64,000 nt of DNA. It comes from Sebaldella termitidis ATCC 33386. Lineage in GTDB: Bacteria; Fusobacteriota; Fusobacteriia; Fusobacteriales; Leptotrichiaceae. Position numbers and translations under genes: made by a program. The notes beneath the pieces were generated by a model. That model was not told the origin of the DNA. It was given only the letters and a program-made list of their open reading frames with translations, and searched no databases. Of the stretch, positions 1 to 64,000 are shown in pieces (position 1 is the stretch's first letter; each line of letters opens with the position of its first letter). The stretch is taken from positions 2,883,989 through 2,947,988 of the forward strand of contig NC_013517.1 of assembly GCF_000024405.1 (NCBI RefSeq). Direction: 5' to 3'.

Positions 1-1084
1 CTTTACTTGTCAGTCCCTGAATTTTCTCCTGTCCGTAATTTGTTACTATTCTTCCGGACATTGGCATCATCAGGCTTCCTGTTCCTTTCGGAGGGCTGTA
101 TGTAGCTGCTGGTGTAGTTTTACCGGTATTGCTTGCAGTTGTTGTCGTCGGTTTTTCTCCTGAAAGATTTGAATTATTTCTTTCTCCGCTCGCTCCTCCT
201 TTTTCTGCCTCTCTTCTTATTCTTTCCGCTTCAGCCAGTCTTATTCTTTCTTCTTCTGCTCTTTGTGCTGCTAGCTGCTGTGCTCTGATTTCTCTTGCTA
301 TGATAGCCTGAATTTCTGCTTCCAGCTTTCTTCTTTCCGAAATAAGTTTGCTGTTTGACTGCTGAATAGTTTTATTTTCACTGGAAAGTTTATTCTGTTT
401 TGTTCTAAGTGCTGCTATAATTCTGTTTTGTTCCTGTTTAGCCGCATTCAGCTGCTTATTTTTTGATTCCAGATCATTTCTTGCTGACATAATCCGCGAT
501 GCCTGAGCCTGATTTTGTGATTTTAATGATTCTACCTGTTTTTTTTCACTTTCTACGCCTTCTTTGGTTTTTTCCACTACCTGAATATATTGTTTTTGTT
601 TATTCAAAAATATTTTCAAATCATGATTTCTTTTATCCTGAACAACTACACTTGAATCGGAAAACAGATCCAGAGTTTCTTTTCTTCTTCTTACCCTGTC
701 CCAGATTATTATCTTTTTTGCCAGATCCTCTTTATTTACATTTATTATTTCAGAATTTTTGTTTATTTCATTTATGTCTTTTCTTATTTCATCATCATTT
801 TTACCTATTTCACGCAGTACATCAGTATATCTTTTCTGTGCATCATCATATTCAGCCTGCAGTTTTTTTATCTGGGCTTCTATATTTCTCAGCTGGCTTG
901 TTGTTACATTCTCATCTTTTTTAGCCTTGTTTATTTCGCCGGAATTTTTATTTATTTTCTGATTGTTCTGATTAATTTGTGTATTTATCTGTTTGATCCG
1001 GGCATTATTTTTATCTTTTTGATCTGTGTAAATAATTGAGAAAACAAGAATAAAAATAAATGCAACCTTAGTTTTTTTCCTCAT
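1..1084 (-). CDS. EnvC-like murein hydrolase activator with M23 domain (3' end outside window)
   Basis: Reading from 1084 the frame stays open to the window edge, so the C-terminus is missing. The first ~20 residues form a hydrophobic signal/anchor, followed by a long Lys/Glu/Gln/Asn-rich coiled coil (about residues 25-300), an Ala/Arg/Glu linker, and the start of a peptidase M23 fold (residues like PMSGRIVTNYG). This is the EnvC/NlpD-type architecture, in which the coiled coil contacts FtsX and the LytM domain activates or performs peptidoglycan cleavage at the septum. The start is set by AGAGGTAG seven bases upstream. It lies 5 bases after the ftsX stop, so ftsE-ftsX-envC form one operon. 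Whether the M23 zinc ligands are intact (true peptidase or EnvC-type activator) cannot be seen here. Confidence 0.85.
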   Translation of the reverse strand, partial: MRKKTKVAFIFILVFSIIYTDQKDKNNARIKQINTQINQNNQKINKNSGEINKAKKDENVTTSQLRNIEAQIKKLQAEYDDAQKRYTDVLREIGKNDDEIRKDINEINKNSEIINVNKEDLAKKIIIWDRVRRRKETLDLFSDSSVVVQDKRNHDLKIFLNKQKQYIQVVEKTKEGVESEKKQVESLKSQNQAQASRIMSARNDLESKNKQLNAAKQEQNRIIAALRTKQNKLSSENKTIQQSNSKLISERRKLEAEIQAIIAREIRAQQLAAQRAEEERIRLAEAERIRREAEKGGASGERNNSNLSGEKPTTTTASNTGKTTPAATYSPPKGTGSLMMPMSGRIVTNYGQEKIQGLTSK

Positions 1085-1089
1085 ATTAT

Positions 1090-1953
1090 CTACCTCTTAT
1101 AAAACTTAAGATATCTTCTTGTACTTGAGAAATTTACTACTGCTGTAATAAAGATTCCCAGCACAAATGAAATTAAGAATAATGCTATAAGCTCACCTCT
1201 TGATGCTCTTGGCACAGCTCCTGAATTTAACAAATTAATTCCCTGCAGTATAAAGCCGTATACCTTTCTGAATATCAGAAAGCCACCCATTGAAGCAAGT
1301 CCGATTAAAAAAGCTCCTTCAAGAAAATATGTAAGTCTGATAAAGTTATTGCTCACACCAATATGCGTAAGTGTTCCTACATCTTTTTTTCTTGCTTTTA
1401 TTCCTACGCTTGTCAGGTTAAATATTAATATTACGGCAAATATCCCGATTCCAGCCAGTCCGAATAACAGTATATTGTCCAGACTTTTGTCAAATTTCAG
1501 CGAGTTTTGTATTGCTGTGGTTCTCATATCCAGCTCCTGTACTTCCGGATAAGATTTTATCGTATTTTTTAATTCCTCTACATTTGCATTTTTGGATACA
1601 TACAGATAAAAACTATCGCTCAATGGATTTTCCTGATCTGTCAGCTCCACTCCCAGTTCACTTTGAAGCTTTTCCAAAGCTCTTTCTTTTGGTTCAAATT
1701 TTATTGCTTTTATTCCCTTTGTGGAATTTAATTTTACCTGAAAATCCTGCAGCTCAGGCTCTGCCATAGTTTTTACATAAATTATTACCTGATTCGATAC
1801 GTCCAGCTTTGCCTTAAAATCATTCAGGTTATAAAAAAAGATTAATAATACATCCAGCAGTGTGAAAACTACCATGAGGGATATTAATGAAGAGAAGAAC
1901 ATACCCTTTTCCTTGTTTACATTTCTAAACATTTCACTAATCGGATTCAACAT
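1090..1953 (-). CDS. ftsX: Cell-division ABC transporter permease-like protein FtsX
   Basis: 287 residues. There is one N-terminal membrane segment (about residues 20-43), a periplasmic domain of ~120 residues with the FtsX-type 'FEPKERALEKLQ' stretch, and three C-terminal membrane segments, which is the FtsX topology. FtsX passes a signal across the inner membrane to a periplasmic murein hydrolase activator, here the adjacent EnvC-like gene. A start five codons further upstream is possible, but its own first codons contain the GGAGGT that sits correctly before the ATG at 1953, so the shorter start is chosen. It overlaps the end of ftsE by 17 bases, the usual translational coupling. Confidence 0.9.
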   Translation of the reverse strand: MLNPISEMFRNVNKEKGMFFSSLISLMVVFTLLDVLLIFFYNLNDFKAKLDVSNQVIIYVKTMAEPELQDFQVKLNSTKGIKAIKFEPKERALEKLQSELGVELTDQENPLSDSFYLYVSKNANVEELKNTIKSYPEVQELDMRTTAIQNSLKFDKSLDNILLFGLAGIGIFAVILIFNLTSVGIKARKKDVGTLTHIGVSNNFIRLTYFLEGAFLIGLASMGGFLIFRKVYGFILQGINLLNSGAVPRASRGELIALFLISFVLGIFITAVVNFSSTRRYLKFYKR

Positions 1954-2596
1954 CAGTCTTACCTCCATCTAAATCTATAACCCTTATTCTTTCGTCAAAT
2001 AAATTTTCTTCTGAAGTAACTGCTATGACAGTAGTCCCTTCTTCATTTATTTTATAAAGATGTTTTAATAATTTTTCTTTATTATTTTTTTTCAATTTTT
2101 CAAATACTTCATCCAGAATGAGTAATTCCGGCTTTTTTACCAGTTCTCTCGAAAGCTCTACAAGGATCTTTTCCTGGTAAGAAAGCTGTCCGATTTTCTG
2201 TTTTTTTATGTTTTCAAGATCAAAGTATGCCAGTATTTCGTCTACACGTTCTTTTCTTTCTTTACTTTTCACTTTTAACAGATCAGTAGAAATTTTTATG
2301 TTCTCATAAACGGTTCTGTCGTCCAAAAGCCATAAATCCTGATCTACATATCCGATTTTTCTTCTTATTCTTGCTCTTTGAAAATTGAATTTCAATTTAT
2401 TTAACTCTTTTTCTCCATAAAAAACTTTTCCTGAAGTAGGTCTGTCCATTAAATAAATAAAATGTAATACTGTTGATTTTCCTGATTTTCCTTTCAGATG
2501 TATAAATTCTCCATCGGAAATCTCAAGATTCAGGCCGTCTAATACTTCATAATCGGCATTCTTATATTTTTTATGAATATCTTCAAATTTAATCAT
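1937..2596 (-). CDS. ftsE: FtsE-like ABC ATPase with degenerate nucleotide-binding motifs
   Basis: 219 residues, full length for FtsE, with recognisable FtsE features (LLDDRTVYEN after the Q-loop Gln86). The catalytic motifs are eroded. The P-loop reads GKSGKST at residues 36-42, two residues shorter than GxSGxGKST. The signature reads LSYQE at 138-142 instead of LSGGE. The switch histidine after the last strand is Ser195 (VTSEE). The Walker B LLILDE (158-163) is kept, but the D-loop is not. The frame is intact and an AAGGAG site precedes the ATG, so it is not an obvious pseudogene. It probably still partners FtsX, but ATP hydrolysis is doubtful (inference). Confidence 0.85.
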   Translation of the reverse strand: MIKFEDIHKKYKNADYEVLDGLNLEISDGEFIHLKGKSGKSTVLHFIYLMDRPTSGKVFYGEKELNKLKFNFQRARIRRKIGYVDQDLWLLDDRTVYENIKISTDLLKVKSKERKERVDEILAYFDLENIKKQKIGQLSYQEKILVELSRELVKKPELLILDEVFEKLKKNNKEKLLKHLYKINEEGTTVIAVTSEENLFDERIRVIDLDGGKTDVESD

Positions 2597-2644
2597 GGTT
2601 ACTCCTTATTAAATCTATTAATTTTATAAACTGCTGTTTTATTA

Positions 2645-3973
2645 CTATAACTCAGAATCTTCTTTTTCCTTCTTTAGAAGATAAAAGAAAAGTGATAATA
2701 CGAAAAACGCCAGAGAGATTGCTATAGCAGCATAAATCCCCTGTGATGTTGCATATTTTAATCCTTCGCTGTCTTTTTCACTTCCTATTACTAATACATT
2801 AAGCTGTATTGCCTGCTGTACAAGAAAAGCCATTTTCAGAAAAAATCCCTGTATCCCGAATAACAGGCCTTCCACACTGACCTTATGTCTGCCGGAAATA
2901 GAAACTGCTATTTCACTGATCATTGCCTGCGGAAATATAAATGCCGCCCCGCTTAGACCTGTTCCGCAGATAAAGAATAATACATATGCCAGCAGGCTGT
3001 TTTGGCTGTCAATAAATAAAAGTCCGCTTCCTCCGAGAATAAGTATAATTATATCCACTATAATTACTTTCTTATAAGAGTATTTTTTTGACAGCTTATT
3101 TGTAATCGGAAAGCACAGAGCTGCAGAACCGAACAATATTACTGAAATAAGGGTAATTATCCCCTTTGGCTTCTGCATTATACTTACCACATAATAATTT
3201 ATCATTCCCCGCAGCAGGTTAAATCCTACAAAAAAGAAAAAGAATGCTGCAAAATAAATTACTATATCTTTTTTCAGTATGTACTTGGATGACTCTTTAA
3301 ATTTTACACTTTCTGTTATTTTATTATTGCTTATATTTTTCTCGTCCAGAAAGAATATACATATATATATTCCCAGAACTGCAATTATACTTAATAAAAT
3401 AATCGTCAGTCTCAGACCCTTTTCGGTATTGTCCCCGCCCAGCAAAGGAATCAGCAGTCCCGGAAGAACCATTGCCACAGCTGTAAAAACCAGCCTGAAA
3501 ACTGACTGTACCGTAGACAGATCCAGTCTCTCCTCTTTACTGTTTGTTATATCAGGAATCAAGGCATTATAGGGTCCTCCTACCATTGTATAAAAAATAA
3601 AAAATAGTCCTCCTACAATGGTAAGACTTATAAAAGTGGTCATGGTCGTCATTTTCACAGGAAAGAAAAATAAAACCATTGTAAAGCCCAGCGGTATTCC
3701 CCCTAATGCTATAAACGGAGTCCTCTTTCCCCACTTTGAATTTGTTTTATCTGATAAATAGCCTACCAATGGATCAGATACTGCATCTATGAACCTTGAC
3801 AGGACAAGTGCCAGAGTTATCAGTCCGGCAGGCAGCAGGGGACTAAGCCCTGTTTCTTCCTTAGGCGGAAGATAATAATATGGAAGCCACTGATTAAACA
3901 GCTGATCCATTATAAAATATGAAACTCCTATACCGTATATCCAGTATTTTCCCTTACTTAGTCTGCTCTTCAT
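2645..3973 (-). CDS. GPH-family (MelB-like) sugar:cation symporter
   Basis: 442 residues with about 12 hydrophobic segments. Between helices 2 and 3 it has the family motif DPLVGYLSDKTNSKWGKR, which identifies a glycoside-pentoside-hexuronide:cation symporter of the major facilitator fold. These carriers import sugars with Na+ or H+; the substrate cannot be read from sequence. The ATG at 3982 is too close to the GGAG at about 3985, whereas the ATG three codons later (3973) has normal spacing, so that start is preferred. It overlaps the end of the upstream hydrolase gene by 20 bases, which suggests co-transcription with tmcAL and the hydrolase. Confidence 0.85.
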   Translation of the reverse strand: MKSRLSKGKYWIYGIGVSYFIMDQLFNQWLPYYYLPPKEETGLSPLLPAGLITLALVLSRFIDAVSDPLVGYLSDKTNSKWGKRTPFIALGGIPLGFTMVLFFFPVKMTTMTTFISLTIVGGLFFIFYTMVGGPYNALIPDITNSKEERLDLSTVQSVFRLVFTAVAMVLPGLLIPLLGGDNTEKGLRLTIILLSIIAVLGIYICIFFLDEKNISNNKITESVKFKESSKYILKKDIVIYFAAFFFFFVGFNLLRGMINYYVVSIMQKPKGIITLISVILFGSAALCFPITNKLSKKYSYKKVIIVDIIILILGGSGLLFIDSQNSLLAYVLFFICGTGLSGAAFIFPQAMISEIAVSISGRHKVSVEGLLFGIQGFFLKMAFLVQQAIQLNVLVIGSEKDSEGLKYATSQGIYAAIAISLAFFVLSLFFYLLKKEKEDSEL

Positions 3974-4922
3974 TATCGTCATTCTCCAAAAATTTTCTTA
4001 CTTCTTCAGTATATTCTGCTTTGTTATCTCCGTATATTCTCACATGTCCGCTGTTTTCAAATACTTTTAACGTAACATTTTTGTACTGTGCTATTTCATT
4101 ATACTCTTCCATGAGCATTCCATATGTAGTCGCCTTATCTTGTTTTGACTGCAGAAGAAGAGTAGGTATTCTTCGGAGTAAATATGAAAGTCTCATCTTA
4201 TGGAGGTGCTTATGTACTCTGAGATCAAATATTCTTGATACTACACTTGTTATAAATTTTGGAACTTTTCTTTTTCTTGCATCTTCTTTTATTCTTTTTC
4301 TTGAATTGGAAATAGGACTGTCCAGTATTAATTTAGTTACCTTCATTCCGCCTTTTCTTATTTTATCGCTAAAGAGCTTGGCTGCTATTGCAGAACCCAT
4401 CCCGCCCTGAGAAAAACCGTAAAGGATAAACTCTTTTTTTCCGTATCTTTCTTTTAACATTTCCATTGTGTGAAGTATGTCCTGTCCAAAGCCGTATCCC
4501 ATAAATGTCTTAGCTTCGTCTGCTCTTCCCGAATTTCTTAAATCAGGAAGAAAAACACTGTATTCCTTATCCAGATTCAGATCCTTCACAAGCTCTAGAC
4601 ACTGAAGAACTGCCAGTCTGTTTGTTCCTCTCCCGTGTGAAATTATCAATGCTTTGTCAGTATTCTCATTTTCTATAAGCCATCCGAAAAGCTTTATTTT
4701 TTTGGAATTGTATTCTATTTCTTTATAGTTAAATCCATAATCCAAAGGATTAATTTTATCTTCTATGTTATATTTCTGTCTGTCTTTCTTACTGTTATAT
4801 ATATCTTCAAGGGTTATTCTCTGATATTTTTCTATCTGGTTCAAAAAGTACTTTACTGCCAAATACGCTATCGCAAAGAAAAATATCATAAATATTATGT
4901 TTATCGCTATTACTATTCCCAT
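3954..4922 (-). CDS. Membrane-anchored alpha/beta hydrolase of unknown substrate
   Basis: 322 residues. The N-terminal ~25 residues form a membrane helix (IIFMIFFFAIAYL). The rest is a serine hydrolase fold: the oxyanion stretch ISHGRGTN, the nucleophile elbow GFSQGG, a probable acid in LLQSKQDKA, and the catalytic histidine in ENSGHVRIYG near the C-terminus. Residues around 190-260 form a Lys/Arg-rich helical lid. It resembles the YqkD/BAAT-like esterase group; the substrate is unknown. It starts 8 bases after the tmcAL stop and its end overlaps the symporter gene, so the three are probably one operon. Confidence 0.8.
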   Translation of the reverse strand: MGIVIAINIIFMIFFFAIAYLAVKYFLNQIEKYQRITLEDIYNSKKDRQKYNIEDKINPLDYGFNYKEIEYNSKKIKLFGWLIENENTDKALIISHGRGTNRLAVLQCLELVKDLNLDKEYSVFLPDLRNSGRADEAKTFMGYGFGQDILHTMEMLKERYGKKEFILYGFSQGGMGSAIAAKLFSDKIRKGGMKVTKLILDSPISNSRKRIKEDARKRKVPKFITSVVSRIFDLRVHKHLHKMRLSYLLRRIPTLLLQSKQDKATTYGMLMEEYNEIAQYKNVTLKVFENSGHVRIYGDNKAEYTEEVRKFLENDDNEEQTK

Positions 4923-4930
4923 TTGCTACC

Positions 4931-6082
4931 TCACTTTATTATTGAATTTAATTTTTCTTTCCTCTTCAACATCAGTTCTTTTAATAAAAAACCATTTTTC
5001 TCTGTTTTAACCTTTCTGGTATCTAATCTTTCTATATCTTTCCAGTTTGTATATATTTTTTCTTTTTTGTTTGTCTTTATCAGTCTGTGGAGATGTCCTC
5101 TTCCCCTTTGATTAAAGCCGAGTACTCTTACATATTCCGGCTCCGAATCCTGTATGTCCTTTTCTTTTATATCTAAAAGTACATTCAAGATACTCCTTTT
5201 TATTCTGGAAATCGAAAAATTCCTGCTTTTCATATTAGCTGTAAAGCTGCTATATGTATTACTGCGTGAAGCCTGATGCAAAAGTCTGTTTAAAAGGTCT
5301 TCGCTCATATCATATATTTCTCCCAGCTCTTTACGCTCATATGTAAGTATTTTATACCTGAACAGCTCATAAAGCCTGTCTTCTGCCTTGCTGTCTTCCT
5401 CTGCTTTGCTTTTTATGATATTGTAGACTTCTTCGGGCATAACATTCTGATTTTCTGCAAGTCTGCCTTCCTTATATATTTTTCTTATATTTGAAGCACT
5501 TGTAATATTTTCCGTTATTTCTGTTTCATTGTAGCCTGTACTTTTTCTTTCCACTATATGCGGCTTTATATGAAAGCCTTTTTCTCTGATAGTTTTCATA
5601 TACTCCATTGCCAGTATATTATTTGATAAGAAAAAATCCCCCATACCAAATTCCGACAGTGCTTTATGATGTGAAACCGAATAACTCTCACCATTTTTCA
5701 AATATTTTTTTAAAAGTCTAGCATATGAATCTGTGTTTTGCATTTGAATAACCTCATTTAATTTATTGATATCCCCGGTTTCAGCACCGAAAATCTGAGT
5801 ATCCGCCTCCATATATTCCAGTATTTTCACAGCCTCTCTGCAAAAAACCTCTGCATTTTGCAGGGAATAATACAGGGGAAGCTCTATTACCAGATCTATA
5901 CCGTTATTCAGCGCTATTTCCGTTTTTTCCCATTTATCTATAAAAGAAAACTCACCTCTCTGGACAAAATCACCGCTAATCACTGCCATCACCAGCTCCG
6001 GGTCATATTTTCCCGTTTCTGCGATCTGGTATAAATGTCCGTTATGAAAAGGATTGTATTCTGCCACTATTCCTGCTCTCAT
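4931..6082 (-). CDS. tmcAL: tRNA(Met) cytidine acetate ligase TmcAL
   Basis: 383 residues, normal family length. It begins with the nucleotidyltransferase-like signature GIVAEYNPFHNGH (HxGH-type ATP site), then the conserved SGDFVQRGEFSF block and IELPLYYSLQNAE; near the C-terminus it has VRVLGFNQRGRGHL. These are diagnostic of the former UPF0348/YlbM family, now TmcAL, which uses ATP and acetate to make N4-acetylcytidine at the wobble base of elongator tRNA(Met). It is first in the operon with the hydrolase and symporter. The promoter is weak by eye, with a TATAAT on the minus strand near 6105-6110 and no good -35. Confidence 0.92.
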   Translation of the reverse strand: MRAGIVAEYNPFHNGHLYQIAETGKYDPELVMAVISGDFVQRGEFSFIDKWEKTEIALNNGIDLVIELPLYYSLQNAEVFCREAVKILEYMEADTQIFGAETGDINKLNEVIQMQNTDSYARLLKKYLKNGESYSVSHHKALSEFGMGDFFLSNNILAMEYMKTIREKGFHIKPHIVERKSTGYNETEITENITSASNIRKIYKEGRLAENQNVMPEEVYNIIKSKAEEDSKAEDRLYELFRYKILTYERKELGEIYDMSEDLLNRLLHQASRSNTYSSFTANMKSRNFSISRIKRSILNVLLDIKEKDIQDSEPEYVRVLGFNQRGRGHLHRLIKTNKKEKIYTNWKDIERLDTRKVKTEKNGFLLKELMLKRKEKLNSIIK

Positions 6083-6138
6083 ACCCTAAAATCACCTTAG
6101 ATATTATAACATATTCTCAAAGCTTTTGACAGTTTAAA

Positions 6139-6167
6139 TTGAAAAAATCAGCCAAAAAGAGTATAAT
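6139..6167 (+). promoter_or_regulatory. Sigma70-type promoter of the OPT-coaX operon
   Basis: TTGAAA at 6139-6144 and TATAAT at 6162-6167 are separated by exactly 17 bases, a near-consensus promoter placed 44 bases before the OPT transporter start. No operator-like symmetry was noticed around it. Confidence 0.75.
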
Positions 6168-6211
6168 GGCTTATAAGTTTTATGAAATTATTTTTTTAGT
6201 TAGGAGAAAAT

Positions 6212-7831
6212 ATGGAAAAAGGTATGACCTTTACTTCCCTTGTATTAGGTATTATCGGAACGGTTTTTATTTCGGCAAGTTCATTTTATGTTGTTTTGAA
6301 ATACGGAGCTCTGCCATGGCCTACTATAATGGCTGCACTTGTATCAATGTTTTTTCTTTCGCTTTTCGGAAAGAGAAACAAAAATGAAATAAACGTTACT
6401 CATACTATAATGAGTGCAGGTTCTATGGTTGCCGGCGGTGTGGCCTTTACTGTCCCCGCATATATCCTTCTGGGAGGAGATGTAAATGACATTGACCCTG
6501 TAATTCTGCTTATCACTATACTTATAGGGAGTGTCCTCGGGGCTTTGCTCTCATTTATGATAAGAAGAAAACTAATTGATGACAGCTCTCTTGAGTTTCC
6601 CATCGGGACAGCGGCATATGAGCTTGTCAACAACGGAAATGACAAAAAAAATATGCTTTATGTGCTTTTAGGTTCTTTATTCAGCGGAATTCTTTCAGTA
6701 TTCAGGGATATTTCTTTCAGACCGGGAAAAGCACCGTTTATACCCACTACCTATGTATTCAGAGATGGTTTAATTTCATTTTATGTTTCGCCGCTTCTGG
6801 TAGGAATCGGCTATATATTAGGATTTTTAAATACCTTCACATGGTTTTTAGGGGGGGCTCTCACATATTGGCTTGCAAGACCCTATGCCCTAAAAAACGG
6901 CATAAATGACTTTGATATCATGAAAAACAGCTTTGGAATGGGTTTTATCATTGGAATAGGACTTTCTATAATAGTCAAAATAGTATTTTTTAATAAAAAA
7001 GATTCAAAAACAAAAAGCTCAAAATTTTATATTATTTTTACAGCACTTATTTTTGTGGCAGTACTTACTTTTGTTTATAAGCTTCCTGTGTTTTTTGCAC
7101 TGCTTGTTATTCTTATTACAGTTATTTCAGCAGTCATAGCAGGATATACTACAGGAAAAACCGGGGTTAACCCTATGGAAATCTATGCCATAATTACTAT
7201 ACTGGCAGTTACTTTCCTGAATTCTCTTTTTAATACATTCAGTATTGACAACACTGTCTTCAGCATAATTTTCAAAGGCAAAATACCGGAACTTATCTTG
7301 TTTCTGCTGGCATGTATTGTTTCTGTAGCCTGCGGTCTTGCCGGAGATGTTCTTAATGACTTCAAAGCCGGGAGCAAGCTAAAAACAAGCCCTTATGCAC
7401 AGCTTGCCGGAGAAATTATCGGTGCAGTAGTAAGTTCATTTGTTATTACGTTTTTATTCTTTGTATTTTTCAGAGTTTATAAAAATATAGGACCTTCTGC
7501 CTCGAATCCTGATCTTATTGTTTTTCAGGCTTCAATTATTTCTTCAATAGTAAAAGGTATTCCGTTTATGAATATTTTCCTGATCGGAATAGGAGCAGGA
7601 TTTGTGCTTAATTTGCTGAGACTTCCTGTTTTGACATTCGGTATAGGTATATATCTTCCTATAGCACTGACTATCCCTGTATTTTTAGGCGGATTTATCA
7701 GCTTTCTATTTTCGGTGTTCCCGAAAAAACCGGCTGACAGCGCTATGTTCTTTGCAAACGGCCTTATGGCAGGAGAAGCAGTGATAGGAGTTATAATATC
7801 AATAATTGCATACATCAAACTTTTTTATTAG
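6212..7831 (+). CDS. OPT-family oligopeptide/metal-chelate transporter
   Basis: 539 residues with some 14-16 hydrophobic segments and no soluble domain of note. The stretches AGSMVAGGVAFTVPAY and LEFPIGTAAYELV match the conserved loops of the OPT/YSL superfamily, whose bacterial members take up peptides or metal chelates by secondary transport. AGGAGA lies five bases upstream of the ATG. It is followed after 11 bases by coaX, so the two are co-transcribed from the promoter at 6139-6167. Substrate cannot be assigned. The family call is firm; the transported compound is unknown. Confidence 0.82.
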   Translation: MEKGMTFTSLVLGIIGTVFISASSFYVVLKYGALPWPTIMAALVSMFFLSLFGKRNKNEINVTHTIMSAGSMVAGGVAFTVPAYILLGGDVNDIDPVILLITILIGSVLGALLSFMIRRKLIDDSSLEFPIGTAAYELVNNGNDKKNMLYVLLGSLFSGILSVFRDISFRPGKAPFIPTTYVFRDGLISFYVSPLLVGIGYILGFLNTFTWFLGGALTYWLARPYALKNGINDFDIMKNSFGMGFIIGIGLSIIVKIVFFNKKDSKTKSSKFYIIFTALIFVAVLTFVYKLPVFFALLVILITVISAVIAGYTTGKTGVNPMEIYAIITILAVTFLNSLFNTFSIDNTVFSIIFKGKIPELILFLLACIVSVACGLAGDVLNDFKAGSKLKTSPYAQLAGEIIGAVVSSFVITFLFFVFFRVYKNIGPSASNPDLIVFQASIISSIVKGIPFMNIFLIGIGAGFVLNLLRLPVLTFGIGIYLPIALTIPVFLGGFISFLFSVFPKKPADSAMFFANGLMAGEAVIGVIISIIAYIKLFY

Positions 7832-7842
7832 GAGATGAAAAT

Positions 7843-8610
7843 ATGATTTTAGCCTTTGACATAGGTAACACACATATAGTTCCCGTATTTTTCGATGAAT
7901 ACGGAAATATAATAGAGAGTTTCAGAATTCCTACGAATCTTATTATGACGGAAGATACTCTTTTTGGTATTCTGAAATCACTTACGGAATATAAAAATAT
8001 AAATCTTAATGAGGTTCATAAAGTAATTATTTCATCAGTTGTTCCTCATCTAAACGAAATTTTTGCATACCTCAGCCAGAAATATTTCAATGTAGCACCT
8101 GTAGTTGTTACACTGAACAAAATTAAGGACGAAATAATACTTATGCCGGATACTGAAAGGGGACTGGGCGCAGACAGAATCATAGATATCCTGCAGGCAA
8201 AGGTTCTGTTTCCTGATAAAGAACTTATCATTATAGATTTTGGGACAGCTACTACCTTTGATGTAATAAAGGATTCTGTTTATCTTGGCGGATGTATTCT
8301 TCCCGGCATAGAGCTTTCCATTGATGCTTTATTCAAAAATACTGCAAAGCTTCCAAAGGTTTATTTTCAGGAGCCTAGTACAGTTTTTGGCAAAAATACT
8401 ATAAACCAGATAAATGCAGGAATCTACTACAGTAATATCGGAGGTATCAAGGAGATACTTTCACAGTATAAAAAAGGACTTCAGGCGCCATTTGTAATAG
8501 CAACAGGCGGTCAGGGAAAAAATATCTCTGAAGTAATTGAAGATATTGATGTTTATCTTCCCGATCTTAGTATGAACGGTCTTTATACATTTGCAAAAAA
8601 ATTCTCGTAA
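7843..8610 (+). CDS. coaX: Type III pantothenate kinase CoaX
   Basis: 255 residues. It starts with the ASKHA phosphate-1 motif FDIGNTH, has PDTERGLGADRI and the second phosphate motif FGTATTFDVI, then GGCILPGIELSI and ATGGQGKN. These are the CoaX landmarks. The enzyme phosphorylates pantothenate, the first step of coenzyme A synthesis; type III enzymes are not feedback-inhibited by CoA and usually need a monovalent cation. Position 6 of the N-terminal motif is Asp as expected. It is co-transcribed with the OPT carrier and ends before a bidirectional terminator. Confidence 0.95.
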   Translation: MILAFDIGNTHIVPVFFDEYGNIIESFRIPTNLIMTEDTLFGILKSLTEYKNINLNEVHKVIISSVVPHLNEIFAYLSQKYFNVAPVVVTLNKIKDEIILMPDTERGLGADRIIDILQAKVLFPDKELIIIDFGTATTFDVIKDSVYLGGCILPGIELSIDALFKNTAKLPKVYFQEPSTVFGKNTINQINAGIYYSNIGGIKEILSQYKKGLQAPFVIATGGQGKNISEVIEDIDVYLPDLSMNGLYTFAKKFS

Positions 8611-8633
8611 TACTTTTATTTGAATATAGATAA

Positions 8634-8672
8634 AAAATGCACACATATGACAAATCATACTGTGTGCATTTT
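8634..8672. terminator. Bidirectional intrinsic terminator between convergent coaX and the DUF2262-like gene
   Basis: A perfect 12-bp inverted repeat, AAAATGCACACA (8634-8645) and its complement (8661-8672), with a 15-base loop and A/T tracts on both flanks, lies between two convergent genes. Confidence 0.85.
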
Positions 8673-8693
8673 AATTATATGCTGAAATCTTAA

Positions 8694-9212
8694 TTATCCT
8701 GCAAGACCCCTGCATTTCACATTCTTTTCAGAATCTGCCGAAACATGCAGTACATGATATGCAAAATAATCGGGACTGCAGCTGATAAAAAGCTCTATCT
8801 CGGGATTTTCCGTATCACTTCTGAAATCTATTGATATACTTTCAAAATATAAGCTATTTAAAAATTCTTCCTCACTTATCGGGAAAAAAACTTTTTGTCC
8901 GTCTTCCATAATGTAGCATTCCTGTTCTTCATCATCAGCCTTCTCAGCACTGCTTGCCCAGTCTTCTGCCAATGATATGCAGCCGTAATCTGTCAGGGCT
9001 TTCTCTATCTTTTCTCTGTTTTCTTCTATCCACTTTATTTGTTCGGTTATTTTTTCCGCTAAAATATCAAAATATTCATCTTCAGGCTTATCTTTTGGAA
9101 AATCCAGAGCAATTGAAGTATTTTTATCCCATAATTGTACAGTTCCTTCATAAGAAAATACATCCGATACTTTAAAGTTTGCTTTTTCTATCTTTATACC
9201 ATTAAAATTCAT
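8694..9212 (-). CDS. DUF2262-like cytoplasmic protein of unknown function
   Basis: 172 residues, acidic, no signal peptide or membrane segment. The C-terminal part has LFISCSPDYFAYHVLHV and ends in CRGLAG, which recalls the DUF2262 family; that assignment is from memory and only moderately sure. The ATG at 9212 has GAAAGG at good spacing and is preferred to one 12 codons upstream that sits directly on its only purine tract. It follows the autotransporter stop by 57 bases with no terminator between, so the two may be co-transcribed. DUF2262-like proteins occur among immunity and stress proteins, but nothing here shows a function. Confidence 0.6.
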   Translation of the reverse strand: MNFNGIKIEKANFKVSDVFSYEGTVQLWDKNTSIALDFPKDKPEDEYFDILAEKITEQIKWIEENREKIEKALTDYGCISLAEDWASSAEKADDEEQECYIMEDGQKVFFPISEEEFLNSLYFESISIDFRSDTENPEIELFISCSPDYFAYHVLHVSADSEKNVKCRGLAG

Positions 9213-9269
9213 AGCTAGCCTTTCTGTTTTTTGCTTTTTTACGAGCATACCTTTTTAGTAACAGCACTT

Positions 9270-11903
9270 CTATTTTTCACCAAGAACAAAAGAAAATCCT
9301 GCTTTTACATTATGATTTTCAAAGTTATCATTTTTTTCATATTCATAACCTGCTTTTACTGAAAATTTTTCAGTTATCTTATAGTCTATATCTGCACTTG
9401 CAGTCATTATTCCTTTACTGTAATCCAGTTTTTCCATTTTATAATCGTTGCTCATATTTCTTGTTTCATGGAAAGTATCGGTGAAATTTTGTTTATAGCC
9501 TACACCCGCATTCCATCTCAGTTTTCCTTCATCATTTCCAATATCTACCCCGGCCTTTCCTACAAAACCTTTTCCGTCAGTACTGTCAATATTATCCATT
9601 CCATCGGTAGTAATAACTCCCTCTTTTACATATACATAGTCAACACCAATATTTGGTCTGATTTTGACGCTGGAAGTAATTTTCTGATTATACCCCGCAG
9701 ACAGTCCTCCCTTTATCACATGGGAATTATAGCTGCTTTCTTTTGTCCCTGTACCCAGCCAGTCTGCATTCAGTTCATGTTCATTATACCCATATTGTAA
9801 ATGTGCATCTATATCAAAATTCTCTTTCACATATCTTCCAAATACATTTAAATTAAATGATCTTACTTTTTCATCATCATCATTAGAATAAGAAACACTA
9901 TTGTTTGTATACCCCAGAGTAAAACCGCTGTAAAGATCTTCTGCATGTTTATAAAGAGTTGTCCCCATTATTCCATTTGTATCCACATTATAATCATAAT
10001 TATATTTATTTTCTGCATCAAAATTTGATTTCAGTCCCAGATATTCTATAGACTGTCTTCTTTCACCCGGCATCATATCTGCTGCTTCCATATTCAAAAA
10101 TCTTTCTGAAGCCCATCCGATCTTATTGGCATTATCTAAATCTACTCTGTTTCTAGGAACCGGATTCAATTTAGCATCCATTTCTGTTTCCTGCTGTCCG
10201 GGATTAGGATTAGGACCCGGATCAGGAGTTAAAGCTATTTTGGAATATACCTGATCTACTACAGTTACGCCGTTTTCAACTCTGGAAACAGCTTCTCTTA
10301 CCCAGCCTCCTGTTTCCTTCAGTTCCTGTGTTACTCCGAAATTAAAGCTCGGATCTATTGCCTGAAGCTTGTTGGAAATGATAATATTTTTTATTCTGAC
10401 TTTACTTTTTTCCGAAACCTGCTCCGCTTCCTCCAATATATTTTTAGCTGTACCTCCGGCATTTGTCAGAACTATTTTTCCGCCATTCAATATTACACTT
10501 CCCGCTATAATTTTTCCGGTTTTTTCAGTTTCAGAATCAATTCCGTCATAATCAACACCTACATTAACAGTACCGTTTATTGTTAAATTTCCTACTAATG
10601 TATCTGATGCAAAATCTGAAGCGATACTTTTTGCATTGCTGAAAGCACTGCTGTAATAAGTATCCCCGTCTGCGGCAGGTTTTAAGTTCACTGTCCCGTT
10701 TATTGCAGAATTTCCTGATGAAACAATTTTTTCAAAATTATTTACTTCGTCAAATGTAACATTTCCATTACTTATAAAAATATTGCTTCCTGCTCCGCCG
10801 TCTATTTTTCCTTTTACTGCTGAATTATTACCCAGCTCAAGAACACTGTCCCCGCTGTCAAATTCTATTGCAGTACCTCCCGGACTTCTTGCAGTTATTG
10901 CTCCGGCATTTAGAAAATGTCCGCTGTACTGATTCGATCCGGAAACTATTTTTACTGTATGGTCAGAAGATGCTATTGTTCCATAATTCTTTGTTTCTTT
11001 ATTATTTTCAGCATAAAATGCTGTCCCGTTATTATCAAGCTCTATTAATATATTCCCGTTATTTATAACTTTTGAATCCTTGGAATCAATTACTTTATCA
11101 CCCTTATATGAAAGCAGCATTCCGTTTATCTCCACATCAGATGAATCAGCCTTTACGGCAGATCCGAGCTCAGTTACTACTATTCCTCCCATAGTCAGTT
11201 TAGAGTTATTCTCTACTGCTATAGCATCTATATCCCCTTTTACCAATACCAGTGATGAATTGTCCACTTCAATTTTTCCATTGCCGGGAGCATATATTCC
11301 ATAACTGTTTCCTGAAGTATTGGCATATATAAATTGAGAATCTTTCATTAACAGTGAAGTATTATTCTCAAGATATACACCTTTACTGACTCCTCTGTAC
11401 TCAACCACAGACCCGTCCCATTCTACTGACTGGTTTTCTCCTATAAAAAATCCCATTCCCGGACCGGTTAATTCATTATTCAACAGAACCCTCAGTCCTT
11501 TCAGTCTGAAAAAATCACCTGATCCCGGCTGAACCCATAAAACCAGATCATTATTAGGTACAGCACTAATCGCAGACGGATCTATCGAATAATCTCCAAG
11601 CCCGTCCGGAAACGGATAGCCTGCTCCCATATTCGTATGCCCCCCTACTCCGAAAAAAAGAGAATAACCGGGTTGTCCTATTTCTGCCATAGTTCCCAGA
11701 TGTCCGTTAGCCCATGTCTGAAATCCGTATACAGAGCTTGCATCCACTACTCCAAATAGTGCAAACTCATCAGCACCTGTAACAGTTATTTCTCTATTTT
11801 CCCCTATTTTATAATCAGTATAATCGTTAAATGATAGTGAATAAGCACTGCTGGTAAGCAAAGCAGAAAGTGCAAACAAATGTTTATAACTACCTTTTTT
11901 CAT
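9270..11903 (-). CDS. Type V autotransporter (classical, ~877 residues)
   Basis: The first ~23 residues are a signal peptide (two Lys, then hydrophobic LFALSALLTSSAYS). Residues ~25-570 form a beta-helix-like passenger rich in Asn, Gly, Ser and short N-x-G-x-I strands. A Pro-rich linker (TPDPGPNPNPGQ) follows, then ~275 residues of an autotransporter beta-barrel with alternating aromatic/hydrophobic strands. The barrel inserts in the outer membrane and exports the passenger to the cell surface. The start at 11903 has GGAGG five bases upstream, whereas the ATG four codons earlier overlaps that site. The ligand is unknown. The protein ends FSFVLGEK, with three residues after the last aromatic strand, slightly unlike the usual terminal Phe. 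Confidence 0.88.
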   Translation of the reverse strand: MKKGSYKHLFALSALLTSSAYSLSFNDYTDYKIGENREITVTGADEFALFGVVDASSVYGFQTWANGHLGTMAEIGQPGYSLFFGVGGHTNMGAGYPFPDGLGDYSIDPSAISAVPNNDLVLWVQPGSGDFFRLKGLRVLLNNELTGPGMGFFIGENQSVEWDGSVVEYRGVSKGVYLENNTSLLMKDSQFIYANTSGNSYGIYAPGNGKIEVDNSSLVLVKGDIDAIAVENNSKLTMGGIVVTELGSAVKADSSDVEINGMLLSYKGDKVIDSKDSKVINNGNILIELDNNGTAFYAENNKETKNYGTIASSDHTVKIVSGSNQYSGHFLNAGAITARSPGGTAIEFDSGDSVLELGNNSAVKGKIDGGAGSNIFISNGNVTFDEVNNFEKIVSSGNSAINGTVNLKPAADGDTYYSSAFSNAKSIASDFASDTLVGNLTINGTVNVGVDYDGIDSETEKTGKIIAGSVILNGGKIVLTNAGGTAKNILEEAEQVSEKSKVRIKNIIISNKLQAIDPSFNFGVTQELKETGGWVREAVSRVENGVTVVDQVYSKIALTPDPGPNPNPGQQETEMDAKLNPVPRNRVDLDNANKIGWASERFLNMEAADMMPGERRQSIEYLGLKSNFDAENKYNYDYNVDTNGIMGTTLYKHAEDLYSGFTLGYTNNSVSYSNDDDEKVRSFNLNVFGRYVKENFDIDAHLQYGYNEHELNADWLGTGTKESSYNSHVIKGGLSAGYNQKITSSVKIRPNIGVDYVYVKEGVITTDGMDNIDSTDGKGFVGKAGVDIGNDEGKLRWNAGVGYKQNFTDTFHETRNMSNDYKMEKLDYSKGIMTASADIDYKITEKFSVKAGYEYEKNDNFENHNVKAGFSFVLGEK

Positions 11904-12180
11904 AAAATCCTCCATTTTTTATTGTATAATTTTATTATCTCCCTATATTTGTTGACATTTTTTAAATTCGTACTTAATTTCCTCAAAAATAATTAATTAA
12001 TGTTTTTCATTAAAATATCTTTTTTTCTTCTTAAATCTCAGTCAGCACTCCTATAAATACAGTATATTTTAAATTATTACAATTTTGTAGTTTATTCTAA
12101 ATTATACCTTGTTTTTCTCTTATTAACAACTAAAATTTATAATCAACTAAATTATATTTCTATTAAAAAAAATTATTTCC

Positions 12181-12225
12181 TTTACTTTCCTTACATTTGT
12201 ATATATAATATGTATGGTACCATAC
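12181..12225 (+). promoter_or_regulatory. Promoter with a 14-bp palindrome at the start site
   Basis: TTTACT (12181-12186) and TATAAT (12204-12209) are 17 bases apart. Two bases after the -10 is the perfect palindrome GTATGGTACCATAC (12212-12225), placed over the expected transcription start, where a dimeric repressor would block initiation. It points at pflB but lies ~345 bases before it, and a terminator-like hairpin intervenes. Confidence 0.55.
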
Positions 12226-12391
12226 TAGTTTGATAATTTATTTGCTTTTAGCTGAATTATGCTAATTCCGCACTCTGCAAGATAGAGATTAACAGCTGTT
12301 GTACTATTCACAGTAATATCCGGTTAAAAACAAGCAAGTCATTAAACTAAAATTCAAATCACAAAAAGTAACTTCTGTTACAGCTTTTTTT
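12216..12391 (+). ncRNA. Candidate small RNA or attenuated leader upstream of pflB
   Basis: This segment begins at the predicted start of the promoter at 12181-12209 and ends at a terminator-like hairpin: GTAAC (12368-12372), loop TTCT, GTTAC (12377-12381), then CTTTTTTT, with flanking AAAAAG able to extend the stem. No plausible reading frame of useful length lies inside. It contains the palindrome AACAGCTGTT (12291-12300). It could be a free-standing ~175-nt RNA or the prematurely terminated 5' end of a longer pfl transcript. The call rests on promoter plus terminator only. Confidence 0.4.
12363..12391 (+). terminator. Intrinsic terminator inside the region upstream of pflB
   Basis: A five-base perfect stem (GTAAC/GTTAC) with a four-base loop, extended by AAAAAG pairing with CTTTTT across a two-base bulge, is followed by seven T. 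It lies between two predicted promoters on the same strand. Confidence 0.55.
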
Positions 12392-12481
12392 CAAATTTAT
12401 CAGTATAATGTATATAATATAAATTTAAAATCATTAGTCGTATTTTTTTAGTCAATATTTTTTAGTTTCCGCTAAAATGCT

Positions 12482-12510
12482 TTGACTTTCAAATAGAAAT
12501 GTTTTAAAAT
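12482..12510 (+). promoter_or_regulatory. Proximal promoter of pflB-pflA
   Basis: TTGACT (12482-12487) and TAAAAT (12505-12510) with 17-base spacing, 60 bases upstream of the pflB GTG start. The expected start site near 12517 leaves a ~50-base leader. The rest of the gap between 11904 and 12569 is AT-rich and holds only the distal promoter, the palindrome and the hairpin listed separately. Confidence 0.75.
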
Positions 12511-12569
12511 ATTTGTGTATAAAATTTATTTAAATAATGTTCAACAGTTTTAGAAAGGGAGTGTTCATA

Positions 12570-14798
12570 GTGAATGCATGGAACAATTTTAATAGAGGTG
12601 CTTGGGTTGATAATATCAACGTAGGTGACTTTATTCAAACAAACTACACTGAATATCTGGGAGATGAAAGCTTTCTTACCTCTCCTACAGATGCTACAAT
12701 GAAATTATGGGAATCTTTGACAGAAATGTTTAAAGTAGAGAGGGAAAAAGGAATTTATAATGCAGAAACAAAAATTCCTTCTCAGATAGATGCTTATGGT
12801 CCCGGCTATATCAATAAAGATTTAGAAAAAATAGTCGGTCTTCAGACAGATGAACCATTAAAAAGAGGTATCTTTCCAAATGGCGGGCTCAGAATGGTAA
12901 AAAACAGCCTGGAAGCTTTTAACTATAAATTAGATCCTACTACTGAAGAAATTTTTTCAAAATACAGAAAAACTCATAATGACGGAGTTTTCTCAGCCTA
13001 TACTTCCAGTATAAGAAAAGCAAGAAGCAGCGGTATAATAACTGGACTGCCTGATGCATACGGAAGAGGAAGAATCATAGGAGATTACAGAAGAATAGCA
13101 CTTTATGGTACTGACAGACTGATAAACGAACGTGAAGAGAGATACAAAAGATGTGATCCTAATGAAATGACTGAAGATGTTATCAGACTAAGAGAAGAAA
13201 TACGTGATCAGATAGATGCTCTAAAAGCATTAAAGAGAATGGCACAGTCATATGGCTTTGATATATCAAATCCTGCTTCTACTGCTCAGGAAGCTATACA
13301 ATGGACTTATTTCGGCTACCTCGGAGCAATCAAAGACCAAAACGGAGCTGCTATGAGTATCGGACGTGTGTCTACTTTCCTTGATATCTATATAGAAAGA
13401 GATATTAAAAACGGTATTCTTGCAGAACAGGAAGCTCAGGAGCTTATGGATCAGTTTGTTATGAAACTTAGAATTGTCAGATTCTTGAGAACACCTGATT
13501 ATGATCATCTGTTCTCGGGAGATCCTGTATGGGTTACTGAATCCATAGGAGGTATGAGTGATTCAGGAAAATCCCTTGTTACAAAAAACAGTTTCAGACT
13601 TCTGCATACTTTATATAATTTAGGACCTGCGCCTGAACCGAACCTTACAGTACTTTGGAGCGAAAGACTTCCTGAAAGCTGGAAAAATTACTGTTCCAAA
13701 GTATCTATAGATACTTCATCTGTACAATATGAAAATGATGATCTTATGAGACCTGAATTTGGTGATGATTATGGTATCGCATGCTGTGTTTCTCCAATGA
13801 GAATAGGAAAGCAAATGCAGTTTTTCGGTGCAAGGGTTAATCTTCCAAAAGCACTGCTTTATGCTATAAACGGCGGTAAGGATGAAAAGACAAAAGCTCA
13901 GGTAACTCCTGAAATATTTGATAAAATCACTTCCGATTATCTTGAATTCCATGAAGTTTGGGAAAAATTTGATAAGCTTCTTGACTGGCTGGCTGAAACA
14001 TATGTAAAAGCACTGAATATTATTCACTATATGCATGATAAATATTCTTATGAAGCCTTGGAAATGGCTCTTCATGATGTAGATGTATACAGAACACAGG
14101 CATTCGGAGTAGCAGGAATTTCTATAATTGCCGACTCGCTTGCAGCTATAAAATACGGGAAAGTAAGAGTAATAAGAGATGAAGACGGGGATGCCGTGGA
14201 TTATGTCGTAGAAAAAGGATACGTTCCTTTTGGAAATAATGATGATAACACAGATAAGCTTGCAGTAAAAGTAGTGGAATTATTCATGAATAAAATAAGA
14301 GCACACAAAATGTATAGAAATGCGACACCTACACAGTCAGTACTTACAATTACATCAAATGTGGTTTATGGTAAGAAGACAGGGAATACTCCTGACGGAA
14401 GACGTGCCGGCGAACCGTTTGGTCCCGGAGCTAATCCTATGCATGGAAGAGATACCAGAGGTGCTGTAGCTTCACTTGCTTCTGTTGCAAAGCTTCCGTT
14501 TGAACATGCTAATGACGGAATTTCATATACTTTTGCAATAACACCTGAAACTTTGGGAAAAAATGAAGATGAGAAAAAGAACAATCTTACAGGACTTCTT
14601 GACGGATACTTTAATCAGGCCGGACAGCATTTGAATGTCAATGTTTTTGGAAGAGAACTGCTGGAAGATGCTATGGATCATCCGGAAGACTATCCTCAGC
14701 TTACTATAAGAGTTTCAGGATATGCAGTAAATTTTGTAAAATTAACAAAAGACCAGCAGCTTGACGTAATAAACAGAACAATAGCAGATAAATTTTAA
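12570..14798 (+). CDS. pflB: Pyruvate formate-lyase (glycyl radical enzyme)
   Basis: 742 residues, normal length. The adjacent active-site cysteines are in [12 protein letters not shown], and the C-terminal glycyl-radical loop is RVSGYAV about 30 residues from the end. The enzyme converts pyruvate and CoA to acetyl-CoA and formate in anaerobic fermentation and needs the radical SAM activase encoded next door. The GTG at 12570 (first residues [11 protein letters not shown], aligning with the usual PFL N-terminus) has GGGAG eight bases upstream; the ATG 33 bases earlier would add an atypical extension and lies in front of that ribosome site. It is followed 22 bases later by pflA. Confidence 0.96.
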
Positions 14799-14820
14799 TA
14801 AGAATGGGAAGTTGTAAAAA

Positions 14821-15546
14821 ATGAAAGGTTATATTCACTCTTTTGAATCCTTTGGGACTAAAGACGGACCCGGAATAAGATTCGTGCTTTTTTTGCAGGG
14901 ATGTCCTCTGCGGTGTCTGTATTGTCATAATGTGGATACCTGGGATTTGAAAAACAAAAAATATATGCTTACACCAGAAGAAACCATGCACGAAATTTCT
15001 AAAGTCAGAGGTTTTATTAAGTCCGGAGGACTTACAGTTTCCGGCGGCGAGCCTTTGCTTCAGCCGGAATTTATCCTTGAGCTTTTTAAGCTTTGCAGGG
15101 AAGAAAAAATCCATACTGCAATTGATACTTCGGGTTATCTTCTGAATGACAGAATAAAAGAGGTACTTGATCTTACAGATCTTGTACTGCTTGATATAAA
15201 GCATATCGATCCTGACAAATATCAGGCTCTGACATCTGTGGAGCTAAAGCCCACACTGGAATTTATGGAGTATCTATCAAAAATAAATAAACCTGTCTGG
15301 GTCAGATATGTTCTTGTCCCCGGTTATACTGATAATGAAAAAGACCTGAAAGCATGGGCAAAATATGTTTCTAATTTCAAAAATGTAGAGAGAGTGGATA
15401 TACTCCCTTTTCATCAAATGGCTTCTTATAAATGGGAAGGTCTTGGAAGATCTTATGAACTTAAGGATACTCCTGCTCCTTCCAAAGAAGATATAAAAAA
15501 AACAGAGGAGATTTTTAAATCTTTTGGCTTAAATACACTTACCTGA
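14821..15546 (+). CDS. pflA: Pyruvate formate-lyase activating enzyme
   Basis: 241 residues. The radical-SAM cluster motif CPLRCLYC gives CxxxCxxC spacing near residue 30, preceded by the family's SFGTKDGPGIRFVLF. SGGEPLLQ and further SAM-contact stretches follow. The enzyme uses a 4Fe-4S cluster and S-adenosylmethionine to make the glycyl radical in PflB. A GGGAAG site precedes the ATG, and the gene is in the same operon and order as in other anaerobes. The strong terminator just after the stop closes the operon. Confidence 0.96.
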   Translation: MKGYIHSFESFGTKDGPGIRFVLFLQGCPLRCLYCHNVDTWDLKNKKYMLTPEETMHEISKVRGFIKSGGLTVSGGEPLLQPEFILELFKLCREEKIHTAIDTSGYLLNDRIKEVLDLTDLVLLDIKHIDPDKYQALTSVELKPTLEFMEYLSKINKPVWVRYVLVPGYTDNEKDLKAWAKYVSNFKNVERVDILPFHQMASYKWEGLGRSYELKDTPAPSKEDIKKTEEIFKSFGLNTLT

Positions 15547-15552
15547 ATATAC

Positions 15553-15580
15553 AGAGCTGTTTTTATAAGCAGCTCTTTTT
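15553..15580 (+). terminator. Terminator of the pflB-pflA operon
   Basis: AGAGCTG (15553-15559) pairs with CAGCTCT (15570-15576) over a 10-base loop, followed by a run of five T. Confidence 0.85.
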
Positions 15581-15604
15581 ATATGAAAGCAACATTTTGT
15601 TATA

Positions 15605-15663
15605 AAAAAAAGAACTACCGGAAAACTTTGCTTTAAACACAGTATTTCCTTTAGTTCTTTTTT
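15605..15663. terminator. Terminator of the acidic-protein gene (bidirectional)
   Basis: AAAAAGAACTA near 15607-15617 pairs with TAGTTCTTTTT near 15652-15662, with an inner partial pairing of CGGAAA with TTTCC. It is A- and T-flanked and sits just beyond the stop of the minus-strand gene ending at 15679. Confidence 0.75.
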
Positions 15664-15678
15664 ATTTTTATATTCATT

Positions 15679-16203
15679 TTATATTTCTGATTTAAAATCT
15701 TTAAAAGGTGATACCCATTTTTCATTGTCCTTCAGAAGCTTAGTCTTATTATATTCATATTCAAGCTCTTCATCTATACCTAATTCCGTTACTTCTGACG
15801 GATGCTTGTAAACATCTATATCTTCATCTATTCTTTGCTTTATAGTATTAGGATACTCATCCGCAACAATCGACTCCATAACAATTTCCGGTCTTTCTAA
15901 TATAGAATAGTTTGTAACACCTTCATAATCAACAAAATTATTATAAGCATTTTCAAGCTTGTTGCCGCTTAATGTTTCATTATTAAAATGCCCTGTTTCC
16001 ACTGCATTAAGTGCAATCATTCCTTTTATATCTGTAGTTTTATCTATTGAGATATCAGAATGATTTTCATGCAATTTTGAATCTATGGTATCAAGAATTT
16101 CCTCATTGCTCACCGGAAATTCATGCTTATTTTCAAAATTATCAAAAGAAATTTCCTGATTTAATTCCTCTGTCTTCTCTTTTCTTTCTTTTATATTTAT
16201 CAT
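15679..16203 (-). CDS. Hypothetical acidic cytoplasmic protein
   Basis: 174 residues, rich in Glu, Asp, Asn and Ile, with no signal peptide, membrane segment or recognised domain. AGGAGGG sits just before the ATG, and a bidirectional terminator closes the gene, so expression is likely. The protein is strongly negative overall with short amphipathic stretches, and residues 40-70 and 130-150 look helical. It lies at the edge of the accessory-looking 15.6-20.7 kb stretch beside an IS110 element. No function can be proposed. Confidence 0.65.
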   Translation of the reverse strand: MINIKERKEKTEELNQEISFDNFENKHEFPVSNEEILDTIDSKLHENHSDISIDKTTDIKGMIALNAVETGHFNNETLSGNKLENAYNNFVDYEGVTNYSILERPEIVMESIVADEYPNTIKQRIDEDIDVYKHPSEVTELGIDEELEYEYNKTKLLKDNEKWVSPFKDFKSEI

Positions 16204-16390
16204 TTTCCCTCCTACCGCCTTACGGCTGTTTATGTTTTTATATTATTATTTTACTCTCATATAGCAAATATATACACATATTATAATGGATCTCATATTA
16301 GTTTACACTTTAAATTATCTTTTTGTTTTCTGTGTAACAAATTTTACCTGAATTTTTTTTATAACCTTAAGTAAGTAAAAATAAATTCCA

Positions 16391-16418
16391 TTACTTTTTA
16401 TTAAATATATGTTATAAT
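16391..16418 (+). promoter_or_regulatory. Probable promoter of the small helical protein gene
   Basis: TTACTT (16391-16396) and TATAAT (16413-16418), spacing 16, lie 34 bases before the start at 16452. Confidence 0.6.
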
Positions 16419-16451
16419 AAAACATCTTATTTCTTGAAAGGAGAAAGACAA

Positions 16452-16814
16452 ATGGATAAAGAATTGATCACTTATATCTTTCAGACAGTTTCTGAATGTA
16501 ATACATTTTTGGAATGCGCTTTAAGAAATAAAAATGATCGAATGATCTCAATGCAATTCTCTAATCAGGCTTTTTTCTGCATTAAACAGCTTCAAAATTT
16601 AGTTTATTCCAATGATCTAAGTACTGCTCACTTTAATTCTTATTATCAATATTTTTTATTTTTAAATCAGGCTTTACTTGAAAATACTCTTGATAATCAG
16701 CAGCTTACTCGGGAATATGGTATTTTGAAATCTAAATGCAAGGATTTTGAAGATAATTTAAATTTTATAGTTAAACAAGATATTACTGCATCTGAAAATA
16801 TGTTTTTCATATAA
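16452..16814 (+). CDS. Hypothetical small helical protein
   Basis: 120 residues, predicted mostly alpha-helical, Gln/Asn/Leu-rich with several Cys and Phe, no signal peptide and no recognised domain. The start is set by AAAGGAG eight bases before the ATG at 16452; an ATG six codons earlier precedes that ribosome site. It resembles in style small helical-bundle proteins of mobile regions, but I recognise no family. It has its own promoter and a terminator directly downstream. Confidence 0.6.
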   Translation: MDKELITYIFQTVSECNTFLECALRNKNDRMISMQFSNQAFFCIKQLQNLVYSNDLSTAHFNSYYQYFLFLNQALLENTLDNQQLTREYGILKSKCKDFEDNLNFIVKQDITASENMFFI

Positions 16815-16842
16815 GCATAAATATATTGTTTACACTCCTACT

Positions 16843-16874
16843 GAAGCTGGCTTACTTTATACCAGCTTCTTTTT
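16843..16874 (+). terminator. Terminator of the small helical protein gene
   Basis: GAAGCTGG (16843-16850) pairs with CCAGCTTC (16862-16869) over an 11-base loop, then TTTTTAT. Confidence 0.85.
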
Positions 16875-16930
16875 ATAATTAAAAATTATTTCATATGATA
16901 TAACTTTAACAATATAATATATTACATTAA

Positions 16931-16964
16931 AAAAACATCCATTTTTTAGACAGGATGTTTTTTT
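16931..16964. terminator. Second terminator-like hairpin, bidirectional
   Basis: AAACATCC (16933-16940) pairs with GGATGTTT (16953-16960), with A's before and T's after. It can serve the minus-strand thioesterase gene that ends at 17120. The remainder of 16815-17119 is plain AT-rich sequence. Confidence 0.7.
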
Positions 16965-17119
16965 ATGCATATAAAACTTAGATTTTCTTCAAAATTAATT
17001 AATAATTCGTCGGAATTATTAATTGCAGAAATTACAAATTTTGTTAAAATAATAAAAAATTTTAAATATTTTATCCTTATTTTCCTTATATTTATAACTT
17101 TTCATATTTGTATATATTC

Positions 17120-17566
17120 TTAATCATTATTGAAAGCAACATACTGCCCTTCAAATTCTGCTGCTAAAAATCCGTCTTCACAGCAATGTACTTTTACTGA
17201 GAGCTTTCCTTTATGATTTTTATTATACATTTTGAATAAATTTATTTTATCAGCTTCATTTGTCAGGACACACTCTGCTGTAAAATCCTTTTTTAAAGGC
17301 TTCAAATATCTTATATTACTTTTGGAAATTACAATATGAGCATTTGGATCTATTTCCTTAATATTAGCATACACCAATGCCCAGCCAGTAACAGTCATAA
17401 GACAACTTATACTTCCTCCGAATGCTGTTAAGTGATGATTCCTATTTGGCTCCAGCTTTGCAGAAATTCTGACTCTTGACGCTGTAAATTCCAAAACACT
17501 GAATTCCATGGCTTTTGTAACAGGTATCTGCCGATGCAGAAATTGCTCAAATTCTTTTTTATCCAT
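17120..17566 (-). CDS. YiiD C-terminal-like hot-dog thioesterase
   Basis: 148 residues with a hot-dog fold pattern: NRNHHLTAFGGSISCLMTVTGWAL is the conserved helix block (His, Gly-Gly-Ser) of the putative thioesterase family found as the C-terminal domain of E. coli YiiD. The substrate is probably an acyl-thioester; the exact role is unknown. The ATG at 17566 has GAGGAAG just upstream. A promoter (TTGTTA, 17 bases, TTATAC on the minus strand, 17606-17578) lies between it and the IS110 element, so insertion of the element has left the gene expressible. Confidence 0.75.
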   Translation of the reverse strand: MDKKEFEQFLHRQIPVTKAMEFSVLEFTASRVRISAKLEPNRNHHLTAFGGSISCLMTVTGWALVYANIKEIDPNAHIVISKSNIRYLKPLKKDFTAECVLTNEADKINLFKMYNKNHKGKLSVKVHCCEDGFLAAEFEGQYVAFNND

Positions 17567-17577
17567 GTCACTTCCTC

Positions 17578-17606
17578 GTATAATAAAGTTACGGTTTTTT
17601 TAACAA
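17578..17606 (-). promoter_or_regulatory. Promoter of the thioesterase gene
   Basis: On the minus strand TTGTTA (17606-17601) and TTATAC (17583-17578) are 17 bases apart, just upstream of the start at 17566. Confidence 0.55.
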
Positions 17607-17640
17607 GAATGCCGTATTAAAAACTTGTTATGCCATTAAG

Positions 17641-17852
17641 GCATATGAGATAATAGTATTAATACAGATAGAGGTCGTAGTTCACTTCCTTGAAGTCTTA
17701 TCTTCCTAAGAAAGGATTACGCCTCATCTTTTCGGATTTATACGAATGAGCTGGATAGCGCATTGTTGCTGTATATCGAACGAGGTTGTATTCCGTTAAG
17801 ATTTAGAGGTTCTGACTTTATCTGTTCATTAATTTTGAAAGTTGGTGTAATT
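17641..17852 (+). ncRNA. Probable bridge RNA / left end of the IS110-family element
   Basis: The segment between the thioesterase promoter and the transposase start is richer in G and C than its surroundings and contains clear hairpins: ACTTC-CTT-GAAGT (17684-17696) and CTCAT...ATGAG (17723-17750) with an inner TCG/CGA. TATGCC-ATTAA-GGCATA lies just upstream at ~17630-17645. In IS110-group elements the non-coding left end encodes a structured bridge RNA with two guide loops that choose target and donor DNA. Position and structure fit; the exact ends and guide loops were not resolved. Confidence 0.5.
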
Positions 17853-19034
17853 ATGTTTTACGTTGGTATTGATATTGCCAAACATAGCCATGAGGCTTCT
17901 ATTACTGATTCCAACGGTTATCTTCTTGGAAAAAGTATTAGCTTTTCAAATTCTCAAAAAGGATGTGAGAAATTAATTGCTTTGTTAGAACGTTTCTCTG
18001 CTACTGTTGATAATACTATCATTGGTCTGGAAGCTACTGGTCATTATTGGTTATCTGTATACTCATTTTTACTTGAATTAGGTTATGATTTAAAAGTTAT
18101 CAATCCTATTCAATCAGATGCATTCAGAAAAATGTATATTCGGCAAACCAAAAATGATTCTAAAGATTCCTTTGTAATAGCACAAATTATGCGCTTTGGT
18201 GAATTTTCTTCAACAATCTTATCTGATGAAAATATTATGGCATTACGTCAACTATCCCGTTATCGTTTAGCTTTGGTTGATGAATGTTCGGATTGGAAAC
18301 GTAAAGTCATATGTCTTTTAGATCAAGTATTTCCTGAATACTCTTCTTTTTTTTCTGATACTTTCGGCGTTACTTCAAAAGAAGTTTTACTTAAATATCC
18401 TACTCCTGAGGACATGATTACTGTTAGTTCAAAAAAACTTACAACATTACTTAATAAAGCCAGCAAAGGTCGATTTAATATTAATAAGACAAAACAATTA
18501 AAAGAAACTGCCAATAATTCTTTTGGTATTAAATTTGCTAAAGATGCCTTTTCTTTTCAAATCAAACAAATGATTTCACAAATTATTTTTATTGAAAATC
18601 AACTTAATGATTTAGAAAAAGAAATTTCTTCTCTTCTACACGAAACCAACCATGTTATCACTTCAATTATTGGTATTGGTGATGTACTAGGTGCTCTCAT
18701 TATTGGAGAAATAGGTGACATCTCCCGATTTGAATCTGCCCCTAAACTTGTTGCTTTTTCAGGACTTGATGTAAAAATCAATCAATCAGGGCAATTTTCC
18801 GGAAGCAGAATGAGAATATCTAAACGTGGATCTCCATATTTACGACGTGCTATTTGGACTGCTGCAAATCGCGCGGCTTTTGCTGATCCTGTTTTATCTA
18901 ATTACTATCAATCCTTAAGAGCCAGAGGTAAACATCATTTAACTGCTGTTGGAGGTGTTGCTCGAAAACTTTGTAATATTATTTTTCCTGTACTGCGTGA
19001 TAACAAACCATATACTCCTATTTTCCCAAAATAA
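17853..19034 (+). CDS. IS110-family transposase (DEDD type)
   Basis: 393 residues. The N-terminal RuvC-like DEDD domain begins YVGIDIAKHSHE and includes GLEATGHY and KNDSKDSFVIAQ. The C-terminal Transposase_20 domain has the GIGDVLGALIIGEIGD helix-hairpin-helix, the SGLDVKINQSGQF block and a conserved Ser in ISKRGSPYLRR. The family moves by an RNA-guided recombination that uses a bridge RNA. The frame is open 30 codons further upstream, but that lies in the structured left end, so the ATG at 17853 (typical IS110 N-terminus) is used. The protein appears intact and possibly active. Confidence 0.92.
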   Translation: MFYVGIDIAKHSHEASITDSNGYLLGKSISFSNSQKGCEKLIALLERFSATVDNTIIGLEATGHYWLSVYSFLLELGYDLKVINPIQSDAFRKMYIRQTKNDSKDSFVIAQIMRFGEFSSTILSDENIMALRQLSRYRLALVDECSDWKRKVICLLDQVFPEYSSFFSDTFGVTSKEVLLKYPTPEDMITVSSKKLTTLLNKASKGRFNINKTKQLKETANNSFGIKFAKDAFSFQIKQMISQIIFIENQLNDLEKEISSLLHETNHVITSIIGIGDVLGALIIGEIGDISRFESAPKLVAFSGLDVKINQSGQFSGSRMRISKRGSPYLRRAIWTAANRAAFADPVLSNYYQSLRARGKHHLTAVGGVARKLCNIIFPVLRDNKPYTPIFPK

Positions 19035-19339
19035 CATCTTTTTTCTTTTGGAATACCCAAAGGTCTTTTTAGCATGCAATTTTTTTGAATTAATATTTTT
19101 CAAATAATTCTTGACTTTTTATAGCTGGTCTTTCTAACCTAATCTATACTTTTATACAGCTATATTATAACCCTAAACATGTTTTATTCCAATCTTAAAT
19201 TATGATAATTTAAAAAAGCTCTTCACAGATATTGGTTTTATTTGTGTAAAAAGTAAATATATATCTTTTAGAACATGACATACTGTTGTCACATTTTACA
19301 CTATATAATTTACTATAATTAAATATAGAGGAGGTTTTT

Positions 19340-19639
19340 ATGTCTAATATTGTTGAACTAGCATCTTTTTATCTGAAAAAGGAGGTGTCCCTGCCAGATT
19401 TCTTTCAGGTCTCGGATAAATTTAACAGTGAATTTCTTTCCGTACAAAAAGGGTATATTTCTCGAAAACTACTTGTTAACGGAGAAAAATGGCTCGATTT
19501 AGTTATTTGGGAGACAATGGAAGATGCACAAAATGCAGTAAAAGAATTCTATAACAGTAAGCCGGCTCTTGAATATGCGTCTTTCATGCTGGAAAATGAA
19601 GGTGATCTTCTGCATTTTTCTGTCCAAAAAAGTTATTGA
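19340..19639 (+). CDS. Small dimeric alpha/beta-barrel (ABM-like) protein
   Basis: 99 residues, no signal peptide. The pattern of an N-terminal strand, a helix (FFQVSDKFNSEFLS), then KGYISRKLLVNG...WLDLVIWETMEDAQNAV matches the dimeric alpha-beta barrel fold of antibiotic-biosynthesis-monooxygenase-like proteins. Many such proteins are quinol monooxygenases or unassigned. A strong AGAGGAGG precedes the ATG. It lies just right of the IS110 element. Fold assignment is moderate; function is not known. Confidence 0.65.
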   Translation: MSNIVELASFYLKKEVSLPDFFQVSDKFNSEFLSVQKGYISRKLLVNGEKWLDLVIWETMEDAQNAVKEFYNSKPALEYASFMLENEGDLLHFSVQKSY

Positions 19640-19676
19640 ATTATTTGAATCTATATACTTTATTTATAAGAAATAA

Positions 19677-19724
19677 CCATATAAATGAGTATTGACTATT
19701 TCCAGTTATCACTCATTTATATGG
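19677..19724. repeat. Perfect 14-bp inverted repeat (hairpin) without T-tract
   Basis: CCATATAAATGAGT (19677-19690) and its exact complement (19711-19724) enclose 20 bases whose ends can pair further (GACT with AGTT). It follows the ABM-like gene by ~40 bases and may terminate it, but lacks the usual run of T, so it could equally mark an element end or an RNA structure. Confidence 0.7.
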
Positions 19725-19760
19725 CTGATTCTGCATATAATATATTTCTATTATATTTAT

Positions 19761-19975
19761 TAGCAGCCTGATATTTCCAGACCGCCGGTTGGTAGAGCCT
19801 ATTCTGTTATTCCGACAGGCAGTCCGAGTAGTATACTTTAAATATGTATCACTATTCGCAAACAAATGGAAGTATATCCAGCCATGCCAGAGGCAGCTAA
19901 AACGTTCCTAATAAAATAATTAAGACTGTTCCAAAGTATATTCAAGCATAAACCTCACCTTGTACGGCTTTTATT
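19761..19975. other. GC-richer, non-coding, hairpin-rich segment of unknown nature
   Basis: No usable frame spans this ~215-base segment, yet its composition stands out from the AT-rich flanks. Short stems include CTGT/ACAG near 19804-19818, TGCC-AGA-GGCA near 19885-19895, and TATACTT (about 19832) with AAGTATA (about 19870). On the minus strand it follows a short frame ending in a stop and could be the right end of a degraded IS200/IS605-type element (omega-RNA-like) or an independent RNA. The rest of the 19640-20093 gap is AT-rich and featureless. Confidence 0.35.
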
Positions 19976-20093
19976 TTTATTCATTTTTACGTGATCTTTT
20001 ACTATTCATGATTGTATCTCCAATCACCATAATTTTATTTTAAATTTTTATAATCAGTTAATATTTCTTATTTTATTAGGTTTAGCTGCATAT

Positions 20094-20657
20094 TTATTTT
20101 TCCTGAGTGTTTTTATTTTCTGGAAAATATTCTGATAATGATATTAGATCTTTTAAAATTTGCCCGTCTATCTTGACTGATAATTTTTCTCCATTCTCCA
20201 ATAAAAATTCCATTGTTACTTCACTTTTCTCATTTATTTCTGAAAAATCAAAAAATGAATTATAAATTATTCTCTTTTCATTATTAACAGTCCCATTATA
20301 ATTCCGAACTATTATCTTCCCATCAGAATTTAAAGATTTTATAATTATTTCTCCTGTCATTTTTTTTACTGGTTCTTTAAAACTAATAGAAATACTTTTT
20401 TTATTTTCCATTTTTTTTAACATAGAATTTAAATACTTTGTGTAATTTATAGATAACTCTATATCTCCATATTTAGAAGAACTAATTTTATTATTATAGC
20501 CATACTTTACTCCGTCAAAATAATTACCCTCTTTATCTTGACCCCAAAAAGTCGGTCCTCCTTTTAATGGTCCTATATTGGGTATTCCATTGGGATAATA
20601 CGGTGTTGCTAAAGCTAAGAACATGCAGCTTAAGATAAAAATCACTATTTTTTTCAT
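20094..20657 (-). CDS. Secreted hypothetical protein
   Basis: 187 residues. A clear signal peptide (KKIVIFILSCMFLALA) with an Ala-type cleavage site near residue 17 means export to the periplasm or beyond. The mature part starts with a Gly/Pro-rich segment, then a beta-rich domain of ~130 residues (strands GEIIIKSLNSDG, GKIIVRNYNG, SEVTMEFLLENG) and a helical tail. TAGGAGGAG lies five bases before the ATG. No family was recognised. A Cys at residue 11 is within the hydrophobic core and is not a convincing lipobox. Confidence 0.65.
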   Translation of the reverse strand: MKKIVIFILSCMFLALATPYYPNGIPNIGPLKGGPTFWGQDKEGNYFDGVKYGYNNKISSSKYGDIELSINYTKYLNSMLKKMENKKSISISFKEPVKKMTGEIIIKSLNSDGKIIVRNYNGTVNNEKRIIYNSFFDFSEINEKSEVTMEFLLENGEKLSVKIDGQILKDLISLSEYFPENKNTQEK

Positions 20658-20763
20658 ATTTTCTCCTCCTATACTATTCTTTAATATTATATCATTTTAA
20701 TAATATTAATCAAAAAAGCTAACAAATAACTGAAAGATTTTTTTCATTCTTTTTTGAGAATTT

Positions 20764-20793
20764 AAAAAACCCCGAAAACCGTCGTTCTCGGGG
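20764..20793 (-). terminator. Terminator of rplM-rpsI
   Basis: On the minus strand CCCCGA...TCGGGG (20793-20770) forms a six-base GC-rich stem followed by a run of six T, 17 bases after the rpsI stop. Confidence 0.9.
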
Positions 20794-20811
20794 ATATAAA
20801 AAAACATAATA

Positions 20812-21210
20812 TTATCTTTTTGAAAATTGTGGCGATCTTCTTGCTTTTTTCTTTCCGTATTTCTTTCTTTCCACCATTCTTGAATCTCTTGTTAAGAATC
20901 CAGCTTCTTTTAAAGCTTTTTTCAGATTCTCATCAGCTTCAAGTAATGCTCTTGAAACACCATGTCTTATAGCTCCTGCTTGTCCAGTATTTCCACCACC
21001 GTTTACATTTACTTTCACTCCGTATTTAGTCAAAGTTTCTGTAAGTGTTAAAGGCTGCTCTACTATCTTAGCTAAAAGCTCTCTTCCGCCAAAATAACTT
21101 CTCATTTCTTTACCATTTATAACTATCCCATTTTCTCCAGGAATTAATCTTACTCTTGCTACTGAAGTCTTTCTTCTACCAGTTCCCCAATATTGAATTT
21201 TATTTGCCAT
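20812..21210 (-). CDS. rpsI: 30S ribosomal protein S9
   Basis: 132 residues. It starts with the S9 signature [16 protein letters not shown], has [19 protein letters not shown], and ends in the conserved basic tail [12 protein letters not shown] whose last residues reach the ribosomal P-site. AGGAGG lies just before the ATG. It is separated by 12 bases from rplM, the universal rplM-rpsI pair, and closed by a strong terminator. Confidence 0.98.
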
Positions 21211-21222
21211 TAATTTATCCTC

Positions 21223-21660
21223 CTATAATTCTATCTTTTCAGGTTTTTGTGCATCATGTCTGTGATCTGTGCCTTTATAAATTTTCAGTCTGTTAATCAT
21301 TTCTCTTCCTAATTTATTTTTTGGCAGCATATTTTTAACGGCTATTCTTATTACTTCAGTAGGTTTTTTATCTAACATCTCTTCCAAAGATCTAGTTTTT
21401 AATCCACCTGGGTATCCACTATGTCTATAGTATTTTTTATCAAGCATTTTATTTCCTGTAACTACGAATTTATCCGCATTAGTTACAACAACAAAATCTC
21501 CACCGTCAACATGTGGTGTATAAATTGGCTTATGTTTTCCCATTAGTCTAACAGCTATTTCCACAGCTATTTTCCCTAGTACTTTTCCTTCTGCGTCAAT
21601 TTCGTACCAATTTCTTACTACTTCTTCTTTTTTCAAGTTCTTAGTGTATTTATTATTCAC
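21223..21660 (-). CDS. rplM: 50S ribosomal protein L13
   Basis: 145 residues with RNWYEIDAEGKVLGKIA near the N-terminus, GDFVVVTNADKFVVTG, YYRHSGYPGGLK and NMLPKNKLGR, all L13 landmarks. L13 is an early-assembly large-subunit protein. The start codon is GTG at 21660, with AGGAGG seven bases upstream. The N-terminus has a few extra residues compared with many L13 proteins. Transcription comes from a perfect consensus promoter and a short structured leader. Confidence 0.98.
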   Translation of the reverse strand: MNNKYTKNLKKEEVVRNWYEIDAEGKVLGKIAVEIAVRLMGKHKPIYTPHVDGGDFVVVTNADKFVVTGNKMLDKKYYRHSGYPGGLKTRSLEEMLDKKPTEVIRIAVKNMLPKNKLGREMINRLKIYKGTDHRHDAQKPEKIEL

Positions 21661-21694
21661 TTTATCCTCCTAAATTTTTTTATTTAAGGATAAC

Positions 21695-21721
21695 GGTTCC
21701 TTTGTGGGAAAGGATTATACC
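21695..21721 (-). promoter_or_regulatory. 5' leader hairpin of the L13-S9 operon
   Basis: The transcript is expected to start near 21720. Its first bases form a hairpin: GGT, bulge ATAA, TCCTTT, loop CCCAC, AAAGGA, ACC. Leaders of this operon are often bound by a ribosomal protein for feedback control; the sequence shows only a stable 5'-terminal hairpin, so regulation is inference. Confidence 0.4.
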
Positions 21722-21726
21722 TTATT

Positions 21727-21755
21727 ATTATATTAGATTTAGTCTGCTATGTCAA
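21727..21755 (-). promoter_or_regulatory. Consensus promoter of rplM-rpsI
   Basis: On the minus strand TTGACA (21755-21750), exactly 17 bases, then TATAAT (21732-21727): a perfect sigma70 match, fitting a highly expressed ribosomal operon. Confidence 0.9.
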
Positions 21756-21887
21756 GTGAAACTGCTTATTTTTTTGAATAATTAATTATATTTCTATAAA
21801 ATATATTTTTCAAAAATTTTATTCTCTTTATTATAAGTTTACCCTGTCCTTTCTCTCTCTGAACTGTTCCTTTTCTTACCAATTATA

Positions 21888-23177
21888 TTACATAGCCAGA
21901 TTTACTATTGCCAGTATTGTTATTATCCACATAATAGGATTTATAGTTTTTATCTTCCCCTGAAATATTTCAATTACCACATATGAAATAAATCCAAAGC
22001 TTATTCCTATACTTATGCTGTAAGCAAGAGGCATCATTATTATTGTAAGAAAAGCCGGTATTGCTGTTTCCATTTTGTTAAAATCTATGTTAAGCAGATT
22101 TTTAAACATATATACCCCTACTATTATAAGAGCCGGAGCTGTTGCATAACCCGGAACTATTCCTATAATCGGCGCAAAAAATAATGTCAATATCATACAT
22201 ATTGCTACTACTATGGAAGAAAATCCTGTTCTGGCACCATCCGCCACACCGGCAGCTGATTCTACAAATGTTGTTGTTGTACTCGTCCCTAATATCGCTC
22301 CCGCCACAGTTGCTATAGCATCAGCTTCAAGAGCTTTTCCAATATCTGCCACATTTCCGTCCTCATCTTCCAGCCCTGCTGCTTTTGCACAAGCTATGAT
22401 TGTTCCTATTGAATCAAAGAGATCAAGAAACATAAAAGAGAATATTGGTCCTATAAATGATATTTTCAATGCTCCTATTACATCAAATTTTAAGAATGTT
22501 GATTCTATGCTTGGCGGCAGTGAAACTATAGTAGACGGCAGACTTGCATTTCCCGTGATTATTCCTATTGCTGTCGTTATTAAAATTCCATATAAGATTC
22601 CGCCCTTTATCTTTTTTAATTCAAAAAATCCTGTAATAATAAGACCTACGACACCCAAAGTCACTGCCGGAGTAAATTTTCCTATTCCTATTAAGGTTGC
22701 CGGATTTGCCACTATCAGTCCCATGTTCTGAAGTCCTATAAAAGCAATAAAAAGACCAATTCCTGCTGCTATTGAATATCTTATTACAATTGGAATGGAA
22801 TCCACCACTTTTTCTCTTATTTTCATAAGTGTTAATGCTAAAAATATTACACCTGATAAAAATACTATTCCTAATGCCTGTTCCCATGGTATTCCTCTTC
22901 CTACAACCAGTGAGTAAGTAAAGAATGCATTCATTCCCATTCCGGGTGCCATTGCTATAGGCATATTAGCTATAAATGCCGCAAGCAGACATCCTATTGC
23001 AGCTGCAAGACATGTTACCGTAATCAATGCTCCTTTGTCCATACCTGTTCCGTCACTTAATATTGCCGGATTTACTATTACAATATAAGCCATTGTAAGA
23101 AAAGTAGTCAAACCTCCTATTATTTCCTGTTTTAAGTTTGTTTCCCTTGCTTCAAAACCAAAAAATTTTGAAATCAT
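21888..23177 (-). CDS. Guanine/hypoxanthine permease, NCS2 AzgA/PbuG type
   Basis: 429 residues with 12 or more membrane helices. It opens with the AzgA-type FGFEARETNLKQEIIGGLTTF and has MAPGMGMNAFFTYS and TSTTTTFVESAAGVADGARTG, which are the substrate-path motifs of purine-base permeases. It should import guanine or hypoxanthine by H+ symport across the inner membrane. A guanine-class riboswitch with its own terminator lies directly upstream, agreeing with the substrate. AGGAGG lies a few bases before the ATG. Confidence 0.92.
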   Translation of the reverse strand: MISKFFGFEARETNLKQEIIGGLTTFLTMAYIVIVNPAILSDGTGMDKGALITVTCLAAAIGCLLAAFIANMPIAMAPGMGMNAFFTYSLVVGRGIPWEQALGIVFLSGVIFLALTLMKIREKVVDSIPIVIRYSIAAGIGLFIAFIGLQNMGLIVANPATLIGIGKFTPAVTLGVVGLIITGFFELKKIKGGILYGILITTAIGIITGNASLPSTIVSLPPSIESTFLKFDVIGALKISFIGPIFSFMFLDLFDSIGTIIACAKAAGLEDEDGNVADIGKALEADAIATVAGAILGTSTTTTFVESAAGVADGARTGFSSIVVAICMILTLFFAPIIGIVPGYATAPALIIVGVYMFKNLLNIDFNKMETAIPAFLTIIMMPLAYSISIGISFGFISYVVIEIFQGKIKTINPIMWIITILAIVNLAM

Positions 23178-23204
23178 CTTTGTCCTCCTATTATTTTTTG
23201 AATC

Positions 23205-23322
23205 AAAAAAGCCCCATTATTTCAATGGGGTTTAATAGTTTTAATAAATCTAAAACTGCCCCATAGTAAACTGTTATCGGCAGTTTGTAGAAACTCTTGA
23301 CCTTATTTCAAGATTATATGGT
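23205..23322 (-). promoter_or_regulatory. Guanine-class purine riboswitch with terminator
   Basis: Aptamer on the minus strand, ~23322-23260. P1 is CCATA/TATGG. P2 is CTTGA/TCAAG with loop AATAAGG. The P2-P3 junction is TTTCTAC. P3 is AACTG/CAGTT with loop CCGATAA (loop GG and CC can kiss). The P3-P1 junction is ACTAT, with C at the base-recognition position, so guanine/hypoxanthine rather than adenine. Downstream, CCCCATT-GAAAT-AATGGGG plus a T-tract (23230-23205) is a terminator whose 5' arm can pair with the 3' side of P1, giving the antiterminator. Purine binding should turn the permease gene off. Confidence 0.93.
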
Positions 23323-23338
23323 TAACTTTTTCATAATT

Positions 23339-23367
23339 ATAATACCTGTAATTTTACAATGTGTCAA
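23339..23367 (-). promoter_or_regulatory. Promoter of the riboswitch-permease unit
   Basis: TTGACA (23367-23362), 17 bases, TATTAT (23344-23339) on the minus strand, immediately upstream of the aptamer. It lies just after the stop of the RluA-type gene, with no terminator seen between, so some read-through from the long operon is possible. Confidence 0.85.
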
Positions 23368-23388
23368 TCTCTTTTTTCTTTAATTTAT

Positions 23389-24246
23389 TTATAAAAGCTC
23401 CAAAAATCCTGAATAATCCAGCTGAAATACCCTATTATCAAATTTCAAATAATACGCCAGAAGCATTAACTCACCTCTTGTATTTCGACTGCCGTACTTT
23501 TTGTCGCCTGCTATTGGAAATCCCATATCTGCAAGCTGTACACGAATCTGATGCTTTCTTCCGGTTATTAATTCTACTTCCAGTACTGTATATTTATTTT
23601 TTATGGTTTTTATTTTTTTAAAAACTGCCTTTGCAGCTTTCCCATTTTCTTTATCAGAAACTACTACTTTATTTTCTTTTGTTTCCAGAAAATTATCAAT
23701 AGTAAACTCATCTTCAGTAATAATTCCGGAAACCACAGCTATATATCTTTTTTCCAGTTCATTATTTCTTATTTTTTCTGTAAGATATCTCAAAAATTTC
23801 AAATTTTTTGCTCCCAGCAAAAGTCCTTTTGTTTCTTTGTCTATTCTGTTTGCAAAATTAAGATTTTCGTTTTTATAAATAGATTTATAAACCTCAGCAA
23901 GTCCGTATTGATTTCCTGTCCCTTTATGAACAGCCACACCTCCGGGTTTATTTATGATAAGACAGTCATCATCCTCAAAAAAAACCATTTTCATGTATCT
24001 GTCTTTATCAATTCTGAGACTGCTGTAGTGTTTTTTCTCTGTATTTTCAGACTCTTCCAAAGATTTTATTTCTATAACATCTCCAAGAACAAGTCTGTAA
24101 TTTTCTTTTTTCTTTTTTCCGTTTATTTTTACCTTACCTTTTCTTATATATTCAAATATTGTATTAAGAGCCGTATCCTTCAGTTTTTTTCTCAAAAATC
24201 TGTCCAGTCTGACTCCTTCCATATTTTCATCACATTTTATTATCAT
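23389..24246 (-). CDS. RluA-family 23S rRNA pseudouridine synthase
   Basis: 285 residues. The N-terminal S4 RNA-binding domain (RLDRFLRKKLKDT...IRKGKVKINGKKK) precedes the catalytic domain with INKPGGVAVHKG, the active-site loop FANRIDKETKGLLL (catalytic Asp) and TGRKHQIRVQLADMGFPIAGDKKYG. These mark the RluC/RluD/RluA family, which isomerises uridines in rRNA. Asn-Arg-Ile replaces the more usual His-Arg-Leu before the Asp; this occurs in some members. The target site cannot be set from sequence. It starts 7 bases after rodA. Confidence 0.9.
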   Translation of the reverse strand: MIIKCDENMEGVRLDRFLRKKLKDTALNTIFEYIRKGKVKINGKKKKENYRLVLGDVIEIKSLEESENTEKKHYSSLRIDKDRYMKMVFFEDDDCLIINKPGGVAVHKGTGNQYGLAEVYKSIYKNENLNFANRIDKETKGLLLGAKNLKFLRYLTEKIRNNELEKRYIAVVSGIITEDEFTIDNFLETKENKVVVSDKENGKAAKAVFKKIKTIKNKYTVLEVELITGRKHQIRVQLADMGFPIAGDKKYGSRNTRGELMLLAYYLKFDNRVFQLDYSGFLELL

Positions 24247-24253
24247 AATGCCT

Positions 24254-25369
24254 CTAATCTACATGTATTTTTACACTCTGTACCAGTCCTATAATCATAA
24301 ATGAAGCAATATAGGAACTTCCGCCATAGCTTAGAAACAGCAGCGGCTTCCCTGTTACCGGCATCATCCCCATTGTCATTCCTACATTTACTATAAGATG
24401 AAAAAAGAAAACACTTGCTGCACCATATAAGATCATTTTTCCAAACTCGTTTTCTATCACTTTACTCGGCCTCAGAATAAAAAATATAAGAAGGAAATAA
24501 AGAATTATTACTGAAGCTGACCCTACAAATCCTAATTCTTCCGATATAATAGAAAATATAAAATCTGTCTGAGCTTCCGGAAGAAAACTCAGTCTGCTCT
24601 GACTTCCCTTAAAAATTCCTGTTCCTGTCAGTCCACCGGCTCCTATTGATATTTTTGATTGGACTATATTCCAGCCGTCACCCCTGATATCCTGTTCAGG
24701 ATTCAAAAATGTGGTTATTCTGGTTTTCTGATACGATTTCAATCCGAACATATATACAGGAACTGCCAGCACACATGCCATCAGTCCCATTACTATAAGC
24801 GGTCTTAATCTGACCCCGTATAGAAAAATCATAGATAAAAATATAAAAATTATGGCAAGAGCTGATCCCAGATCCGGCTGTATTAAAATCAGCACTGTAA
24901 TAACAGATATTGGAAGAAAAACAACAATAACATCCAGTATATTATTTATTCCGTTTTTATAATTTTTCGTAATAAAAGCACCCAGTATTAATATTACCAT
25001 TACTTTAACGAATTCAGACGGCTGTAATGAAAACGGCCCTATCATAATCCATCTTTGAGCTCCCAGCCTTTGCTGACCGGCGAATTTTACAAGTAAAAGA
25101 AGTCCTATGCTTACACCAATTAATATCAGAATTTTTTTTTCAAATTTTCTGTAATCGTAAAATGTAAAAGCAATCATTGTTCCTGTTCCTAGCACTACCC
25201 AAAAAATATGTTTTACTATTATACTTTGTGTTTTGGGATCCTCTTTTGTAGCACTATAGATAAAAATAGTCCCTATTGCTACAAGTGTATACACGATTAA
25301 AAGAATAAGCTTATCTACCCTGTGCAGGTTTGTCTGCAGCCTCCTCGTTAATTGTTTATTTTTAAACAT
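24254..25369 (-). CDS. rodA: Rod-shape peptidoglycan glycosyltransferase RodA
   Basis: 371 residues, ten hydrophobic segments. Conserved SEDS motifs are present: AQRWIMIGPFSLQPSEFVKV, a large extracytoplasmic loop with IGAGGLTGTG and SFLPEAQTDFIFSIISEELGF, and the C-terminal PVTGKPLLFLSYGGSS. SEDS proteins polymerise lipid II with a class B PBP. RodA rather than FtsW is favoured by length and context, but no PBP2 or mreBCD lies nearby. It follows dut by 12 bases in the long envelope block. Confidence 0.9.
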   Translation of the reverse strand: MFKNKQLTRRLQTNLHRVDKLILLIVYTLVAIGTIFIYSATKEDPKTQSIIVKHIFWVVLGTGTMIAFTFYDYRKFEKKILILIGVSIGLLLLVKFAGQQRLGAQRWIMIGPFSLQPSEFVKVMVILILGAFITKNYKNGINNILDVIVVFLPISVITVLILIQPDLGSALAIIFIFLSMIFLYGVRLRPLIVMGLMACVLAVPVYMFGLKSYQKTRITTFLNPEQDIRGDGWNIVQSKISIGAGGLTGTGIFKGSQSRLSFLPEAQTDFIFSIISEELGFVGSASVIILYFLLIFFILRPSKVIENEFGKMILYGAASVFFFHLIVNVGMTMGMMPVTGKPLLFLSYGGSSYIASFMIIGLVQSVKIHVD

Positions 25370-25381
25370 AATTTCTCCTTT

Positions 25382-25822
25382 TTATTTACCTGTATGACCA
25401 AAACCACCATCTCCCCGTTTTGTTTCAGAAAGTCCGTCTTTTACATCAAAATCCAGTTTATAAACCTTACCTAATATTAGCTGCCCTATTCTTTCATTTG
25501 GCTGTATTTTATATATTTCATTGCTCAGATTTATTAAGAGTACCTTTACTTCTCCTCTGTAATCAGAATCAATTGTTCCCGGTGTATTCAAAACAGTTAT
25601 TCCGTGCTTGAAAGCCAGACCGCTTCTTGGTCTTACCTGTATTTCAAATCCTTCGGGGATTTCCAGTTTTATTCCTGTAGGCACCAGATATCTTTCAAGG
25701 GGCTTTAATTCTATTTCTTTTTCAATATTTGCCGAAACATCAATTCCCGCTGCTCCTTCTGTCATATATTTGGGTATTTCCACATTATTTTCTACTGTAA
25801 TTCCTACTTTTATTTTTTCCAT
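25382..25822 (-). CDS. dut: dUTP diphosphatase
   Basis: 146 residues, the size of trimeric dUTPases. All five motifs are visible: AAGIDVSA, RPRSGLAFKHG, NTPGTIDSDYRGE, NERIGQLIL and the C-terminal arm RGDGGFGHTG. The enzyme hydrolyses dUTP to dUMP, keeping uracil out of DNA and feeding dTMP synthesis. Its start overlaps the end of the M16 peptidase gene by 13 bases. Confidence 0.97.
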   Translation of the reverse strand: MEKIKVGITVENNVEIPKYMTEGAAGIDVSANIEKEIELKPLERYLVPTGIKLEIPEGFEIQVRPRSGLAFKHGITVLNTPGTIDSDYRGEVKVLLINLSNEIYKIQPNERIGQLILGKVYKLDFDVKDGLSETKRGDGGFGHTGK

Positions 25823-27036
25823 TTTACATCTCCCAGTATTGTTACATTTTCTTCATAATATTTATCTTTTATAAAGTCATTTATCAGATTCAAATCTACA
25901 TTTTTCACTTCTGCACGAAGCTTTTCCTCATCAAATATTTCTCCGTATTTCAAATAATGAGTCCCTATTATATTCATTCTGTTTCTGATATTTTCAAGTG
26001 AAAAGGCTATTTTACTTAAAAATTTATTCTGTGCTTTTTCCAGCTCGGAAATATTTATTCCGTTTCTTCTTAGATTCAAAAATTCATCTTTTGTTATTTT
26101 CACAGCCTTTTTATATGATTTCTCATTTGTACCTATATATGTTGTTACTACTCCGCCTTCTTTATAGGTCTGATTAAAAGTATGAACAGAATAAGCCAGT
26201 CCCATCTCTTCTCTTATTTTCTGGAATAATCTCGAGCTCATGGTTCCGCCCATTATATTTGATATTACATCATAATAAATCTTGTTTTCATCAAGATATG
26301 AAACACCGGGATATGATATACATATATTTACCTGTTTTATATCTTTTTCATAAACTTTTTCGCCATTTTGAAATGAAAAGTCTATTTTTTCATATCTATC
26401 AGTTTTTTCCTGATTGAAATTTCCAAAATATTTATCAATAATTCTTTTTATCTTCTCTTTTTTAAAATTTCCTGATACTACTATTACAAGATTATCTTTT
26501 GTATATCTTTCAGTGTAATATTTTACTATATTGTCTCTTGTAAAACCTTTTACACTTTTTTCCGTCCCTATTATAGGTTTTCCCAGATTACCGGCTATAC
26601 TGTCTTTGGAATTAAGCTCCAGTACAAGATCATCCGGTGTATCCTGATACATTCTTATTTCTTCTACTATTACATCTTTTTCTTTCTCAAGCTCTTCCTG
26701 ATCAAATACAGAATTTCCCACCATATCGCACAAAATTTCCAGAGCCTGTTCTACATAATCCTTTAGGACACTTATATAATACACTGTTTCTTCTTTACTG
26801 GTATAAGCATTAATGCTTCCGCCTAAATAATCCACCTCTTGTGATATTTCCTGATAATTTCTGTTTTTTGTTCCTTTGAACATCATATGCTCTATTAAAT
26901 GCGATAATCCATGTTCCTCCGCTGTTTCATCCTTTGCCCCTGTCTTCACAAAAACACCTATGGAAGCTGAAGACACATTTGAAATATAATCATAAATTAT
27001 TTTTATTCCTTTTGGCGTATTAGTTAGTTTTAACAT
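25810..27036 (-). CDS. M16-family zinc peptidase (processing-peptidase-like)
   Basis: 408 residues. The inverted zinc motif HLIEHMMFKGT (HxxEH) sits near residue 45, with the distal Glu ligand in KEKDVIVEEIRM about 70 residues later, so the site looks complete. The rest shows the paired M16 alpha/beta domains. Bacterial members of this type (PqqL/YmxG-like) degrade or trim peptides; the substrate is unknown. It sits 11 bases after lptG and overlaps dut, clearly in the operon. Confidence 0.88.
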   Translation of the reverse strand: MLKLTNTPKGIKIIYDYISNVSSASIGVFVKTGAKDETAEEHGLSHLIEHMMFKGTKNRNYQEISQEVDYLGGSINAYTSKEETVYYISVLKDYVEQALEILCDMVGNSVFDQEELEKEKDVIVEEIRMYQDTPDDLVLELNSKDSIAGNLGKPIIGTEKSVKGFTRDNIVKYYTERYTKDNLVIVVSGNFKKEKIKRIIDKYFGNFNQEKTDRYEKIDFSFQNGEKVYEKDIKQVNICISYPGVSYLDENKIYYDVISNIMGGTMSSRLFQKIREEMGLAYSVHTFNQTYKEGGVVTTYIGTNEKSYKKAVKITKDEFLNLRRNGINISELEKAQNKFLSKIAFSLENIRNRMNIIGTHYLKYGEIFDEEKLRAEVKNVDLNLINDFIKDKYYEENVTILGDVKWKK

Positions 27037-27047
27037 CTCTCACTCCT

Positions 27048-28130
27048 TTAATATTCAGCTTTTCTGAACAAATATACTCCCAATGCAAAAAATACTATAT
27101 TTGTCAGCCATGCCGTTATATATAATGGAAACACAGATACTACAGGTCCCATTGATCTAAGCATTGTTGATATTCCATAATAACTGTATCCTATTAACAC
27201 AGAAAGTCCTATGTTTATTGCCGCTCCACCTCTGACATACTTACTTCCCAGAGATAACCCTATAAAACTCATTATGAATGAAGCAAAAGTAAATGATAAT
27301 CTGTTATATAATTCTGAAAATAAATCATTTGTATTAGCTCCCACTCTGCTGTAATAAACGGATTTTTCCCTTAATTCCTTTAATGTAAGCTCTTTTGCCT
27401 TCACCTGATCCTCTAATATCTCATTTGGCGTTGCCCGCAGCTGAAATTCACTGCTGAGTATTTCATTTTCCATATTTTTTTCTACATCCAGTTCTTTTAG
27501 CGAGCCAAAATCCCATATTTTTGACTGACTATTATATGTTGCGCTTGGTGATACATATATACTCTTTATGCCGTTTAAATTTTCATGGAAATCTACAATC
27601 ATAATTCCTTCCATTAAATTTTTATTTTTATTTACATAACTGGCATAAAGCATTCTATTTTTATCTAGCTTTATATATACATCTTTTTTCTCATTTTTTT
27701 TAGTCTGGTCATCTTCTTTCAGCTTGCGGTCTTTCATTTCCCGTTTCATCTTATTTGCCTCAGGAAGTATATTTATACTTATATATACTGTAAAAACTGA
27801 TACCAGAGCTGAGAATAATATCGGAAACAGTACAAATCTCCGAAAGCTGATTCCCGCAGTTTTTACTGCTGTTATTTCCAAACGCTGTGCCATTTTGCTT
27901 ATTGACAGAAGACTTCCAAGAAGTATTCCCAGCGGTGCCGTATTCACAAGAATTTCCGGCAGCCCGTATTTTATGTAAACCATACTGTCCTTTAGAGTAA
28001 ACTTATCCTCCATTATCCAGCCTGTCACATTAATACTTTCTGCTAAAAGGAAAATCAGCAGAAACATCAGCATTCCAAGTATAAAACCTTTTATATAATT
28101 TATTAAAATATATCTGTCTAACTTATTCAC
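27048..28130 (-). CDS. lptG: LPS export permease, YjgP/YjgQ family (LptG-like)
   Basis: 360 residues: three N-terminal membrane helices, a periplasmic beta-jellyroll (~residues 135-255), three C-terminal helices. NTAPLGILLGSLLSISKMAQRLEITAVKTAGIS is the coupling-helix region that contacts LptB. With LptF and LptB it forms the inner-membrane extractor that pulls lipopolysaccharide into the periplasmic bridge. Which of the two paralogues is F and which G is assigned by order only. The start overlaps the lptF stop by one base. Confidence 0.88.
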   Translation of the reverse strand: MNKLDRYILINYIKGFILGMLMFLLIFLLAESINVTGWIMEDKFTLKDSMVYIKYGLPEILVNTAPLGILLGSLLSISKMAQRLEITAVKTAGISFRRFVLFPILFSALVSVFTVYISINILPEANKMKREMKDRKLKEDDQTKKNEKKDVYIKLDKNRMLYASYVNKNKNLMEGIMIVDFHENLNGIKSIYVSPSATYNSQSKIWDFGSLKELDVEKNMENEILSSEFQLRATPNEILEDQVKAKELTLKELREKSVYYSRVGANTNDLFSELYNRLSFTFASFIMSFIGLSLGSKYVRGGAAINIGLSVLIGYSYYGISTMLRSMGPVVSVFPLYITAWLTNIVFFALGVYLFRKAEY

Positions 28131-29224
28131 TATCGGCTCCTTGACTTTTTAATAGATAATACCAAACATAAAACCAATAAAATAAAATTTGGCATCCACA
28201 TTGCTATATTAGGATCTATATGATTTTTCTGGACAACAATTTTTGCATAGCTCGCCAGACCTATATAAGCAAATATTACTATAAGACTTATTCCAAAACT
28301 AATACCTTTTCCCGATCTTTTATTTGATACTGCCAAAAGTACACCCAGCCAGCATAATAAAACACTCGCAAAAGGCCCTATTATTCTTTCGTTATATTTT
28401 ATCATATATTTTACAGAATCTTCATAAGACTCACCTTCAGCTATAGATTGTTTATATGCTTCTCTTAATTCCCGCAGATTCATTTCGCTTCTTGATTTTT
28501 TTTCTATATCCTCCTGCTTGAAAAATGTACTCATTGGAAGATACTGTTCCTCATACCTGGCGACTACTTTTCTATCTCCGGTTTTATCAAAATTAAATCC
28601 TTCCACATTTTTCAGCAGCATATACCCGGCTTCGAATTTTGCTTTTTCGGCAAAAAATACAGTGGGATATTCCCCTTCTTTAGTTCTCTGAAATAATACA
28701 AATTTACTTGCTTCTGCTTTGCTGTTATCCACTTCATCAACATAAAAACCAAATCCCGCATCAGAATTTGAAAGAAATACTTTTGCTTCTGTAAGTGAAC
28801 TGGGTTTGGAAGAAAATAAATTTCTTTTCTCTATATTAATATTGTTAAGCGCTCTGGGATTTACTTCTATTTCCATAAACAGCCCCAGTACTGTAAGCAG
28901 TATCCCAAATATAATTGCAGGCCTTGTTATCCTGAATAAACTTGTCCCGGCACTTTCTATTGCTATAATCTCATTTGTTTCGGAAAAATTCCCGTAAGTC
29001 AGCATTACTCCAAGAAAGGCACCCATCGGAATAGTCTGTGTAAGTACTCCCGGAACCAAATATATAAAATAATCTATTACTAACAAAAACGGAAGGTCAT
29101 TAGTAAATAATTTTTCCATTATGTCAATAAAAACATTAATTATCAGTATGAAGGTAAAAATACTTATTCCAAATACTGAAGGTAATATAAGTGCTTTGTA
29201 TATATATTTATCTATTATTTTCAT
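28130..29224 (-). CDS. lptF: LPS export permease, YjgP/YjgQ family (LptF-like)
   Basis: 364 residues with the same layout as the next gene: three membrane helices, a periplasmic jellyroll of ~140 residues, three membrane helices. The coupling segment QTIPMGAFLGVMLTYGNFSETNEIIAIESAG is conserved. It works with LptG and LptB. An AAGGTGG inside the cvpA 3' end precedes the ATG, and the two genes overlap by 17 bases. The LptF/G split from lptB by ~7 kb within the same strand block is a lineage arrangement rather than the E. coli one. Confidence 0.88.
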   Translation of the reverse strand: MKIIDKYIYKALILPSVFGISIFTFILIINVFIDIMEKLFTNDLPFLLVIDYFIYLVPGVLTQTIPMGAFLGVMLTYGNFSETNEIIAIESAGTSLFRITRPAIIFGILLTVLGLFMEIEVNPRALNNINIEKRNLFSSKPSSLTEAKVFLSNSDAGFGFYVDEVDNSKAEASKFVLFQRTKEGEYPTVFFAEKAKFEAGYMLLKNVEGFNFDKTGDRKVVARYEEQYLPMSTFFKQEDIEKKSRSEMNLRELREAYKQSIAEGESYEDSVKYMIKYNERIIGPFASVLLCWLGVLLAVSNKRSGKGISFGISLIVIFAYIGLASYAKIVVQKNHIDPNIAMWMPNFILLVLCLVLSIKKSRSR

Positions 29225-29798
29225 TTTCCACCTTCGGTTTCTCGTCGTTATTTTCCAGTTCTTTCAGTATATCATTTCTAAACTTTTTTTCATCGTTATT
29301 CTGTTTATACTCTGTCAGTGTATCTTTTATAAACTCAGGAAATAAATCCGAATAACTATATAAATAAGTTGATATTATATTAACTGAAATACTTTCTTTC
29401 ATTGTTGTCCTTAGTTTTTGATCAGTTTTTGAAACCAATAAAAGTATTATAAAAACTATAAATACCAAAAAGCTCCCTTTTACTAACCCCAAAAAGCCTC
29501 CCAGTATATTGTCCAATCTTTTTAATTTTATTAATTTCAAAAATCTTTTGAATAAATTCAGCACAATAAATAATATTACAAAAATTGCAACGGTTATCCC
29601 TGCAAAAATTTTGGCATTATCTAAATATGTCCCCTTATCCTCGGTAAAAAAGGCCGAAACGAAAGGATACAGCATATTTGAAAGATAAAATGACAGTAAT
29701 GTTATAAATATTCCAAAAAATTCAAAAATAAAACCTTTTTTATAACCTAAAAGAAAAAAAAGTGTCAATATAATTAAAAAAGCTACATCTATTATCAT
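29208..29798 (-). CDS. cvpA: CvpA-family inner-membrane protein
   Basis: 196 residues with four hydrophobic helices. The first, IIDVAFLIILTLFFLLGYKKGF, carries the CvpA pattern, and RLDNILGGFLGLVKG is the conserved loop. A hydrophilic charged tail follows. CvpA proteins affect envelope integrity and colicin V export in E. coli; the biochemical role is not settled. The frame is open 68 codons further upstream, but inside alr and with no membrane-protein character; the ATG at 29798 has AGGAGAG upstream and overlaps the alr stop as TAATG. Confidence 0.85.
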   Translation of the reverse strand: MIIDVAFLIILTLFFLLGYKKGFIFEFFGIFITLLSFYLSNMLYPFVSAFFTEDKGTYLDNAKIFAGITVAIFVILFIVLNLFKRFLKLIKLKRLDNILGGFLGLVKGSFLVFIVFIILLLVSKTDQKLRTTMKESISVNIISTYLYSYSDLFPEFIKDTLTEYKQNNDEKKFRNDILKELENNDEKPKVENENNR

Positions 29799-30868
29799 TA
29801 TTTCTCTCCTACATAAATTCTGGTTACTCTCTGACCTATTCCGCACAAAATTTCGTATGAAATAGTTCCGCATTTTTCCGCTACTTCTTCTATATGAATA
29901 TTTTCTCCAAAAAATTCTACAGTGTCGCCGACGTTTACTTCCAAGTCTTCCGGTATACTTACCATGAGTTGATCCATGCATATTGTTCCTGCTATTCTGC
30001 ATCTTCTGTTATTTATGACAACTTCACCTTTTCCAGTAAGATCACGTCTTATCCCGTCAGCATATCCTATGGAAACAGTTGCTATTTTTTCCCCTGCCCT
30101 GCCTTCATATTTTCTATTATAGCTTATAAATGAATTATTTTCTAACTTTTTTATAAAACTGACTCTGGATTTAAGAGCCATAACAGGTTTAAAATCATAA
30201 GAAAATGCGTTTTCTTTTTTTATTCCGCCGTATAAAATAATACCGGGTCTTATTATATCATATTTTGACTCTGAAAACTGCATTGATCCGAAACTGTTTA
30301 GTATATGTCTGTATTTTATTTTGGGAAATTTTTCTACTATTTTTTTGAAATCTTCAAGCTGTCTTTTTGTATATTCAGGGCTTGTATCAGCTGAAGACAA
30401 ATGTGAAAATATTCCTTCTACATTTATTTTACTGTTTTCTTCAGTTTTTCTTTTTACTTCATCCAGAGAATTCCGGCTAAATCCTATTCTGCCCATTCCG
30501 GTATCTACTGCCAGATGAACTCTCGGAGCCAGATTATTTTCATTCAGAAAATCTATTTCATCCATAGAAGTTAACGGAAAAGCTATATTCATATCTATAG
30601 CTTTTCTCATATCTTCAGTTTCAACCGGACCGAATACCAATATATTCGTTGCCTTATCAAGTTTTCGAAGTTTTTCGGCCTCATTAAATGTTGCCACTCC
30701 TACCCATTTTATACCTTCTGAAATAAGTACATTAAATACTTCCGCTATCCCGTGCCCGTAAGCATCAGCCTTTATTGCCGGAAGCAGCATGCTGTCTCCT
30801 GCTATTGTTTTCAGAATATTTATATTATGTCTCAAATTATCTAAATTGATTTCAGCCCAGCTTCTCAT
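29798..30868 (-). CDS. alr: Alanine racemase
   Basis: 356 residues. The PLP-binding lysine is in PAIKADAYGHG near residue 35. The C-terminal tyrosine region is SIGYADGIRRDL, and AGTICMDQLMVSIP is conserved. The enzyme interconverts L- and D-alanine for peptidoglycan. The stop codon overlaps the cvpA start by one base. It fits the cell-envelope theme of the block. Confidence 0.96.
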   Translation of the reverse strand: MRSWAEINLDNLRHNINILKTIAGDSMLLPAIKADAYGHGIAEVFNVLISEGIKWVGVATFNEAEKLRKLDKATNILVFGPVETEDMRKAIDMNIAFPLTSMDEIDFLNENNLAPRVHLAVDTGMGRIGFSRNSLDEVKRKTEENSKINVEGIFSHLSSADTSPEYTKRQLEDFKKIVEKFPKIKYRHILNSFGSMQFSESKYDIIRPGIILYGGIKKENAFSYDFKPVMALKSRVSFIKKLENNSFISYNRKYEGRAGEKIATVSIGYADGIRRDLTGKGEVVINNRRCRIAGTICMDQLMVSIPEDLEVNVGDTVEFFGENIHIEEVAEKCGTISYEILCGIGQRVTRIYVGEK

Positions 30869-30880
30869 TTATTTTCACTC

Positions 30881-31807
30881 CTATACTACGACTTTTTCCA
30901 TACTTCTGTCTTTTTTTCCGTTTTTTTCTTGTTTCGGCGGCTTTTTAAATCTTCTCAACAGATAAACAAGAGGACTTGCCAGCCATATTGACGAATAAGT
31001 ACCATATACTATCCCGACCAGTAATGTAATATTAAATGTTCTTAGTGTGCTTCCCCCGAATATAAGCAGAGCAGCTAAGGCAAGAAGTGTTGTCAGTGAA
31101 GTATAGACAGACCTTATAAATACCTTATTTACACTCTCGTCTATTACATCTGCAAACGGCTTCTTCCCGCCGTATTTATGGTCATTTTCCCTTATCCTGT
31201 CAAATATTACTATTGTGTCATTCATCGAATACCCCAGTATTGTTAATATTGCAGCTATAAACGGAGTATCTACCTCAAACTGGAAGAATGATATGAACCC
31301 TATGGTTACCAATACATCATGTAAAAGGGCAAGAACACTGCTTAATGCATATATCCACTCAAATCTTATTGTTATATATATCAGTATCAGTATCGACCCC
31401 AGAGCTAACGCCCATAATGCATTTTTAGCAAGCTCATTCCCTACTACAGCTCCTACTGCATCAGCTTTTATTAATTCATAATTTCCCTGTTCTGCTTTTA
31501 ATTCTTCCAGAATCGCTGATTTTTCTTTTTCATCTGCTATCTGTGTTCTAAGTAAAACTGTATTTCCTTCTGAATACTGTACCTTATTAGATTTTAGCGA
31601 AGGATATTTTGATGCCATTTCTTTTAAGGTTTTATCCATTGCTTCCTTGCTTACCGGCTTTTCAAACTTCATCTGATAAATATTACCGCCGGTAAAATCT
31701 ATTCCCAGATTAAATCCTTTTGTAAATATTGAGAAAAGAGAAAATAATATCATAAATGTAGAAAATATAAAGTATACATTTCTTGTTTTCATTAATTTCA
31801 AATCCAT
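30881..31807 (-). CDS. secF: Protein translocase subunit SecF
   Basis: 308 residues, six membrane helices and a periplasmic domain after helix 1. NLGIDFTGGNIYQM is the SecF version of the conserved motif, and GYSMNDTIVIFDRIREN (helix 4-5 region) and the NITLLVGIVYGTYSSI end are typical. SecDF uses the proton gradient to pull exported proteins through SecYEG, a demand fitting the large autotransporters here. It starts one base after the secD stop. Confidence 0.96.
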   Translation of the reverse strand: MDLKLMKTRNVYFIFSTFMILFSLFSIFTKGFNLGIDFTGGNIYQMKFEKPVSKEAMDKTLKEMASKYPSLKSNKVQYSEGNTVLLRTQIADEKEKSAILEELKAEQGNYELIKADAVGAVVGNELAKNALWALALGSILILIYITIRFEWIYALSSVLALLHDVLVTIGFISFFQFEVDTPFIAAILTILGYSMNDTIVIFDRIRENDHKYGGKKPFADVIDESVNKVFIRSVYTSLTTLLALAALLIFGGSTLRTFNITLLVGIVYGTYSSIWLASPLVYLLRRFKKPPKQEKNGKKDRSMEKVVV

Positions 31808-31808
31808 A

Positions 31809-33029
31809 TTATTCCACTCCTTTCAGACCAAATAATTTTTCCCCGTTTAAATGGAATATATTAACAAATATTTTTACAATAATTTTTGTAATAAATATTG
31901 CCGTAAACATACTTACGAGAACCCCAATGGTAAGAATAACCGCAAATCCTCTTACAGGTCCTGTACCAAAGAAGAATAAAACCATTGTTATCAGCAGGGT
32001 TGTTATATTTCCGTCCAAAATTGCCGGAAATGCTCTGTTAAATCCGTCATCTATACAGTCCTGAAATCTTTTGCCTTCCATTATCTCGTCTTTTATACGT
32101 TCAAAGATAATTACATTCGCATCCACTGCCATTCCCAGAGACAATATAAATCCGGCTATTCCCGGAAGTGTAAGCGTTGTTCCTATAGCACACATCAAAC
32201 CGGCTGTCAAAATTCCAAATACACATAACGCTAAATCTGCAACAAATCCTGCTACTCTGTATACTGCAAGCATAAATAACGAAACCAGAACCAGAGCAAT
32301 CATTGCAGCCATTTTAGTTGCTTTTATAGACTCTGCCCCTAATGATGCATCTACACTTCTAGTTTCCATTATCTGGATATTTACCGGAAGTGCCCCGGCT
32401 TTTAGAAGATTTGCCAGATTCTGTGCACTTTCATATGTAAAGCTTCCGCTTATTGATCCTTTTCCGCCGGGAATTTCCGACTGGATAACAGGTGCTGACT
32501 GTTCTTTGCCGTCAAGCATTATTGCCAGCTGTTTTCCCATGTTTGTCCTAGTTATTTCAGCAAATTTAACTGCTCCCTCATCATTCAGTTCAAATCCTAT
32601 CATAGGCTTACCGAACTGATCCTGTTGTACATAAGCATTTTTTATTGCCGAACCGTCTAAAACTGTTGGTCCGTATGAATTATCCCCTGTTTTTATTTTA
32701 AATTCAAGTTTTGCAGTAGTTCCTATCAGATCTATTGCTTCCTGAGCATCTTTAACCCCTGCCAGCTCTACAATAAGTCTGTTCTCCCCGCTTTTTTGGA
32801 TAACCGGTTCCGACACTCCCAGACCGTCGACCCTTCTTTGCACTATTTCTCTTACTTTATCCATAGTATCAGGCTGTAACTTTTTACCGTCTTCTTCTTG
32901 AGCTTCCAGTACTACTGATGTCCCGCCTCTTAAGTCCAGTCCCAGATTAATAGGATTTCTAAAAATCAGTATTGCCGGTATTACCACAACCAGTATAAGT
33001 ATTACTATCCTACTTGTCTTAATTTCCAT
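31809..33029 (-). CDS. secD: Protein translocase subunit SecD
   Basis: 406 residues, the short form without the extended E. coli P1 head. LGLDLRGGTSVVLEAQ near the N-terminus, GLGVSEPVIQKSGENRLIVEL, and in the membrane part SLGMAVDANVIIFERIKDE are diagnostic, with the conserved Asp of the proton path. One N-terminal and five C-terminal membrane helices. It partners SecF, translationally adjacent. The 79 bases upstream to ruvX show only an AGGAGG and no clear terminator. Confidence 0.96.
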   Translation of the reverse strand: MEIKTSRIVILILVVVIPAILIFRNPINLGLDLRGGTSVVLEAQEEDGKKLQPDTMDKVREIVQRRVDGLGVSEPVIQKSGENRLIVELAGVKDAQEAIDLIGTTAKLEFKIKTGDNSYGPTVLDGSAIKNAYVQQDQFGKPMIGFELNDEGAVKFAEITRTNMGKQLAIMLDGKEQSAPVIQSEIPGGKGSISGSFTYESAQNLANLLKAGALPVNIQIMETRSVDASLGAESIKATKMAAMIALVLVSLFMLAVYRVAGFVADLALCVFGILTAGLMCAIGTTLTLPGIAGFILSLGMAVDANVIIFERIKDEIMEGKRFQDCIDDGFNRAFPAILDGNITTLLITMVLFFFGTGPVRGFAVILTIGVLVSMFTAIFITKIIVKIFVNIFHLNGEKLFGLKGVE

Positions 33030-33108
33030 TTTCCCTCCTACATATTTTCAGCTTTGCTGTCTTCACTTCTGTGCTTTATCAGAAATATTATATCTGAATC
33101 ACAGAATT

Positions 33109-33522
33109 TTACTTCATATCCAGAAACTTCTGCAGAATAATGGATGCTGCCACCATATCCACTACTTTTCTGCGTTCCCTCGGATTTTTTTTCGAATAAT
33201 TTCTTAGATAATGCTCTGCTTCCACTGTTGTATATCTTTCATCCACTGTAATAATTTCCAGATTATCTATATTCTTTTTTAATTCCTCTATGAATTCGTT
33301 TACCTTTTCAACCTGTCTTTTTACTGTTCCGTCAAGACTTTTCGGAATTCCCACTACAAGACCGTTTGTATTTTCCTGCTGGAGGAGTTCTTTTATTCTT
33401 TTTACAGGATCAGTATCATTTCGGTTTATTACTTCCAAAGGAGTTGCAAGTATTCCCAGAATATCTGATTTTGCAACTCCTATTCTTACATCTCCCACAT
33501 CAAGTCCGAGATATTTTTTCAT
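33109..33522 (-). CDS. ruvX: Putative pre-16S rRNA nuclease / Holliday junction resolvase-like YqgF
   Basis: 137 residues with an RNase H-like fold: YLGLDVGDVRIGVAKSD (first catalytic Asp), VVGIPKSLDG, and VDERYTTVEAEHYL (Glu/Asp), then DMVAASIILQ. The family (RuvX/YqgF) trims the 5' end of 16S rRNA and has been proposed as a resolvase. The start overlaps the alaS stop by four bases (ATGA), the common alaS-ruvX pairing. Confidence 0.93.
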   Translation of the reverse strand: MKKYLGLDVGDVRIGVAKSDILGILATPLEVINRNDTDPVKRIKELLQQENTNGLVVGIPKSLDGTVKRQVEKVNEFIEELKKNIDNLEIITVDERYTTVEAEHYLRNYSKKNPRERRKVVDMVAASIILQKFLDMK

Positions 33523-36131
33523 AATTTTTCCTCTAAGTATCTTTTTCCGTGTTCAAGAGCTTCATAGACTTTTTCACCGGCTTTTCCTCCTGCCTGTGCG
33601 AAATCAGGTCTTCCTCCCCCGTTTCCGTTAGCTATTTTGGATACTTCCTTTACTATATCGCCGGCTTTGATTTTCCCGGTAAGGTCTTTGGAAACCCCTG
33701 CAAGAAACATGGCATTTCCATTATTTGCACCAATAAGAACAACCCCGCTTTTTAGTTTATCCTTCACTCTGTCCACGATTTCTTTCAATTCCTCGTTGTC
33801 TTTATTTTCAAATCCCTTAATTAATACTTTTGTCCCGTTTATTTCTATTATATGACCCATTAAATCATTTATTTCATATTTTAGAAATTTCATCTGAAGA
33901 TCATTATAGTCTTTTTCCAGATCCTTGTATGACTCCTTCAGCTTTTCCACCGCTTCCTTTATTTTTTTCTCTTCCACTTTCAATGATTTTGCCAGTTCTT
34001 TTTGTGACTCTTCCAGTGTGTTCACAAAATCAAGACTTTTATAACCGGTAGTTGCAGTAATTCTTCTTACACCTGAAGCTATCCCGGACTCACTTTCTAT
34101 GTTTATAAGCCCAATCTCACCTGTAGACTTTACATGTGTTCCGCCGCATAACTCAATAGAAAACTGGGGTATTTCCACTACTCTTACCTCATCTCCGTAT
34201 TTATCCCCAAAAAGAGCCATTGCTCCTCTTGCTTTTGCTGTTTCTATATCTTCGTTATAGACAGCTAATTCTATGTTTTCCAGAACTATCTGATTAGCAA
34301 TTCTTTCTATAGCTTCTATCTGTTCCGGCGAAACTGCCTCATAATGTGAAAAGTCAAATCTTAGTCTTTCAGAATCCACAAGTGAACCGGATTGCTCTAC
34401 ATGTGATCCCAGTACTTCCCGCAGAGCCTTGTGCAGTATATGTGTCGCCGTATGATTTCTTTGCGTATCTTTTCTTTTGAATTTATCTATTTTTAGCGTC
34501 AGTTCGTCGCCTATTTTCGGAATGATTCCTTTTATAAGCTCTACCTCATGTATATATACATCTTTTTTCTTTATTACATTTACTACCTTTCCTTCAAATA
34601 AATCCTGAGAGTTTATAATACCGGTATCTGCTACCTGTCCTCCTGATTCTGCATAAAAAGGTGTCTGGTCAAATATTATTTCATAGTTGCTGGAACCGTG
34701 ACTTTTATTTATATGAAGTATTTTTGCTTTTGCTTCTTTTTCTTCATATCCGATAAATTTTGTTTTTCCATGCTTTTCATAAAACTCGTCTATGAATTCA
34801 TCTTTTATCATATCTGATATTGTTTCTTTCGAGCTTTTAGATCTTATCTTCTGTTCCTCCAGCTTCTCAAGAAATTCATCTTCTGAGACTTCTATTTCCT
34901 CATATTCCAGTACTTCCTTAGTTAATTCAAAAGGAAAACCATAGGTATCATATAATTTAAACGATATTTCCGAAGGAAATTTATCTTTTCCGTCTTTTTT
35001 CAGTTTCTCAACTTCTTCTTTCAAAATTTCCACACCGTTTTTCAAAGTAACAGTGAATTTTTCTTCTTCTATTTTCATTACTTTTTCTATATAATCAATT
35101 TTTGATTCCATTTCCGGATAAGCTTCTTTCATTATTTCCGCAACTACCGGAACCAGTCTGTATAAAAATATATCTTCCTTTTCAAAAATTCTTTCTTTTA
35201 TGGTACTAGCCACACCAAAAGCTCTTCTTATCAGCTTTCTGAGAATATACCCTCTTCCCTCGTTAGACGGAAGAACACCGTCTCCTATCAGAAATGCTGC
35301 CGCTCTTACGTGATCAGCTATTATTTTTAATGCCTTGTCTGTTTTGTTATTTCTTTCTACTTCAAGTATTTTTTCTGTTTCATTGATTATAGGAATAAAA
35401 AGGTCTGTATCAAAATTTGATTCTTTTTTCTGCATAACTGCTGCTATTCTTTCCAGCCCTGCTCCTGTGTCAATATTTTTTTCCGGAAGCGGAATCAGTG
35501 ACCCGTCTTCCAGTCTGTTCCACTCAGTAAATACCAGATTCCATATTTCCAGATATCTGTCACAGTCACATCCCGGTTTACAGTCTAAATTACCACAGCC
35601 CAGTTTTTCTCCAAGGTCTATATATATTTCACTGCAAGGCCCGCATGAACCTATAGGTCCTGCTGCCCACCAGTTATCATCTTCTCCCAGTCTTACTATT
35701 CTCTCTTCCGGTACCCCTACTTCTTTATTCCATATATCATAGGCTTCATCATCATCCAAAAATACAGAAACCCATAATTTTTCAGAATCCAGCTTCAAAA
35801 TTTCTGTGATATATTCCCATGACCAGAATATAGCCTCTCTCTTAAAATAATCTCCAAATGAAAAGTTTCCCAGCATTTCAAAGAAAGTCTGATGTCTTGT
35901 GGTTACACCCACATTTTCCAGATCATTTGTTCTTATACATTTTTGATATGTTGTTATTCTTTTAAAAGGTGCTTCTTTTTCTCCGAGAAAAAAAGATTTA
36001 AAAGGAACCATTCCTGCTACTGTAAGCAAGAGTGTTTTATCATCCGGTATTAAAGATGCACTTTCAAAATATTTATGTTCTTTAGATTTAAAAAAATCTA
36101 TAAAACTCTTTCTGATTTCGTTACCCGTCAT
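33519..36131 (-). CDS. alaS: Alanyl-tRNA synthetase
   Basis: 870 residues, normal length. The order is: class II catalytic core starting IRKSFIDFFKSKEH; tRNA recognition region; editing domain with HTATHILHKALREVLG and CGGTHVKSTGEIG (zinc-type His/Cys); C-terminal DHHA1/oligomerisation domain with GNGGGRPDFAQAGG. It charges tRNA(Ala) and edits Ser/Gly mischarging. AGGAGG precedes the ATG. The 99-base gap upstream shows no T-box; a weak TATATT box is the only promoter-like signal. Confidence 0.98.
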   Translation of the reverse strand: MTGNEIRKSFIDFFKSKEHKYFESASLIPDDKTLLLTVAGMVPFKSFFLGEKEAPFKRITTYQKCIRTNDLENVGVTTRHQTFFEMLGNFSFGDYFKREAIFWSWEYITEILKLDSEKLWVSVFLDDDEAYDIWNKEVGVPEERIVRLGEDDNWWAAGPIGSCGPCSEIYIDLGEKLGCGNLDCKPGCDCDRYLEIWNLVFTEWNRLEDGSLIPLPEKNIDTGAGLERIAAVMQKKESNFDTDLFIPIINETEKILEVERNNKTDKALKIIADHVRAAAFLIGDGVLPSNEGRGYILRKLIRRAFGVASTIKERIFEKEDIFLYRLVPVVAEIMKEAYPEMESKIDYIEKVMKIEEEKFTVTLKNGVEILKEEVEKLKKDGKDKFPSEISFKLYDTYGFPFELTKEVLEYEEIEVSEDEFLEKLEEQKIRSKSSKETISDMIKDEFIDEFYEKHGKTKFIGYEEKEAKAKILHINKSHGSSNYEIIFDQTPFYAESGGQVADTGIINSQDLFEGKVVNVIKKKDVYIHEVELIKGIIPKIGDELTLKIDKFKRKDTQRNHTATHILHKALREVLGSHVEQSGSLVDSERLRFDFSHYEAVSPEQIEAIERIANQIVLENIELAVYNEDIETAKARGAMALFGDKYGDEVRVVEIPQFSIELCGGTHVKSTGEIGLINIESESGIASGVRRITATTGYKSLDFVNTLEESQKELAKSLKVEEKKIKEAVEKLKESYKDLEKDYNDLQMKFLKYEINDLMGHIIEINGTKVLIKGFENKDNEELKEIVDRVKDKLKSGVVLIGANNGNAMFLAGVSKDLTGKIKAGDIVKEVSKIANGNGGGRPDFAQAGGKAGEKVYEALEHGKRYLEEKL

Positions 36132-36230
36132 TTCTCCTCCTAGTGATTTGTCTAACTCAATTTAAATCATTCTTGATTAATAATATACCTGCTTTATTTT
36201 TATTCATAATGCAAAATTTCATTACAGGGA

Positions 36231-36968
36231 CTAATCTAATTTGAAGTTTCCGCCTAAATATACTCTTTTGGCTACTTCGTCATTAGCTATTTCATCACTT
36301 GTTCCGCTTATCAAAATCTGTCCTTCTGCCATTATATAGGCTCTTTCCGTTATCTTCAGCGTTTCCCTTACATTATGATCTGTTATTAGTATTCCTAATC
36401 CCCTGTCTTTTAGGTGTATAATTATATTTTGTATATCTTCTACCGCTATGGGATCGACACCGGCAAAGGGTTCATCAAGAAGTATAAAGTCAGGATCTGT
36501 GGAGATAGTTCTTGCTATCTCTACTCTTCTTCTTTCTCCGCCGGATAATGAATATCCAAGGTTTTTTGATACATGTGAAAGCTTGAACTCTTCTATAAGT
36601 CCGTCTTTTATCTTTACACGTTCTTTTTTAGCAACTCCGCGCATTTCCAAAACGGATAATATATTTTCTTCCACAGTTAAATTTCTAAATACCGAAGCCT
36701 CCTGAGGGAGATAACCAAGTCCGAGTCTTGCCCTTTTGTACATAGGATAGTCAGTTATATTTTCATCATTATATTTCACTGTCCCCTGATTTGGTCTTAT
36801 TATTCCCGTTATCATATAAAAAGTTGTTGTCTTTCCCGCACCATTCGGACCGAGAAGCCCGACAACCTCACCTTTTTTTACGACCAGATCTACGTCTTTT
36901 ACTACTTCTCTTTTTTTGTATATTTTTTTCAAATTATTAGCTTCGATACTAATAGTTCTATACGCCAT
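36231..36968 (-). CDS. lptB: LPS export ABC transporter ATP-binding protein LptB
   Basis: 245 residues. Complete ABC motifs: P-loop [15 protein letters not shown]-loop LPQEASVF, signature [13 protein letters not shown], Walker [14 protein letters not shown], switch His in [10 protein letters not shown]. The [16 protein letters not shown] stretch is typical of LptB. It drives LPS extraction by LptF/LptG. This intact nucleotide-binding site makes a useful contrast to the eroded FtsE in the same window. It starts 10 bases after the LptC/A-like gene. Confidence 0.95.
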
Positions 36969-36978
36969 TACTGACTCC

Positions 36979-39207
36979 TTATCTTACTTTTATATTATAA
37001 GTTTTTCTGTATGTTCTTCCGTTGAACTTCAAAATTTCCACTATCTGGGTATTCGTATATAATTGTATTTCATTTGTTATGACTTCGTCATTTTTGTTCC
37101 ATTCCACAGGAATTTCCAGTATTTTACCATATACATTTACCTTGGCTGTCTCAGGAAGCGATACTTTTTCTCCTATTTTTACTGCATTTGGAATATATAC
37201 CTTTGCGCTGGCCCGTTCAAGCATTTCTTCAATACTTTCAGGCTGCACGCTTATGTTAAAATCTTTTTCTCTCTTTGCAGTTCCTGCTGTTAATTCTGCC
37301 GTTAATGTTACATTTGTAGTTCTTCCTCCGTAAAATTCCCTGTTTACCCGTCCTGTTCTGTCTATGATACCGTCATTTGAACTGCTCCATTTTATGCCGA
37401 CAGGGATTTTATTTGAAGCTTCCATATTTCTTGGAAGACTGACACGATTTCCTTTTATTTCGGGAGAACCAAGTCTCATATATACATCATCTACTGCATC
37501 TGTATCTGATTTTTCCGACTTTCTATCGTTTTGAGCCGGTTCATTTCTTCTCAGATAATAATCTACTTTTATATTTTCTTCATTTTGAAGTACCTTCTTA
37601 TCTATATCATAGTATGCTTTGTTTGAGCTTATTCTTGTCTTATCTTTGTATGTCACTACATTTCCCAGAAGTTCAAGCTGTCTTGTTTTATTATCTATAA
37701 TTGCTTTATCAGTACTTATATCTACTTTTCCTCCGCCGATATTATTGATTATTTTTACATTTGTCTGTGCATATCCTTTTTCCGTGTTCAAATCTATATA
37801 AAAATAATTGGCCGTCATCTGTGTACTTTCTCTAAATGTAAGTCTGACATCATCTCTCGAAAGCACCACATTCTTTCCTGCATCTATTTCACTGTACTGC
37901 GACAGCATATTCAAATCTTTATAGCGTACATTTACATTTGTTTTTATTTCTCCTCTGGTCATGCTGTATTTATTATCTTCATGAACCAGAAAGTACATCT
38001 TTGCAGTAGCACCTGTAAAATATATTGCTTCAGAATCTACAAGTTTTTCTTTACTTTTCACAAAATCTTTTACATTTCCTCTGATTTTACCGTTTACATT
38101 TCCGTCAAACTTAAACTCTCTTTTTTCAAAGTTTCCGTCCCCGCTGTTGGAAGTAATAATATCTCCCTGATCACTTCTCATGACCATACTGTTTGCAAAG
38201 ATATTTTTTGTTTTTGTATTGGCATTTCCGCTGCTTCCCGAAACTACCATATTTTCCCTTCTTACGGAAAAGGCGGAATTCATAAGGGCATCTCCGCTGA
38301 CCACAGTATAGTGAAGACTGTTTCCCTTTATTATATACCCGTCATTATTTAATGTAAATGCAGAATTTGTAACTAATATCTGATCCTTCAGATTATATAT
38401 TCCTTCTATATAATCACCGTCAACATTATTCTGCGGATATTTAAATCTCCCGCTGCCGCTGGCATTTACCATCTGTCCTTTTATATCGTATATAGCATGT
38501 CCGGCAGTAATTTCAGAGCCTGCATCCTTATAATACACATTTCCGTCGGCAGTAAGTATTTCTGTCAAAAGCTCATATATTGCAGAATTCGCCTTAAGCT
38601 CATTGCCTTCACCAGTGTAATGCACGCTTCCGTTAGCATCTACTTTTTTCTGCTCTGTATAATATACTGCCTTATCAGCTGTTATTCTGTCCTTCTCCTT
38701 AGTAAAATCCGTATTTCCCGTAAGACGGATTTCCAGAAACTCGGTTGTGGTTTCAAGCCTGTCACCCAATATTGTAGTACCGTCTTCGCTGTTCACGGCC
38801 TTAGTCCTCACCGGGGAAGCGAGTATATCTGTAGCTTTTTCATAAGTCAAAAGCTCTGTGAAAAGACTCCATTTCTCATCCTTGGTTCTTCCCACTACTT
38901 CACCGCTTATTTTCATATTCTGTGATTCGGTCTCAAGAAGTCCTTCTTTCCCTGATATCATTACATCCTTTTTCAAAAGGTCTATTATTACATTTTTAAA
39001 TGTAATTTCCTTATCTTCAGGAAGTCCTACCTGTTCGTCCGCATATATTATCGCATCATCTTTCAGATAGTATACGACCTTTTTGGTTCTGGCCTTTTCT
39101 CTCATTTCATCAATTCCCGGAGGAGGTGCAACAGTTTTAAAAAATATAACATAAATGAAATATGCTACAAAAAGAGCCAATAATATGTATATAAGTTTTT
39201 TCCACAT
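36979..39207 (-). CDS. Giant LptC/LptA-like periplasmic bridge protein with C-terminal bacterial Ig-like domains
   Basis: 742 residues, versus ~190 for LptC or LptA. Residues 5-22 form one membrane anchor as in LptC. Residues ~40-560 are a long run of OstA/LptA-type beta-jellyroll strands with the repeating pattern 'A-x-Y-x...[14 protein letters not shown]', including [23 protein letters not shown] and ISSNKAYYD near the end. Residues ~575-655 resemble an atrophied bacterial Ig domain ([17 protein letters not shown]...VTLTAEL), and ~670-742 looks like a second Ig-like fold. It lies directly before lptB and abuts the mutS stop. It may combine LptC and LptA in one chain that spans much of the periplasm (inference). 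Confidence 0.8.
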
Positions 39208-41814
39208 TTAATTTATCTCCTCCATTTTTTTCTTCAGCTCGCCTAAGAGTCCCAGAGCTTCCATTGGTGTTACATTATTTATATCTATATTTTCAATATC
39301 AAATAATAATTCCTCATACAAGTCTTCTTTTAAATTTTTCTTTTCCTCTTCCACCATATCATTTGCTGCAAAAAGAGAAAGCTGTTCTACATTAACTGTT
39401 TTTTCAATAAGCTCTTTACGTTTTTCCAGTCCTCTTAGTATTTTTTTACTATTCAGAAGCACTTCCTTCGGCAGTCCGGCAAGTCTTGCCACTTCTATTC
39501 CATATGATTTATCGGCTCCGCCTCTTACTATTTTTCTCAGAAAGACCACACTGTTAGATCTCTCCTCTACTTCTATCCTGTAATTCAGAATGCTGTCAAA
39601 CTTTTCTTCCAGTTCTGTAAGCTCGTGATAATGTGTGGCAAATATTGTTTTTGCCTTTATCTTGTCGTGAATATATTCCGTTATTGCTGTCGCTATTGAG
39701 ATTCCGTCAAATGTGGAAGTTCCTCTTCCTACCTCATCAAGTATAATAAGGCTTCTTTCAGTAGCACTATTTATGATATTCGATACCTCACTCATCTCTA
39801 CCATAAATGTACTCTGTCCGCTCACTATGTCATCAGCAGCCCCTATTCTTGTCAGAATCTTATCTACTATTGAAAGTCTTGCACTCTGCGCAGGCACATA
39901 TGAACCTATCTGAGCCAGAATCTGAATTAATCCTATCTGTTTCATATATGTAGATTTTCCGGCCATATTTGGTCCTGTAAGAATAATAAAATTGCCTTCT
40001 CTGTCCATACGTACATTATTTGAAACAAAATCTTCACGTCCAATAAGCTTTTCCACTACCGGGTGCCGTCCCTCTTCTATCTCTATCACATAATCATCAA
40101 CAAATTCAGGACGCACATAGTTATTTTCTATGGCAGTAACAGCAAAGGATATTATTACATCAAGATAGGCAAGAATTTCCGAGAGCTTATTAAGTACCTC
40201 TCTTTTTTCCTTTATTTTACCTGATATCTCTTTGAATAAATAATATTCTATCTCTTCTACTTTTGACTTTGAATTTATAATTTTGTCTTCATATTCTTTC
40301 AGTTCTTCCGTTATATATCTTTCGGCATTGGAAAGAGTCTGTTTTCTTATATAGTCTTCGGGTACCAGATCTTTATTTGAATTGCTTACTTCAAGAAAGT
40401 AGCCGAATACCTTGTTATATTTTATCTTAAGATTTTTAATGCCTGTTCTTTCTTTTTCCCTTGCCTCTATCTCCAGAAGATAATCTTTCCCCGAGCTCAT
40501 TATTTTGAAAATTTCGTCGAGCTCCTGATTGTATCCTCTTTTAATTATATTTCCTTCTCTTATTGAAAACGGTGCATCTTCTTTTATGCTCTCTTCTATA
40601 ATATCCCGTATCTGAGTCAGTGTTTTTGTATCTATTCCTGTAAAAAAAGCGGTTTCCCTCAAAAAATCCATTATCTCCAGTGAAGATATAATTGATTTTT
40701 TTAAGGCTGTAAGATCTTTTCCATTTTCATTTCCCAGTACAATTTTCCCTGCAAGACGTTCAAGATCGTATACTTCTCCGAGCTTTTCCTTAATTTCCTC
40801 TCTGATAAGAATATTATCCATAAAATACTGCAAATCATCCTGTCTTTTCTTTATCTCTTCTATTTCCAAAAGAGGATTGTTAATTATTTTTTTCAAAAAT
40901 CTTGTTCCCATAGAAGTTTTACATTTATCCAAAACCCACAAAAGGGTTCCATAGCTTGTTTTTTCCCTCTGATTTCTTGTCAGCTCAAGATTTCTTCTGG
41001 TTGTGGAATTAATTTCCGCAAAATTCGTAATATTTATGTACTCTATTTTTTCCAGCGGAAGGTCGCCGTCCACCTGCATCGAAAGAGCATAATCCAAAAT
41101 CATTCCTGCTGCATGAACAGCTGCTTTAGCCTCACTTATCCCGAAGCTTTCAAGGGAAACTATGTTAAAATAATCCGTTAAAAAATTTTCCGGATCACGG
41201 AGTTTATTTACCAAAGTAACTTTGGAATCGATTTTTTTGCTGTAATCATCAAATTTATCCTTCAGTGCTTCGTAAAAATTAAACTCGACAAGTATTTCTT
41301 TAGGTTCTATCTTATAAAGTTCATTGAATGTTTTGGAATAGTCACTGTCATCCTCTATTTCCAAAACCTTGAATTCTCCTGTTGTTATATCAAGATATGC
41401 TATTCCCGTCTTATTATCCAGATGCTTTACCGAAAGCAGATAGTTATTGCTCGTGGCATCCAGTGAATCTACATCTATTACAGTTCCCGGGGTTACTATC
41501 TTAACCACTTCTCTTTTTACTATTCCTTTAACAGTTCTGGGATCTTCCACCTGTTCGCATATAGCTACTTTATATCCTTTGTTTACAAGCTTGGTAATGT
41601 AAGAAGCCGAGGAATGATACGGTATCCCTGCAAGCGGTACATCCATACCTTTTTCTTTATTTCTCGAAGTTAAAGTCAGACCTAATTCTTTCGAAGCAGT
41701 AACTGCATCCTGAAAGAACATTTCGTAAAAATCCCCAAGTCTGAAAAATAATATTGAATCCTGATGATTTTCTTTTATTTCTCTGTATTGTTTCATTAAT
41801 GGTGTTTCTGACAT
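39208..41814 (-). CDS. mutS: DNA mismatch repair protein MutS
   Basis: 868 residues. The N-terminal mismatch-reading motif is FFRLGDFYEMF (Phe-x-Glu). The connector, lever and clamp domains follow. The ATPase has P-loop TGPNMAGKSTYMKQ, Walker B LIILDEVGRGTSTFDG and the signature-like region SQSTFMVEMSE. The C-terminal helix-turn-helix follows. MutS recognises base mismatches and recruits MutL; no mutL lies in the window. Its stop abuts the next gene start, whose ribosome site (GGAGGAG) lies inside the mutS end. Confidence 0.98.
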   Translation of the reverse strand: MSETPLMKQYREIKENHQDSILFFRLGDFYEMFFQDAVTASKELGLTLTSRNKEKGMDVPLAGIPYHSSASYITKLVNKGYKVAICEQVEDPRTVKGIVKREVVKIVTPGTVIDVDSLDATSNNYLLSVKHLDNKTGIAYLDITTGEFKVLEIEDDSDYSKTFNELYKIEPKEILVEFNFYEALKDKFDDYSKKIDSKVTLVNKLRDPENFLTDYFNIVSLESFGISEAKAAVHAAGMILDYALSMQVDGDLPLEKIEYINITNFAEINSTTRRNLELTRNQREKTSYGTLLWVLDKCKTSMGTRFLKKIINNPLLEIEEIKKRQDDLQYFMDNILIREEIKEKLGEVYDLERLAGKIVLGNENGKDLTALKKSIISSLEIMDFLRETAFFTGIDTKTLTQIRDIIEESIKEDAPFSIREGNIIKRGYNQELDEIFKIMSSGKDYLLEIEAREKERTGIKNLKIKYNKVFGYFLEVSNSNKDLVPEDYIRKQTLSNAERYITEELKEYEDKIINSKSKVEEIEYYLFKEISGKIKEKREVLNKLSEILAYLDVIISFAVTAIENNYVRPEFVDDYVIEIEEGRHPVVEKLIGREDFVSNNVRMDREGNFIILTGPNMAGKSTYMKQIGLIQILAQIGSYVPAQSARLSIVDKILTRIGAADDIVSGQSTFMVEMSEVSNIINSATERSLIILDEVGRGTSTFDGISIATAITEYIHDKIKAKTIFATHYHELTELEEKFDSILNYRIEVEERSNSVVFLRKIVRGGADKSYGIEVARLAGLPKEVLLNSKKILRGLEKRKELIEKTVNVEQLSLFAANDMVEEEKKNLKEDLYEELLFDIENIDINNVTPMEALGLLGELKKKMEEIN

Positions 41815-41877
41815 TATTTTTACCCCTTTGTTAGTCTATTTAAAAAACATGTGTTTATTTTACTTTTAGATCAAAAA

Positions 41878-41906
41878 ATTATATCATAAATTTATCTATT
41901 TTACAA
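41878..41906 (-). promoter_or_regulatory. Promoter heading the mutS-lpt block
   Basis: Minus strand TTGTAA (41906-41901), 17 bases, TATAAT (41883-41878), 64 bases before the mutS start. The rest of 41815-42140 is AT-rich and holds the fabV promoter and operator at its right end. Confidence 0.75.
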
Positions 41907-42078
41907 TAAAACTATGTATTTTAGTGTTGCATATAATCCGAAAAATTTGGTATGTTTTTTTATAAACTTAACATATTACCTTATATTATGTTTTATTTGT
42001 GCTGTATACATTTTTATAGGCTTTTGGCATTATTTCCCGAACTGCTGAAAATATTTAAGCATTTTCTTTGATTTATAC

Positions 42079-42118
42079 TTGTAATATTTTATCTAATATT
42101 GTATACTTTATAAAGTAT
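42079..42118 (+). promoter_or_regulatory. fabV promoter with palindromic operator
   Basis: TTGTAA (42079-42084), 17 bases, TATACT (42102-42107). A perfect 16-bp palindrome, ATACTTTATAAAGTAT (42103-42118), covers the -10 box and the start site, the position of a repressor site. A MarR-type fatty-acid repressor is a possibility, but none is encoded nearby. Confidence 0.6.
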
Positions 42119-42140
42119 TAAAGTTTTTAGGAGGTTAACA

Positions 42141-43334
42141 ATGGTTATCAAGCCAAGATTAAAGGGGAGTCTTGCACTTACTGCCCATCCGGCAGGATGT
42201 GAAGAATTCGTTAAAAGACAGATAGACTATGTAAAAAAATCAGATAAATATAGCGGACCTAAGAAAGTTTTAATAATCGGTTCTTCTTCAGGCTACGGTC
42301 TGGCAAGCAGAATATCTTTAGCTTTCGGAGCTGGTGCTGATACTATTGGGGTAGCATTTGAAAAAGGTGTGGAAGGAAAAAGAGTGGGGACTGCCGGTTG
42401 GTGGAATACGGTGGCTTTTACCGAAGAGGCTCGTAAAGAAGGATTAATTGCTAAAAATTTCATGGGTGATGCTTTTTCAGACGAAATAAAAGAAAATGTA
42501 ATAGAATATATAAAAAAGGAATTTGGCGGGAAAATCGACCTGCTTATATATAGTCTTGCAAGCGGTGTCAGAACTGATCCTAAAACTGGAATCACATACA
42601 GATCTGCATTAAAATCTACTACTAACGAAATAGAAGGTCCTACAATAAATCTGGAAAAAGAAAATATCGAAAACGGAAAAATGGAAGTTGCTACAGAAGA
42701 AGAATTAATAAGTACAGTAAAAGTAATGGGCGGTGAAGACTGGAAGCTTTGGATAGAAGCTCTTGATAAAGCTGATGTCCTTACTGAAGGCTTCAAAACT
42801 GTCGCATATTCATACTTAGGACCAAAAGTTACTTACGGTATTTATAAAGAAGGTACTATCGGAGCTGCTAAAAGAGACTTGGAAAGAACATCGAACGAAT
42901 TAAACGATTATCTCGGGAAAAAATATCATGGTGAAGCTTATGTTTCATTGAGTAAAGCACTTATGACAAGAGCAAGTGCCGTTATACCTGTATTTCCTCT
43001 TTATGCCGCTTTGCTGTATAAAATAATGAAAGAAAAAGGAATACATGAAGGTACTATAGAGCAAAAACACAGATTACTAAAAGATATGATTTACGGAGAT
43101 CATAAAGAACTGGATTCTGACAGAAGACTAAGACCTGATAACTGGGAAATGAGAGAAGATGTTCAGAGCGCCGTAGAAAGTCTCTGGGATAAAGTTACAC
43201 CTGAGAATTTCAAAGAGCTTACTGATTATGCCGGTGTCAGAGAAGAGTTTATGAATTTAAATGGTTTTGATTTTGATAATGTTGATTATGATCAGGATTT
43301 AGATTTAGACGAATTAGCCGCAAAAAAGATATAA
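42141..43334 (+). CDS. fabV: Trans-2-enoyl-ACP/CoA reductase FabV
   Basis: 397 residues, normal for FabV. The N-terminus has the typical HPxGC block (TAHPAGCEEFV), then the nucleotide-binding IGSSSGYGLASRI, GTAGWWNT, IYSLASGVRTDP and the catalytic Tyr/Lys region AYSYLGPKVTYGIY...GAAKRDLE. It reduces enoyl thioesters with NADH as the last step of fatty-acid elongation. FabV enzymes are notably resistant to triclosan. GGAGG lies seven bases before the ATG. The gene stands alone, with operator and terminator of its own. Confidence 0.97.
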   Translation: MVIKPRLKGSLALTAHPAGCEEFVKRQIDYVKKSDKYSGPKKVLIIGSSSGYGLASRISLAFGAGADTIGVAFEKGVEGKRVGTAGWWNTVAFTEEARKEGLIAKNFMGDAFSDEIKENVIEYIKKEFGGKIDLLIYSLASGVRTDPKTGITYRSALKSTTNEIEGPTINLEKENIENGKMEVATEEELISTVKVMGGEDWKLWIEALDKADVLTEGFKTVAYSYLGPKVTYGIYKEGTIGAAKRDLERTSNELNDYLGKKYHGEAYVSLSKALMTRASAVIPVFPLYAALLYKIMKEKGIHEGTIEQKHRLLKDMIYGDHKELDSDRRLRPDNWEMREDVQSAVESLWDKVTPENFKELTDYAGVREEFMNLNGFDFDNVDYDQDLDLDELAAKKI

Positions 43335-43340
43335 AAATAA

Positions 43341-43369
43341 AAAGCAGACCTGAAAAAGTCTGTTTTTTT
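43341..43369. terminator. Bidirectional terminator between fabV and the hydrolase
   Basis: CAGAC (43345-43349) pairs with GTCTG (43358-43362) over an eight-base loop, with A's before and seven T's after. The convergent hydrolase gene ends inside the T tract. Confidence 0.75.
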
Positions 43370-44126
43370 ATTTTGTAAAAAATTCTTTTGCTGTTTGAAA
43401 AAACTCATTCCCTGCTGTAATAAATGCCGGATGTCCGCCTTTTTTAAATAAGTACATCTTTCCATCCGGTAATTTTTCCAGCATTTTTTTGTAGTTTTCT
43501 TCAAAAGAAATATACTCTGCATATTCATCTTCGAGGCTTCCGGTAAGCAATACAGGAACTTTTAATTCTGATAATTTCCCCGGAAAAAAATTCTTCACAT
43601 TTTTATAGTGTTTTATTATAGCCTTAGTGTCCATATCTACCACAGCTTCCCAGTCCTTACCGTGATTTTCTTTCCAAAAACGCACCATATTATTGTCTGA
43701 CTTAGAGTTTTCTCTTTCATTATCTATGGTTTCTGCTATAATATCCAAAGCATACTCACCCTCAAAGCTGTCTGCGATCACTCTGTTTATTCTTTCATGG
43801 GATAATAATGCACAGTTTATTCCTACTAAGGCTCCACCGCTTGTTCCTATTATATTTGCTTTTCCTGTATTAATATTTTTCAAAAATTCTACTGTCTGCA
43901 ATGCTTCCTCATACCATATATTATCCGGAATTTCTGACATTCTGTCTGATTTCCCGTGTCCTAAAAAATCTATCATAAATATTTTAAAATCTTTTTCATA
44001 AAAACCTGTAATTTCAGAAAACATTTTAGATGAAGCAGTATTTCCATGAAGAAATACTACCGGAATACTGCCGTTTCCTCTTTCTTCATAATATATATTC
44101 TTATTTTTATATTTGAAATAAGGCAT
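43368..44126 (-). CDS. Alpha/beta hydrolase
   Basis: 252 residues. VVFLHGNTASSKMF is the oxyanion strand, IDFLGHGKSD the conserved turn, GTSGGAL the nucleophile elbow, TGSLEDEYA the acid strand and KGGHPAF the catalytic His. No signal peptide. It belongs to the large alpha/beta hydrolase (esterase/peroxidase-like) group; the substrate is unknown. AGGAGGG precedes the ATG. It is a single gene convergent with fabV. Confidence 0.82.
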   Translation of the reverse strand: MPYFKYKNKNIYYEERGNGSIPVVFLHGNTASSKMFSEITGFYEKDFKIFMIDFLGHGKSDRMSEIPDNIWYEEALQTVEFLKNINTGKANIIGTSGGALVGINCALLSHERINRVIADSFEGEYALDIIAETIDNERENSKSDNNMVRFWKENHGKDWEAVVDMDTKAIIKHYKNVKNFFPGKLSELKVPVLLTGSLEDEYAEYISFEENYKKMLEKLPDGKMYLFKKGGHPAFITAGNEFFQTAKEFFTK

Positions 44127-44198
44127 CTTCCCTCCTGTTATTTTTTATTTGATTTTTATTATATCTGTAATATTAAATAACTCAAAATCACACTTTTT

Positions 44199-44230
44199 TA
44201 AAAAAATGTTCTCTTTTTTTCAGAGAACAT
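44199..44230 (-). terminator. Terminator of the secreted-protein gene
   Basis: Minus strand ATGTTCTCT (44230-44222) pairs with AGAGAACAT (44214-44206) over seven bases and is followed by seven T, 20 bases after the stop at 44251. Confidence 0.85.
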
Positions 44231-44250
44231 CTTTTTATATCTTATCTTAA

Positions 44251-44784
44251 TTAGTTCCACGCTGTAGCATCTTTAAATTCACAGTCGCCTTTATCAAAGA
44301 TAAAATAAACATCAAAATATTTAACTATTGTGTTATTTCCTTTATTAAATACTTTTATGTCTTTATATGCTTTTTTATTGAATATTCCTATTACTTCATC
44401 GTCCCCATTGTTGCTCTTACTTACTAAAGCCATTCTTTCCCAGTTTTTATATATTTCTTTTAAGCTGCTGTAAGTTGTCACAGAAGGTTTTACACTGTCT
44501 TTCGGTAATTCTACCCTGATGAAATCAAGCTCTCCGCCGTCAGATTTCAAAAATGTCAGATCTTTATAAAAATACATATCACCGCTTGGATTATCTATAT
44601 CTACGGTTCTTATTTCCTTATAAGGATTCCCAACAAGTACAACTGTAGCTCCTGATGTACTTCTGCTTTCTGCTATTACAACAGACCATGGTCCTTTATT
44701 GTTGTACATATCTGACAGTCTGATATCTTCTGAATAAACCAAAGCACTTAAAGTAAATAAAACTGCTAAAATAAACTTTTTCAT
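44251..44784 (-). CDS. Secreted hypothetical protein
   Basis: 177 residues. Signal peptide KKFILAVLFTLSALVYS with cleavage near residue 18. The mature ~158 residues are beta-rich (WSVVIAESRS, GATVVLVGN, MYFYKDLTFL, IVKYFDVYFIF), with a single Cys near the end. No family recognised. AGGAGG lies before the ATG. It has its own terminator and is divergent from the hflX leader. It differs in sequence from the other small secreted protein at 20094-20657, although both are Lys/Asp/Asn-rich exported beta proteins. Confidence 0.65.
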   Translation of the reverse strand: MKKFILAVLFTLSALVYSEDIRLSDMYNNKGPWSVVIAESRSTSGATVVLVGNPYKEIRTVDIDNPSGDMYFYKDLTFLKSDGGELDFIRVELPKDSVKPSVTTYSSLKEIYKNWERMALVSKSNNGDDEVIGIFNKKAYKDIKVFNKGNNTIVKYFDVYFIFDKGDCEFKDATAWN

Positions 44785-44971
44785 TTTTTCCTCCTAGAAT
44801 TCATAAATATTTTACGAGAGAAATATCAATAATTGCTTCCTGTTTGATCAACGATATTTTTTTCTCTACAATAGATAAATTACCATATTATTATTTTTTT
44901 GTAAAGCCTCAAATATTAAATTTTGTTATTTTGTCCTATATATTATGAAAAATAGTCACTTATATTTTAAA

Positions 44972-45000
44972 TTGCATTTAACGTGAATGTATGTTATTAT
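44972..45000 (+). promoter_or_regulatory. Promoter of the hflX leader
   Basis: TTGCAT (44972-44977), 17 bases, TATTAT (44995-45000). The start near 45007 puts the leader reading frame ~30 bases into the RNA and gives a ~300-base 5' untranslated region before hflX. Confidence 0.65.
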
Positions 45001-45036
45001 TATATTGATATAAAAAAGATTGGAGGATTGTTCGCA

Positions 45037-45072
45037 ATGTGGATTATAGACTTAAGAATGCAAAATGATTAA
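45037..45072 (+). CDS. Putative 11-residue leader peptide upstream of hflX
   Basis: The frame reads MWIIDLRMQND then a stop. A strong GGAGG (45022-45026) sits 10 bases before the ATG, a better ribosome site than most real genes have, which is the main reason to believe it. It lies just inside a predicted transcript and before a hairpin series ending in a terminator. Its role would be to let a translating or stalled ribosome decide whether that terminator forms. Translation is not proven. Confidence 0.5.
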   Translation: MWIIDLRMQND

Positions 45073-45209
45073 ACAATTAAATATGCAAAAGCTCTGTTTT
45101 CTCAGAGGTGAATTAGTCTATCCGAATTTCGGCGAATGATTTGCGCTCCTGTTTTATAGCGTACAATTTATTTTATAAATATTTAGATAGTTACTGACTG
45201 TCTTTTTTT
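45073..45209 (+). promoter_or_regulatory. Transcription attenuator in the hflX leader
   Basis: After the leader peptide comes a hairpin CTCTG-TTTTCT-CAGAG (45092-45107), then AGATAGT (45185-45191) pairing with ACTGTCT (45197-45203; one G-U pair) and a tract of T to 45209, an intrinsic terminator 100 bases before hflX. An upstream stretch AGTCTATC (45115-45122) can pair with GATAG plus ACT of the terminator's 5' arm and loop, a plausible antiterminator. The remainder of 44785-45308 holds no other gene. Confidence 0.55.
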
Positions 45210-45308
45210 ATTGCAGTAAAAAAGATCAGCACTGTCGGATGTTTTCCGTTTTTTAGGCGGATTAGTAAATGAGAAACTGGTTTTTGTAAAAAATCTCAGG
45301 AGGAATAT

Positions 45309-46568
45309 ATGACAAAAAAAGCAATTATTGTAGGAATAAAGATAAATAACCAAAAAGATTTTGATTATATGATGGATGAACTGGAGAATCTTGTTTATGC
45401 CAATAATATCAATGTCTCAGAAAGACTTGTACAAAATCTTGATAAAATACACGCAGGACATTATCTTGGAAGCGGGAAAATTGAAGAATTAAAAAAAATC
45501 ATTGCCGAAACGGATGTTGATATGGTCATCTTCAATGATGAGCTTTCCCCTTATCAGATCAGAAATCTCGAAGAATTTCTTGATATAGAGGTTATAGACA
45601 GGACACAGCTTATTCTGGATATTTTTTATAAACGTGCAAAAACAAAAGAAGCAAAGCTTCAGGTAGAAATTGCGAGACTTCAGTATGAGCTTCCCAGAAT
45701 GCGTACCAGCCGTGATGAAAAGCTGGATCAGCAAAGCGGTGCTTCCGGTACTTCCAATCGTGGTGCCGGAGAAACAAAACTGGAAATTAATTACAGAACT
45801 ATAAAGCATCGTATACAGCTTCTTAACAAAGAACTGGAAAATGTAATTAAAGAAAGAGATATCCAGCGAAAACAGCGTAAAAAAAATCAAATCTCTGTTG
45901 TTTCGCTTGTAGGATATACTAATGCCGGAAAATCTACTATTATGAATAAATTTGTAAATAAATTCAATAAAGGGGAAAGTAAAGAGGTATTTGAGAAAGA
46001 TATGCTTTTCGCTACTCTTGAGACCAGTGTAAGAAATATTACACTTCCGGACAGAAAGAAATTTCTTCTTACGGATACAGTGGGATTTGTCAGCAATCTG
46101 CCTCATCATCTGATAAAAGCTTTTCGTTCTACGCTTGAGGAAGTACGTGAGGCTGATCTTCTTATTCATGTGGTGGATTATTCCAGCATTCATTACAAAA
46201 ATATGATGCAGACTACTGATTCCACTCTTGCTGAAGTGGGTGTAAAAGATATTCCCGTTATATATGTTTATAACAAAGCAGACCTTACAGAAAAAGAAAT
46301 TCCGGCCGATGACGGAGATTCTATTTATATTTCAGCTAAAAATGATATCGGACTGGATTTACTCCTTGAAAAGATCTACGATAAAATTTTTCAGGATTAT
46401 GAAAAGGCTGTATTTCTAATTCCTTATAACAAAGGAGAGATAGTATCTCATTTTAATGAAAATGCTTCTGTTCTTGATATAAAGCATGAAGAAAACGGAA
46501 CAAAAATTACTGCCGAATGTCGTAAAAGCGATATTGAAAAATACAAAAATTATATTATTAATGACTAA
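45309..46568 (+). CDS. hflX: Ribosome-splitting GTPase HflX
   Basis: 419 residues. The N-terminal HflX domain includes AGHYLGSGKIEEL and FNDELSPYQIRNLE, the Gly-rich loop SGASGTSNRGAGETKLE, a helical coiled linker, and a G domain: G1 GYTNAGKST, G3 DTVGF, G4 NKAD, G5 ISAKN. HflX binds the 50S subunit and splits stalled 70S ribosomes after heat or antibiotic stress. GGAGG lies close before the ATG. The leader suggests control by translation status, in keeping with that role. A strong terminator follows. Confidence 0.96.
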   Translation: MTKKAIIVGIKINNQKDFDYMMDELENLVYANNINVSERLVQNLDKIHAGHYLGSGKIEELKKIIAETDVDMVIFNDELSPYQIRNLEEFLDIEVIDRTQLILDIFYKRAKTKEAKLQVEIARLQYELPRMRTSRDEKLDQQSGASGTSNRGAGETKLEINYRTIKHRIQLLNKELENVIKERDIQRKQRKKNQISVVSLVGYTNAGKSTIMNKFVNKFNKGESKEVFEKDMLFATLETSVRNITLPDRKKFLLTDTVGFVSNLPHHLIKAFRSTLEEVREADLLIHVVDYSSIHYKNMMQTTDSTLAEVGVKDIPVIYVYNKADLTEKEIPADDGDSIYISAKNDIGLDLLLEKIYDKIFQDYEKAVFLIPYNKGEIVSHFNENASVLDIKHEENGTKITAECRKSDIEKYKNYIIND

Positions 46569-46571
46569 AAC

Positions 46572-46610
46572 TGCGGTGTACTGGAAAAATCCAATACACC
46601 GCATATTTTT
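46572..46610. terminator. Terminator between hflX and the giant autotransporter
   Basis: TGCGGTGTA (46572-46580) pairs with TACACCGCA (46595-46603), with TGGA/TCCA continuing the stem, then a T tract. It serves hflX and possibly the convergent gene. Confidence 0.9.
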
Positions 46611-46636
46611 TAGTTTTTTTCTGTTTATCCTTTATT

Positions 46637-49600
46637 CTAAAATATTGCTTTAAGAGTCAGCCCGGCTCTGTAGTCGTCCTGATCTTTATTTCCTATCCCG
46701 TATTCGCCGGTAACGAAAATACCATATCTGTCTGTTACTTCTACCCCTACAGAAGCTCTCGCCCTGAAAGTTCCTTTTTCCTCTTCCGGTTTTGAAAGCT
46801 TATGATATCCGTCCTCCACTGCAATAAGCTTTGCATACTCTCTTTCGTTCAATCCTGCCAGTTCATATTCATATGCAAGATCAAGAGCTCCTTTTAATTC
46901 CCATGCAGTTTTTGATCCTAAAGGCACTGCTGCTTTGAATTCTACACCCGCTCTCGGCTTGGCACTCCATGCATCACTGCCTTCTACCTCCAGTCTTTCA
47001 AGTCCGCTTTCACTAAATGTAGGTCTTGTTACATACATTGCTTTAAATGCTCCATATGGCGTTATACTTACCTTCTTACCAACAGGAATCTCTTTTCCTA
47101 TGATATTATCCAAAGTTACTGAATATGTTTCATATGTTCCGTTCATTTCTGATCTTCCTACAGGTGAAGGCCAGTCAATATTTCTGTCAATATTGTGGAA
47201 ACTCATTCTTCCTGTAAGATCATTTCTCAGCTTCCATCCGCTTGCCTCATATTTATTATGCAGTCCAAGCTGAATTGTATCTACCCACTCTTCACTTTTG
47301 TTATCATCCTTAAATTCAAAGCCTGTATGCAGATACCCTAGTGAATATCCGAAAGTGTGTCTGTAAGTTCTCTCCACTTCTCTCAAAGCCAGTACTCCCG
47401 CAGTCGTATAGTCATAAGGAACAACTCCGTCTGTATCTTCATTTGTTCTTCCTCTTCCTGCTATTATATTTATCTTTACATTTTCTTTTGTATTATTTTC
47501 AGAATTTTGCAGAAAATCATGAGAATTTGATAAAATTGAAGCTATATCAGCCTCTCTCTGATTTATATTGGCATATACGTTTCCTGCCAGACTCGCCATA
47601 GCATGTCTGAATTCCGGCTCTGACTGGATCATATCTATTTTATCAAATACTTTCAGTCCGTCACCTGTTTGTCCGGCATACTTTTTATTAAGAGTTCTTC
47701 CAAAATCTTCATACCACAGACCATCAGTAAATTTTTCATATGATATTCTTGTCATCACTATATCAGAACCCTGTCCTGTGGCATCCCATGTTAATGACTG
47801 ACTTATATACTGCCCTTTTCCGTCGAGTCCTCTGAATATATTCTGCAATACATATCTGTCAGCAGAAGTTCCCTGTGAAAAATCAGGTGTTATTTCAAGC
47901 TTTTCAGGTATTGTGCTTCCGCCGAATCCTACCTGGCTTGATGCACTTGTAGTTGCTGTATTCGTAGAAGGGTCTACTTTTACTATTACTTTCAGATTTT
48001 CATATGAGAACTTATCTCCCACATCAATTGTTATTTCTCCCGAGTTTATTAGTGTAGGTAATTCAGGAAGTTCGTAGCTCTTTGAAGTAAATCCTGTTTC
48101 TGCATAACCTGTTCCGCTTATATTACCCGGTCCGCCTATGATGTTAGCAGTATTAAAGTCAGAAGTATAACGTATTCCTACACCGTTTTCGTCAGCACCT
48201 CCTGTATTAGTTATGACTATTTTCCCAAGATTCTCTACAGTTGTTGTTCCTCCGGCAAGATATATTCCGGTTACATTTTTACCTGTAACATGTATTTCCC
48301 CGCCTGCTGCATTATAAATATGGGCTCCGTTTCTTCCTGCCATTCCTATTACATCGTCACCTGTCATGATTATCTTACCATGGTTTTCTACTCTTGTATT
48401 ATCTGCAAATATCCCTATAGCTCTGTTGCCGTTTCCTATTATCGTACCGTAGTTATATGATGTAGTAAATGCATCTTTTACGTACATACCTACACCGTCT
48501 TCTCCTACAGTAATAGTTCTTCCTGCTTTATTTTCCACTGTTGTACCTTCAGCATATATACCGACAGAATATCCTGTTTTCTGCCCGTTACCCTGATCTA
48601 TCAGCTTTGAATCTCCCAGTGTAATATCAGCATCATTTATTATTATTCCTTCAGTCAAAAGTCCTTCCAGCTTCATCAGGTCTCCCTGAAGCTCTTCCAC
48701 GGCATAGATTCCTCTGTTGTATATTCCTATATTTCCAGTTCCGGCAGTACCTGTAATATTGGCATTATTAAAGATATTTCCTCCCTTTATCATATAAAAA
48801 ACCGTATTATCCGATCCTGTCATATTTATTTGACCGTCATTTGTTATTGAGCCAGCTCCGTTCCCATATGTGAATATACTGTTATCAGACAGTGTAATTG
48901 CAGCCTGATTCCATAACGCTGATCCGCTTTCCAGAATTACTCCGTAGCTTCCTGCACCTATTCCCATAACCGCTGTCGGATTAATATTTACAGCAGTATT
49001 ATTTACCGCATATAAGCCCACAGCTTCATAATTCCCTACCTGAATCTGTGCTCCGTTATTTATATTAAGTATTCCCTGTTCCTTGTATATACCTGTTCCT
49101 TCATCTCCTACTTTTATTATTCCGTTATGATTTACAGAAGTTCCCAGACTGTATATTCCCAGAGCTTTTGCCCCTACTTCCACAGTTCCGTTATTTACTA
49201 CAGTATCTGTAAGACTTTTTGTATATATTCCTATTCCCGGATCATCAGTGCTTCCGGAATTACCAATTTTTATCATACCGTTATTTGTTATGTTCTGTGT
49301 TCCGTTTACTGAATATATCCCGATTACCTTATCACCGGACAAGTCTATGATATGATTATTTTCTACAATTCCTGTATTATTATCCGTATACATTCCTATT
49401 GAACCGGAAGCAGTTCCTGTTATTGTATTATTGTTTATTATATCCAGTCCGCCTTTTAAATATAATCCAGTAGAATTTTTTCCTATATTCATTACTCCGG
49501 TATTCTCAGTCTTTGCCCCTGAATCCAGTGCATAAAGCCCCACAGAAGAATCACCTATGTTAATAATACCTGAATTCAAAAGTCTTGCACCATTTTTACC

Positions 49601-52600
49601 ATATATAGCAGCTGAGTCATTTCCAAGATTTATTATCCCGTTATTTTCACCTTCCACTGTATATGGAGGCACAAATCCTCCAGTATACTGCCCGTTAACT
49701 AAAAGAGCAACCACTCCTGTCCCTGCAGAACTTACATTTGATGCCGAGTCTAATAAAACAGCAGAGTTAATTCCGTTAATAAGCGTGCTTCCTGCCCCCA
49801 AACTCTGGGTACCTGTATAAGTATAGGCTGTATTGCTGATATTTCCTATAATATAAGATGAATCTGCCGTTGCATTTATTGTCAGGTTGTTTGTAAATGT
49901 TGAATTTAACATATTAAACAGTACGATATTTTTTCCGTCAATGTTTATTGTCCCGGAATTTCCGTTCAAAATACTATTTGTCATGTAGAAACCTACTGCA
50001 CCGTCACCTTTTAGATTAATTTCCCCACCGTTTATTGTTACTTCACTGTCTTCTGTATAAAATGCTATTCCGTCTTTTCCTACTGTTACTTTACCATCAT
50101 TTGTCACTGTTGACTTTTTAGCGCTTATTCCTACTCCGCCTGTTTGTCCTGACATGTCAATATTAGAATTTGAAAACAGTTTTACTGTGGAATCAGTTCT
50201 CGTAAGCATCGGCTCAGTGTTATTGGCAAATATTCCGTAGCTTCTGCTGCCTGACGCAGCAATTGCATTTATTAAACCATTATTTTCAATTTCTATTTTT
50301 CCGTTACCATAACCGGAGTTTGTTTTATTTTCAGCATAAATTCCTGTTCCGCCTCCGCCTATTGTTATAGTGTTGTTATTTTGTACAAGTGATCCGTTAT
50401 ATGATACTATTCCTATTGAATCTGCGCCGGTCGTAGAAATAAGACCGTTATTTATAACTTCCCCGTAATTTGCTATTACTCCTGCCGAGGCTGAACCGGT
50501 CATATTAATAACACCGCCGTTATCTATAACTATTAAAACTTCATTCCTGTTTAAAGTTCCTGCGTAGTTTTCCTGTCCTATTCCATATTTACCAGTTAAA
50601 GCACTTGTCATTGTTTTTCCGCTCTGTAATGTTACTTTTGAAGATAAAAATTCAGATCTGTTATACGCATCAGTATTATTATCAATATCTACATTCAGAT
50701 CTATATTTAAGGCCCCTTTAAACACCGAATACGGTTTATAATTAGGATTACTTGAAGGATCTATAGTAACATTCGACGGAAGACTTCCTATTATTCCAGA
50801 TGAAGTAGCATCACTTAAATTTATTACCCCTCCCGGATTATCAAGAACAAACAGACTCGAATCAGAACTTGTAAGCTTTATGTTTAATGATCCTAAACCG
50901 ATTATCATATCAGTCAGAAAAGAGTTAATTCCTGTAGGTATCCCCTTAAAGTAAAAAGCAGTTCCCCCGGTATTTATATCAGCATTTATTAAAGCTCCCA
51001 TATTAAATTTTCCTACGGGATTTCCGCTTGTTCCAGAATAGTTGTAAAGCATAAGACCGCCGTTATTTACTTCAAGTTTGGCAGTGCCTGTAAGATTTAT
51101 CGTAGCACCGTTGCCTAAATTTCCTTTATCATCAGCATACAGCCCTATTCCGCCGTTTGATGATATTATTGTTCCGCCCGATATTGTTGTTGAAGCCAGG
51201 TTATTCTTAGCATAAACACCTATCCCTTTGTTACCGGATACATCTATTGTTCCTCCTGCCATTTCAAAATTTCCTTCATTGTAAGCCCCGACAGAACTTT
51301 CTCCAAGTACTTTAATAGTTCCTTTATTTTCACCAGTTGCTACTGTTCCTTCATTTATTCCAAAAACAGCCATTCCTTGCGATTCTATACTATTTACAAT
51401 AATTGTATTATCATTTAAAGCATAACCGCCGTTTATTGACAAAAGCCCGGTAACTTTGCTTAGATTGCTTCCTAATGTAATGGTTGAAGCATTTTTTACG
51501 AAAGTAGCTTTTGAACCAAGACTGTTAAAATCATTTGCCACCATAACTATATTATTAAATGCGGTATTAACAGCACTGGTATTATCCACTGTTACTGCTT
51601 TATCCAAAACGATACCGTATTTATCACTTCTTATCAAAATACTGTTAGTGGCATTATCTCCTAATATAATATCTTGTAAATTTGTATTATTTAAGGTTAT
51701 GTCATTTGTATTATTTACATCGTAATCCCTGTTTCTTAATATTCCTACTCCTTTATCCCCGTCCAGCTTAACTCTCAGATTAGCTATATTTCCTATTGGA
51801 TCTGATGCAGCTTTTGTTATTTGTTTTGATAATGATACTCCTACATTTTCAGTCCCGTTTACCTGAATTATACCATTTGAAGCATCAATTTCAGCATTTT
51901 GATAATAGTTACTATAACCGGCAAACATATTTCCCACTCTTAATCCATAACTATTTGAACCATTCATTATAACATTTCCGCTTCTCAAAAGAACATAAGG
52001 ATCTGCAGGTGATGTCTGACTTAATGAAGATTGATACTGACCAAAATCTATTCCTATACTTTGACTGGCCCCGGTTCCTATTATTATTTCTCCGTTATTT
52101 ATTGTTTCCGAACGCTGTGTAAGCTGTGTTCCTTCTGAGTCAATCATTATACCAATCATATTTATTCCGCTGTTTAATATTATCTGACTTCCGACTGCAT
52201 TTTCAAATATTGACGGTGCATTCCCTATATTTCCACTACAAGAAAAGCTCCCCCCGATATTACATCCTAAAAGCTGGTGTTCCACCCCGACAAGTACATT
52301 CTGTCCGCCGTTCATTGAGTTATTAAGAGTAACTTTCCCGTCAAATTTAACAGTTTTAGCTGTTGTATTTACTTCATACGGATTATAGCTTATAAATATT
52401 GTAGTTCTTCCGTCTGATCTTGTGTTAGTTACCGTATAATCACCTGTCATAGTTGTATCAAAGTTCCCAACCATACTGTAAAATGCATTCATTATACTGT
52501 TATAAGAGCCTCCGTTTAAAGTTCCCGTTACAACAGCGCCTCCGTAACTTCCCATAGGATTAATACTTCCATCTACATTCATACTTCCAGTATATGATGT

Positions 52601-53530
52601 ATTTCCATTGGATGCACTAATTATTATCGGAGTAGTTGCATTAATAGTCTCATAATTTCCAAGCATAAATCCTTGATTACCCTCATTTTGAGAAATAGTC
52701 TGATTTGTCTGTCCAAATCCTCCGGCAGTATAGGTCAAGCTTGGCGGAGTAAATAAAACCGGAGCATTTATTATCGGGCTTACCGGATTAAATGCCTTTA
52801 TTGTAAGTGCGGGTACTGCAGGTGCCACTGGTACATCCGGCGTAAAATCAGGCAGTTTTATATTCGGCTCTGCCGGTACTGACGGTGCAGGGTTTAAAGG
52901 ATTTCTATTTATTACTTTAGGTGTTATATTTATTCCGAGATCGATTTCTTTCGGTACCTGCGGACTTTGATAACTTTTGAATCCCTCTGTTTTAGTAATA
53001 TATTTTAGTCCGTTATCCAGTATATTTCTTATTATTTCCTGATCTTCCACTCTTAATTCATTTATTATATTGTAATATCCGCCCATTATTCCTGTCAGCT
53101 GTCCAGCTGAAAGAAGTCCGGTATTTCTTAATTCAGCTTCCAATCTGTCATAGGCTTCCTGATTCTGCTTTATTACACTGCTGTGTGTTTTTGGCTTGGA
53201 ATAAAACTCGGCATTTTCCAGAGTATTGTCCCCTCTGTTTTGTTCTGCATAAAAACCGCTGAAAAATATCTGCCATTCAAGATATTCCGGTTTTATTACA
53301 AAATCGCTTTGCAGATACAGATCTTTTAATTCCTTATTTCTTTGATTCATAGTTCTTTCCAGTAACTGATACGCTTTATCATTAGATTTTCCGCTTTTTA
53401 TATTCTTTATCATACTTTCATAAAGCCTGTCATACTTAGCTGTAAGCTTGCTTTCTGCAGCACTGACATTCACAGACATTACTGCATTCAAGGCTAAAAA
53501 GGATAATAATATTTTTTCATTTTTTTTCAT
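46637..53530 (-). CDS. Giant fusobacterial-type autotransporter adhesin (2297 residues)
   Basis: Signal peptide LLSFLALNAVMSVNVSA (cleavage ~25). A helical N-terminal domain of ~170 residues follows, as in fusobacterial autotransporters. Next comes a Pro-rich spacer (~195-270: NPLNPAPSVPAEPN...), then ~1700 residues of beta-helix with a recurring motif of about 20-25 residues: 'G-I-G-I-Y-A-x-N...V-x-N-N-G-T-I-x-V-G'. The last ~270 residues are an autotransporter beta-barrel ending in Phe (LKAIF). It should be displayed on the surface and act as an adhesin; the ligand is unknown. AGGAGG precedes the ATG. Low Cys content and Asn/Gly/Thr richness are typical of the family. Confidence 0.92.
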   Translation of the reverse strand: MKKNEKILLSFLALNAVMSVNVSAAESKLTAKYDRLYESMIKNIKSGKSNDKAYQLLERTMNQRNKELKDLYLQSDFVIKPEYLEWQIFFSGFYAEQNRGDNTLENAEFYSKPKTHSSVIKQNQEAYDRLEAELRNTGLLSAGQLTGIMGGYYNIINELRVEDQEIIRNILDNGLKYITKTEGFKSYQSPQVPKEIDLGINITPKVINRNPLNPAPSVPAEPNIKLPDFTPDVPVAPAVPALTIKAFNPVSPIINAPVLFTPPSLTYTAGGFGQTNQTISQNEGNQGFMLGNYETINATTPIIISASNGNTSYTGSMNVDGSINPMGSYGGAVVTGTLNGGSYNSIMNAFYSMVGNFDTTMTGDYTVTNTRSDGRTTIFISYNPYEVNTTAKTVKFDGKVTLNNSMNGGQNVLVGVEHQLLGCNIGGSFSCSGNIGNAPSIFENAVGSQIILNSGINMIGIMIDSEGTQLTQRSETINNGEIIIGTGASQSIGIDFGQYQSSLSQTSPADPYVLLRSGNVIMNGSNSYGLRVGNMFAGYSNYYQNAEIDASNGIIQVNGTENVGVSLSKQITKAASDPIGNIANLRVKLDGDKGVGILRNRDYDVNNTNDITLNNTNLQDIILGDNATNSILIRSDKYGIVLDKAVTVDNTSAVNTAFNNIVMVANDFNSLGSKATFVKNASTITLGSNLSKVTGLLSINGGYALNDNTIIVNSIESQGMAVFGINEGTVATGENKGTIKVLGESSVGAYNEGNFEMAGGTIDVSGNKGIGVYAKNNLASTTISGGTIISSNGGIGLYADDKGNLGNGATINLTGTAKLEVNNGGLMLYNYSGTSGNPVGKFNMGALINADINTGGTAFYFKGIPTGINSFLTDMIIGLGSLNIKLTSSDSSLFVLDNPGGVINLSDATSSGIIGSLPSNVTIDPSSNPNYKPYSVFKGALNIDLNVDIDNNTDAYNRSEFLSSKVTLQSGKTMTSALTGKYGIGQENYAGTLNRNEVLIVIDNGGVINMTGSASAGVIANYGEVINNGLISTTGADSIGIVSYNGSLVQNNNTITIGGGGTGIYAENKTNSGYGNGKIEIENNGLINAIAASGSRSYGIFANNTEPMLTRTDSTVKLFSNSNIDMSGQTGGVGISAKKSTVTNDGKVTVGKDGIAFYTEDSEVTINGGEINLKGDGAVGFYMTNSILNGNSGTINIDGKNIVLFNMLNSTFTNNLTINATADSSYIIGNISNTAYTYTGTQSLGAGSTLINGINSAVLLDSASNVSSAGTGVVALLVNGQYTGGFVPPYTVEGENNGIINLGNDSAAIYGKNGARLLNSGIINIGDSSVGLYALDSGAKTENTGVMNIGKNSTGLYLKGGLDIINNNTITGTASGSIGMYTDNNTGIVENNHIIDLSGDKVIGIYSVNGTQNITNNGMIKIGNSGSTDDPGIGIYTKSLTDTVVNNGTVEVGAKALGIYSLGTSVNHNGIIKVGDEGTGIYKEQGILNINNGAQIQVGNYEAVGLYAVNNTAVNINPTAVMGIGAGSYGVILESGSALWNQAAITLSDNSIFTYGNGAGSITNDGQINMTGSDNTVFYMIKGGNIFNNANITGTAGTGNIGIYNRGIYAVEELQGDLMKLEGLLTEGIIINDADITLGDSKLIDQGNGQKTGYSVGIYAEGTTVENKAGRTITVGEDGVGMYVKDAFTTSYNYGTIIGNGNRAIGIFADNTRVENHGKIIMTGDDVIGMAGRNGAHIYNAAGGEIHVTGKNVTGIYLAGGTTTVENLGKIVITNTGGADENGVGIRYTSDFNTANIIGGPGNISGTGYAETGFTSKSYELPELPTLINSGEITIDVGDKFSYENLKVIVKVDPSTNTATTSASSQVGFGGSTIPEKLEITPDFSQGTSADRYVLQNIFRGLDGKGQYISQSLTWDATGQGSDIVMTRISYEKFTDGLWYEDFGRTLNKKYAGQTGDGLKVFDKIDMIQSEPEFRHAMASLAGNVYANINQREADIASILSNSHDFLQNSENNTKENVKINIIAGRGRTNEDTDGVVPYDYTTAGVLALREVERTYRHTFGYSLGYLHTGFEFKDDNKSEEWVDTIQLGLHNKYEASGWKLRNDLTGRMSFHNIDRNIDWPSPVGRSEMNGTYETYSVTLDNIIGKEIPVGKKVSITPYGAFKAMYVTRPTFSESGLERLEVEGSDAWSAKPRAGVEFKAAVPLGSKTAWELKGALDLAYEYELAGLNEREYAKLIAVEDGYHKLSKPEEEKGTFRARASVGVEVTDRYGIFVTGEYGIGNKDQDDYRAGLTLKAIF

Positions 53531-53621
53531 ATATTCCTCCTGAAACTTTCTTTCATATTAATCTTACTATTTTGATGATTTGGTAGTTTTTTTATCTGTC
53601 CTCTCCTTCCAAAATTTTTTT

Positions 53622-53650
53622 ATTCTATTTATAATAAATATAAAATTCAA
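53622..53650 (-). promoter_or_regulatory. Probable promoter of the giant autotransporter
   Basis: Minus strand TTGAAT (53650-53645), 17 bases, TAGAAT (53627-53622), ~90 bases upstream of the start. The gap 53531-54351 is otherwise very AT-rich; apart from this and the terminator at 54186-54229 nothing was identified in it. Confidence 0.5.
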
Positions 53651-54185
53651 ATATTTTTATTTTCTCAGAATTTCACATACTTTTTATGCTGTTTATTCTG
53701 TGATATTCTTTTTTTGTCAGAGCAGCTGTACTTCTTTATTACCATATTTCTAAATTATCATTAAATAATTTAATGGGATTAATTTTTCATTTTTAAAAAA
53801 ATATAGTCTAATTACTGAATTTTCGTTTATCTTTTAAAAAAAATTTATAATTTTCTATCACCTTCTTAATATATTTTATTTTTTAAATACCTGACAATTA
53901 ATTATAGCTTTTTTCCACAAAATGTCAACTATTATAAAAATAGAATTGTTACAATTTTTTTATAAAATATAATATAACTTGAATACTTTAAATTATATAT
54001 TTTAGTTATTTAATAAATAAACTTTATATATCAGATATTTTTTACTTAAATAAAATAATAAAGAAAAGATTTTCTTCATTTTGTTCTTTATTATATATTT
54101 TATAAAATTAAAAATATAAATCCAATTAACCATTTAAATAATAACATTTTAATATATATTAACAGTTCAAAATATTAAATACATT

Positions 54186-54229
54186 AAAAATTCCGGTTTC
54201 TAATATTTTTATCAGAAATCGGAATTTTT
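54186..54229 (-). terminator. Terminator of the PTS-aldolase operon
   Basis: AAAAATTCCGGTTTCT (54186-54201) and AGAAATCGGAATTTTT (54214-54229) form a 16-position stem with one mismatch, A/T-flanked, ~120 bases after the last gene of the operon. Confidence 0.85.
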
Positions 54230-54351
54230 TAGTCATATTTTATAAATCTATTTTTTCACATTAGGATTAGCAAACATCACATGTAAGAAGCTGTAATCTT
54301 TCTTTTTTGATGATATCCTACAATCCAAAATCCTTTATTTCCAGATTTTTT

Positions 54352-55215
54352 CTATCTGTAAAGCTCTGCTTTTCCTATAGAAGAAAATAGTTTCATCTTA
54401 TGATTTATGACTTTTTGAGCCTCTGTTATACATTCAGGATATATTACATTTGGATCCCATAATTCTGTAGTGCTCAGTATTTCCCTTGCTTTTTTGAAAT
54501 ATGCAAACTTCATATCACTTGAAATGTTTATCTTACTTACTCCAAGTCTTACTGATTCTGCTATTTCACTGTCAGGATTAGCAGATCCGCCGTGCAGTAC
54601 CAAAGGAATATCTGTTGCCTCTCTTATTTTCTTCAGGATATCCAGCTGCAATTCCGGCTTTACATCTTTAGGATATATTCCGTGTGCTGTTCCTATTGCT
54701 ACTGCCAGAGTATCTACCCCGGTTCTTGTTACAAAATCCTTAGCCTGTTCAGGATCTGTATATGTAATCTCACTAACTCCGCCTTCTACTGAATTTCCTG
54801 TCTGTCCTATAGTTCCCAATTCTCCTTCTACAGAAACTCCTGCTGCATGAGCTATTTCCACTACCTTTTTAGTAATACTTACATTTTCCTCATACGGCAG
54901 TGTAGAACCATCTATCATTACAGATGTAAAACCACATTTTATCGCTCTTACTATTTCATTCATATTCCCTCCGTGGTCCAAATGTATCACAAGAGGTACA
55001 TTGCTCACATATGCTCTGTGTTTTGCATATGAAATAAACTCATCAGTTACGAATTCAAGCTCTGTGGGATGAATTGCTATTATTGCAGGAGCTTTTGCTC
55101 TTTCCGCTTCTTCCACTACTGCTCTCAAAAATGTGCTGTCTGCCACATTAAATGCCCCCACTGCAAATTTGTTTTTTTGTGCTGTCTCCAGTAATTCTTT
55201 CATTGTTAGTAACAT
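54352..55215 (-). CDS. Class II ketose-bisphosphate aldolase (first paralogue)
   Basis: 287 residues. The catalytic Asp and zinc His are in VIHLDHGG, further zinc ligands in AIGTAHGIYP and LVLHGGS, and the phosphate loop in INISSDMK. SVEGELGTIG is the Glu region. This is the fructose-/tagatose-bisphosphate aldolase family (GatY/KbaY/FbaA-like), splitting a ketose phosphate into dihydroxyacetone phosphate and an aldehyde. It is last in the PTS operon. Sugar specificity cannot be read from the sequence. GGAGATG lies before the ATG. Confidence 0.88.
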   Translation of the reverse strand: MLLTMKELLETAQKNKFAVGAFNVADSTFLRAVVEEAERAKAPAIIAIHPTELEFVTDEFISYAKHRAYVSNVPLVIHLDHGGNMNEIVRAIKCGFTSVMIDGSTLPYEENVSITKKVVEIAHAAGVSVEGELGTIGQTGNSVEGGVSEITYTDPEQAKDFVTRTGVDTLAVAIGTAHGIYPKDVKPELQLDILKKIREATDIPLVLHGGSANPDSEIAESVRLGVSKINISSDMKFAYFKKAREILSTTELWDPNVIYPECITEAQKVINHKMKLFSSIGKAELYR

Positions 55216-55244
55216 ATTTTCATCTCCTTGTTTTTTTTATTTAT

Positions 55245-56126
55245 TTAAAAAATTGCTTCTTTTATTATTTCTTCTGCCCATCCCTCTGAGCCTGAAAATG
55301 CAAGATATCTTATTATCTCTTCCTTACATGCTTCTTCCATTTTTATCATCAGTTCAAATAAGTTAGCTTCAGAATCCTTCATTAACTCCTCATATATTTT
55401 CTTACTTCCCGCTTTGAATATATCTGCTCCTACGTTAATTTTATTAATCCCGCAGGAAACTACTTTTCTAAGTGCTTCTCCGTCTGCACCGCTTCCTCCG
55501 TGTAAAACCAGCGGCTTTCCGGTAATATTTTTTATTTTCTTAATAAGCTCAAAATTAATCTCGGGAACTACTCCTTCCTTATAAAGACCGTGAGCTGTTC
55601 CGCAGGAAACTGCCAAAGCATCTATCCCGGTTTTTTCAAAAAACTCTTTTGTTTCATCCGGATCAGTATAAAGCTCTTTCTGGTTTTCACTGTTATATGA
55701 GCCTCCTGAACCGATATGACCTAACTCCCCCTCCACGCTAAGACCCGCTGCTCTGGCAAGCCGTACTACTTCTCCGGTAATTTCTATATTTTCTGCAAAC
55801 GGTTTGCTGCTTGCATCTATCATCAGAGAAGTAAAACCATGCCTAAGTGCATAAACACAGGAATCATAATCTTTTCCATGATCTAGATTTAATGCTACAG
55901 GAACATTTTTATTTTTCACCAGTTCTTTTGTTATTGGTGCAATTAATTCAGCCTTCGCATGTTCCTGAAAATGATCCTGCACTATATTTATGATTATCGG
56001 TGCTCTTTTTTCTTCTGCTGCTTTTACCGCAGCTCTTACAGTTTCCATATTAAAGCAGTTCACAGCCAGTACTGCATAATTATTTTTATTGGCATTATTA
56101 AGCATTTCTTTCATTGAAACATACAT
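55245..56126 (-). CDS. Class II ketose-bisphosphate aldolase (second paralogue)
   Basis: 293 residues, clearly homologous to its neighbour yet quite divergent from it. ALNLDHGKDYD carries the catalytic Asp/His, SCGTAHGLYKEG and VLHGGSG the other zinc ligands, and INVGADIF the phosphate loop; all ligands are present, so both enzymes should be active. Two different aldolases in one operon suggest either two sugar-phosphate substrates or a hetero-oligomer (inference). It lies 11 bases after the IIC gene and 29 before the other aldolase. Confidence 0.87.
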   Translation of the reverse strand: MYVSMKEMLNNANKNNYAVLAVNCFNMETVRAAVKAAEEKRAPIIINIVQDHFQEHAKAELIAPITKELVKNKNVPVALNLDHGKDYDSCVYALRHGFTSLMIDASSKPFAENIEITGEVVRLARAAGLSVEGELGHIGSGGSYNSENQKELYTDPDETKEFFEKTGIDALAVSCGTAHGLYKEGVVPEINFELIKKIKNITGKPLVLHGGSGADGEALRKVVSCGINKINVGADIFKAGSKKIYEELMKDSEANLFELMIKMEEACKEEIIRYLAFSGSEGWAEEIIKEAIF

Positions 56127-56137
56127 TTTTATCGCTC

Positions 56138-57226
56138 CTATCCGCTAATAACGATATTTGACAAATCTACTTCTTTTTCATCATCAGAGATAACTTCATC
56201 TTCTGGATTTACTCTTTTCTTTACAATAACAAGTAAAACTGCTGTTACTACTGTACCGCTTAATAAAGCGATAACCGCTCCTAACGGATTGCTCATAGCC
56301 GGGATAACAAATATTCCGCCAGACGGCACCTTGCTTCCTACTCCTAATGAAAAACTAATCGCACCTGTTACTCCGCACCCGATTGAAGTACAGAAAACAG
56401 TTCTAAGTAAATCATTCATGGCTATTGGTATGACTCCTTCAGAAATCATACATAATCCCATTGGAAATGCTACTTTAATATTTTCAACCTCTGTGTTTTT
56501 ATAAATATTTTTTTTCAAAACTCTGGAAAGAACAAGAGATAACGCTACTCCTAATGGCGGAACCATAGCTGCCAGTACTTTAATTGCTTCCGGCTCAGTA
56601 ATACCTTCTAATAATAGTCCGTCACAAATTAAATTCGGAACTTTACTAATAGGACCTCCGTAATCTATACAGCCTAATCCGCCTATAATAAATCCGTATA
56701 AAATTTTAGCTGAACTGTCAAGCCCGACAATAAAGTTTGTTAATCCGTTTGTAATCCATACAATTGGCGTTCCGACTACAAAATACATCAGCAGTCCGCC
56801 GATAATAGCAGATAACGTCGGAATAATCATCATCGGCATTAATGCCTGTGCCCATGCTGGAACTTTCAAATATTTTTTAATAGCTAATGCAATATATCCA
56901 ACAAAATATCCTCCGATCATCCCACCTAAGAATCCGGCACCAAGAAATGAAGCAATTTGCCCCATCAAAAACCCGGGTGCTATTCCAGGACGATCAGCAA
57001 TACTATATGCAATATAACCTGAGATGAATGAAGGCAGTAACCCCATTCCAAATACTCCAAGTGATGTTAATGCGCTGGGAATCGTCATTTTTTCTATATC
57101 TGTAACAACTTCCCCACCCATTAAATTACCAATAGCAATAAGAAGCCCTGATGCAACTACAAGCGGAAGCATATACGATATGGCAGTTAATGCATGTTTT
57201 TTCAACTCTTGACCTATATTCTTCAT
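56138..57226 (-). CDS. PTS fructose-family permease, IIC component
   Basis: 362 residues with nine or ten hydrophobic segments. ADRPGIAPGFLMGQIASFLGAGFLGGMIGGYFVGY, GGPISKVPN and ISEGVIPIA are the conserved loops of fructose/mannitol-superfamily IIC proteins. As a free-standing IIC it forms the membrane channel and works with the IIB and IIA proteins encoded just upstream. Substrate: a ketose or a related sugar, not determinable. The preceding gene ends 12 bases before the start. Confidence 0.9.
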   Translation of the reverse strand: MKNIGQELKKHALTAISYMLPLVVASGLLIAIGNLMGGEVVTDIEKMTIPSALTSLGVFGMGLLPSFISGYIAYSIADRPGIAPGFLMGQIASFLGAGFLGGMIGGYFVGYIALAIKKYLKVPAWAQALMPMMIIPTLSAIIGGLLMYFVVGTPIVWITNGLTNFIVGLDSSAKILYGFIIGGLGCIDYGGPISKVPNLICDGLLLEGITEPEAIKVLAAMVPPLGVALSLVLSRVLKKNIYKNTEVENIKVAFPMGLCMISEGVIPIAMNDLLRTVFCTSIGCGVTGAISFSLGVGSKVPSGGIFVIPAMSNPLGAVIALLSGTVVTAVLLVIVKKRVNPEDEVISDDEKEVDLSNIVISG

Positions 57227-57238
57227 ATTTTTCCTCCT

Positions 57239-57550
57239 TTATTTTCCTAATTCGTCTTCAATTTTTTTAATTAATTGTTTTGATGATTTAATACAAACAC
57301 TAGTTGGAATTTCAATTGTTTTCTTTCCTTTAAAACGTTCTTTTCCTGACACTGCGATATCAGCAGCAATAATCACAATATCCGCAGCTGCGATATCCTG
57401 ACTTGTCAATTCATCTTCCGTTCCAATAGTACCCTGTGTTTCAATGTGAACTTCATGTCCCGCCTCTTGCGCTGCACGTATCAATTTTTCTTTTGCAATA
57501 TAAGTATGTGCTATTCCTGATGTACATGCAGCTATTCCTACTATTTTCAT
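57239..57550 (-). CDS. PTS fructose-family IIB component
   Basis: 103 residues, a complete IIB domain. The phosphorylated Cys is in GIAACTSGIAHTY near residue 9, and HEVHIETQGTIGTEDELT and ADIVIIAADIAVSGKERF are family signatures. It accepts phosphate from IIA and passes it to the sugar carried by IIC. AGGAGG-type site before the ATG. Stand-alone IIB and IIC are an unfused version of the usual FruA layout. Confidence 0.93.
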   Translation of the reverse strand: MKIVGIAACTSGIAHTYIAKEKLIRAAQEAGHEVHIETQGTIGTEDELTSQDIAAADIVIIAADIAVSGKERFKGKKTIEIPTSVCIKSSKQLIKKIEDELGK

Positions 57551-57582
57551 AATTTTCCTCCCTATTCTTTTTGATTACCGTT

Positions 57583-58038
57583 TTATTTTTTTTCCCTGAA
57601 TAACTCCATTATTTCTTTCGGATTTTCCTTAGTCAGAAGCTTTTCCGTAATATCATCATCAGCCAGTGCTTCCGCTACCTGAGAAAGCAGTTTTATGTGT
57701 GTTGTAGTTTTATCCATAGATCTTACCGCAAATAAAATTATACATTTTACCGGTTTTCCATCCAGAGTCTCCCATTCTATACTTTCCTTTGTCCGCCCTA
57801 TTGCAAGTGAAGTCTTTAATACACTGTCTGATTTTCCGTGCGGAATGGCTATATAATTCCCCAGTCCTGTCTGTCCCTCTGCTTCCCTTAAATATACATC
57901 TTTCAAAAAGCCTTCTTTTGAACTGATAATATTCTCATTAAAAAGCATATCTGTTAATTCACTAAGAACCTCATCCTTATTTTTTCCTTTCAGATTTAAA
58001 TCGATAGTTTTTTCGTTAATTACTTTTGTTATATCCAT
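57583..58038 (-). CDS. PTS fructose/nitrogen-type IIA component
   Basis: 151 residues. DITKVINEKTIDLNLKGKNK opens the PTS_EIIA_2 domain; the phosphorylatable His is in NYIAIPHGKSD near residue 68. GAAAGGA lies before the ATG at 58038; the frame extends 37 codons further upstream but without domain character or a better ribosome site. It accepts phosphate from HPr. The 114 bases between it and the regulator gene show nothing distinct. The order regulator-IIA-IIB-IIC-aldolases is one operon. Confidence 0.92.
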   Translation of the reverse strand: MDITKVINEKTIDLNLKGKNKDEVLSELTDMLFNENIISSKEGFLKDVYLREAEGQTGLGNYIAIPHGKSDSVLKTSLAIGRTKESIEWETLDGKPVKCIILFAVRSMDKTTTHIKLLSQVAEALADDDITEKLLTKENPKEIMELFREKK

Positions 58039-58152
58039 ATATGTCCTTTCCAATACTTTAATATATAAAAACTTTATGTGTTTTCTTTTCATCTGAAAAA
58101 TACTTCTTATACTGCATTCAATTATATTTCCCGAGTATAGCCGGTTCAAATA

Positions 58153-60120
58153 CTAATTCAAATTTATTAATTCGCTGATTTCATTGGTATTTCTGCAAAA
58201 ACAGATTTTTTTCAGCAGTTCCTTGTTATTATAGAGTTCAAATATCTCTCTTAACAGCTGTCTGTGTATTTCATCATTATCCTTAACCCCGATTATTATA
58301 TCTGCTTTGTATTCCCCAGCAGCACTGCTTTTTATTCTGAAACCCACACATGTTTTAGTTACTATGTCTTTTTTTATAAGATACACGGAAAAACTTTCAT
58401 TAATATGTATTTCCGAAATATATTCCTTTGCGTTTCTTATTTCAAGATAATTTTCATTTATTATTTTTTTTATTAATTTTTTTACATTTGTTTTTTCAGA
58501 AAAAATTTCATTTTCTATTTGAATATATCTTTTATTCAAAAATTTCTTTATCCCCTTAAATGAAAAAGCAGTATTTTTGCTCTTTAAAGCATTTTTCAGA
58601 TATATTTCAGTTACATTCCGCACATCAGCCTCATTAAATAATGCCGTTACATATGCTATAGGCATGTCTATCCCCGAAATATTTATAGTAGAAATTATGA
58701 GATCTATATCCTTGAGATCATATCCTGCCTTAAGACGTCCTGTAGATATTACATCTGCAATATCCCATTCAGGAAAGGAATGCCTTATACGTCCTCTTAA
58801 TAAATGTGATGAACCTACTCCGCTGGAACATACCACCAGTACTCTTTTCTGCTTCATATTCTGTTCTACTGCTGCTTGAAAATAAAAAGTAAGATACCCT
58901 ATTTCATCAGGACTGATTGCTCTTATATTGTATTTTTCCAGTGTATCCAATGTTACAAGCCCAACCAATCCGTAAATCGCGGAAAATTCTTTTTTTATAT
59001 CTTCCAAAATGGGATTCTTTATACTGATATTATATTTCAATCTGTTCATCATAGCTTTAAGATGTAGAATAAGACTTTCATACAGCTGTTTATCCGGCGT
59101 TAGCTTAAAATCCACTATTTCTGATATCTTTCTTATTATCTCTTCTGCTATTTCCATTATTACAGGACTGGTATCAAGCAGAAGTTCGCTTGTGTCAGTA
59201 CCTGCATTGATAATTTCCATTCCCGAGGAAATTAGATACTGATATATAAAATAAGTTTCCTCTTCCGGTACTTCTATTTTGAAAGTTTCTGTTATTTTCC
59301 CGGACATTTCCTGTGATATTGTATATATTCTCTTATCTGTTTTTCTAATATCCCTCCTCATTTTATTTTCATAAAGAATATTTCCGTTCCTAAGCCTCTT
59401 TATCAGTATCAGTATATGTGTTATCATATTTATGTAATATATTTCCCCCATTGTATAATTCAGCTTCTGCTCTGTATCTTTAAGTATCTTGGCAACAGCT
59501 TCCACTTCTTCTCTGCCAAACTGCCCAAAAAGCTCATACAGATTTTCATCATTAAGCCTTGATTCCCTTAACCCGTTTTTATTTTCATGATTCGCAGTCA
59601 TGAGCTCATTTATTATGCCCAGAATAGCTTTTCTTATGTTCATTTCCGAACCTGTAAGCATAGTTCCGTTTTTATTTCTTTCCAGACGCAGATCATATTG
59701 CTTTATTCTGTCTTCTATGTATTTCAGATCATTAACTATGGATGCCCTGCTTATGTAATATTTTTCCGACAGCTGTTGTATGGAATAGGCTTTTGGCGAA
59801 TTGCTCAAAAATTCGGTAAGTATCTTTTGTCTCCTGTATTCTGTTGACATGTAATCATTTTTATTTTCTTTTCCTGCATGAAGCTCAAAATTCAGCTTCA
59901 TTTTCTGTTCTTTTGTTATATTAAGCTTTATTCCTGTACCGGGCCGCTTTTCCAGAAAAATATACCTGCTCTTCAGATATTCTTCTATTGCTTTCAGCTC
60001 CCTGTAAACAGTTTTTTCTGAAACTCTTATATTTTCTGCTATATTTTTTACGGGAATATAATCTCCCTTATCCATGAGATATATAATAATCTCTTTCTGT
60101 CTTGATAATAACGAATGCAT
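58153..60120 (-). CDS. PRD-containing transcriptional regulator (MtlR/BglG family)
   Basis: 655 residues. N-terminal helix-turn-helix (VKNIAENIRVSEKTVYRELKAIE) and a second HTH (IQQLSEKYYISRASIVNDL), then two PTS regulation domains with conserved His (e.g. ILHLKAMMNRLKYN). A IIB-like domain follows with a Cys in VLVVCSSGVGSSHLLRGRI, then a C-terminal IIA-like domain that lacks a clear active-site His. Such proteins activate their PTS operon when dephosphorylated by substrate flux. It is the first gene of the operon, so it is likely autoregulated. AGGAGGTGA lies before the ATG. Confidence 0.9.
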   Translation of the reverse strand: MHSLLSRQKEIIIYLMDKGDYIPVKNIAENIRVSEKTVYRELKAIEEYLKSRYIFLEKRPGTGIKLNITKEQKMKLNFELHAGKENKNDYMSTEYRRQKILTEFLSNSPKAYSIQQLSEKYYISRASIVNDLKYIEDRIKQYDLRLERNKNGTMLTGSEMNIRKAILGIINELMTANHENKNGLRESRLNDENLYELFGQFGREEVEAVAKILKDTEQKLNYTMGEIYYINMITHILILIKRLRNGNILYENKMRRDIRKTDKRIYTISQEMSGKITETFKIEVPEEETYFIYQYLISSGMEIINAGTDTSELLLDTSPVIMEIAEEIIRKISEIVDFKLTPDKQLYESLILHLKAMMNRLKYNISIKNPILEDIKKEFSAIYGLVGLVTLDTLEKYNIRAISPDEIGYLTFYFQAAVEQNMKQKRVLVVCSSGVGSSHLLRGRIRHSFPEWDIADVISTGRLKAGYDLKDIDLIISTINISGIDMPIAYVTALFNEADVRNVTEIYLKNALKSKNTAFSFKGIKKFLNKRYIQIENEIFSEKTNVKKLIKKIINENYLEIRNAKEYISEIHINESFSVYLIKKDIVTKTCVGFRIKSSAAGEYKADIIIGVKDNDEIHRQLLREIFELYNNKELLKKICFCRNTNEISELINLN

Positions 60121-60200
60121 TCAGACTTCACCTCCTGACTTTTTTATATACTAAATGTTAACACTATTTTCCCTAATAGAAAATACTAACTGCTGTCCAC

Positions 60201-60223
60201 AAGTATACAGACTTTTTATACTT
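60201..60223 (-). promoter_or_regulatory. Inverted repeat upstream of the PRD regulator
   Basis: AAGTATA (60201-60207), nine bases, TATACTT (60217-60223): a perfect 7-bp inverted repeat about 80 bases before the regulator start, near a TATACT that could be a -10 box on the minus strand. A candidate activator or repressor site. The rest of 60121-60432 contains only the inverted repeat at 60321-60417. Confidence 0.4.
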
Positions 60224-60320
60224 TAGTCTTTCATAAACAATATAAAAAGTGAGTTTTAACGCACTGTTCAAAAGAAAAACTTCCAATAAAAATTTCCTGT
60301 TTTATAATTTTATGTAAAAT

Positions 60321-60417
60321 AAAAAACCATTTCAAAACAAAATGAACTGATAAAATAAACAGATTTTATAATTCTATCCGATATTTTATAAATTATTTTA
60401 TTATGAAATGGTTTTTT
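60321..60417. terminator. Long-loop inverted repeat after xpt, probable terminator
   Basis: AAAAAACCATTTCA (60321-60334) and its exact complement TGAAATGGTTTTTT (60404-60417) form a perfect 14-bp stem with a 69-base loop. It begins 16 bases after the xpt stop on the minus strand and ends in T's. The loop is unusually long for a terminator. Confidence 0.55.
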
Positions 60418-60432
60418 CATTACAATATAAAT

Positions 60433-61005
60433 TTATTTTAAAAGCTTTATTTTATTATCTTCGAGTGATTCTATCCTTACCAGTGACAATATCGGTATAT
60501 TTTCCTCTTCTACATATTTACGGCCGTTTTGAAACGCCTTTTCTATAACGATACCTACTCCCGCTATATTTGCACCGATCTGTTTTGTAATATCTATAAG
60601 TCCTCTAATTACTTCCCCTTTAGCTAGAAAATCATCAATAATCAGTATGTTATCTTCAGGCTTTATATAGTCCCTTGAAACAGCTATAGTATTTTTCTCT
60701 CCTTTGGTATAAGAATTTACCTCTGTAGTAACCAGTCCGTCATTTAATGTCAAAGACAGTTTTTTTCTGGCAAAAACAACCGGTACACCCATATGAAGTG
60801 CTGTAAATACTGCGGGTGCTATTCCCGAGGATTCTACCGTTACTACTCTGGTAATATTTTTATCCTTAAAATACCTTGCGAATTCTTCTCCTACTTTAGC
60901 CATAAGCTCTACATCAATCTGATGATTCAAAAATGAATCTACCTTCAGAATAGACCCCGGTAAAACCCTTCCTTCTGATAATATCTTATCTTCTAGTAAT
61001 TGCAT
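60433..61005 (-). CDS. xpt: Xanthine phosphoribosyltransferase
   Basis: 190 residues, normal size. ILKVDSFLNHQIDVELM is the N-terminal signature. VESSGIAPAVF, VVFARKKLSLTL and the PRPP loop ILIIDDFLAKGEVIRGL follow. It salvages xanthine with PRPP to XMP. In Bacillus xpt is under a purine riboswitch; the 135 bases upstream here show no such aptamer, while the purine permease elsewhere in the window does have one. GGGAGG lies before the ATG. Confidence 0.95.
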   Translation of the reverse strand: MQLLEDKILSEGRVLPGSILKVDSFLNHQIDVELMAKVGEEFARYFKDKNITRVVTVESSGIAPAVFTALHMGVPVVFARKKLSLTLNDGLVTTEVNSYTKGEKNTIAVSRDYIKPEDNILIIDDFLAKGEVIRGLIDITKQIGANIAGVGIVIEKAFQNGRKYVEEENIPILSLVRIESLEDNKIKLLK

Positions 61006-61138
61006 TATATCCTCCCAATAAAAATTTATTTCATTTATTATAACATAATAAATAAATTTTTTGTGTAAAATCTTAGAAAATAATTTTTTATTTTACAAAA
61101 ATAAAATAACCATATAAGAAAATAAGTTTATCTTAAAT

Positions 61139-61167
61139 AAAAAAGTCCCCGTTATTTCAGGAGGACT
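61139..61167 (-). terminator. Terminator of the YgiN-like gene
   Basis: Minus strand AGTCC (61167-61163) pairs with GGACT (61148-61144), with further wobble pairing inside, followed by six T. Confidence 0.65.
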
Positions 61168-61174
61168 GCTAAAT

Positions 61175-61462
61175 TTAAATTAATGGACTATAAACAGATA
61201 TTTCCGTTTTTTTTGAACACATTTCACCTATTTTAGGTAAAAGTTCAGTAAAATGCTTAGTTTTCATATGCGCATCAAGATGTGCCTGTGACTCCCATTT
61301 TTCAATTATTACTATTTCATCTGAAGAACTGTTGCTCAAATATGACTTGTATTCTATACAGCCGTCTTCCTGATTTGTTTTTTCTATCAGTTCCTTTAAA
61401 ATGTTTTCTGCTTCTTTTAATTTCCCCTGATTAAAAAACATTTTTGCTGTTACTACTACCAT
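61175..61462 (-). CDS. Antibiotic-biosynthesis-monooxygenase-domain protein (YgiN-like)
   Basis: 95 residues. VVVTAKMFFNQG, then a helix (LKEAENILKELIEKTNQEDGCIEYKSY), EIVIIEKWESQAHLDAHMKTKHF and EISVYSP: the full ABM ferredoxin-like fold. The conserved W/H pattern WESQAHLDAH.KTKHF is typical of quinol-monooxygenase-like YgiN proteins. These are small dimeric enzymes or stress proteins; substrate unknown. AGGAGG eight bases before the ATG at 61462 decides the start; a longer frame of 55 extra codons upstream is AT-rich and crosses the divergent promoter. Confidence 0.85.
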   Translation of the reverse strand: MVVVTAKMFFNQGKLKEAENILKELIEKTNQEDGCIEYKSYLSNSSSDEIVIIEKWESQAHLDAHMKTKHFTELLPKIGEMCSKKTEISVYSPLI

Positions 61463-61582
61463 TTTCTGACCTCCTTTTTTTTCTAGTATAGCATATAAAT
61501 TATATATTTTGTCCAAAAATCTTATTTTCTTTTCGTAATATCTGTTATTTTCATAGTATTCATAAATAAAAAAATATTCTGA

Positions 61583-61630
61583 TTGACAAAAAACAAAAAA
61601 TAGGCGATAATAAATTGGTACGGACAACCT
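61583..61630 (+). promoter_or_regulatory. Promoter and putative GntR operator before gntR-agaS
   Basis: TTGACA (61583-61588), 17 bases, GATAAT (61606-61611). Just downstream lies TTGGTACGGACAA (about 61615-61627) with dyad ends TTG/CAA, resembling operators of HutC-type GntR regulators of amino-sugar genes such as Bacillus NagR. Autoregulation by the next gene is likely (inference). Confidence 0.55.
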
Positions 61631-61679
61631 TACAATTTTAACAAAATATATGCCGTAATTTTGGCAGAAAAGGAAAAGT

Positions 61680-62417
61680 ATGAAATTGAAAAATTCTAAG
61701 CTGCCTCTTTATCATCAGCTGGCAGAAAAAATTACAGAGGAAATAAAAAATAATAATCTAAAAGAAGATGAAAAAATTCCTTCTGAAAGAGAATACTGTG
61801 AAAGATATAAAGTAAGCAGATCTACAGTACGCGAAGCTGTGAAGCATCTTGAGCAGACAGGATATCTTTACAGAATTCAGGGTAAAGGAACATATGTTTC
61901 ACCTAAAATGATGAAACAAAACCTTCTTGAATTTTACAGTTTTACGGAAGAAATGAAAAAGCTCGGTAAAACACCTTCCTCTATAATTAAATCCTTCAAA
62001 ATCACTACCGCAGATAAAGAAACAGCTAAAAAGCTGAATATTCAGGATGAAAGCAAAATTTACTGTCTTGAACGGATAAGACTGGCGGATGAGGTTCCAA
62101 TTATGATTGAAAAAACATATTTACCCCTGTCAAGATTTCCAAGACTTACAAAAAATGACTTTGTCAAAAATCCTATGTATACAGTTTTTATAAACGAGTA
62201 CAATGTAACTTTTGAAAAAGCAGTAGAGAAATTTTCAGTTGCTTATCCCGGCAGAGATACAGCTAAAAAGCTTTTGCTCACACAGAATATTCCCTGCATA
62301 AAACTGGAAAGAACAACATACGAAAGTGAAAGAGTTATTGAATACACAGTAGGCATTATAAGGGGTGACAGATTTCAGTTTGAAGTAACTCTGGACAATA
62401 ACAGAAGACATTTTTAA
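61680..62417 (+). CDS. GntR/HutC-family transcriptional regulator
   Basis: 245 residues. The winged HTH at 8-75 includes LPLYHQLAEKITEEI, IPSEREYCERYKVSRSTVREAVKHLEQTG and YRIQGKGTYV. The UTRA ligand-binding domain follows at ~95-240 (YCLERIRLADEVPIMIEKTYLP, RTTYESERVIEYTVGIIRGDRF). Members of this group (NagR/AgaR2-like) release DNA when they bind an amino-sugar phosphate. It sits 45 bases before agaS in the same orientation, so it probably controls that gene and itself. Part of a larger amino-sugar cluster may lie beyond the window. Confidence 0.92.
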   Translation: MKLKNSKLPLYHQLAEKITEEIKNNNLKEDEKIPSEREYCERYKVSRSTVREAVKHLEQTGYLYRIQGKGTYVSPKMMKQNLLEFYSFTEEMKKLGKTPSSIIKSFKITTADKETAKKLNIQDESKIYCLERIRLADEVPIMIEKTYLPLSRFPRLTKNDFVKNPMYTVFINEYNVTFEKAVEKFSVAYPGRDTAKKLLLTQNIPCIKLERTTYESERVIEYTVGIIRGDRFQFEVTLDNNRRHF

Positions 62418-62462
62418 AACATTTATTATTTTATCTTATCAAAAAATTTTTAGGAGGAAGCC

Positions 62463-63593
62463 ATGGAATTAAAATATGAAACAATCAAAGAAATCAAACA
62501 GCAAAAAAAATTATGGATTGAGCTGCTTGATTCTCTTAGCCAGAAAAACGGGGAGATCAGAGACTTTTTAAAATCAGTAAATGCAGATGAAAGAAAAATT
62601 ATTTTTACAGGTGCCGGAACTTCAGAATTTGTAGGAAATACTCTCTTGCCTAATGTAAAAGATAATTTCCGATCTGTTGCCACTACAGATATAGTGGAAA
62701 ATCCGGAAACTTATTTGAAAAAAGATGATAAAATTATGCTTGTTTCTTTTGCAAGATCAGGTAACAGTCCTGAAAGTCTTGCAGCTGTGGATCTTGCAGA
62801 TCAGCTTGTAGACGATATAGCCCACTTTGTTATTACATGCAGTGAAGAAGGAGCTCTTTCACAAAATTCCAAAGGTAAGAAAAAAACTTATGTATGGTAT
62901 ACTCCTAAAGCTTCCAATGATAAAGGATTTGCTATGACAAGCAGCTTTACATGCATGCTTTTAAGCGGACTTTACATTTTCGGAAACATTGACGGCTCGG
63001 AATTAAGAACTATGATAGAAAATACAATAAAAGAAATAGAAAATCAGGAGACAAACTTTGAAAAATATATAAAAGAACTCATCGGTCTGGATATAGAACG
63101 GATCGTATATTTGGGAAGCGGAACACTCAGAGCTCTTTCCGAAGAAGCAACACTAAAATGTCTTGAACTCACAGGCGGTAAGTTGAACGTTTTCTATAAT
63201 TCACCGCTTAGCTTCAGACATGGACCAAAATCAATAGTTAATGAAAAAACTTTAGTAATAAATCTTATGTCAAACTGTGATTACACAAGAAAGTATGAAA
63301 TTGACCTGATTAAGCAGATGCATGACGAAAAAAGCAAAAAATATCTTGCTGCCCTTGATGTAAAACACGACAAAGAAATAGAATCAAATGTAGTTTACTA
63401 TATTTCATTTAATAACTCTACACTTGCAGGGTATCCAGAGATAATTAATGCTTTTATTTATATATATTTCGCACAGCTCTTTGCATATACCAAATCTGAA
63501 AGCCTCGGCTTTAATCCTGACGATCCCTGCCCTACCGGAGAAGTAAGCAGAGTCGTTCATGGTGTTAAGATCTATCCTTATGAAAAAAAATAA
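62463..63593 (+). CDS. agaS: AgaS-like SIS-domain sugar isomerase/deaminase
   Basis: 376 residues with two SIS domains: FTGAGTSEFVGNT and SFARSGNSPESLAA in the first, YLGSGTLRALSEEATLKCLELTGGK and FRHGPKS in the second. The length and end (GFNPDDPCPTGEVSRVVHGV) match AgaS/tagatose-6-phosphate ketose-aldose isomerase, active on galactosamine-6-phosphate (deamination/isomerisation). AGGAGG lies seven bases before the ATG. A product such as tagatose-6-phosphate would eventually need a bisphosphate aldolase like those at 54-56 kb, a possible metabolic link (inference). Confidence 0.9.
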   Translation: MELKYETIKEIKQQKKLWIELLDSLSQKNGEIRDFLKSVNADERKIIFTGAGTSEFVGNTLLPNVKDNFRSVATTDIVENPETYLKKDDKIMLVSFARSGNSPESLAAVDLADQLVDDIAHFVITCSEEGALSQNSKGKKKTYVWYTPKASNDKGFAMTSSFTCMLLSGLYIFGNIDGSELRTMIENTIKEIENQETNFEKYIKELIGLDIERIVYLGSGTLRALSEEATLKCLELTGGKLNVFYNSPLSFRHGPKSIVNEKTLVINLMSNCDYTRKYEIDLIKQMHDEKSKKYLAALDVKHDKEIESNVVYYISFNNSTLAGYPEIINAFIYIYFAQLFAYTKSESLGFNPDDPCPTGEVSRVVHGVKIYPYEKK

Positions 63594-63600
63594 ATAATAT

Positions 63601-63647
63601 AAAAATCAGAACCTTCTGTAAAAACAGAAATACGGTTCTGATTTTTT
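63601..63647. terminator. Terminator after agaS (bidirectional)
   Basis: AAAAATCAGAACC (63601-63613) pairs with GGTTCTGATTTTT (63634-63646), with an inner TTCTG/CAGAA stem, then T's. It separates agaS from the convergent small gene. Confidence 0.9.
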
Positions 63648-63684
63648 ATATTATCTAAAGTTTATATCATACTTAATTTATAGA

Positions 63685-63975
63685 TTATTTTGATTTTCTT
63701 CGGCTTTTCATATCTTTTTCTACGAATCCCTTAGCTTCTTCCCTTGAAAGCTCTCTGTGTTTATTCATTTCCATGAACTGATCTGTCTTCCATTCCAAAA
63801 ACTGATTGTAATATTTTTCATATGTCTCTGGTTTTGAGTTTTGAAAAGTCATCAGAGATCTGTAATATAATTCAATATCCCCGTCAGTAAAAGAAGAAAA
63901 CTTTTTATTTTCCTGCATAAAAGCAAGTTCTTCTTTAGTAAATGTCATTTTTCTCACATTATCTCCATACTGCAC
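63685..63975 (-). CDS. Hypothetical small charged protein (start uncertain)
   Basis: About 96 residues: charged and helical, Glu/Lys/Met/Phe-rich, no membrane segment within it, and a basic C-terminal tail (MKSRRKSK). No family was recognised. The frame is open without a stop to the window edge, so the true start may lie outside. Inside the window a GTG at 63975 (AGGA four bases upstream) and a GTG at 63957 (GGAGA upstream) are both possible, and an ATG a few codons later gives a protein starting TFTKEELAFM. It is convergent with agaS across a bidirectional terminator. Confidence 0.55.
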   Translation of the reverse strand: MQYGDNVRKMTFTKEELAFMQENKKFSSFTDGDIELYYRSLMTFQNSKPETYEKYYNQFLEWKTDQFMEMNKHRELSREEAKGFVEKDMKSRRKSK

Positions 63976-64000
63976 TATTCCTGCCCCTATAAAAGCTATT

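Follow-up and report, generated by a model that had tools for sequence, protein, structure and literature searches.

The leader of hflX in Sebaldella termitidis is probably an attenuator of the kind described for rli80, the leader of hflXr in Listeria, and an ancestor of Sebaldella probably acquired it, along with hflXr, from Bacillota. The window analyzed here is a stretch of 64,000 nucleotides from the type strain (chromosome, 4,418,842 bases; genome, 4,486,650 bases) of this fusobacterium of the termite gut (PMC3035275). The architecture of the leader and its descent are well supported, and we infer the induction of hflX, its inducer, and the protection of the cell by HflX. The result would place hflXr, which confers antibiotic resistance by splitting ribosomes, and its drug-sensing attenuator in Fusobacteriota as well, brought horizontally into a termite-gut anaerobe that has no other HflX. 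To our knowledge, and within the genome collections and literature searched, it is the first hflXr attenuator outside Bacillota.

Organization and conservation of the hflX leader

The original prediction placed a promoter, a strong ribosome-binding site followed by an 11-codon frame, a hairpin, and an intrinsic terminator upstream of hflX, and each of these elements is present (Table 1). The promoter layout, with its 17-nt spacing and TGT, is the same in the two further Sebaldella genomes that carry hflX, L005 and L006 (HflX identity of about 92% and 71%, respectively). Judging from the promoter position, the RNA is predicted to start at approximately 45007. Region 2 is identical in L005 and differs by one base at its end in L006.

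Table 1 Features of the hflX leader, numbered from the first letter of the window
Feature	Position	Strand	Remarks
Promoter	44972-45000	+	TTGCAT (44972-44977), 17 nt, TATTAT (44995-45000); extended -10 TGn (TGT)
Shine-Dalgarno (SD) of leader frame	45022-45026	+	GGAGG; present in L005, L006, and Bacillota homologues
Leader frame (uORF)	45037-45072	+	MWIIDLRMQND, 11 codons, ATG 45037 to TAA 45072
Alternative frame (putative)	45039-45068	+	VDYRLKNAK, GTG start; overlaps uORF; R-L-K intact
Region 1 (anti-antiterminator strand)	45046-45052	+	AUAGACU within uORF; pairs with 45115-45121
Conserved sequence	45075-45086	+	AATTAAATATGC, directly 3' of uORF stop
Hairpin	45092-45107	+	CTCTG-TTTTCT-CAGAG; covariation
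Region 2	45112-45123	+	AUUAGUCUAUCC; partner is region 1 or terminator 5' arm
Small hairpin	45122-45132	+	CCGAATTTCGG; present in L005, absent in L006
Intrinsic terminator	45185-45209	+	AGATAGTT-ACT-GACTGTCT and U-run; region 3 is the 5' arm (45185-45192), region 4 the 3' arm
SD of hflX	45298-45303	+	AGGAGG
hflX	45309-46568	+	HflXr-clade GTPase, 419 aa; TIGR03156, 427 bits

The terminator hairpin (-6.6 kcal/mol, z = -2.24) is better than shuffled sequences, 2 of 200 of which equal it. A generic scan for promoters and terminators, whose promoter matches occur at chance rate, missed both the promoter and the terminator of the leader, the latter being overlooked because it has too few G-C pairs. 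The folding energy of the whole leader is ordinary compared with shuffles (z = -0.86), and the evidence for the leader is therefore comparative, not thermodynamic.

Conservation in relatives, proposed earlier as a check on the leader frame and stems, is observed. Between the window and L005, 74% of promoter positions are identical; the figure is 87% for the 5' leader, 83% for the uORF, 94% for the stretch from the stop codon to region 2, 95% from there up to the terminator, and 96% for the terminator itself. Upstream of the leader it is 39%, and between the terminator and the SD of hflX it is 46%. The hairpin downstream of the uORF covaries: 100% of cells pair in 36 distinct homologues with changes on both sides, which is beyond all or nearly all shuffles. 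The ordinary folding energy would also be expected of a chance resemblance, in which an unremarkable 5' UTR happens to contain a short frame and a weak terminator. We regard such a resemblance as highly improbable, since the leader is conserved relative to its flanks, the hairpin covaries, and homologous leaders are associated with hflX and resistance genes, as described in the next section.

The sequence following the uORF stop, AATTNAATA (45075-45086), is almost invariant across Sebaldella, Paenibacillus, and Listeria and lies outside the covarying hairpin. Elsewhere in the window, a purine riboswitch (64.7 bits) is found at 23244-23341 on the minus strand, and an autotransporter-like frame of 2297 residues (46637-53530, minus strand) is convergent with hflX. 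The adjacent alpha/beta hydrolase (43368-44126) was considered as a macrolide esterase and rejected, as it gave no match to those families.

The leader family and the descent of HflX

A covariance model of the leader core, R1, was built from the leaders of L006 and two Paenibacillus, with those of the window and Listeria excluded. The model was restricted to these three leaders because a MAFFT alignment of mixed leaders, which was discarded, placed the short window hairpin wrongly. R1 E-values are rough. R1 gives a single match in the S. termitidis genome, which is the window leader (34.5 bits), and matches 3 of 98 genomes across Fusobacteriota, all of them Sebaldella and all upstream of hflX. 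Among leaders outside the model, R1 also matches directly upstream of hflX in Clostridium hydrogenum and in both Listeria hflX upstream regions (24.6 and 27.2 bits). Matches are found in 112 of 248 genomes in the order of Paenibacillus vietnamensis, in 77 of 299 in the order of Metabacillus kandeliae, and in 8 of 207 in the family of C. hydrogenum.

In a non-random set of 113 R1 loci, weighted to high-scoring matches, HflX is the longest downstream frame nearby at 69 loci, Sebaldella included. The loci without hflX mostly have macrolide or lincosamide resistance genes downstream (erm, mph, mef, esterase, and msr types). When the downstream genes of these loci are clustered, the cluster representatives match Erm, macrolide 2'-phosphotransferase, macrolide esterase, Mef-like efflux, 23S G745/G748 methyltransferase, LmrB-like efflux, and Msr ABC-F. 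The leader has no match at gathering score to any family in Rfam 15; its weak matches there (snoRNAs, rli49, and glmS) were rejected as chance. Its DNA gave no match in the plasmid collection. These results point to a single leader-RNA family that is absent from Rfam and stands before many macrolide resistance genes, and whose leaders can be used for finding such genes. The uORFC-6-1 motif, reported mainly from Bacillales, consists of a uORF with R-L-R and a covarying structure downstream of its start, and lies mostly upstream of hflX (PMC8632094). Compared by description, the R-L-R uORF, the covarying structure, and the downstream hflX are common to both, and uORFC-6-1 is very probably the same family as R1.

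Two Listeria records filed as plasmids carry hflX, and in one of them (L197) a metallophosphoesterase gene and lplA2 come next after hflX. This hflX and its neighbours fit lmo0762 (hflXr). The Sebaldella HflX is the sister of Listeria HflXr, with 58% identity, and the leaders of both are found by the same R1. The order of SD, short uORF, anti-antiterminator, antiterminator, and terminator is also common to the window and Listeria. In the window, as in rli80, the uORF overlaps the anti-antiterminator strand, the antiterminator strand overlaps the terminator 5' arm, and the terminator precedes the gene, which encodes an HflXr-clade protein behind a homologous leader core. The Listeria uORF encodes MRYIRLRFPKNLCN, 14 residues with R-L-R, in agreement with the description of rli80. 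Experiments with ErmC and with mutants of the start codon, the antiterminator, and the anti-antiterminator demonstrated that rli80 is attenuated through lincomycin-stalled ribosomes (PMC6310831). The peptide IRLRF is common to Listeria and L006, whereas the window peptide has 11 residues with D-L-R. The two systems also differ in that Sebaldella belongs to Fusobacteriota and HflX is its sole copy, while Listeria hflXr is a second copy. The original prediction drew an analogy with the attenuation of hflX in Listeria; the relationship proves to be homology, with the same leader core, protein clade, and element order and a similar folding response when the uORF is masked.

In the HflX tree, built from sequences sampled by similarity, Sebaldella is the sister of Listeria HflXr with a bootstrap of 100 (100/97), and both belong to a clade (100/99) that contains every leader-bearing HflX sampled; a larger tree agrees. 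Two groups of fusobacterial HflX fall outside this clade, as do the second HflX copies of the Bacillota genomes concerned. A single group of Sebaldella and the sampled fusobacterial HflX is rejected (p-AU 3e-4), although those fusobacterial sequences themselves do not form one group. Other genomes of the family of Sebaldella have no HflX, except two with a distinct form. Since the leader matches those of Listeria and other Bacillota, and HflX is the sister of Listeria HflXr and not of other fusobacterial HflX, hflXr and its attenuator appear to have been acquired horizontally. The simplest reading of these sequences is that both were transferred from Bacillota before the genus Sebaldella diversified.

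Leaderless relatives in the same HflX clade also adjoin resistance genes. In three Clostridium genomes (L036-L038; the family model was applied to L036), hflXr is immediately preceded by an Lsa-type ABC-F gene, and on a 25-kb plasmid of Paraclostridium bifermentans (L200, NZ_CP094938.1) a Mef(A)-like gene, hflX, and an RlmN/Cfr-like gene are consecutive. The S. termitidis genome itself has an ABC-F gene (L223, C1:3310562-3312013, minus strand; 476 bits to ribo_prot_ABC_F) whose start resembles that of the Lsa-type gene of L036. This gene is preceded by a GC-rich terminator and by a frame of five residues after the start (GTG AAT AAT ATT TCT TGC TAA), which by eye may constitute a second attenuator unrelated to R1.

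Alternative pairings and the proposed switch

The strand at 45115-45122, AGUCUAUC, should be noted, since it has two potential partners. One, as predicted originally, is the terminator 5' arm, in which a two-base bulge separates GAUAG from ACU. The strand also pairs with AUAGACU inside the uORF, a second pairing absent from that prediction. In the ribosome-free fold, the core pairs between regions 1 and 2 form at 0.98-0.99. When the SD and the uORF are masked as by ribosomes, which is a crude model, capture of the terminator 5' arm prior to synthesis of the 3' arm increases from 0.03 to 0.34 in the window, from 0.29 to 0.58 in L005, and from 0.06 to 0.55 in rli80, whose switch is known to function; L006 shows no switch (0.48 to 0.41). 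The antiterminator does not form in the window when the uORF is masked and part of the SD is left free, and the result is thus mask-dependent. At equilibrium, the terminator wins even under the uORF mask, in rli80 likewise, so that the switch must be kinetic. Pairing between the uORF and region 2 is stronger than in synonymous recodings at p ≤ 0.05 in 26 of 79 family loci, where 4 are expected and the loci are related to one another; in the window alone it is not stronger (p 0.39).

These pairings suggest the following switch. In the uninduced state, translation of the short frame would not be arrested and AUAGACU of the uORF would pair with AGUCUAU, leaving the terminator 5' arm free, so that transcription would end near 45205-45209. 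In the presence of macrolide or lincosamide drugs, ribosomes would stall on the short frame and cover the uORF strand, and the released AGUCUAUC would capture the GAUAG arm of the terminator. RNA polymerase would then read through, and the HflX produced would split the stalled ribosomes. In the vmlR leader of Bacillus subtilis, a drug-stalled ribosome likewise leads to read-through (PMC9226507). Likened by layout, this leader also has an anti-antiterminator over the uORF, an antiterminator, and a terminator, but it differs in its three-codon uORF (MIN), its ABC-F gene, and an additional SD-sequestering hairpin. A uORF with alternative hairpins is also the general layout of amino-acid-starvation attenuators of the trp/his kind, in which the uORF senses scarce charged tRNA. 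Such a function is hardly credible here, since the 11 codons have no run of codons for one amino acid, the downstream gene encodes a ribosome-splitting GTPase, and the related leaders stand before resistance genes.

The stall motif of the leader peptide

The macrolide stall motif [K/R]-X-[K/R] is present in 65 of 79 family leader peptides, including those of both congeners, with KLK in L005 (MWIAKLKMQND) and RLR in L006 (MIFIRLRFQNV). R1 family members carry the R-L-R known from ErmDL, the leader peptide before erm genes (PMC8298421), and at one R1 locus MTHSMRLRIPTLN precedes an Erm-like gene. The ATG-frame peptide of the window differs from ErmDL in having no such motif, with D-L-R in its place. 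In deep mutational data on ErmDL, the substitutions of the first motif residue that weaken erythromycin arrest are Asp, Glu, and Pro, and telithromycin requires R or K (PMC8298421). Antibiotic sensing is well supported for the lineage, and for the type strain we only infer it, because its ATG-frame peptide lacks the motif of both congeners. As D-L-R replaces the motif, we treat the window allele as a variant and do not claim a macrolide response for it. The inducer in the type strain, or the frame used, may differ from that in the congeners. The ribosomal target, 23S A2058/A2059, is wild type.

Relative to an L006-like ancestor, the window sequence looks as if one T was lost and one C gained. 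This change moves AGA out of frame and yields seven contiguous pairs with region 2. It is possible, if rather doubtful, that the attenuator is real and inherited while the sensor of the type strain has decayed or been retuned, giving no macrolide arrest and instead low constitutive read-through or a response to another translation stress. Such a change is suggested by D-L-R in the ATG frame, the unfavourable Asp in ErmDL (PMC8298421), and the position of uORF codons 4-7 as the least conserved spot of the leader (50% between the window and L005). However, the leader retains its SD, start, stop, frame length, regions 1 and 2, and terminator, R-L-K is present in the overlapping GTG frame, and some family leaders without the motif precede macrolide esterase genes.

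A frame swap that preserves macrolide sensing, with VDYRLKNAK as the working sensor, is unlikely. The intact R-L-K, the apparent loss of T and gain of C, and the frequent GTG starts of Bacillota family uORFs are consistent with such a swap, but the ATG located 2 nt upstream is a stronger start with better spacing, and a GTG frame keeping R-L-K arises by chance in 7-18% of simulations. The D-L-R allele and its K-L-K and R-L-R relatives form a naturally occurring series in which to test what is sensed through the stall motif.

As a tentative extension of the rli80-kind reading, one mobile leader module sensing macrolide-stalled ribosomes might be common to at least eight unrelated resistance gene families of Bacillota (hflXr, erm, mph, mef, macrolide esterase, rlmA-like, lmrB-like, and msr) and have entered Fusobacteriota with hflXr. 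A compensated frameshift would then have rewritten the sensor of S. termitidis, preserving the RNA pairing while altering either the inducer or the frame that is read.

R1-type leaders upstream of macrolide esterase genes (L081, L082, L088-L092, L113, and L116) contain uORFs that lack [K/R]-X-[K/R], for example VLDNSNSGVLEFTN, and are perhaps tuned to other macrolides.
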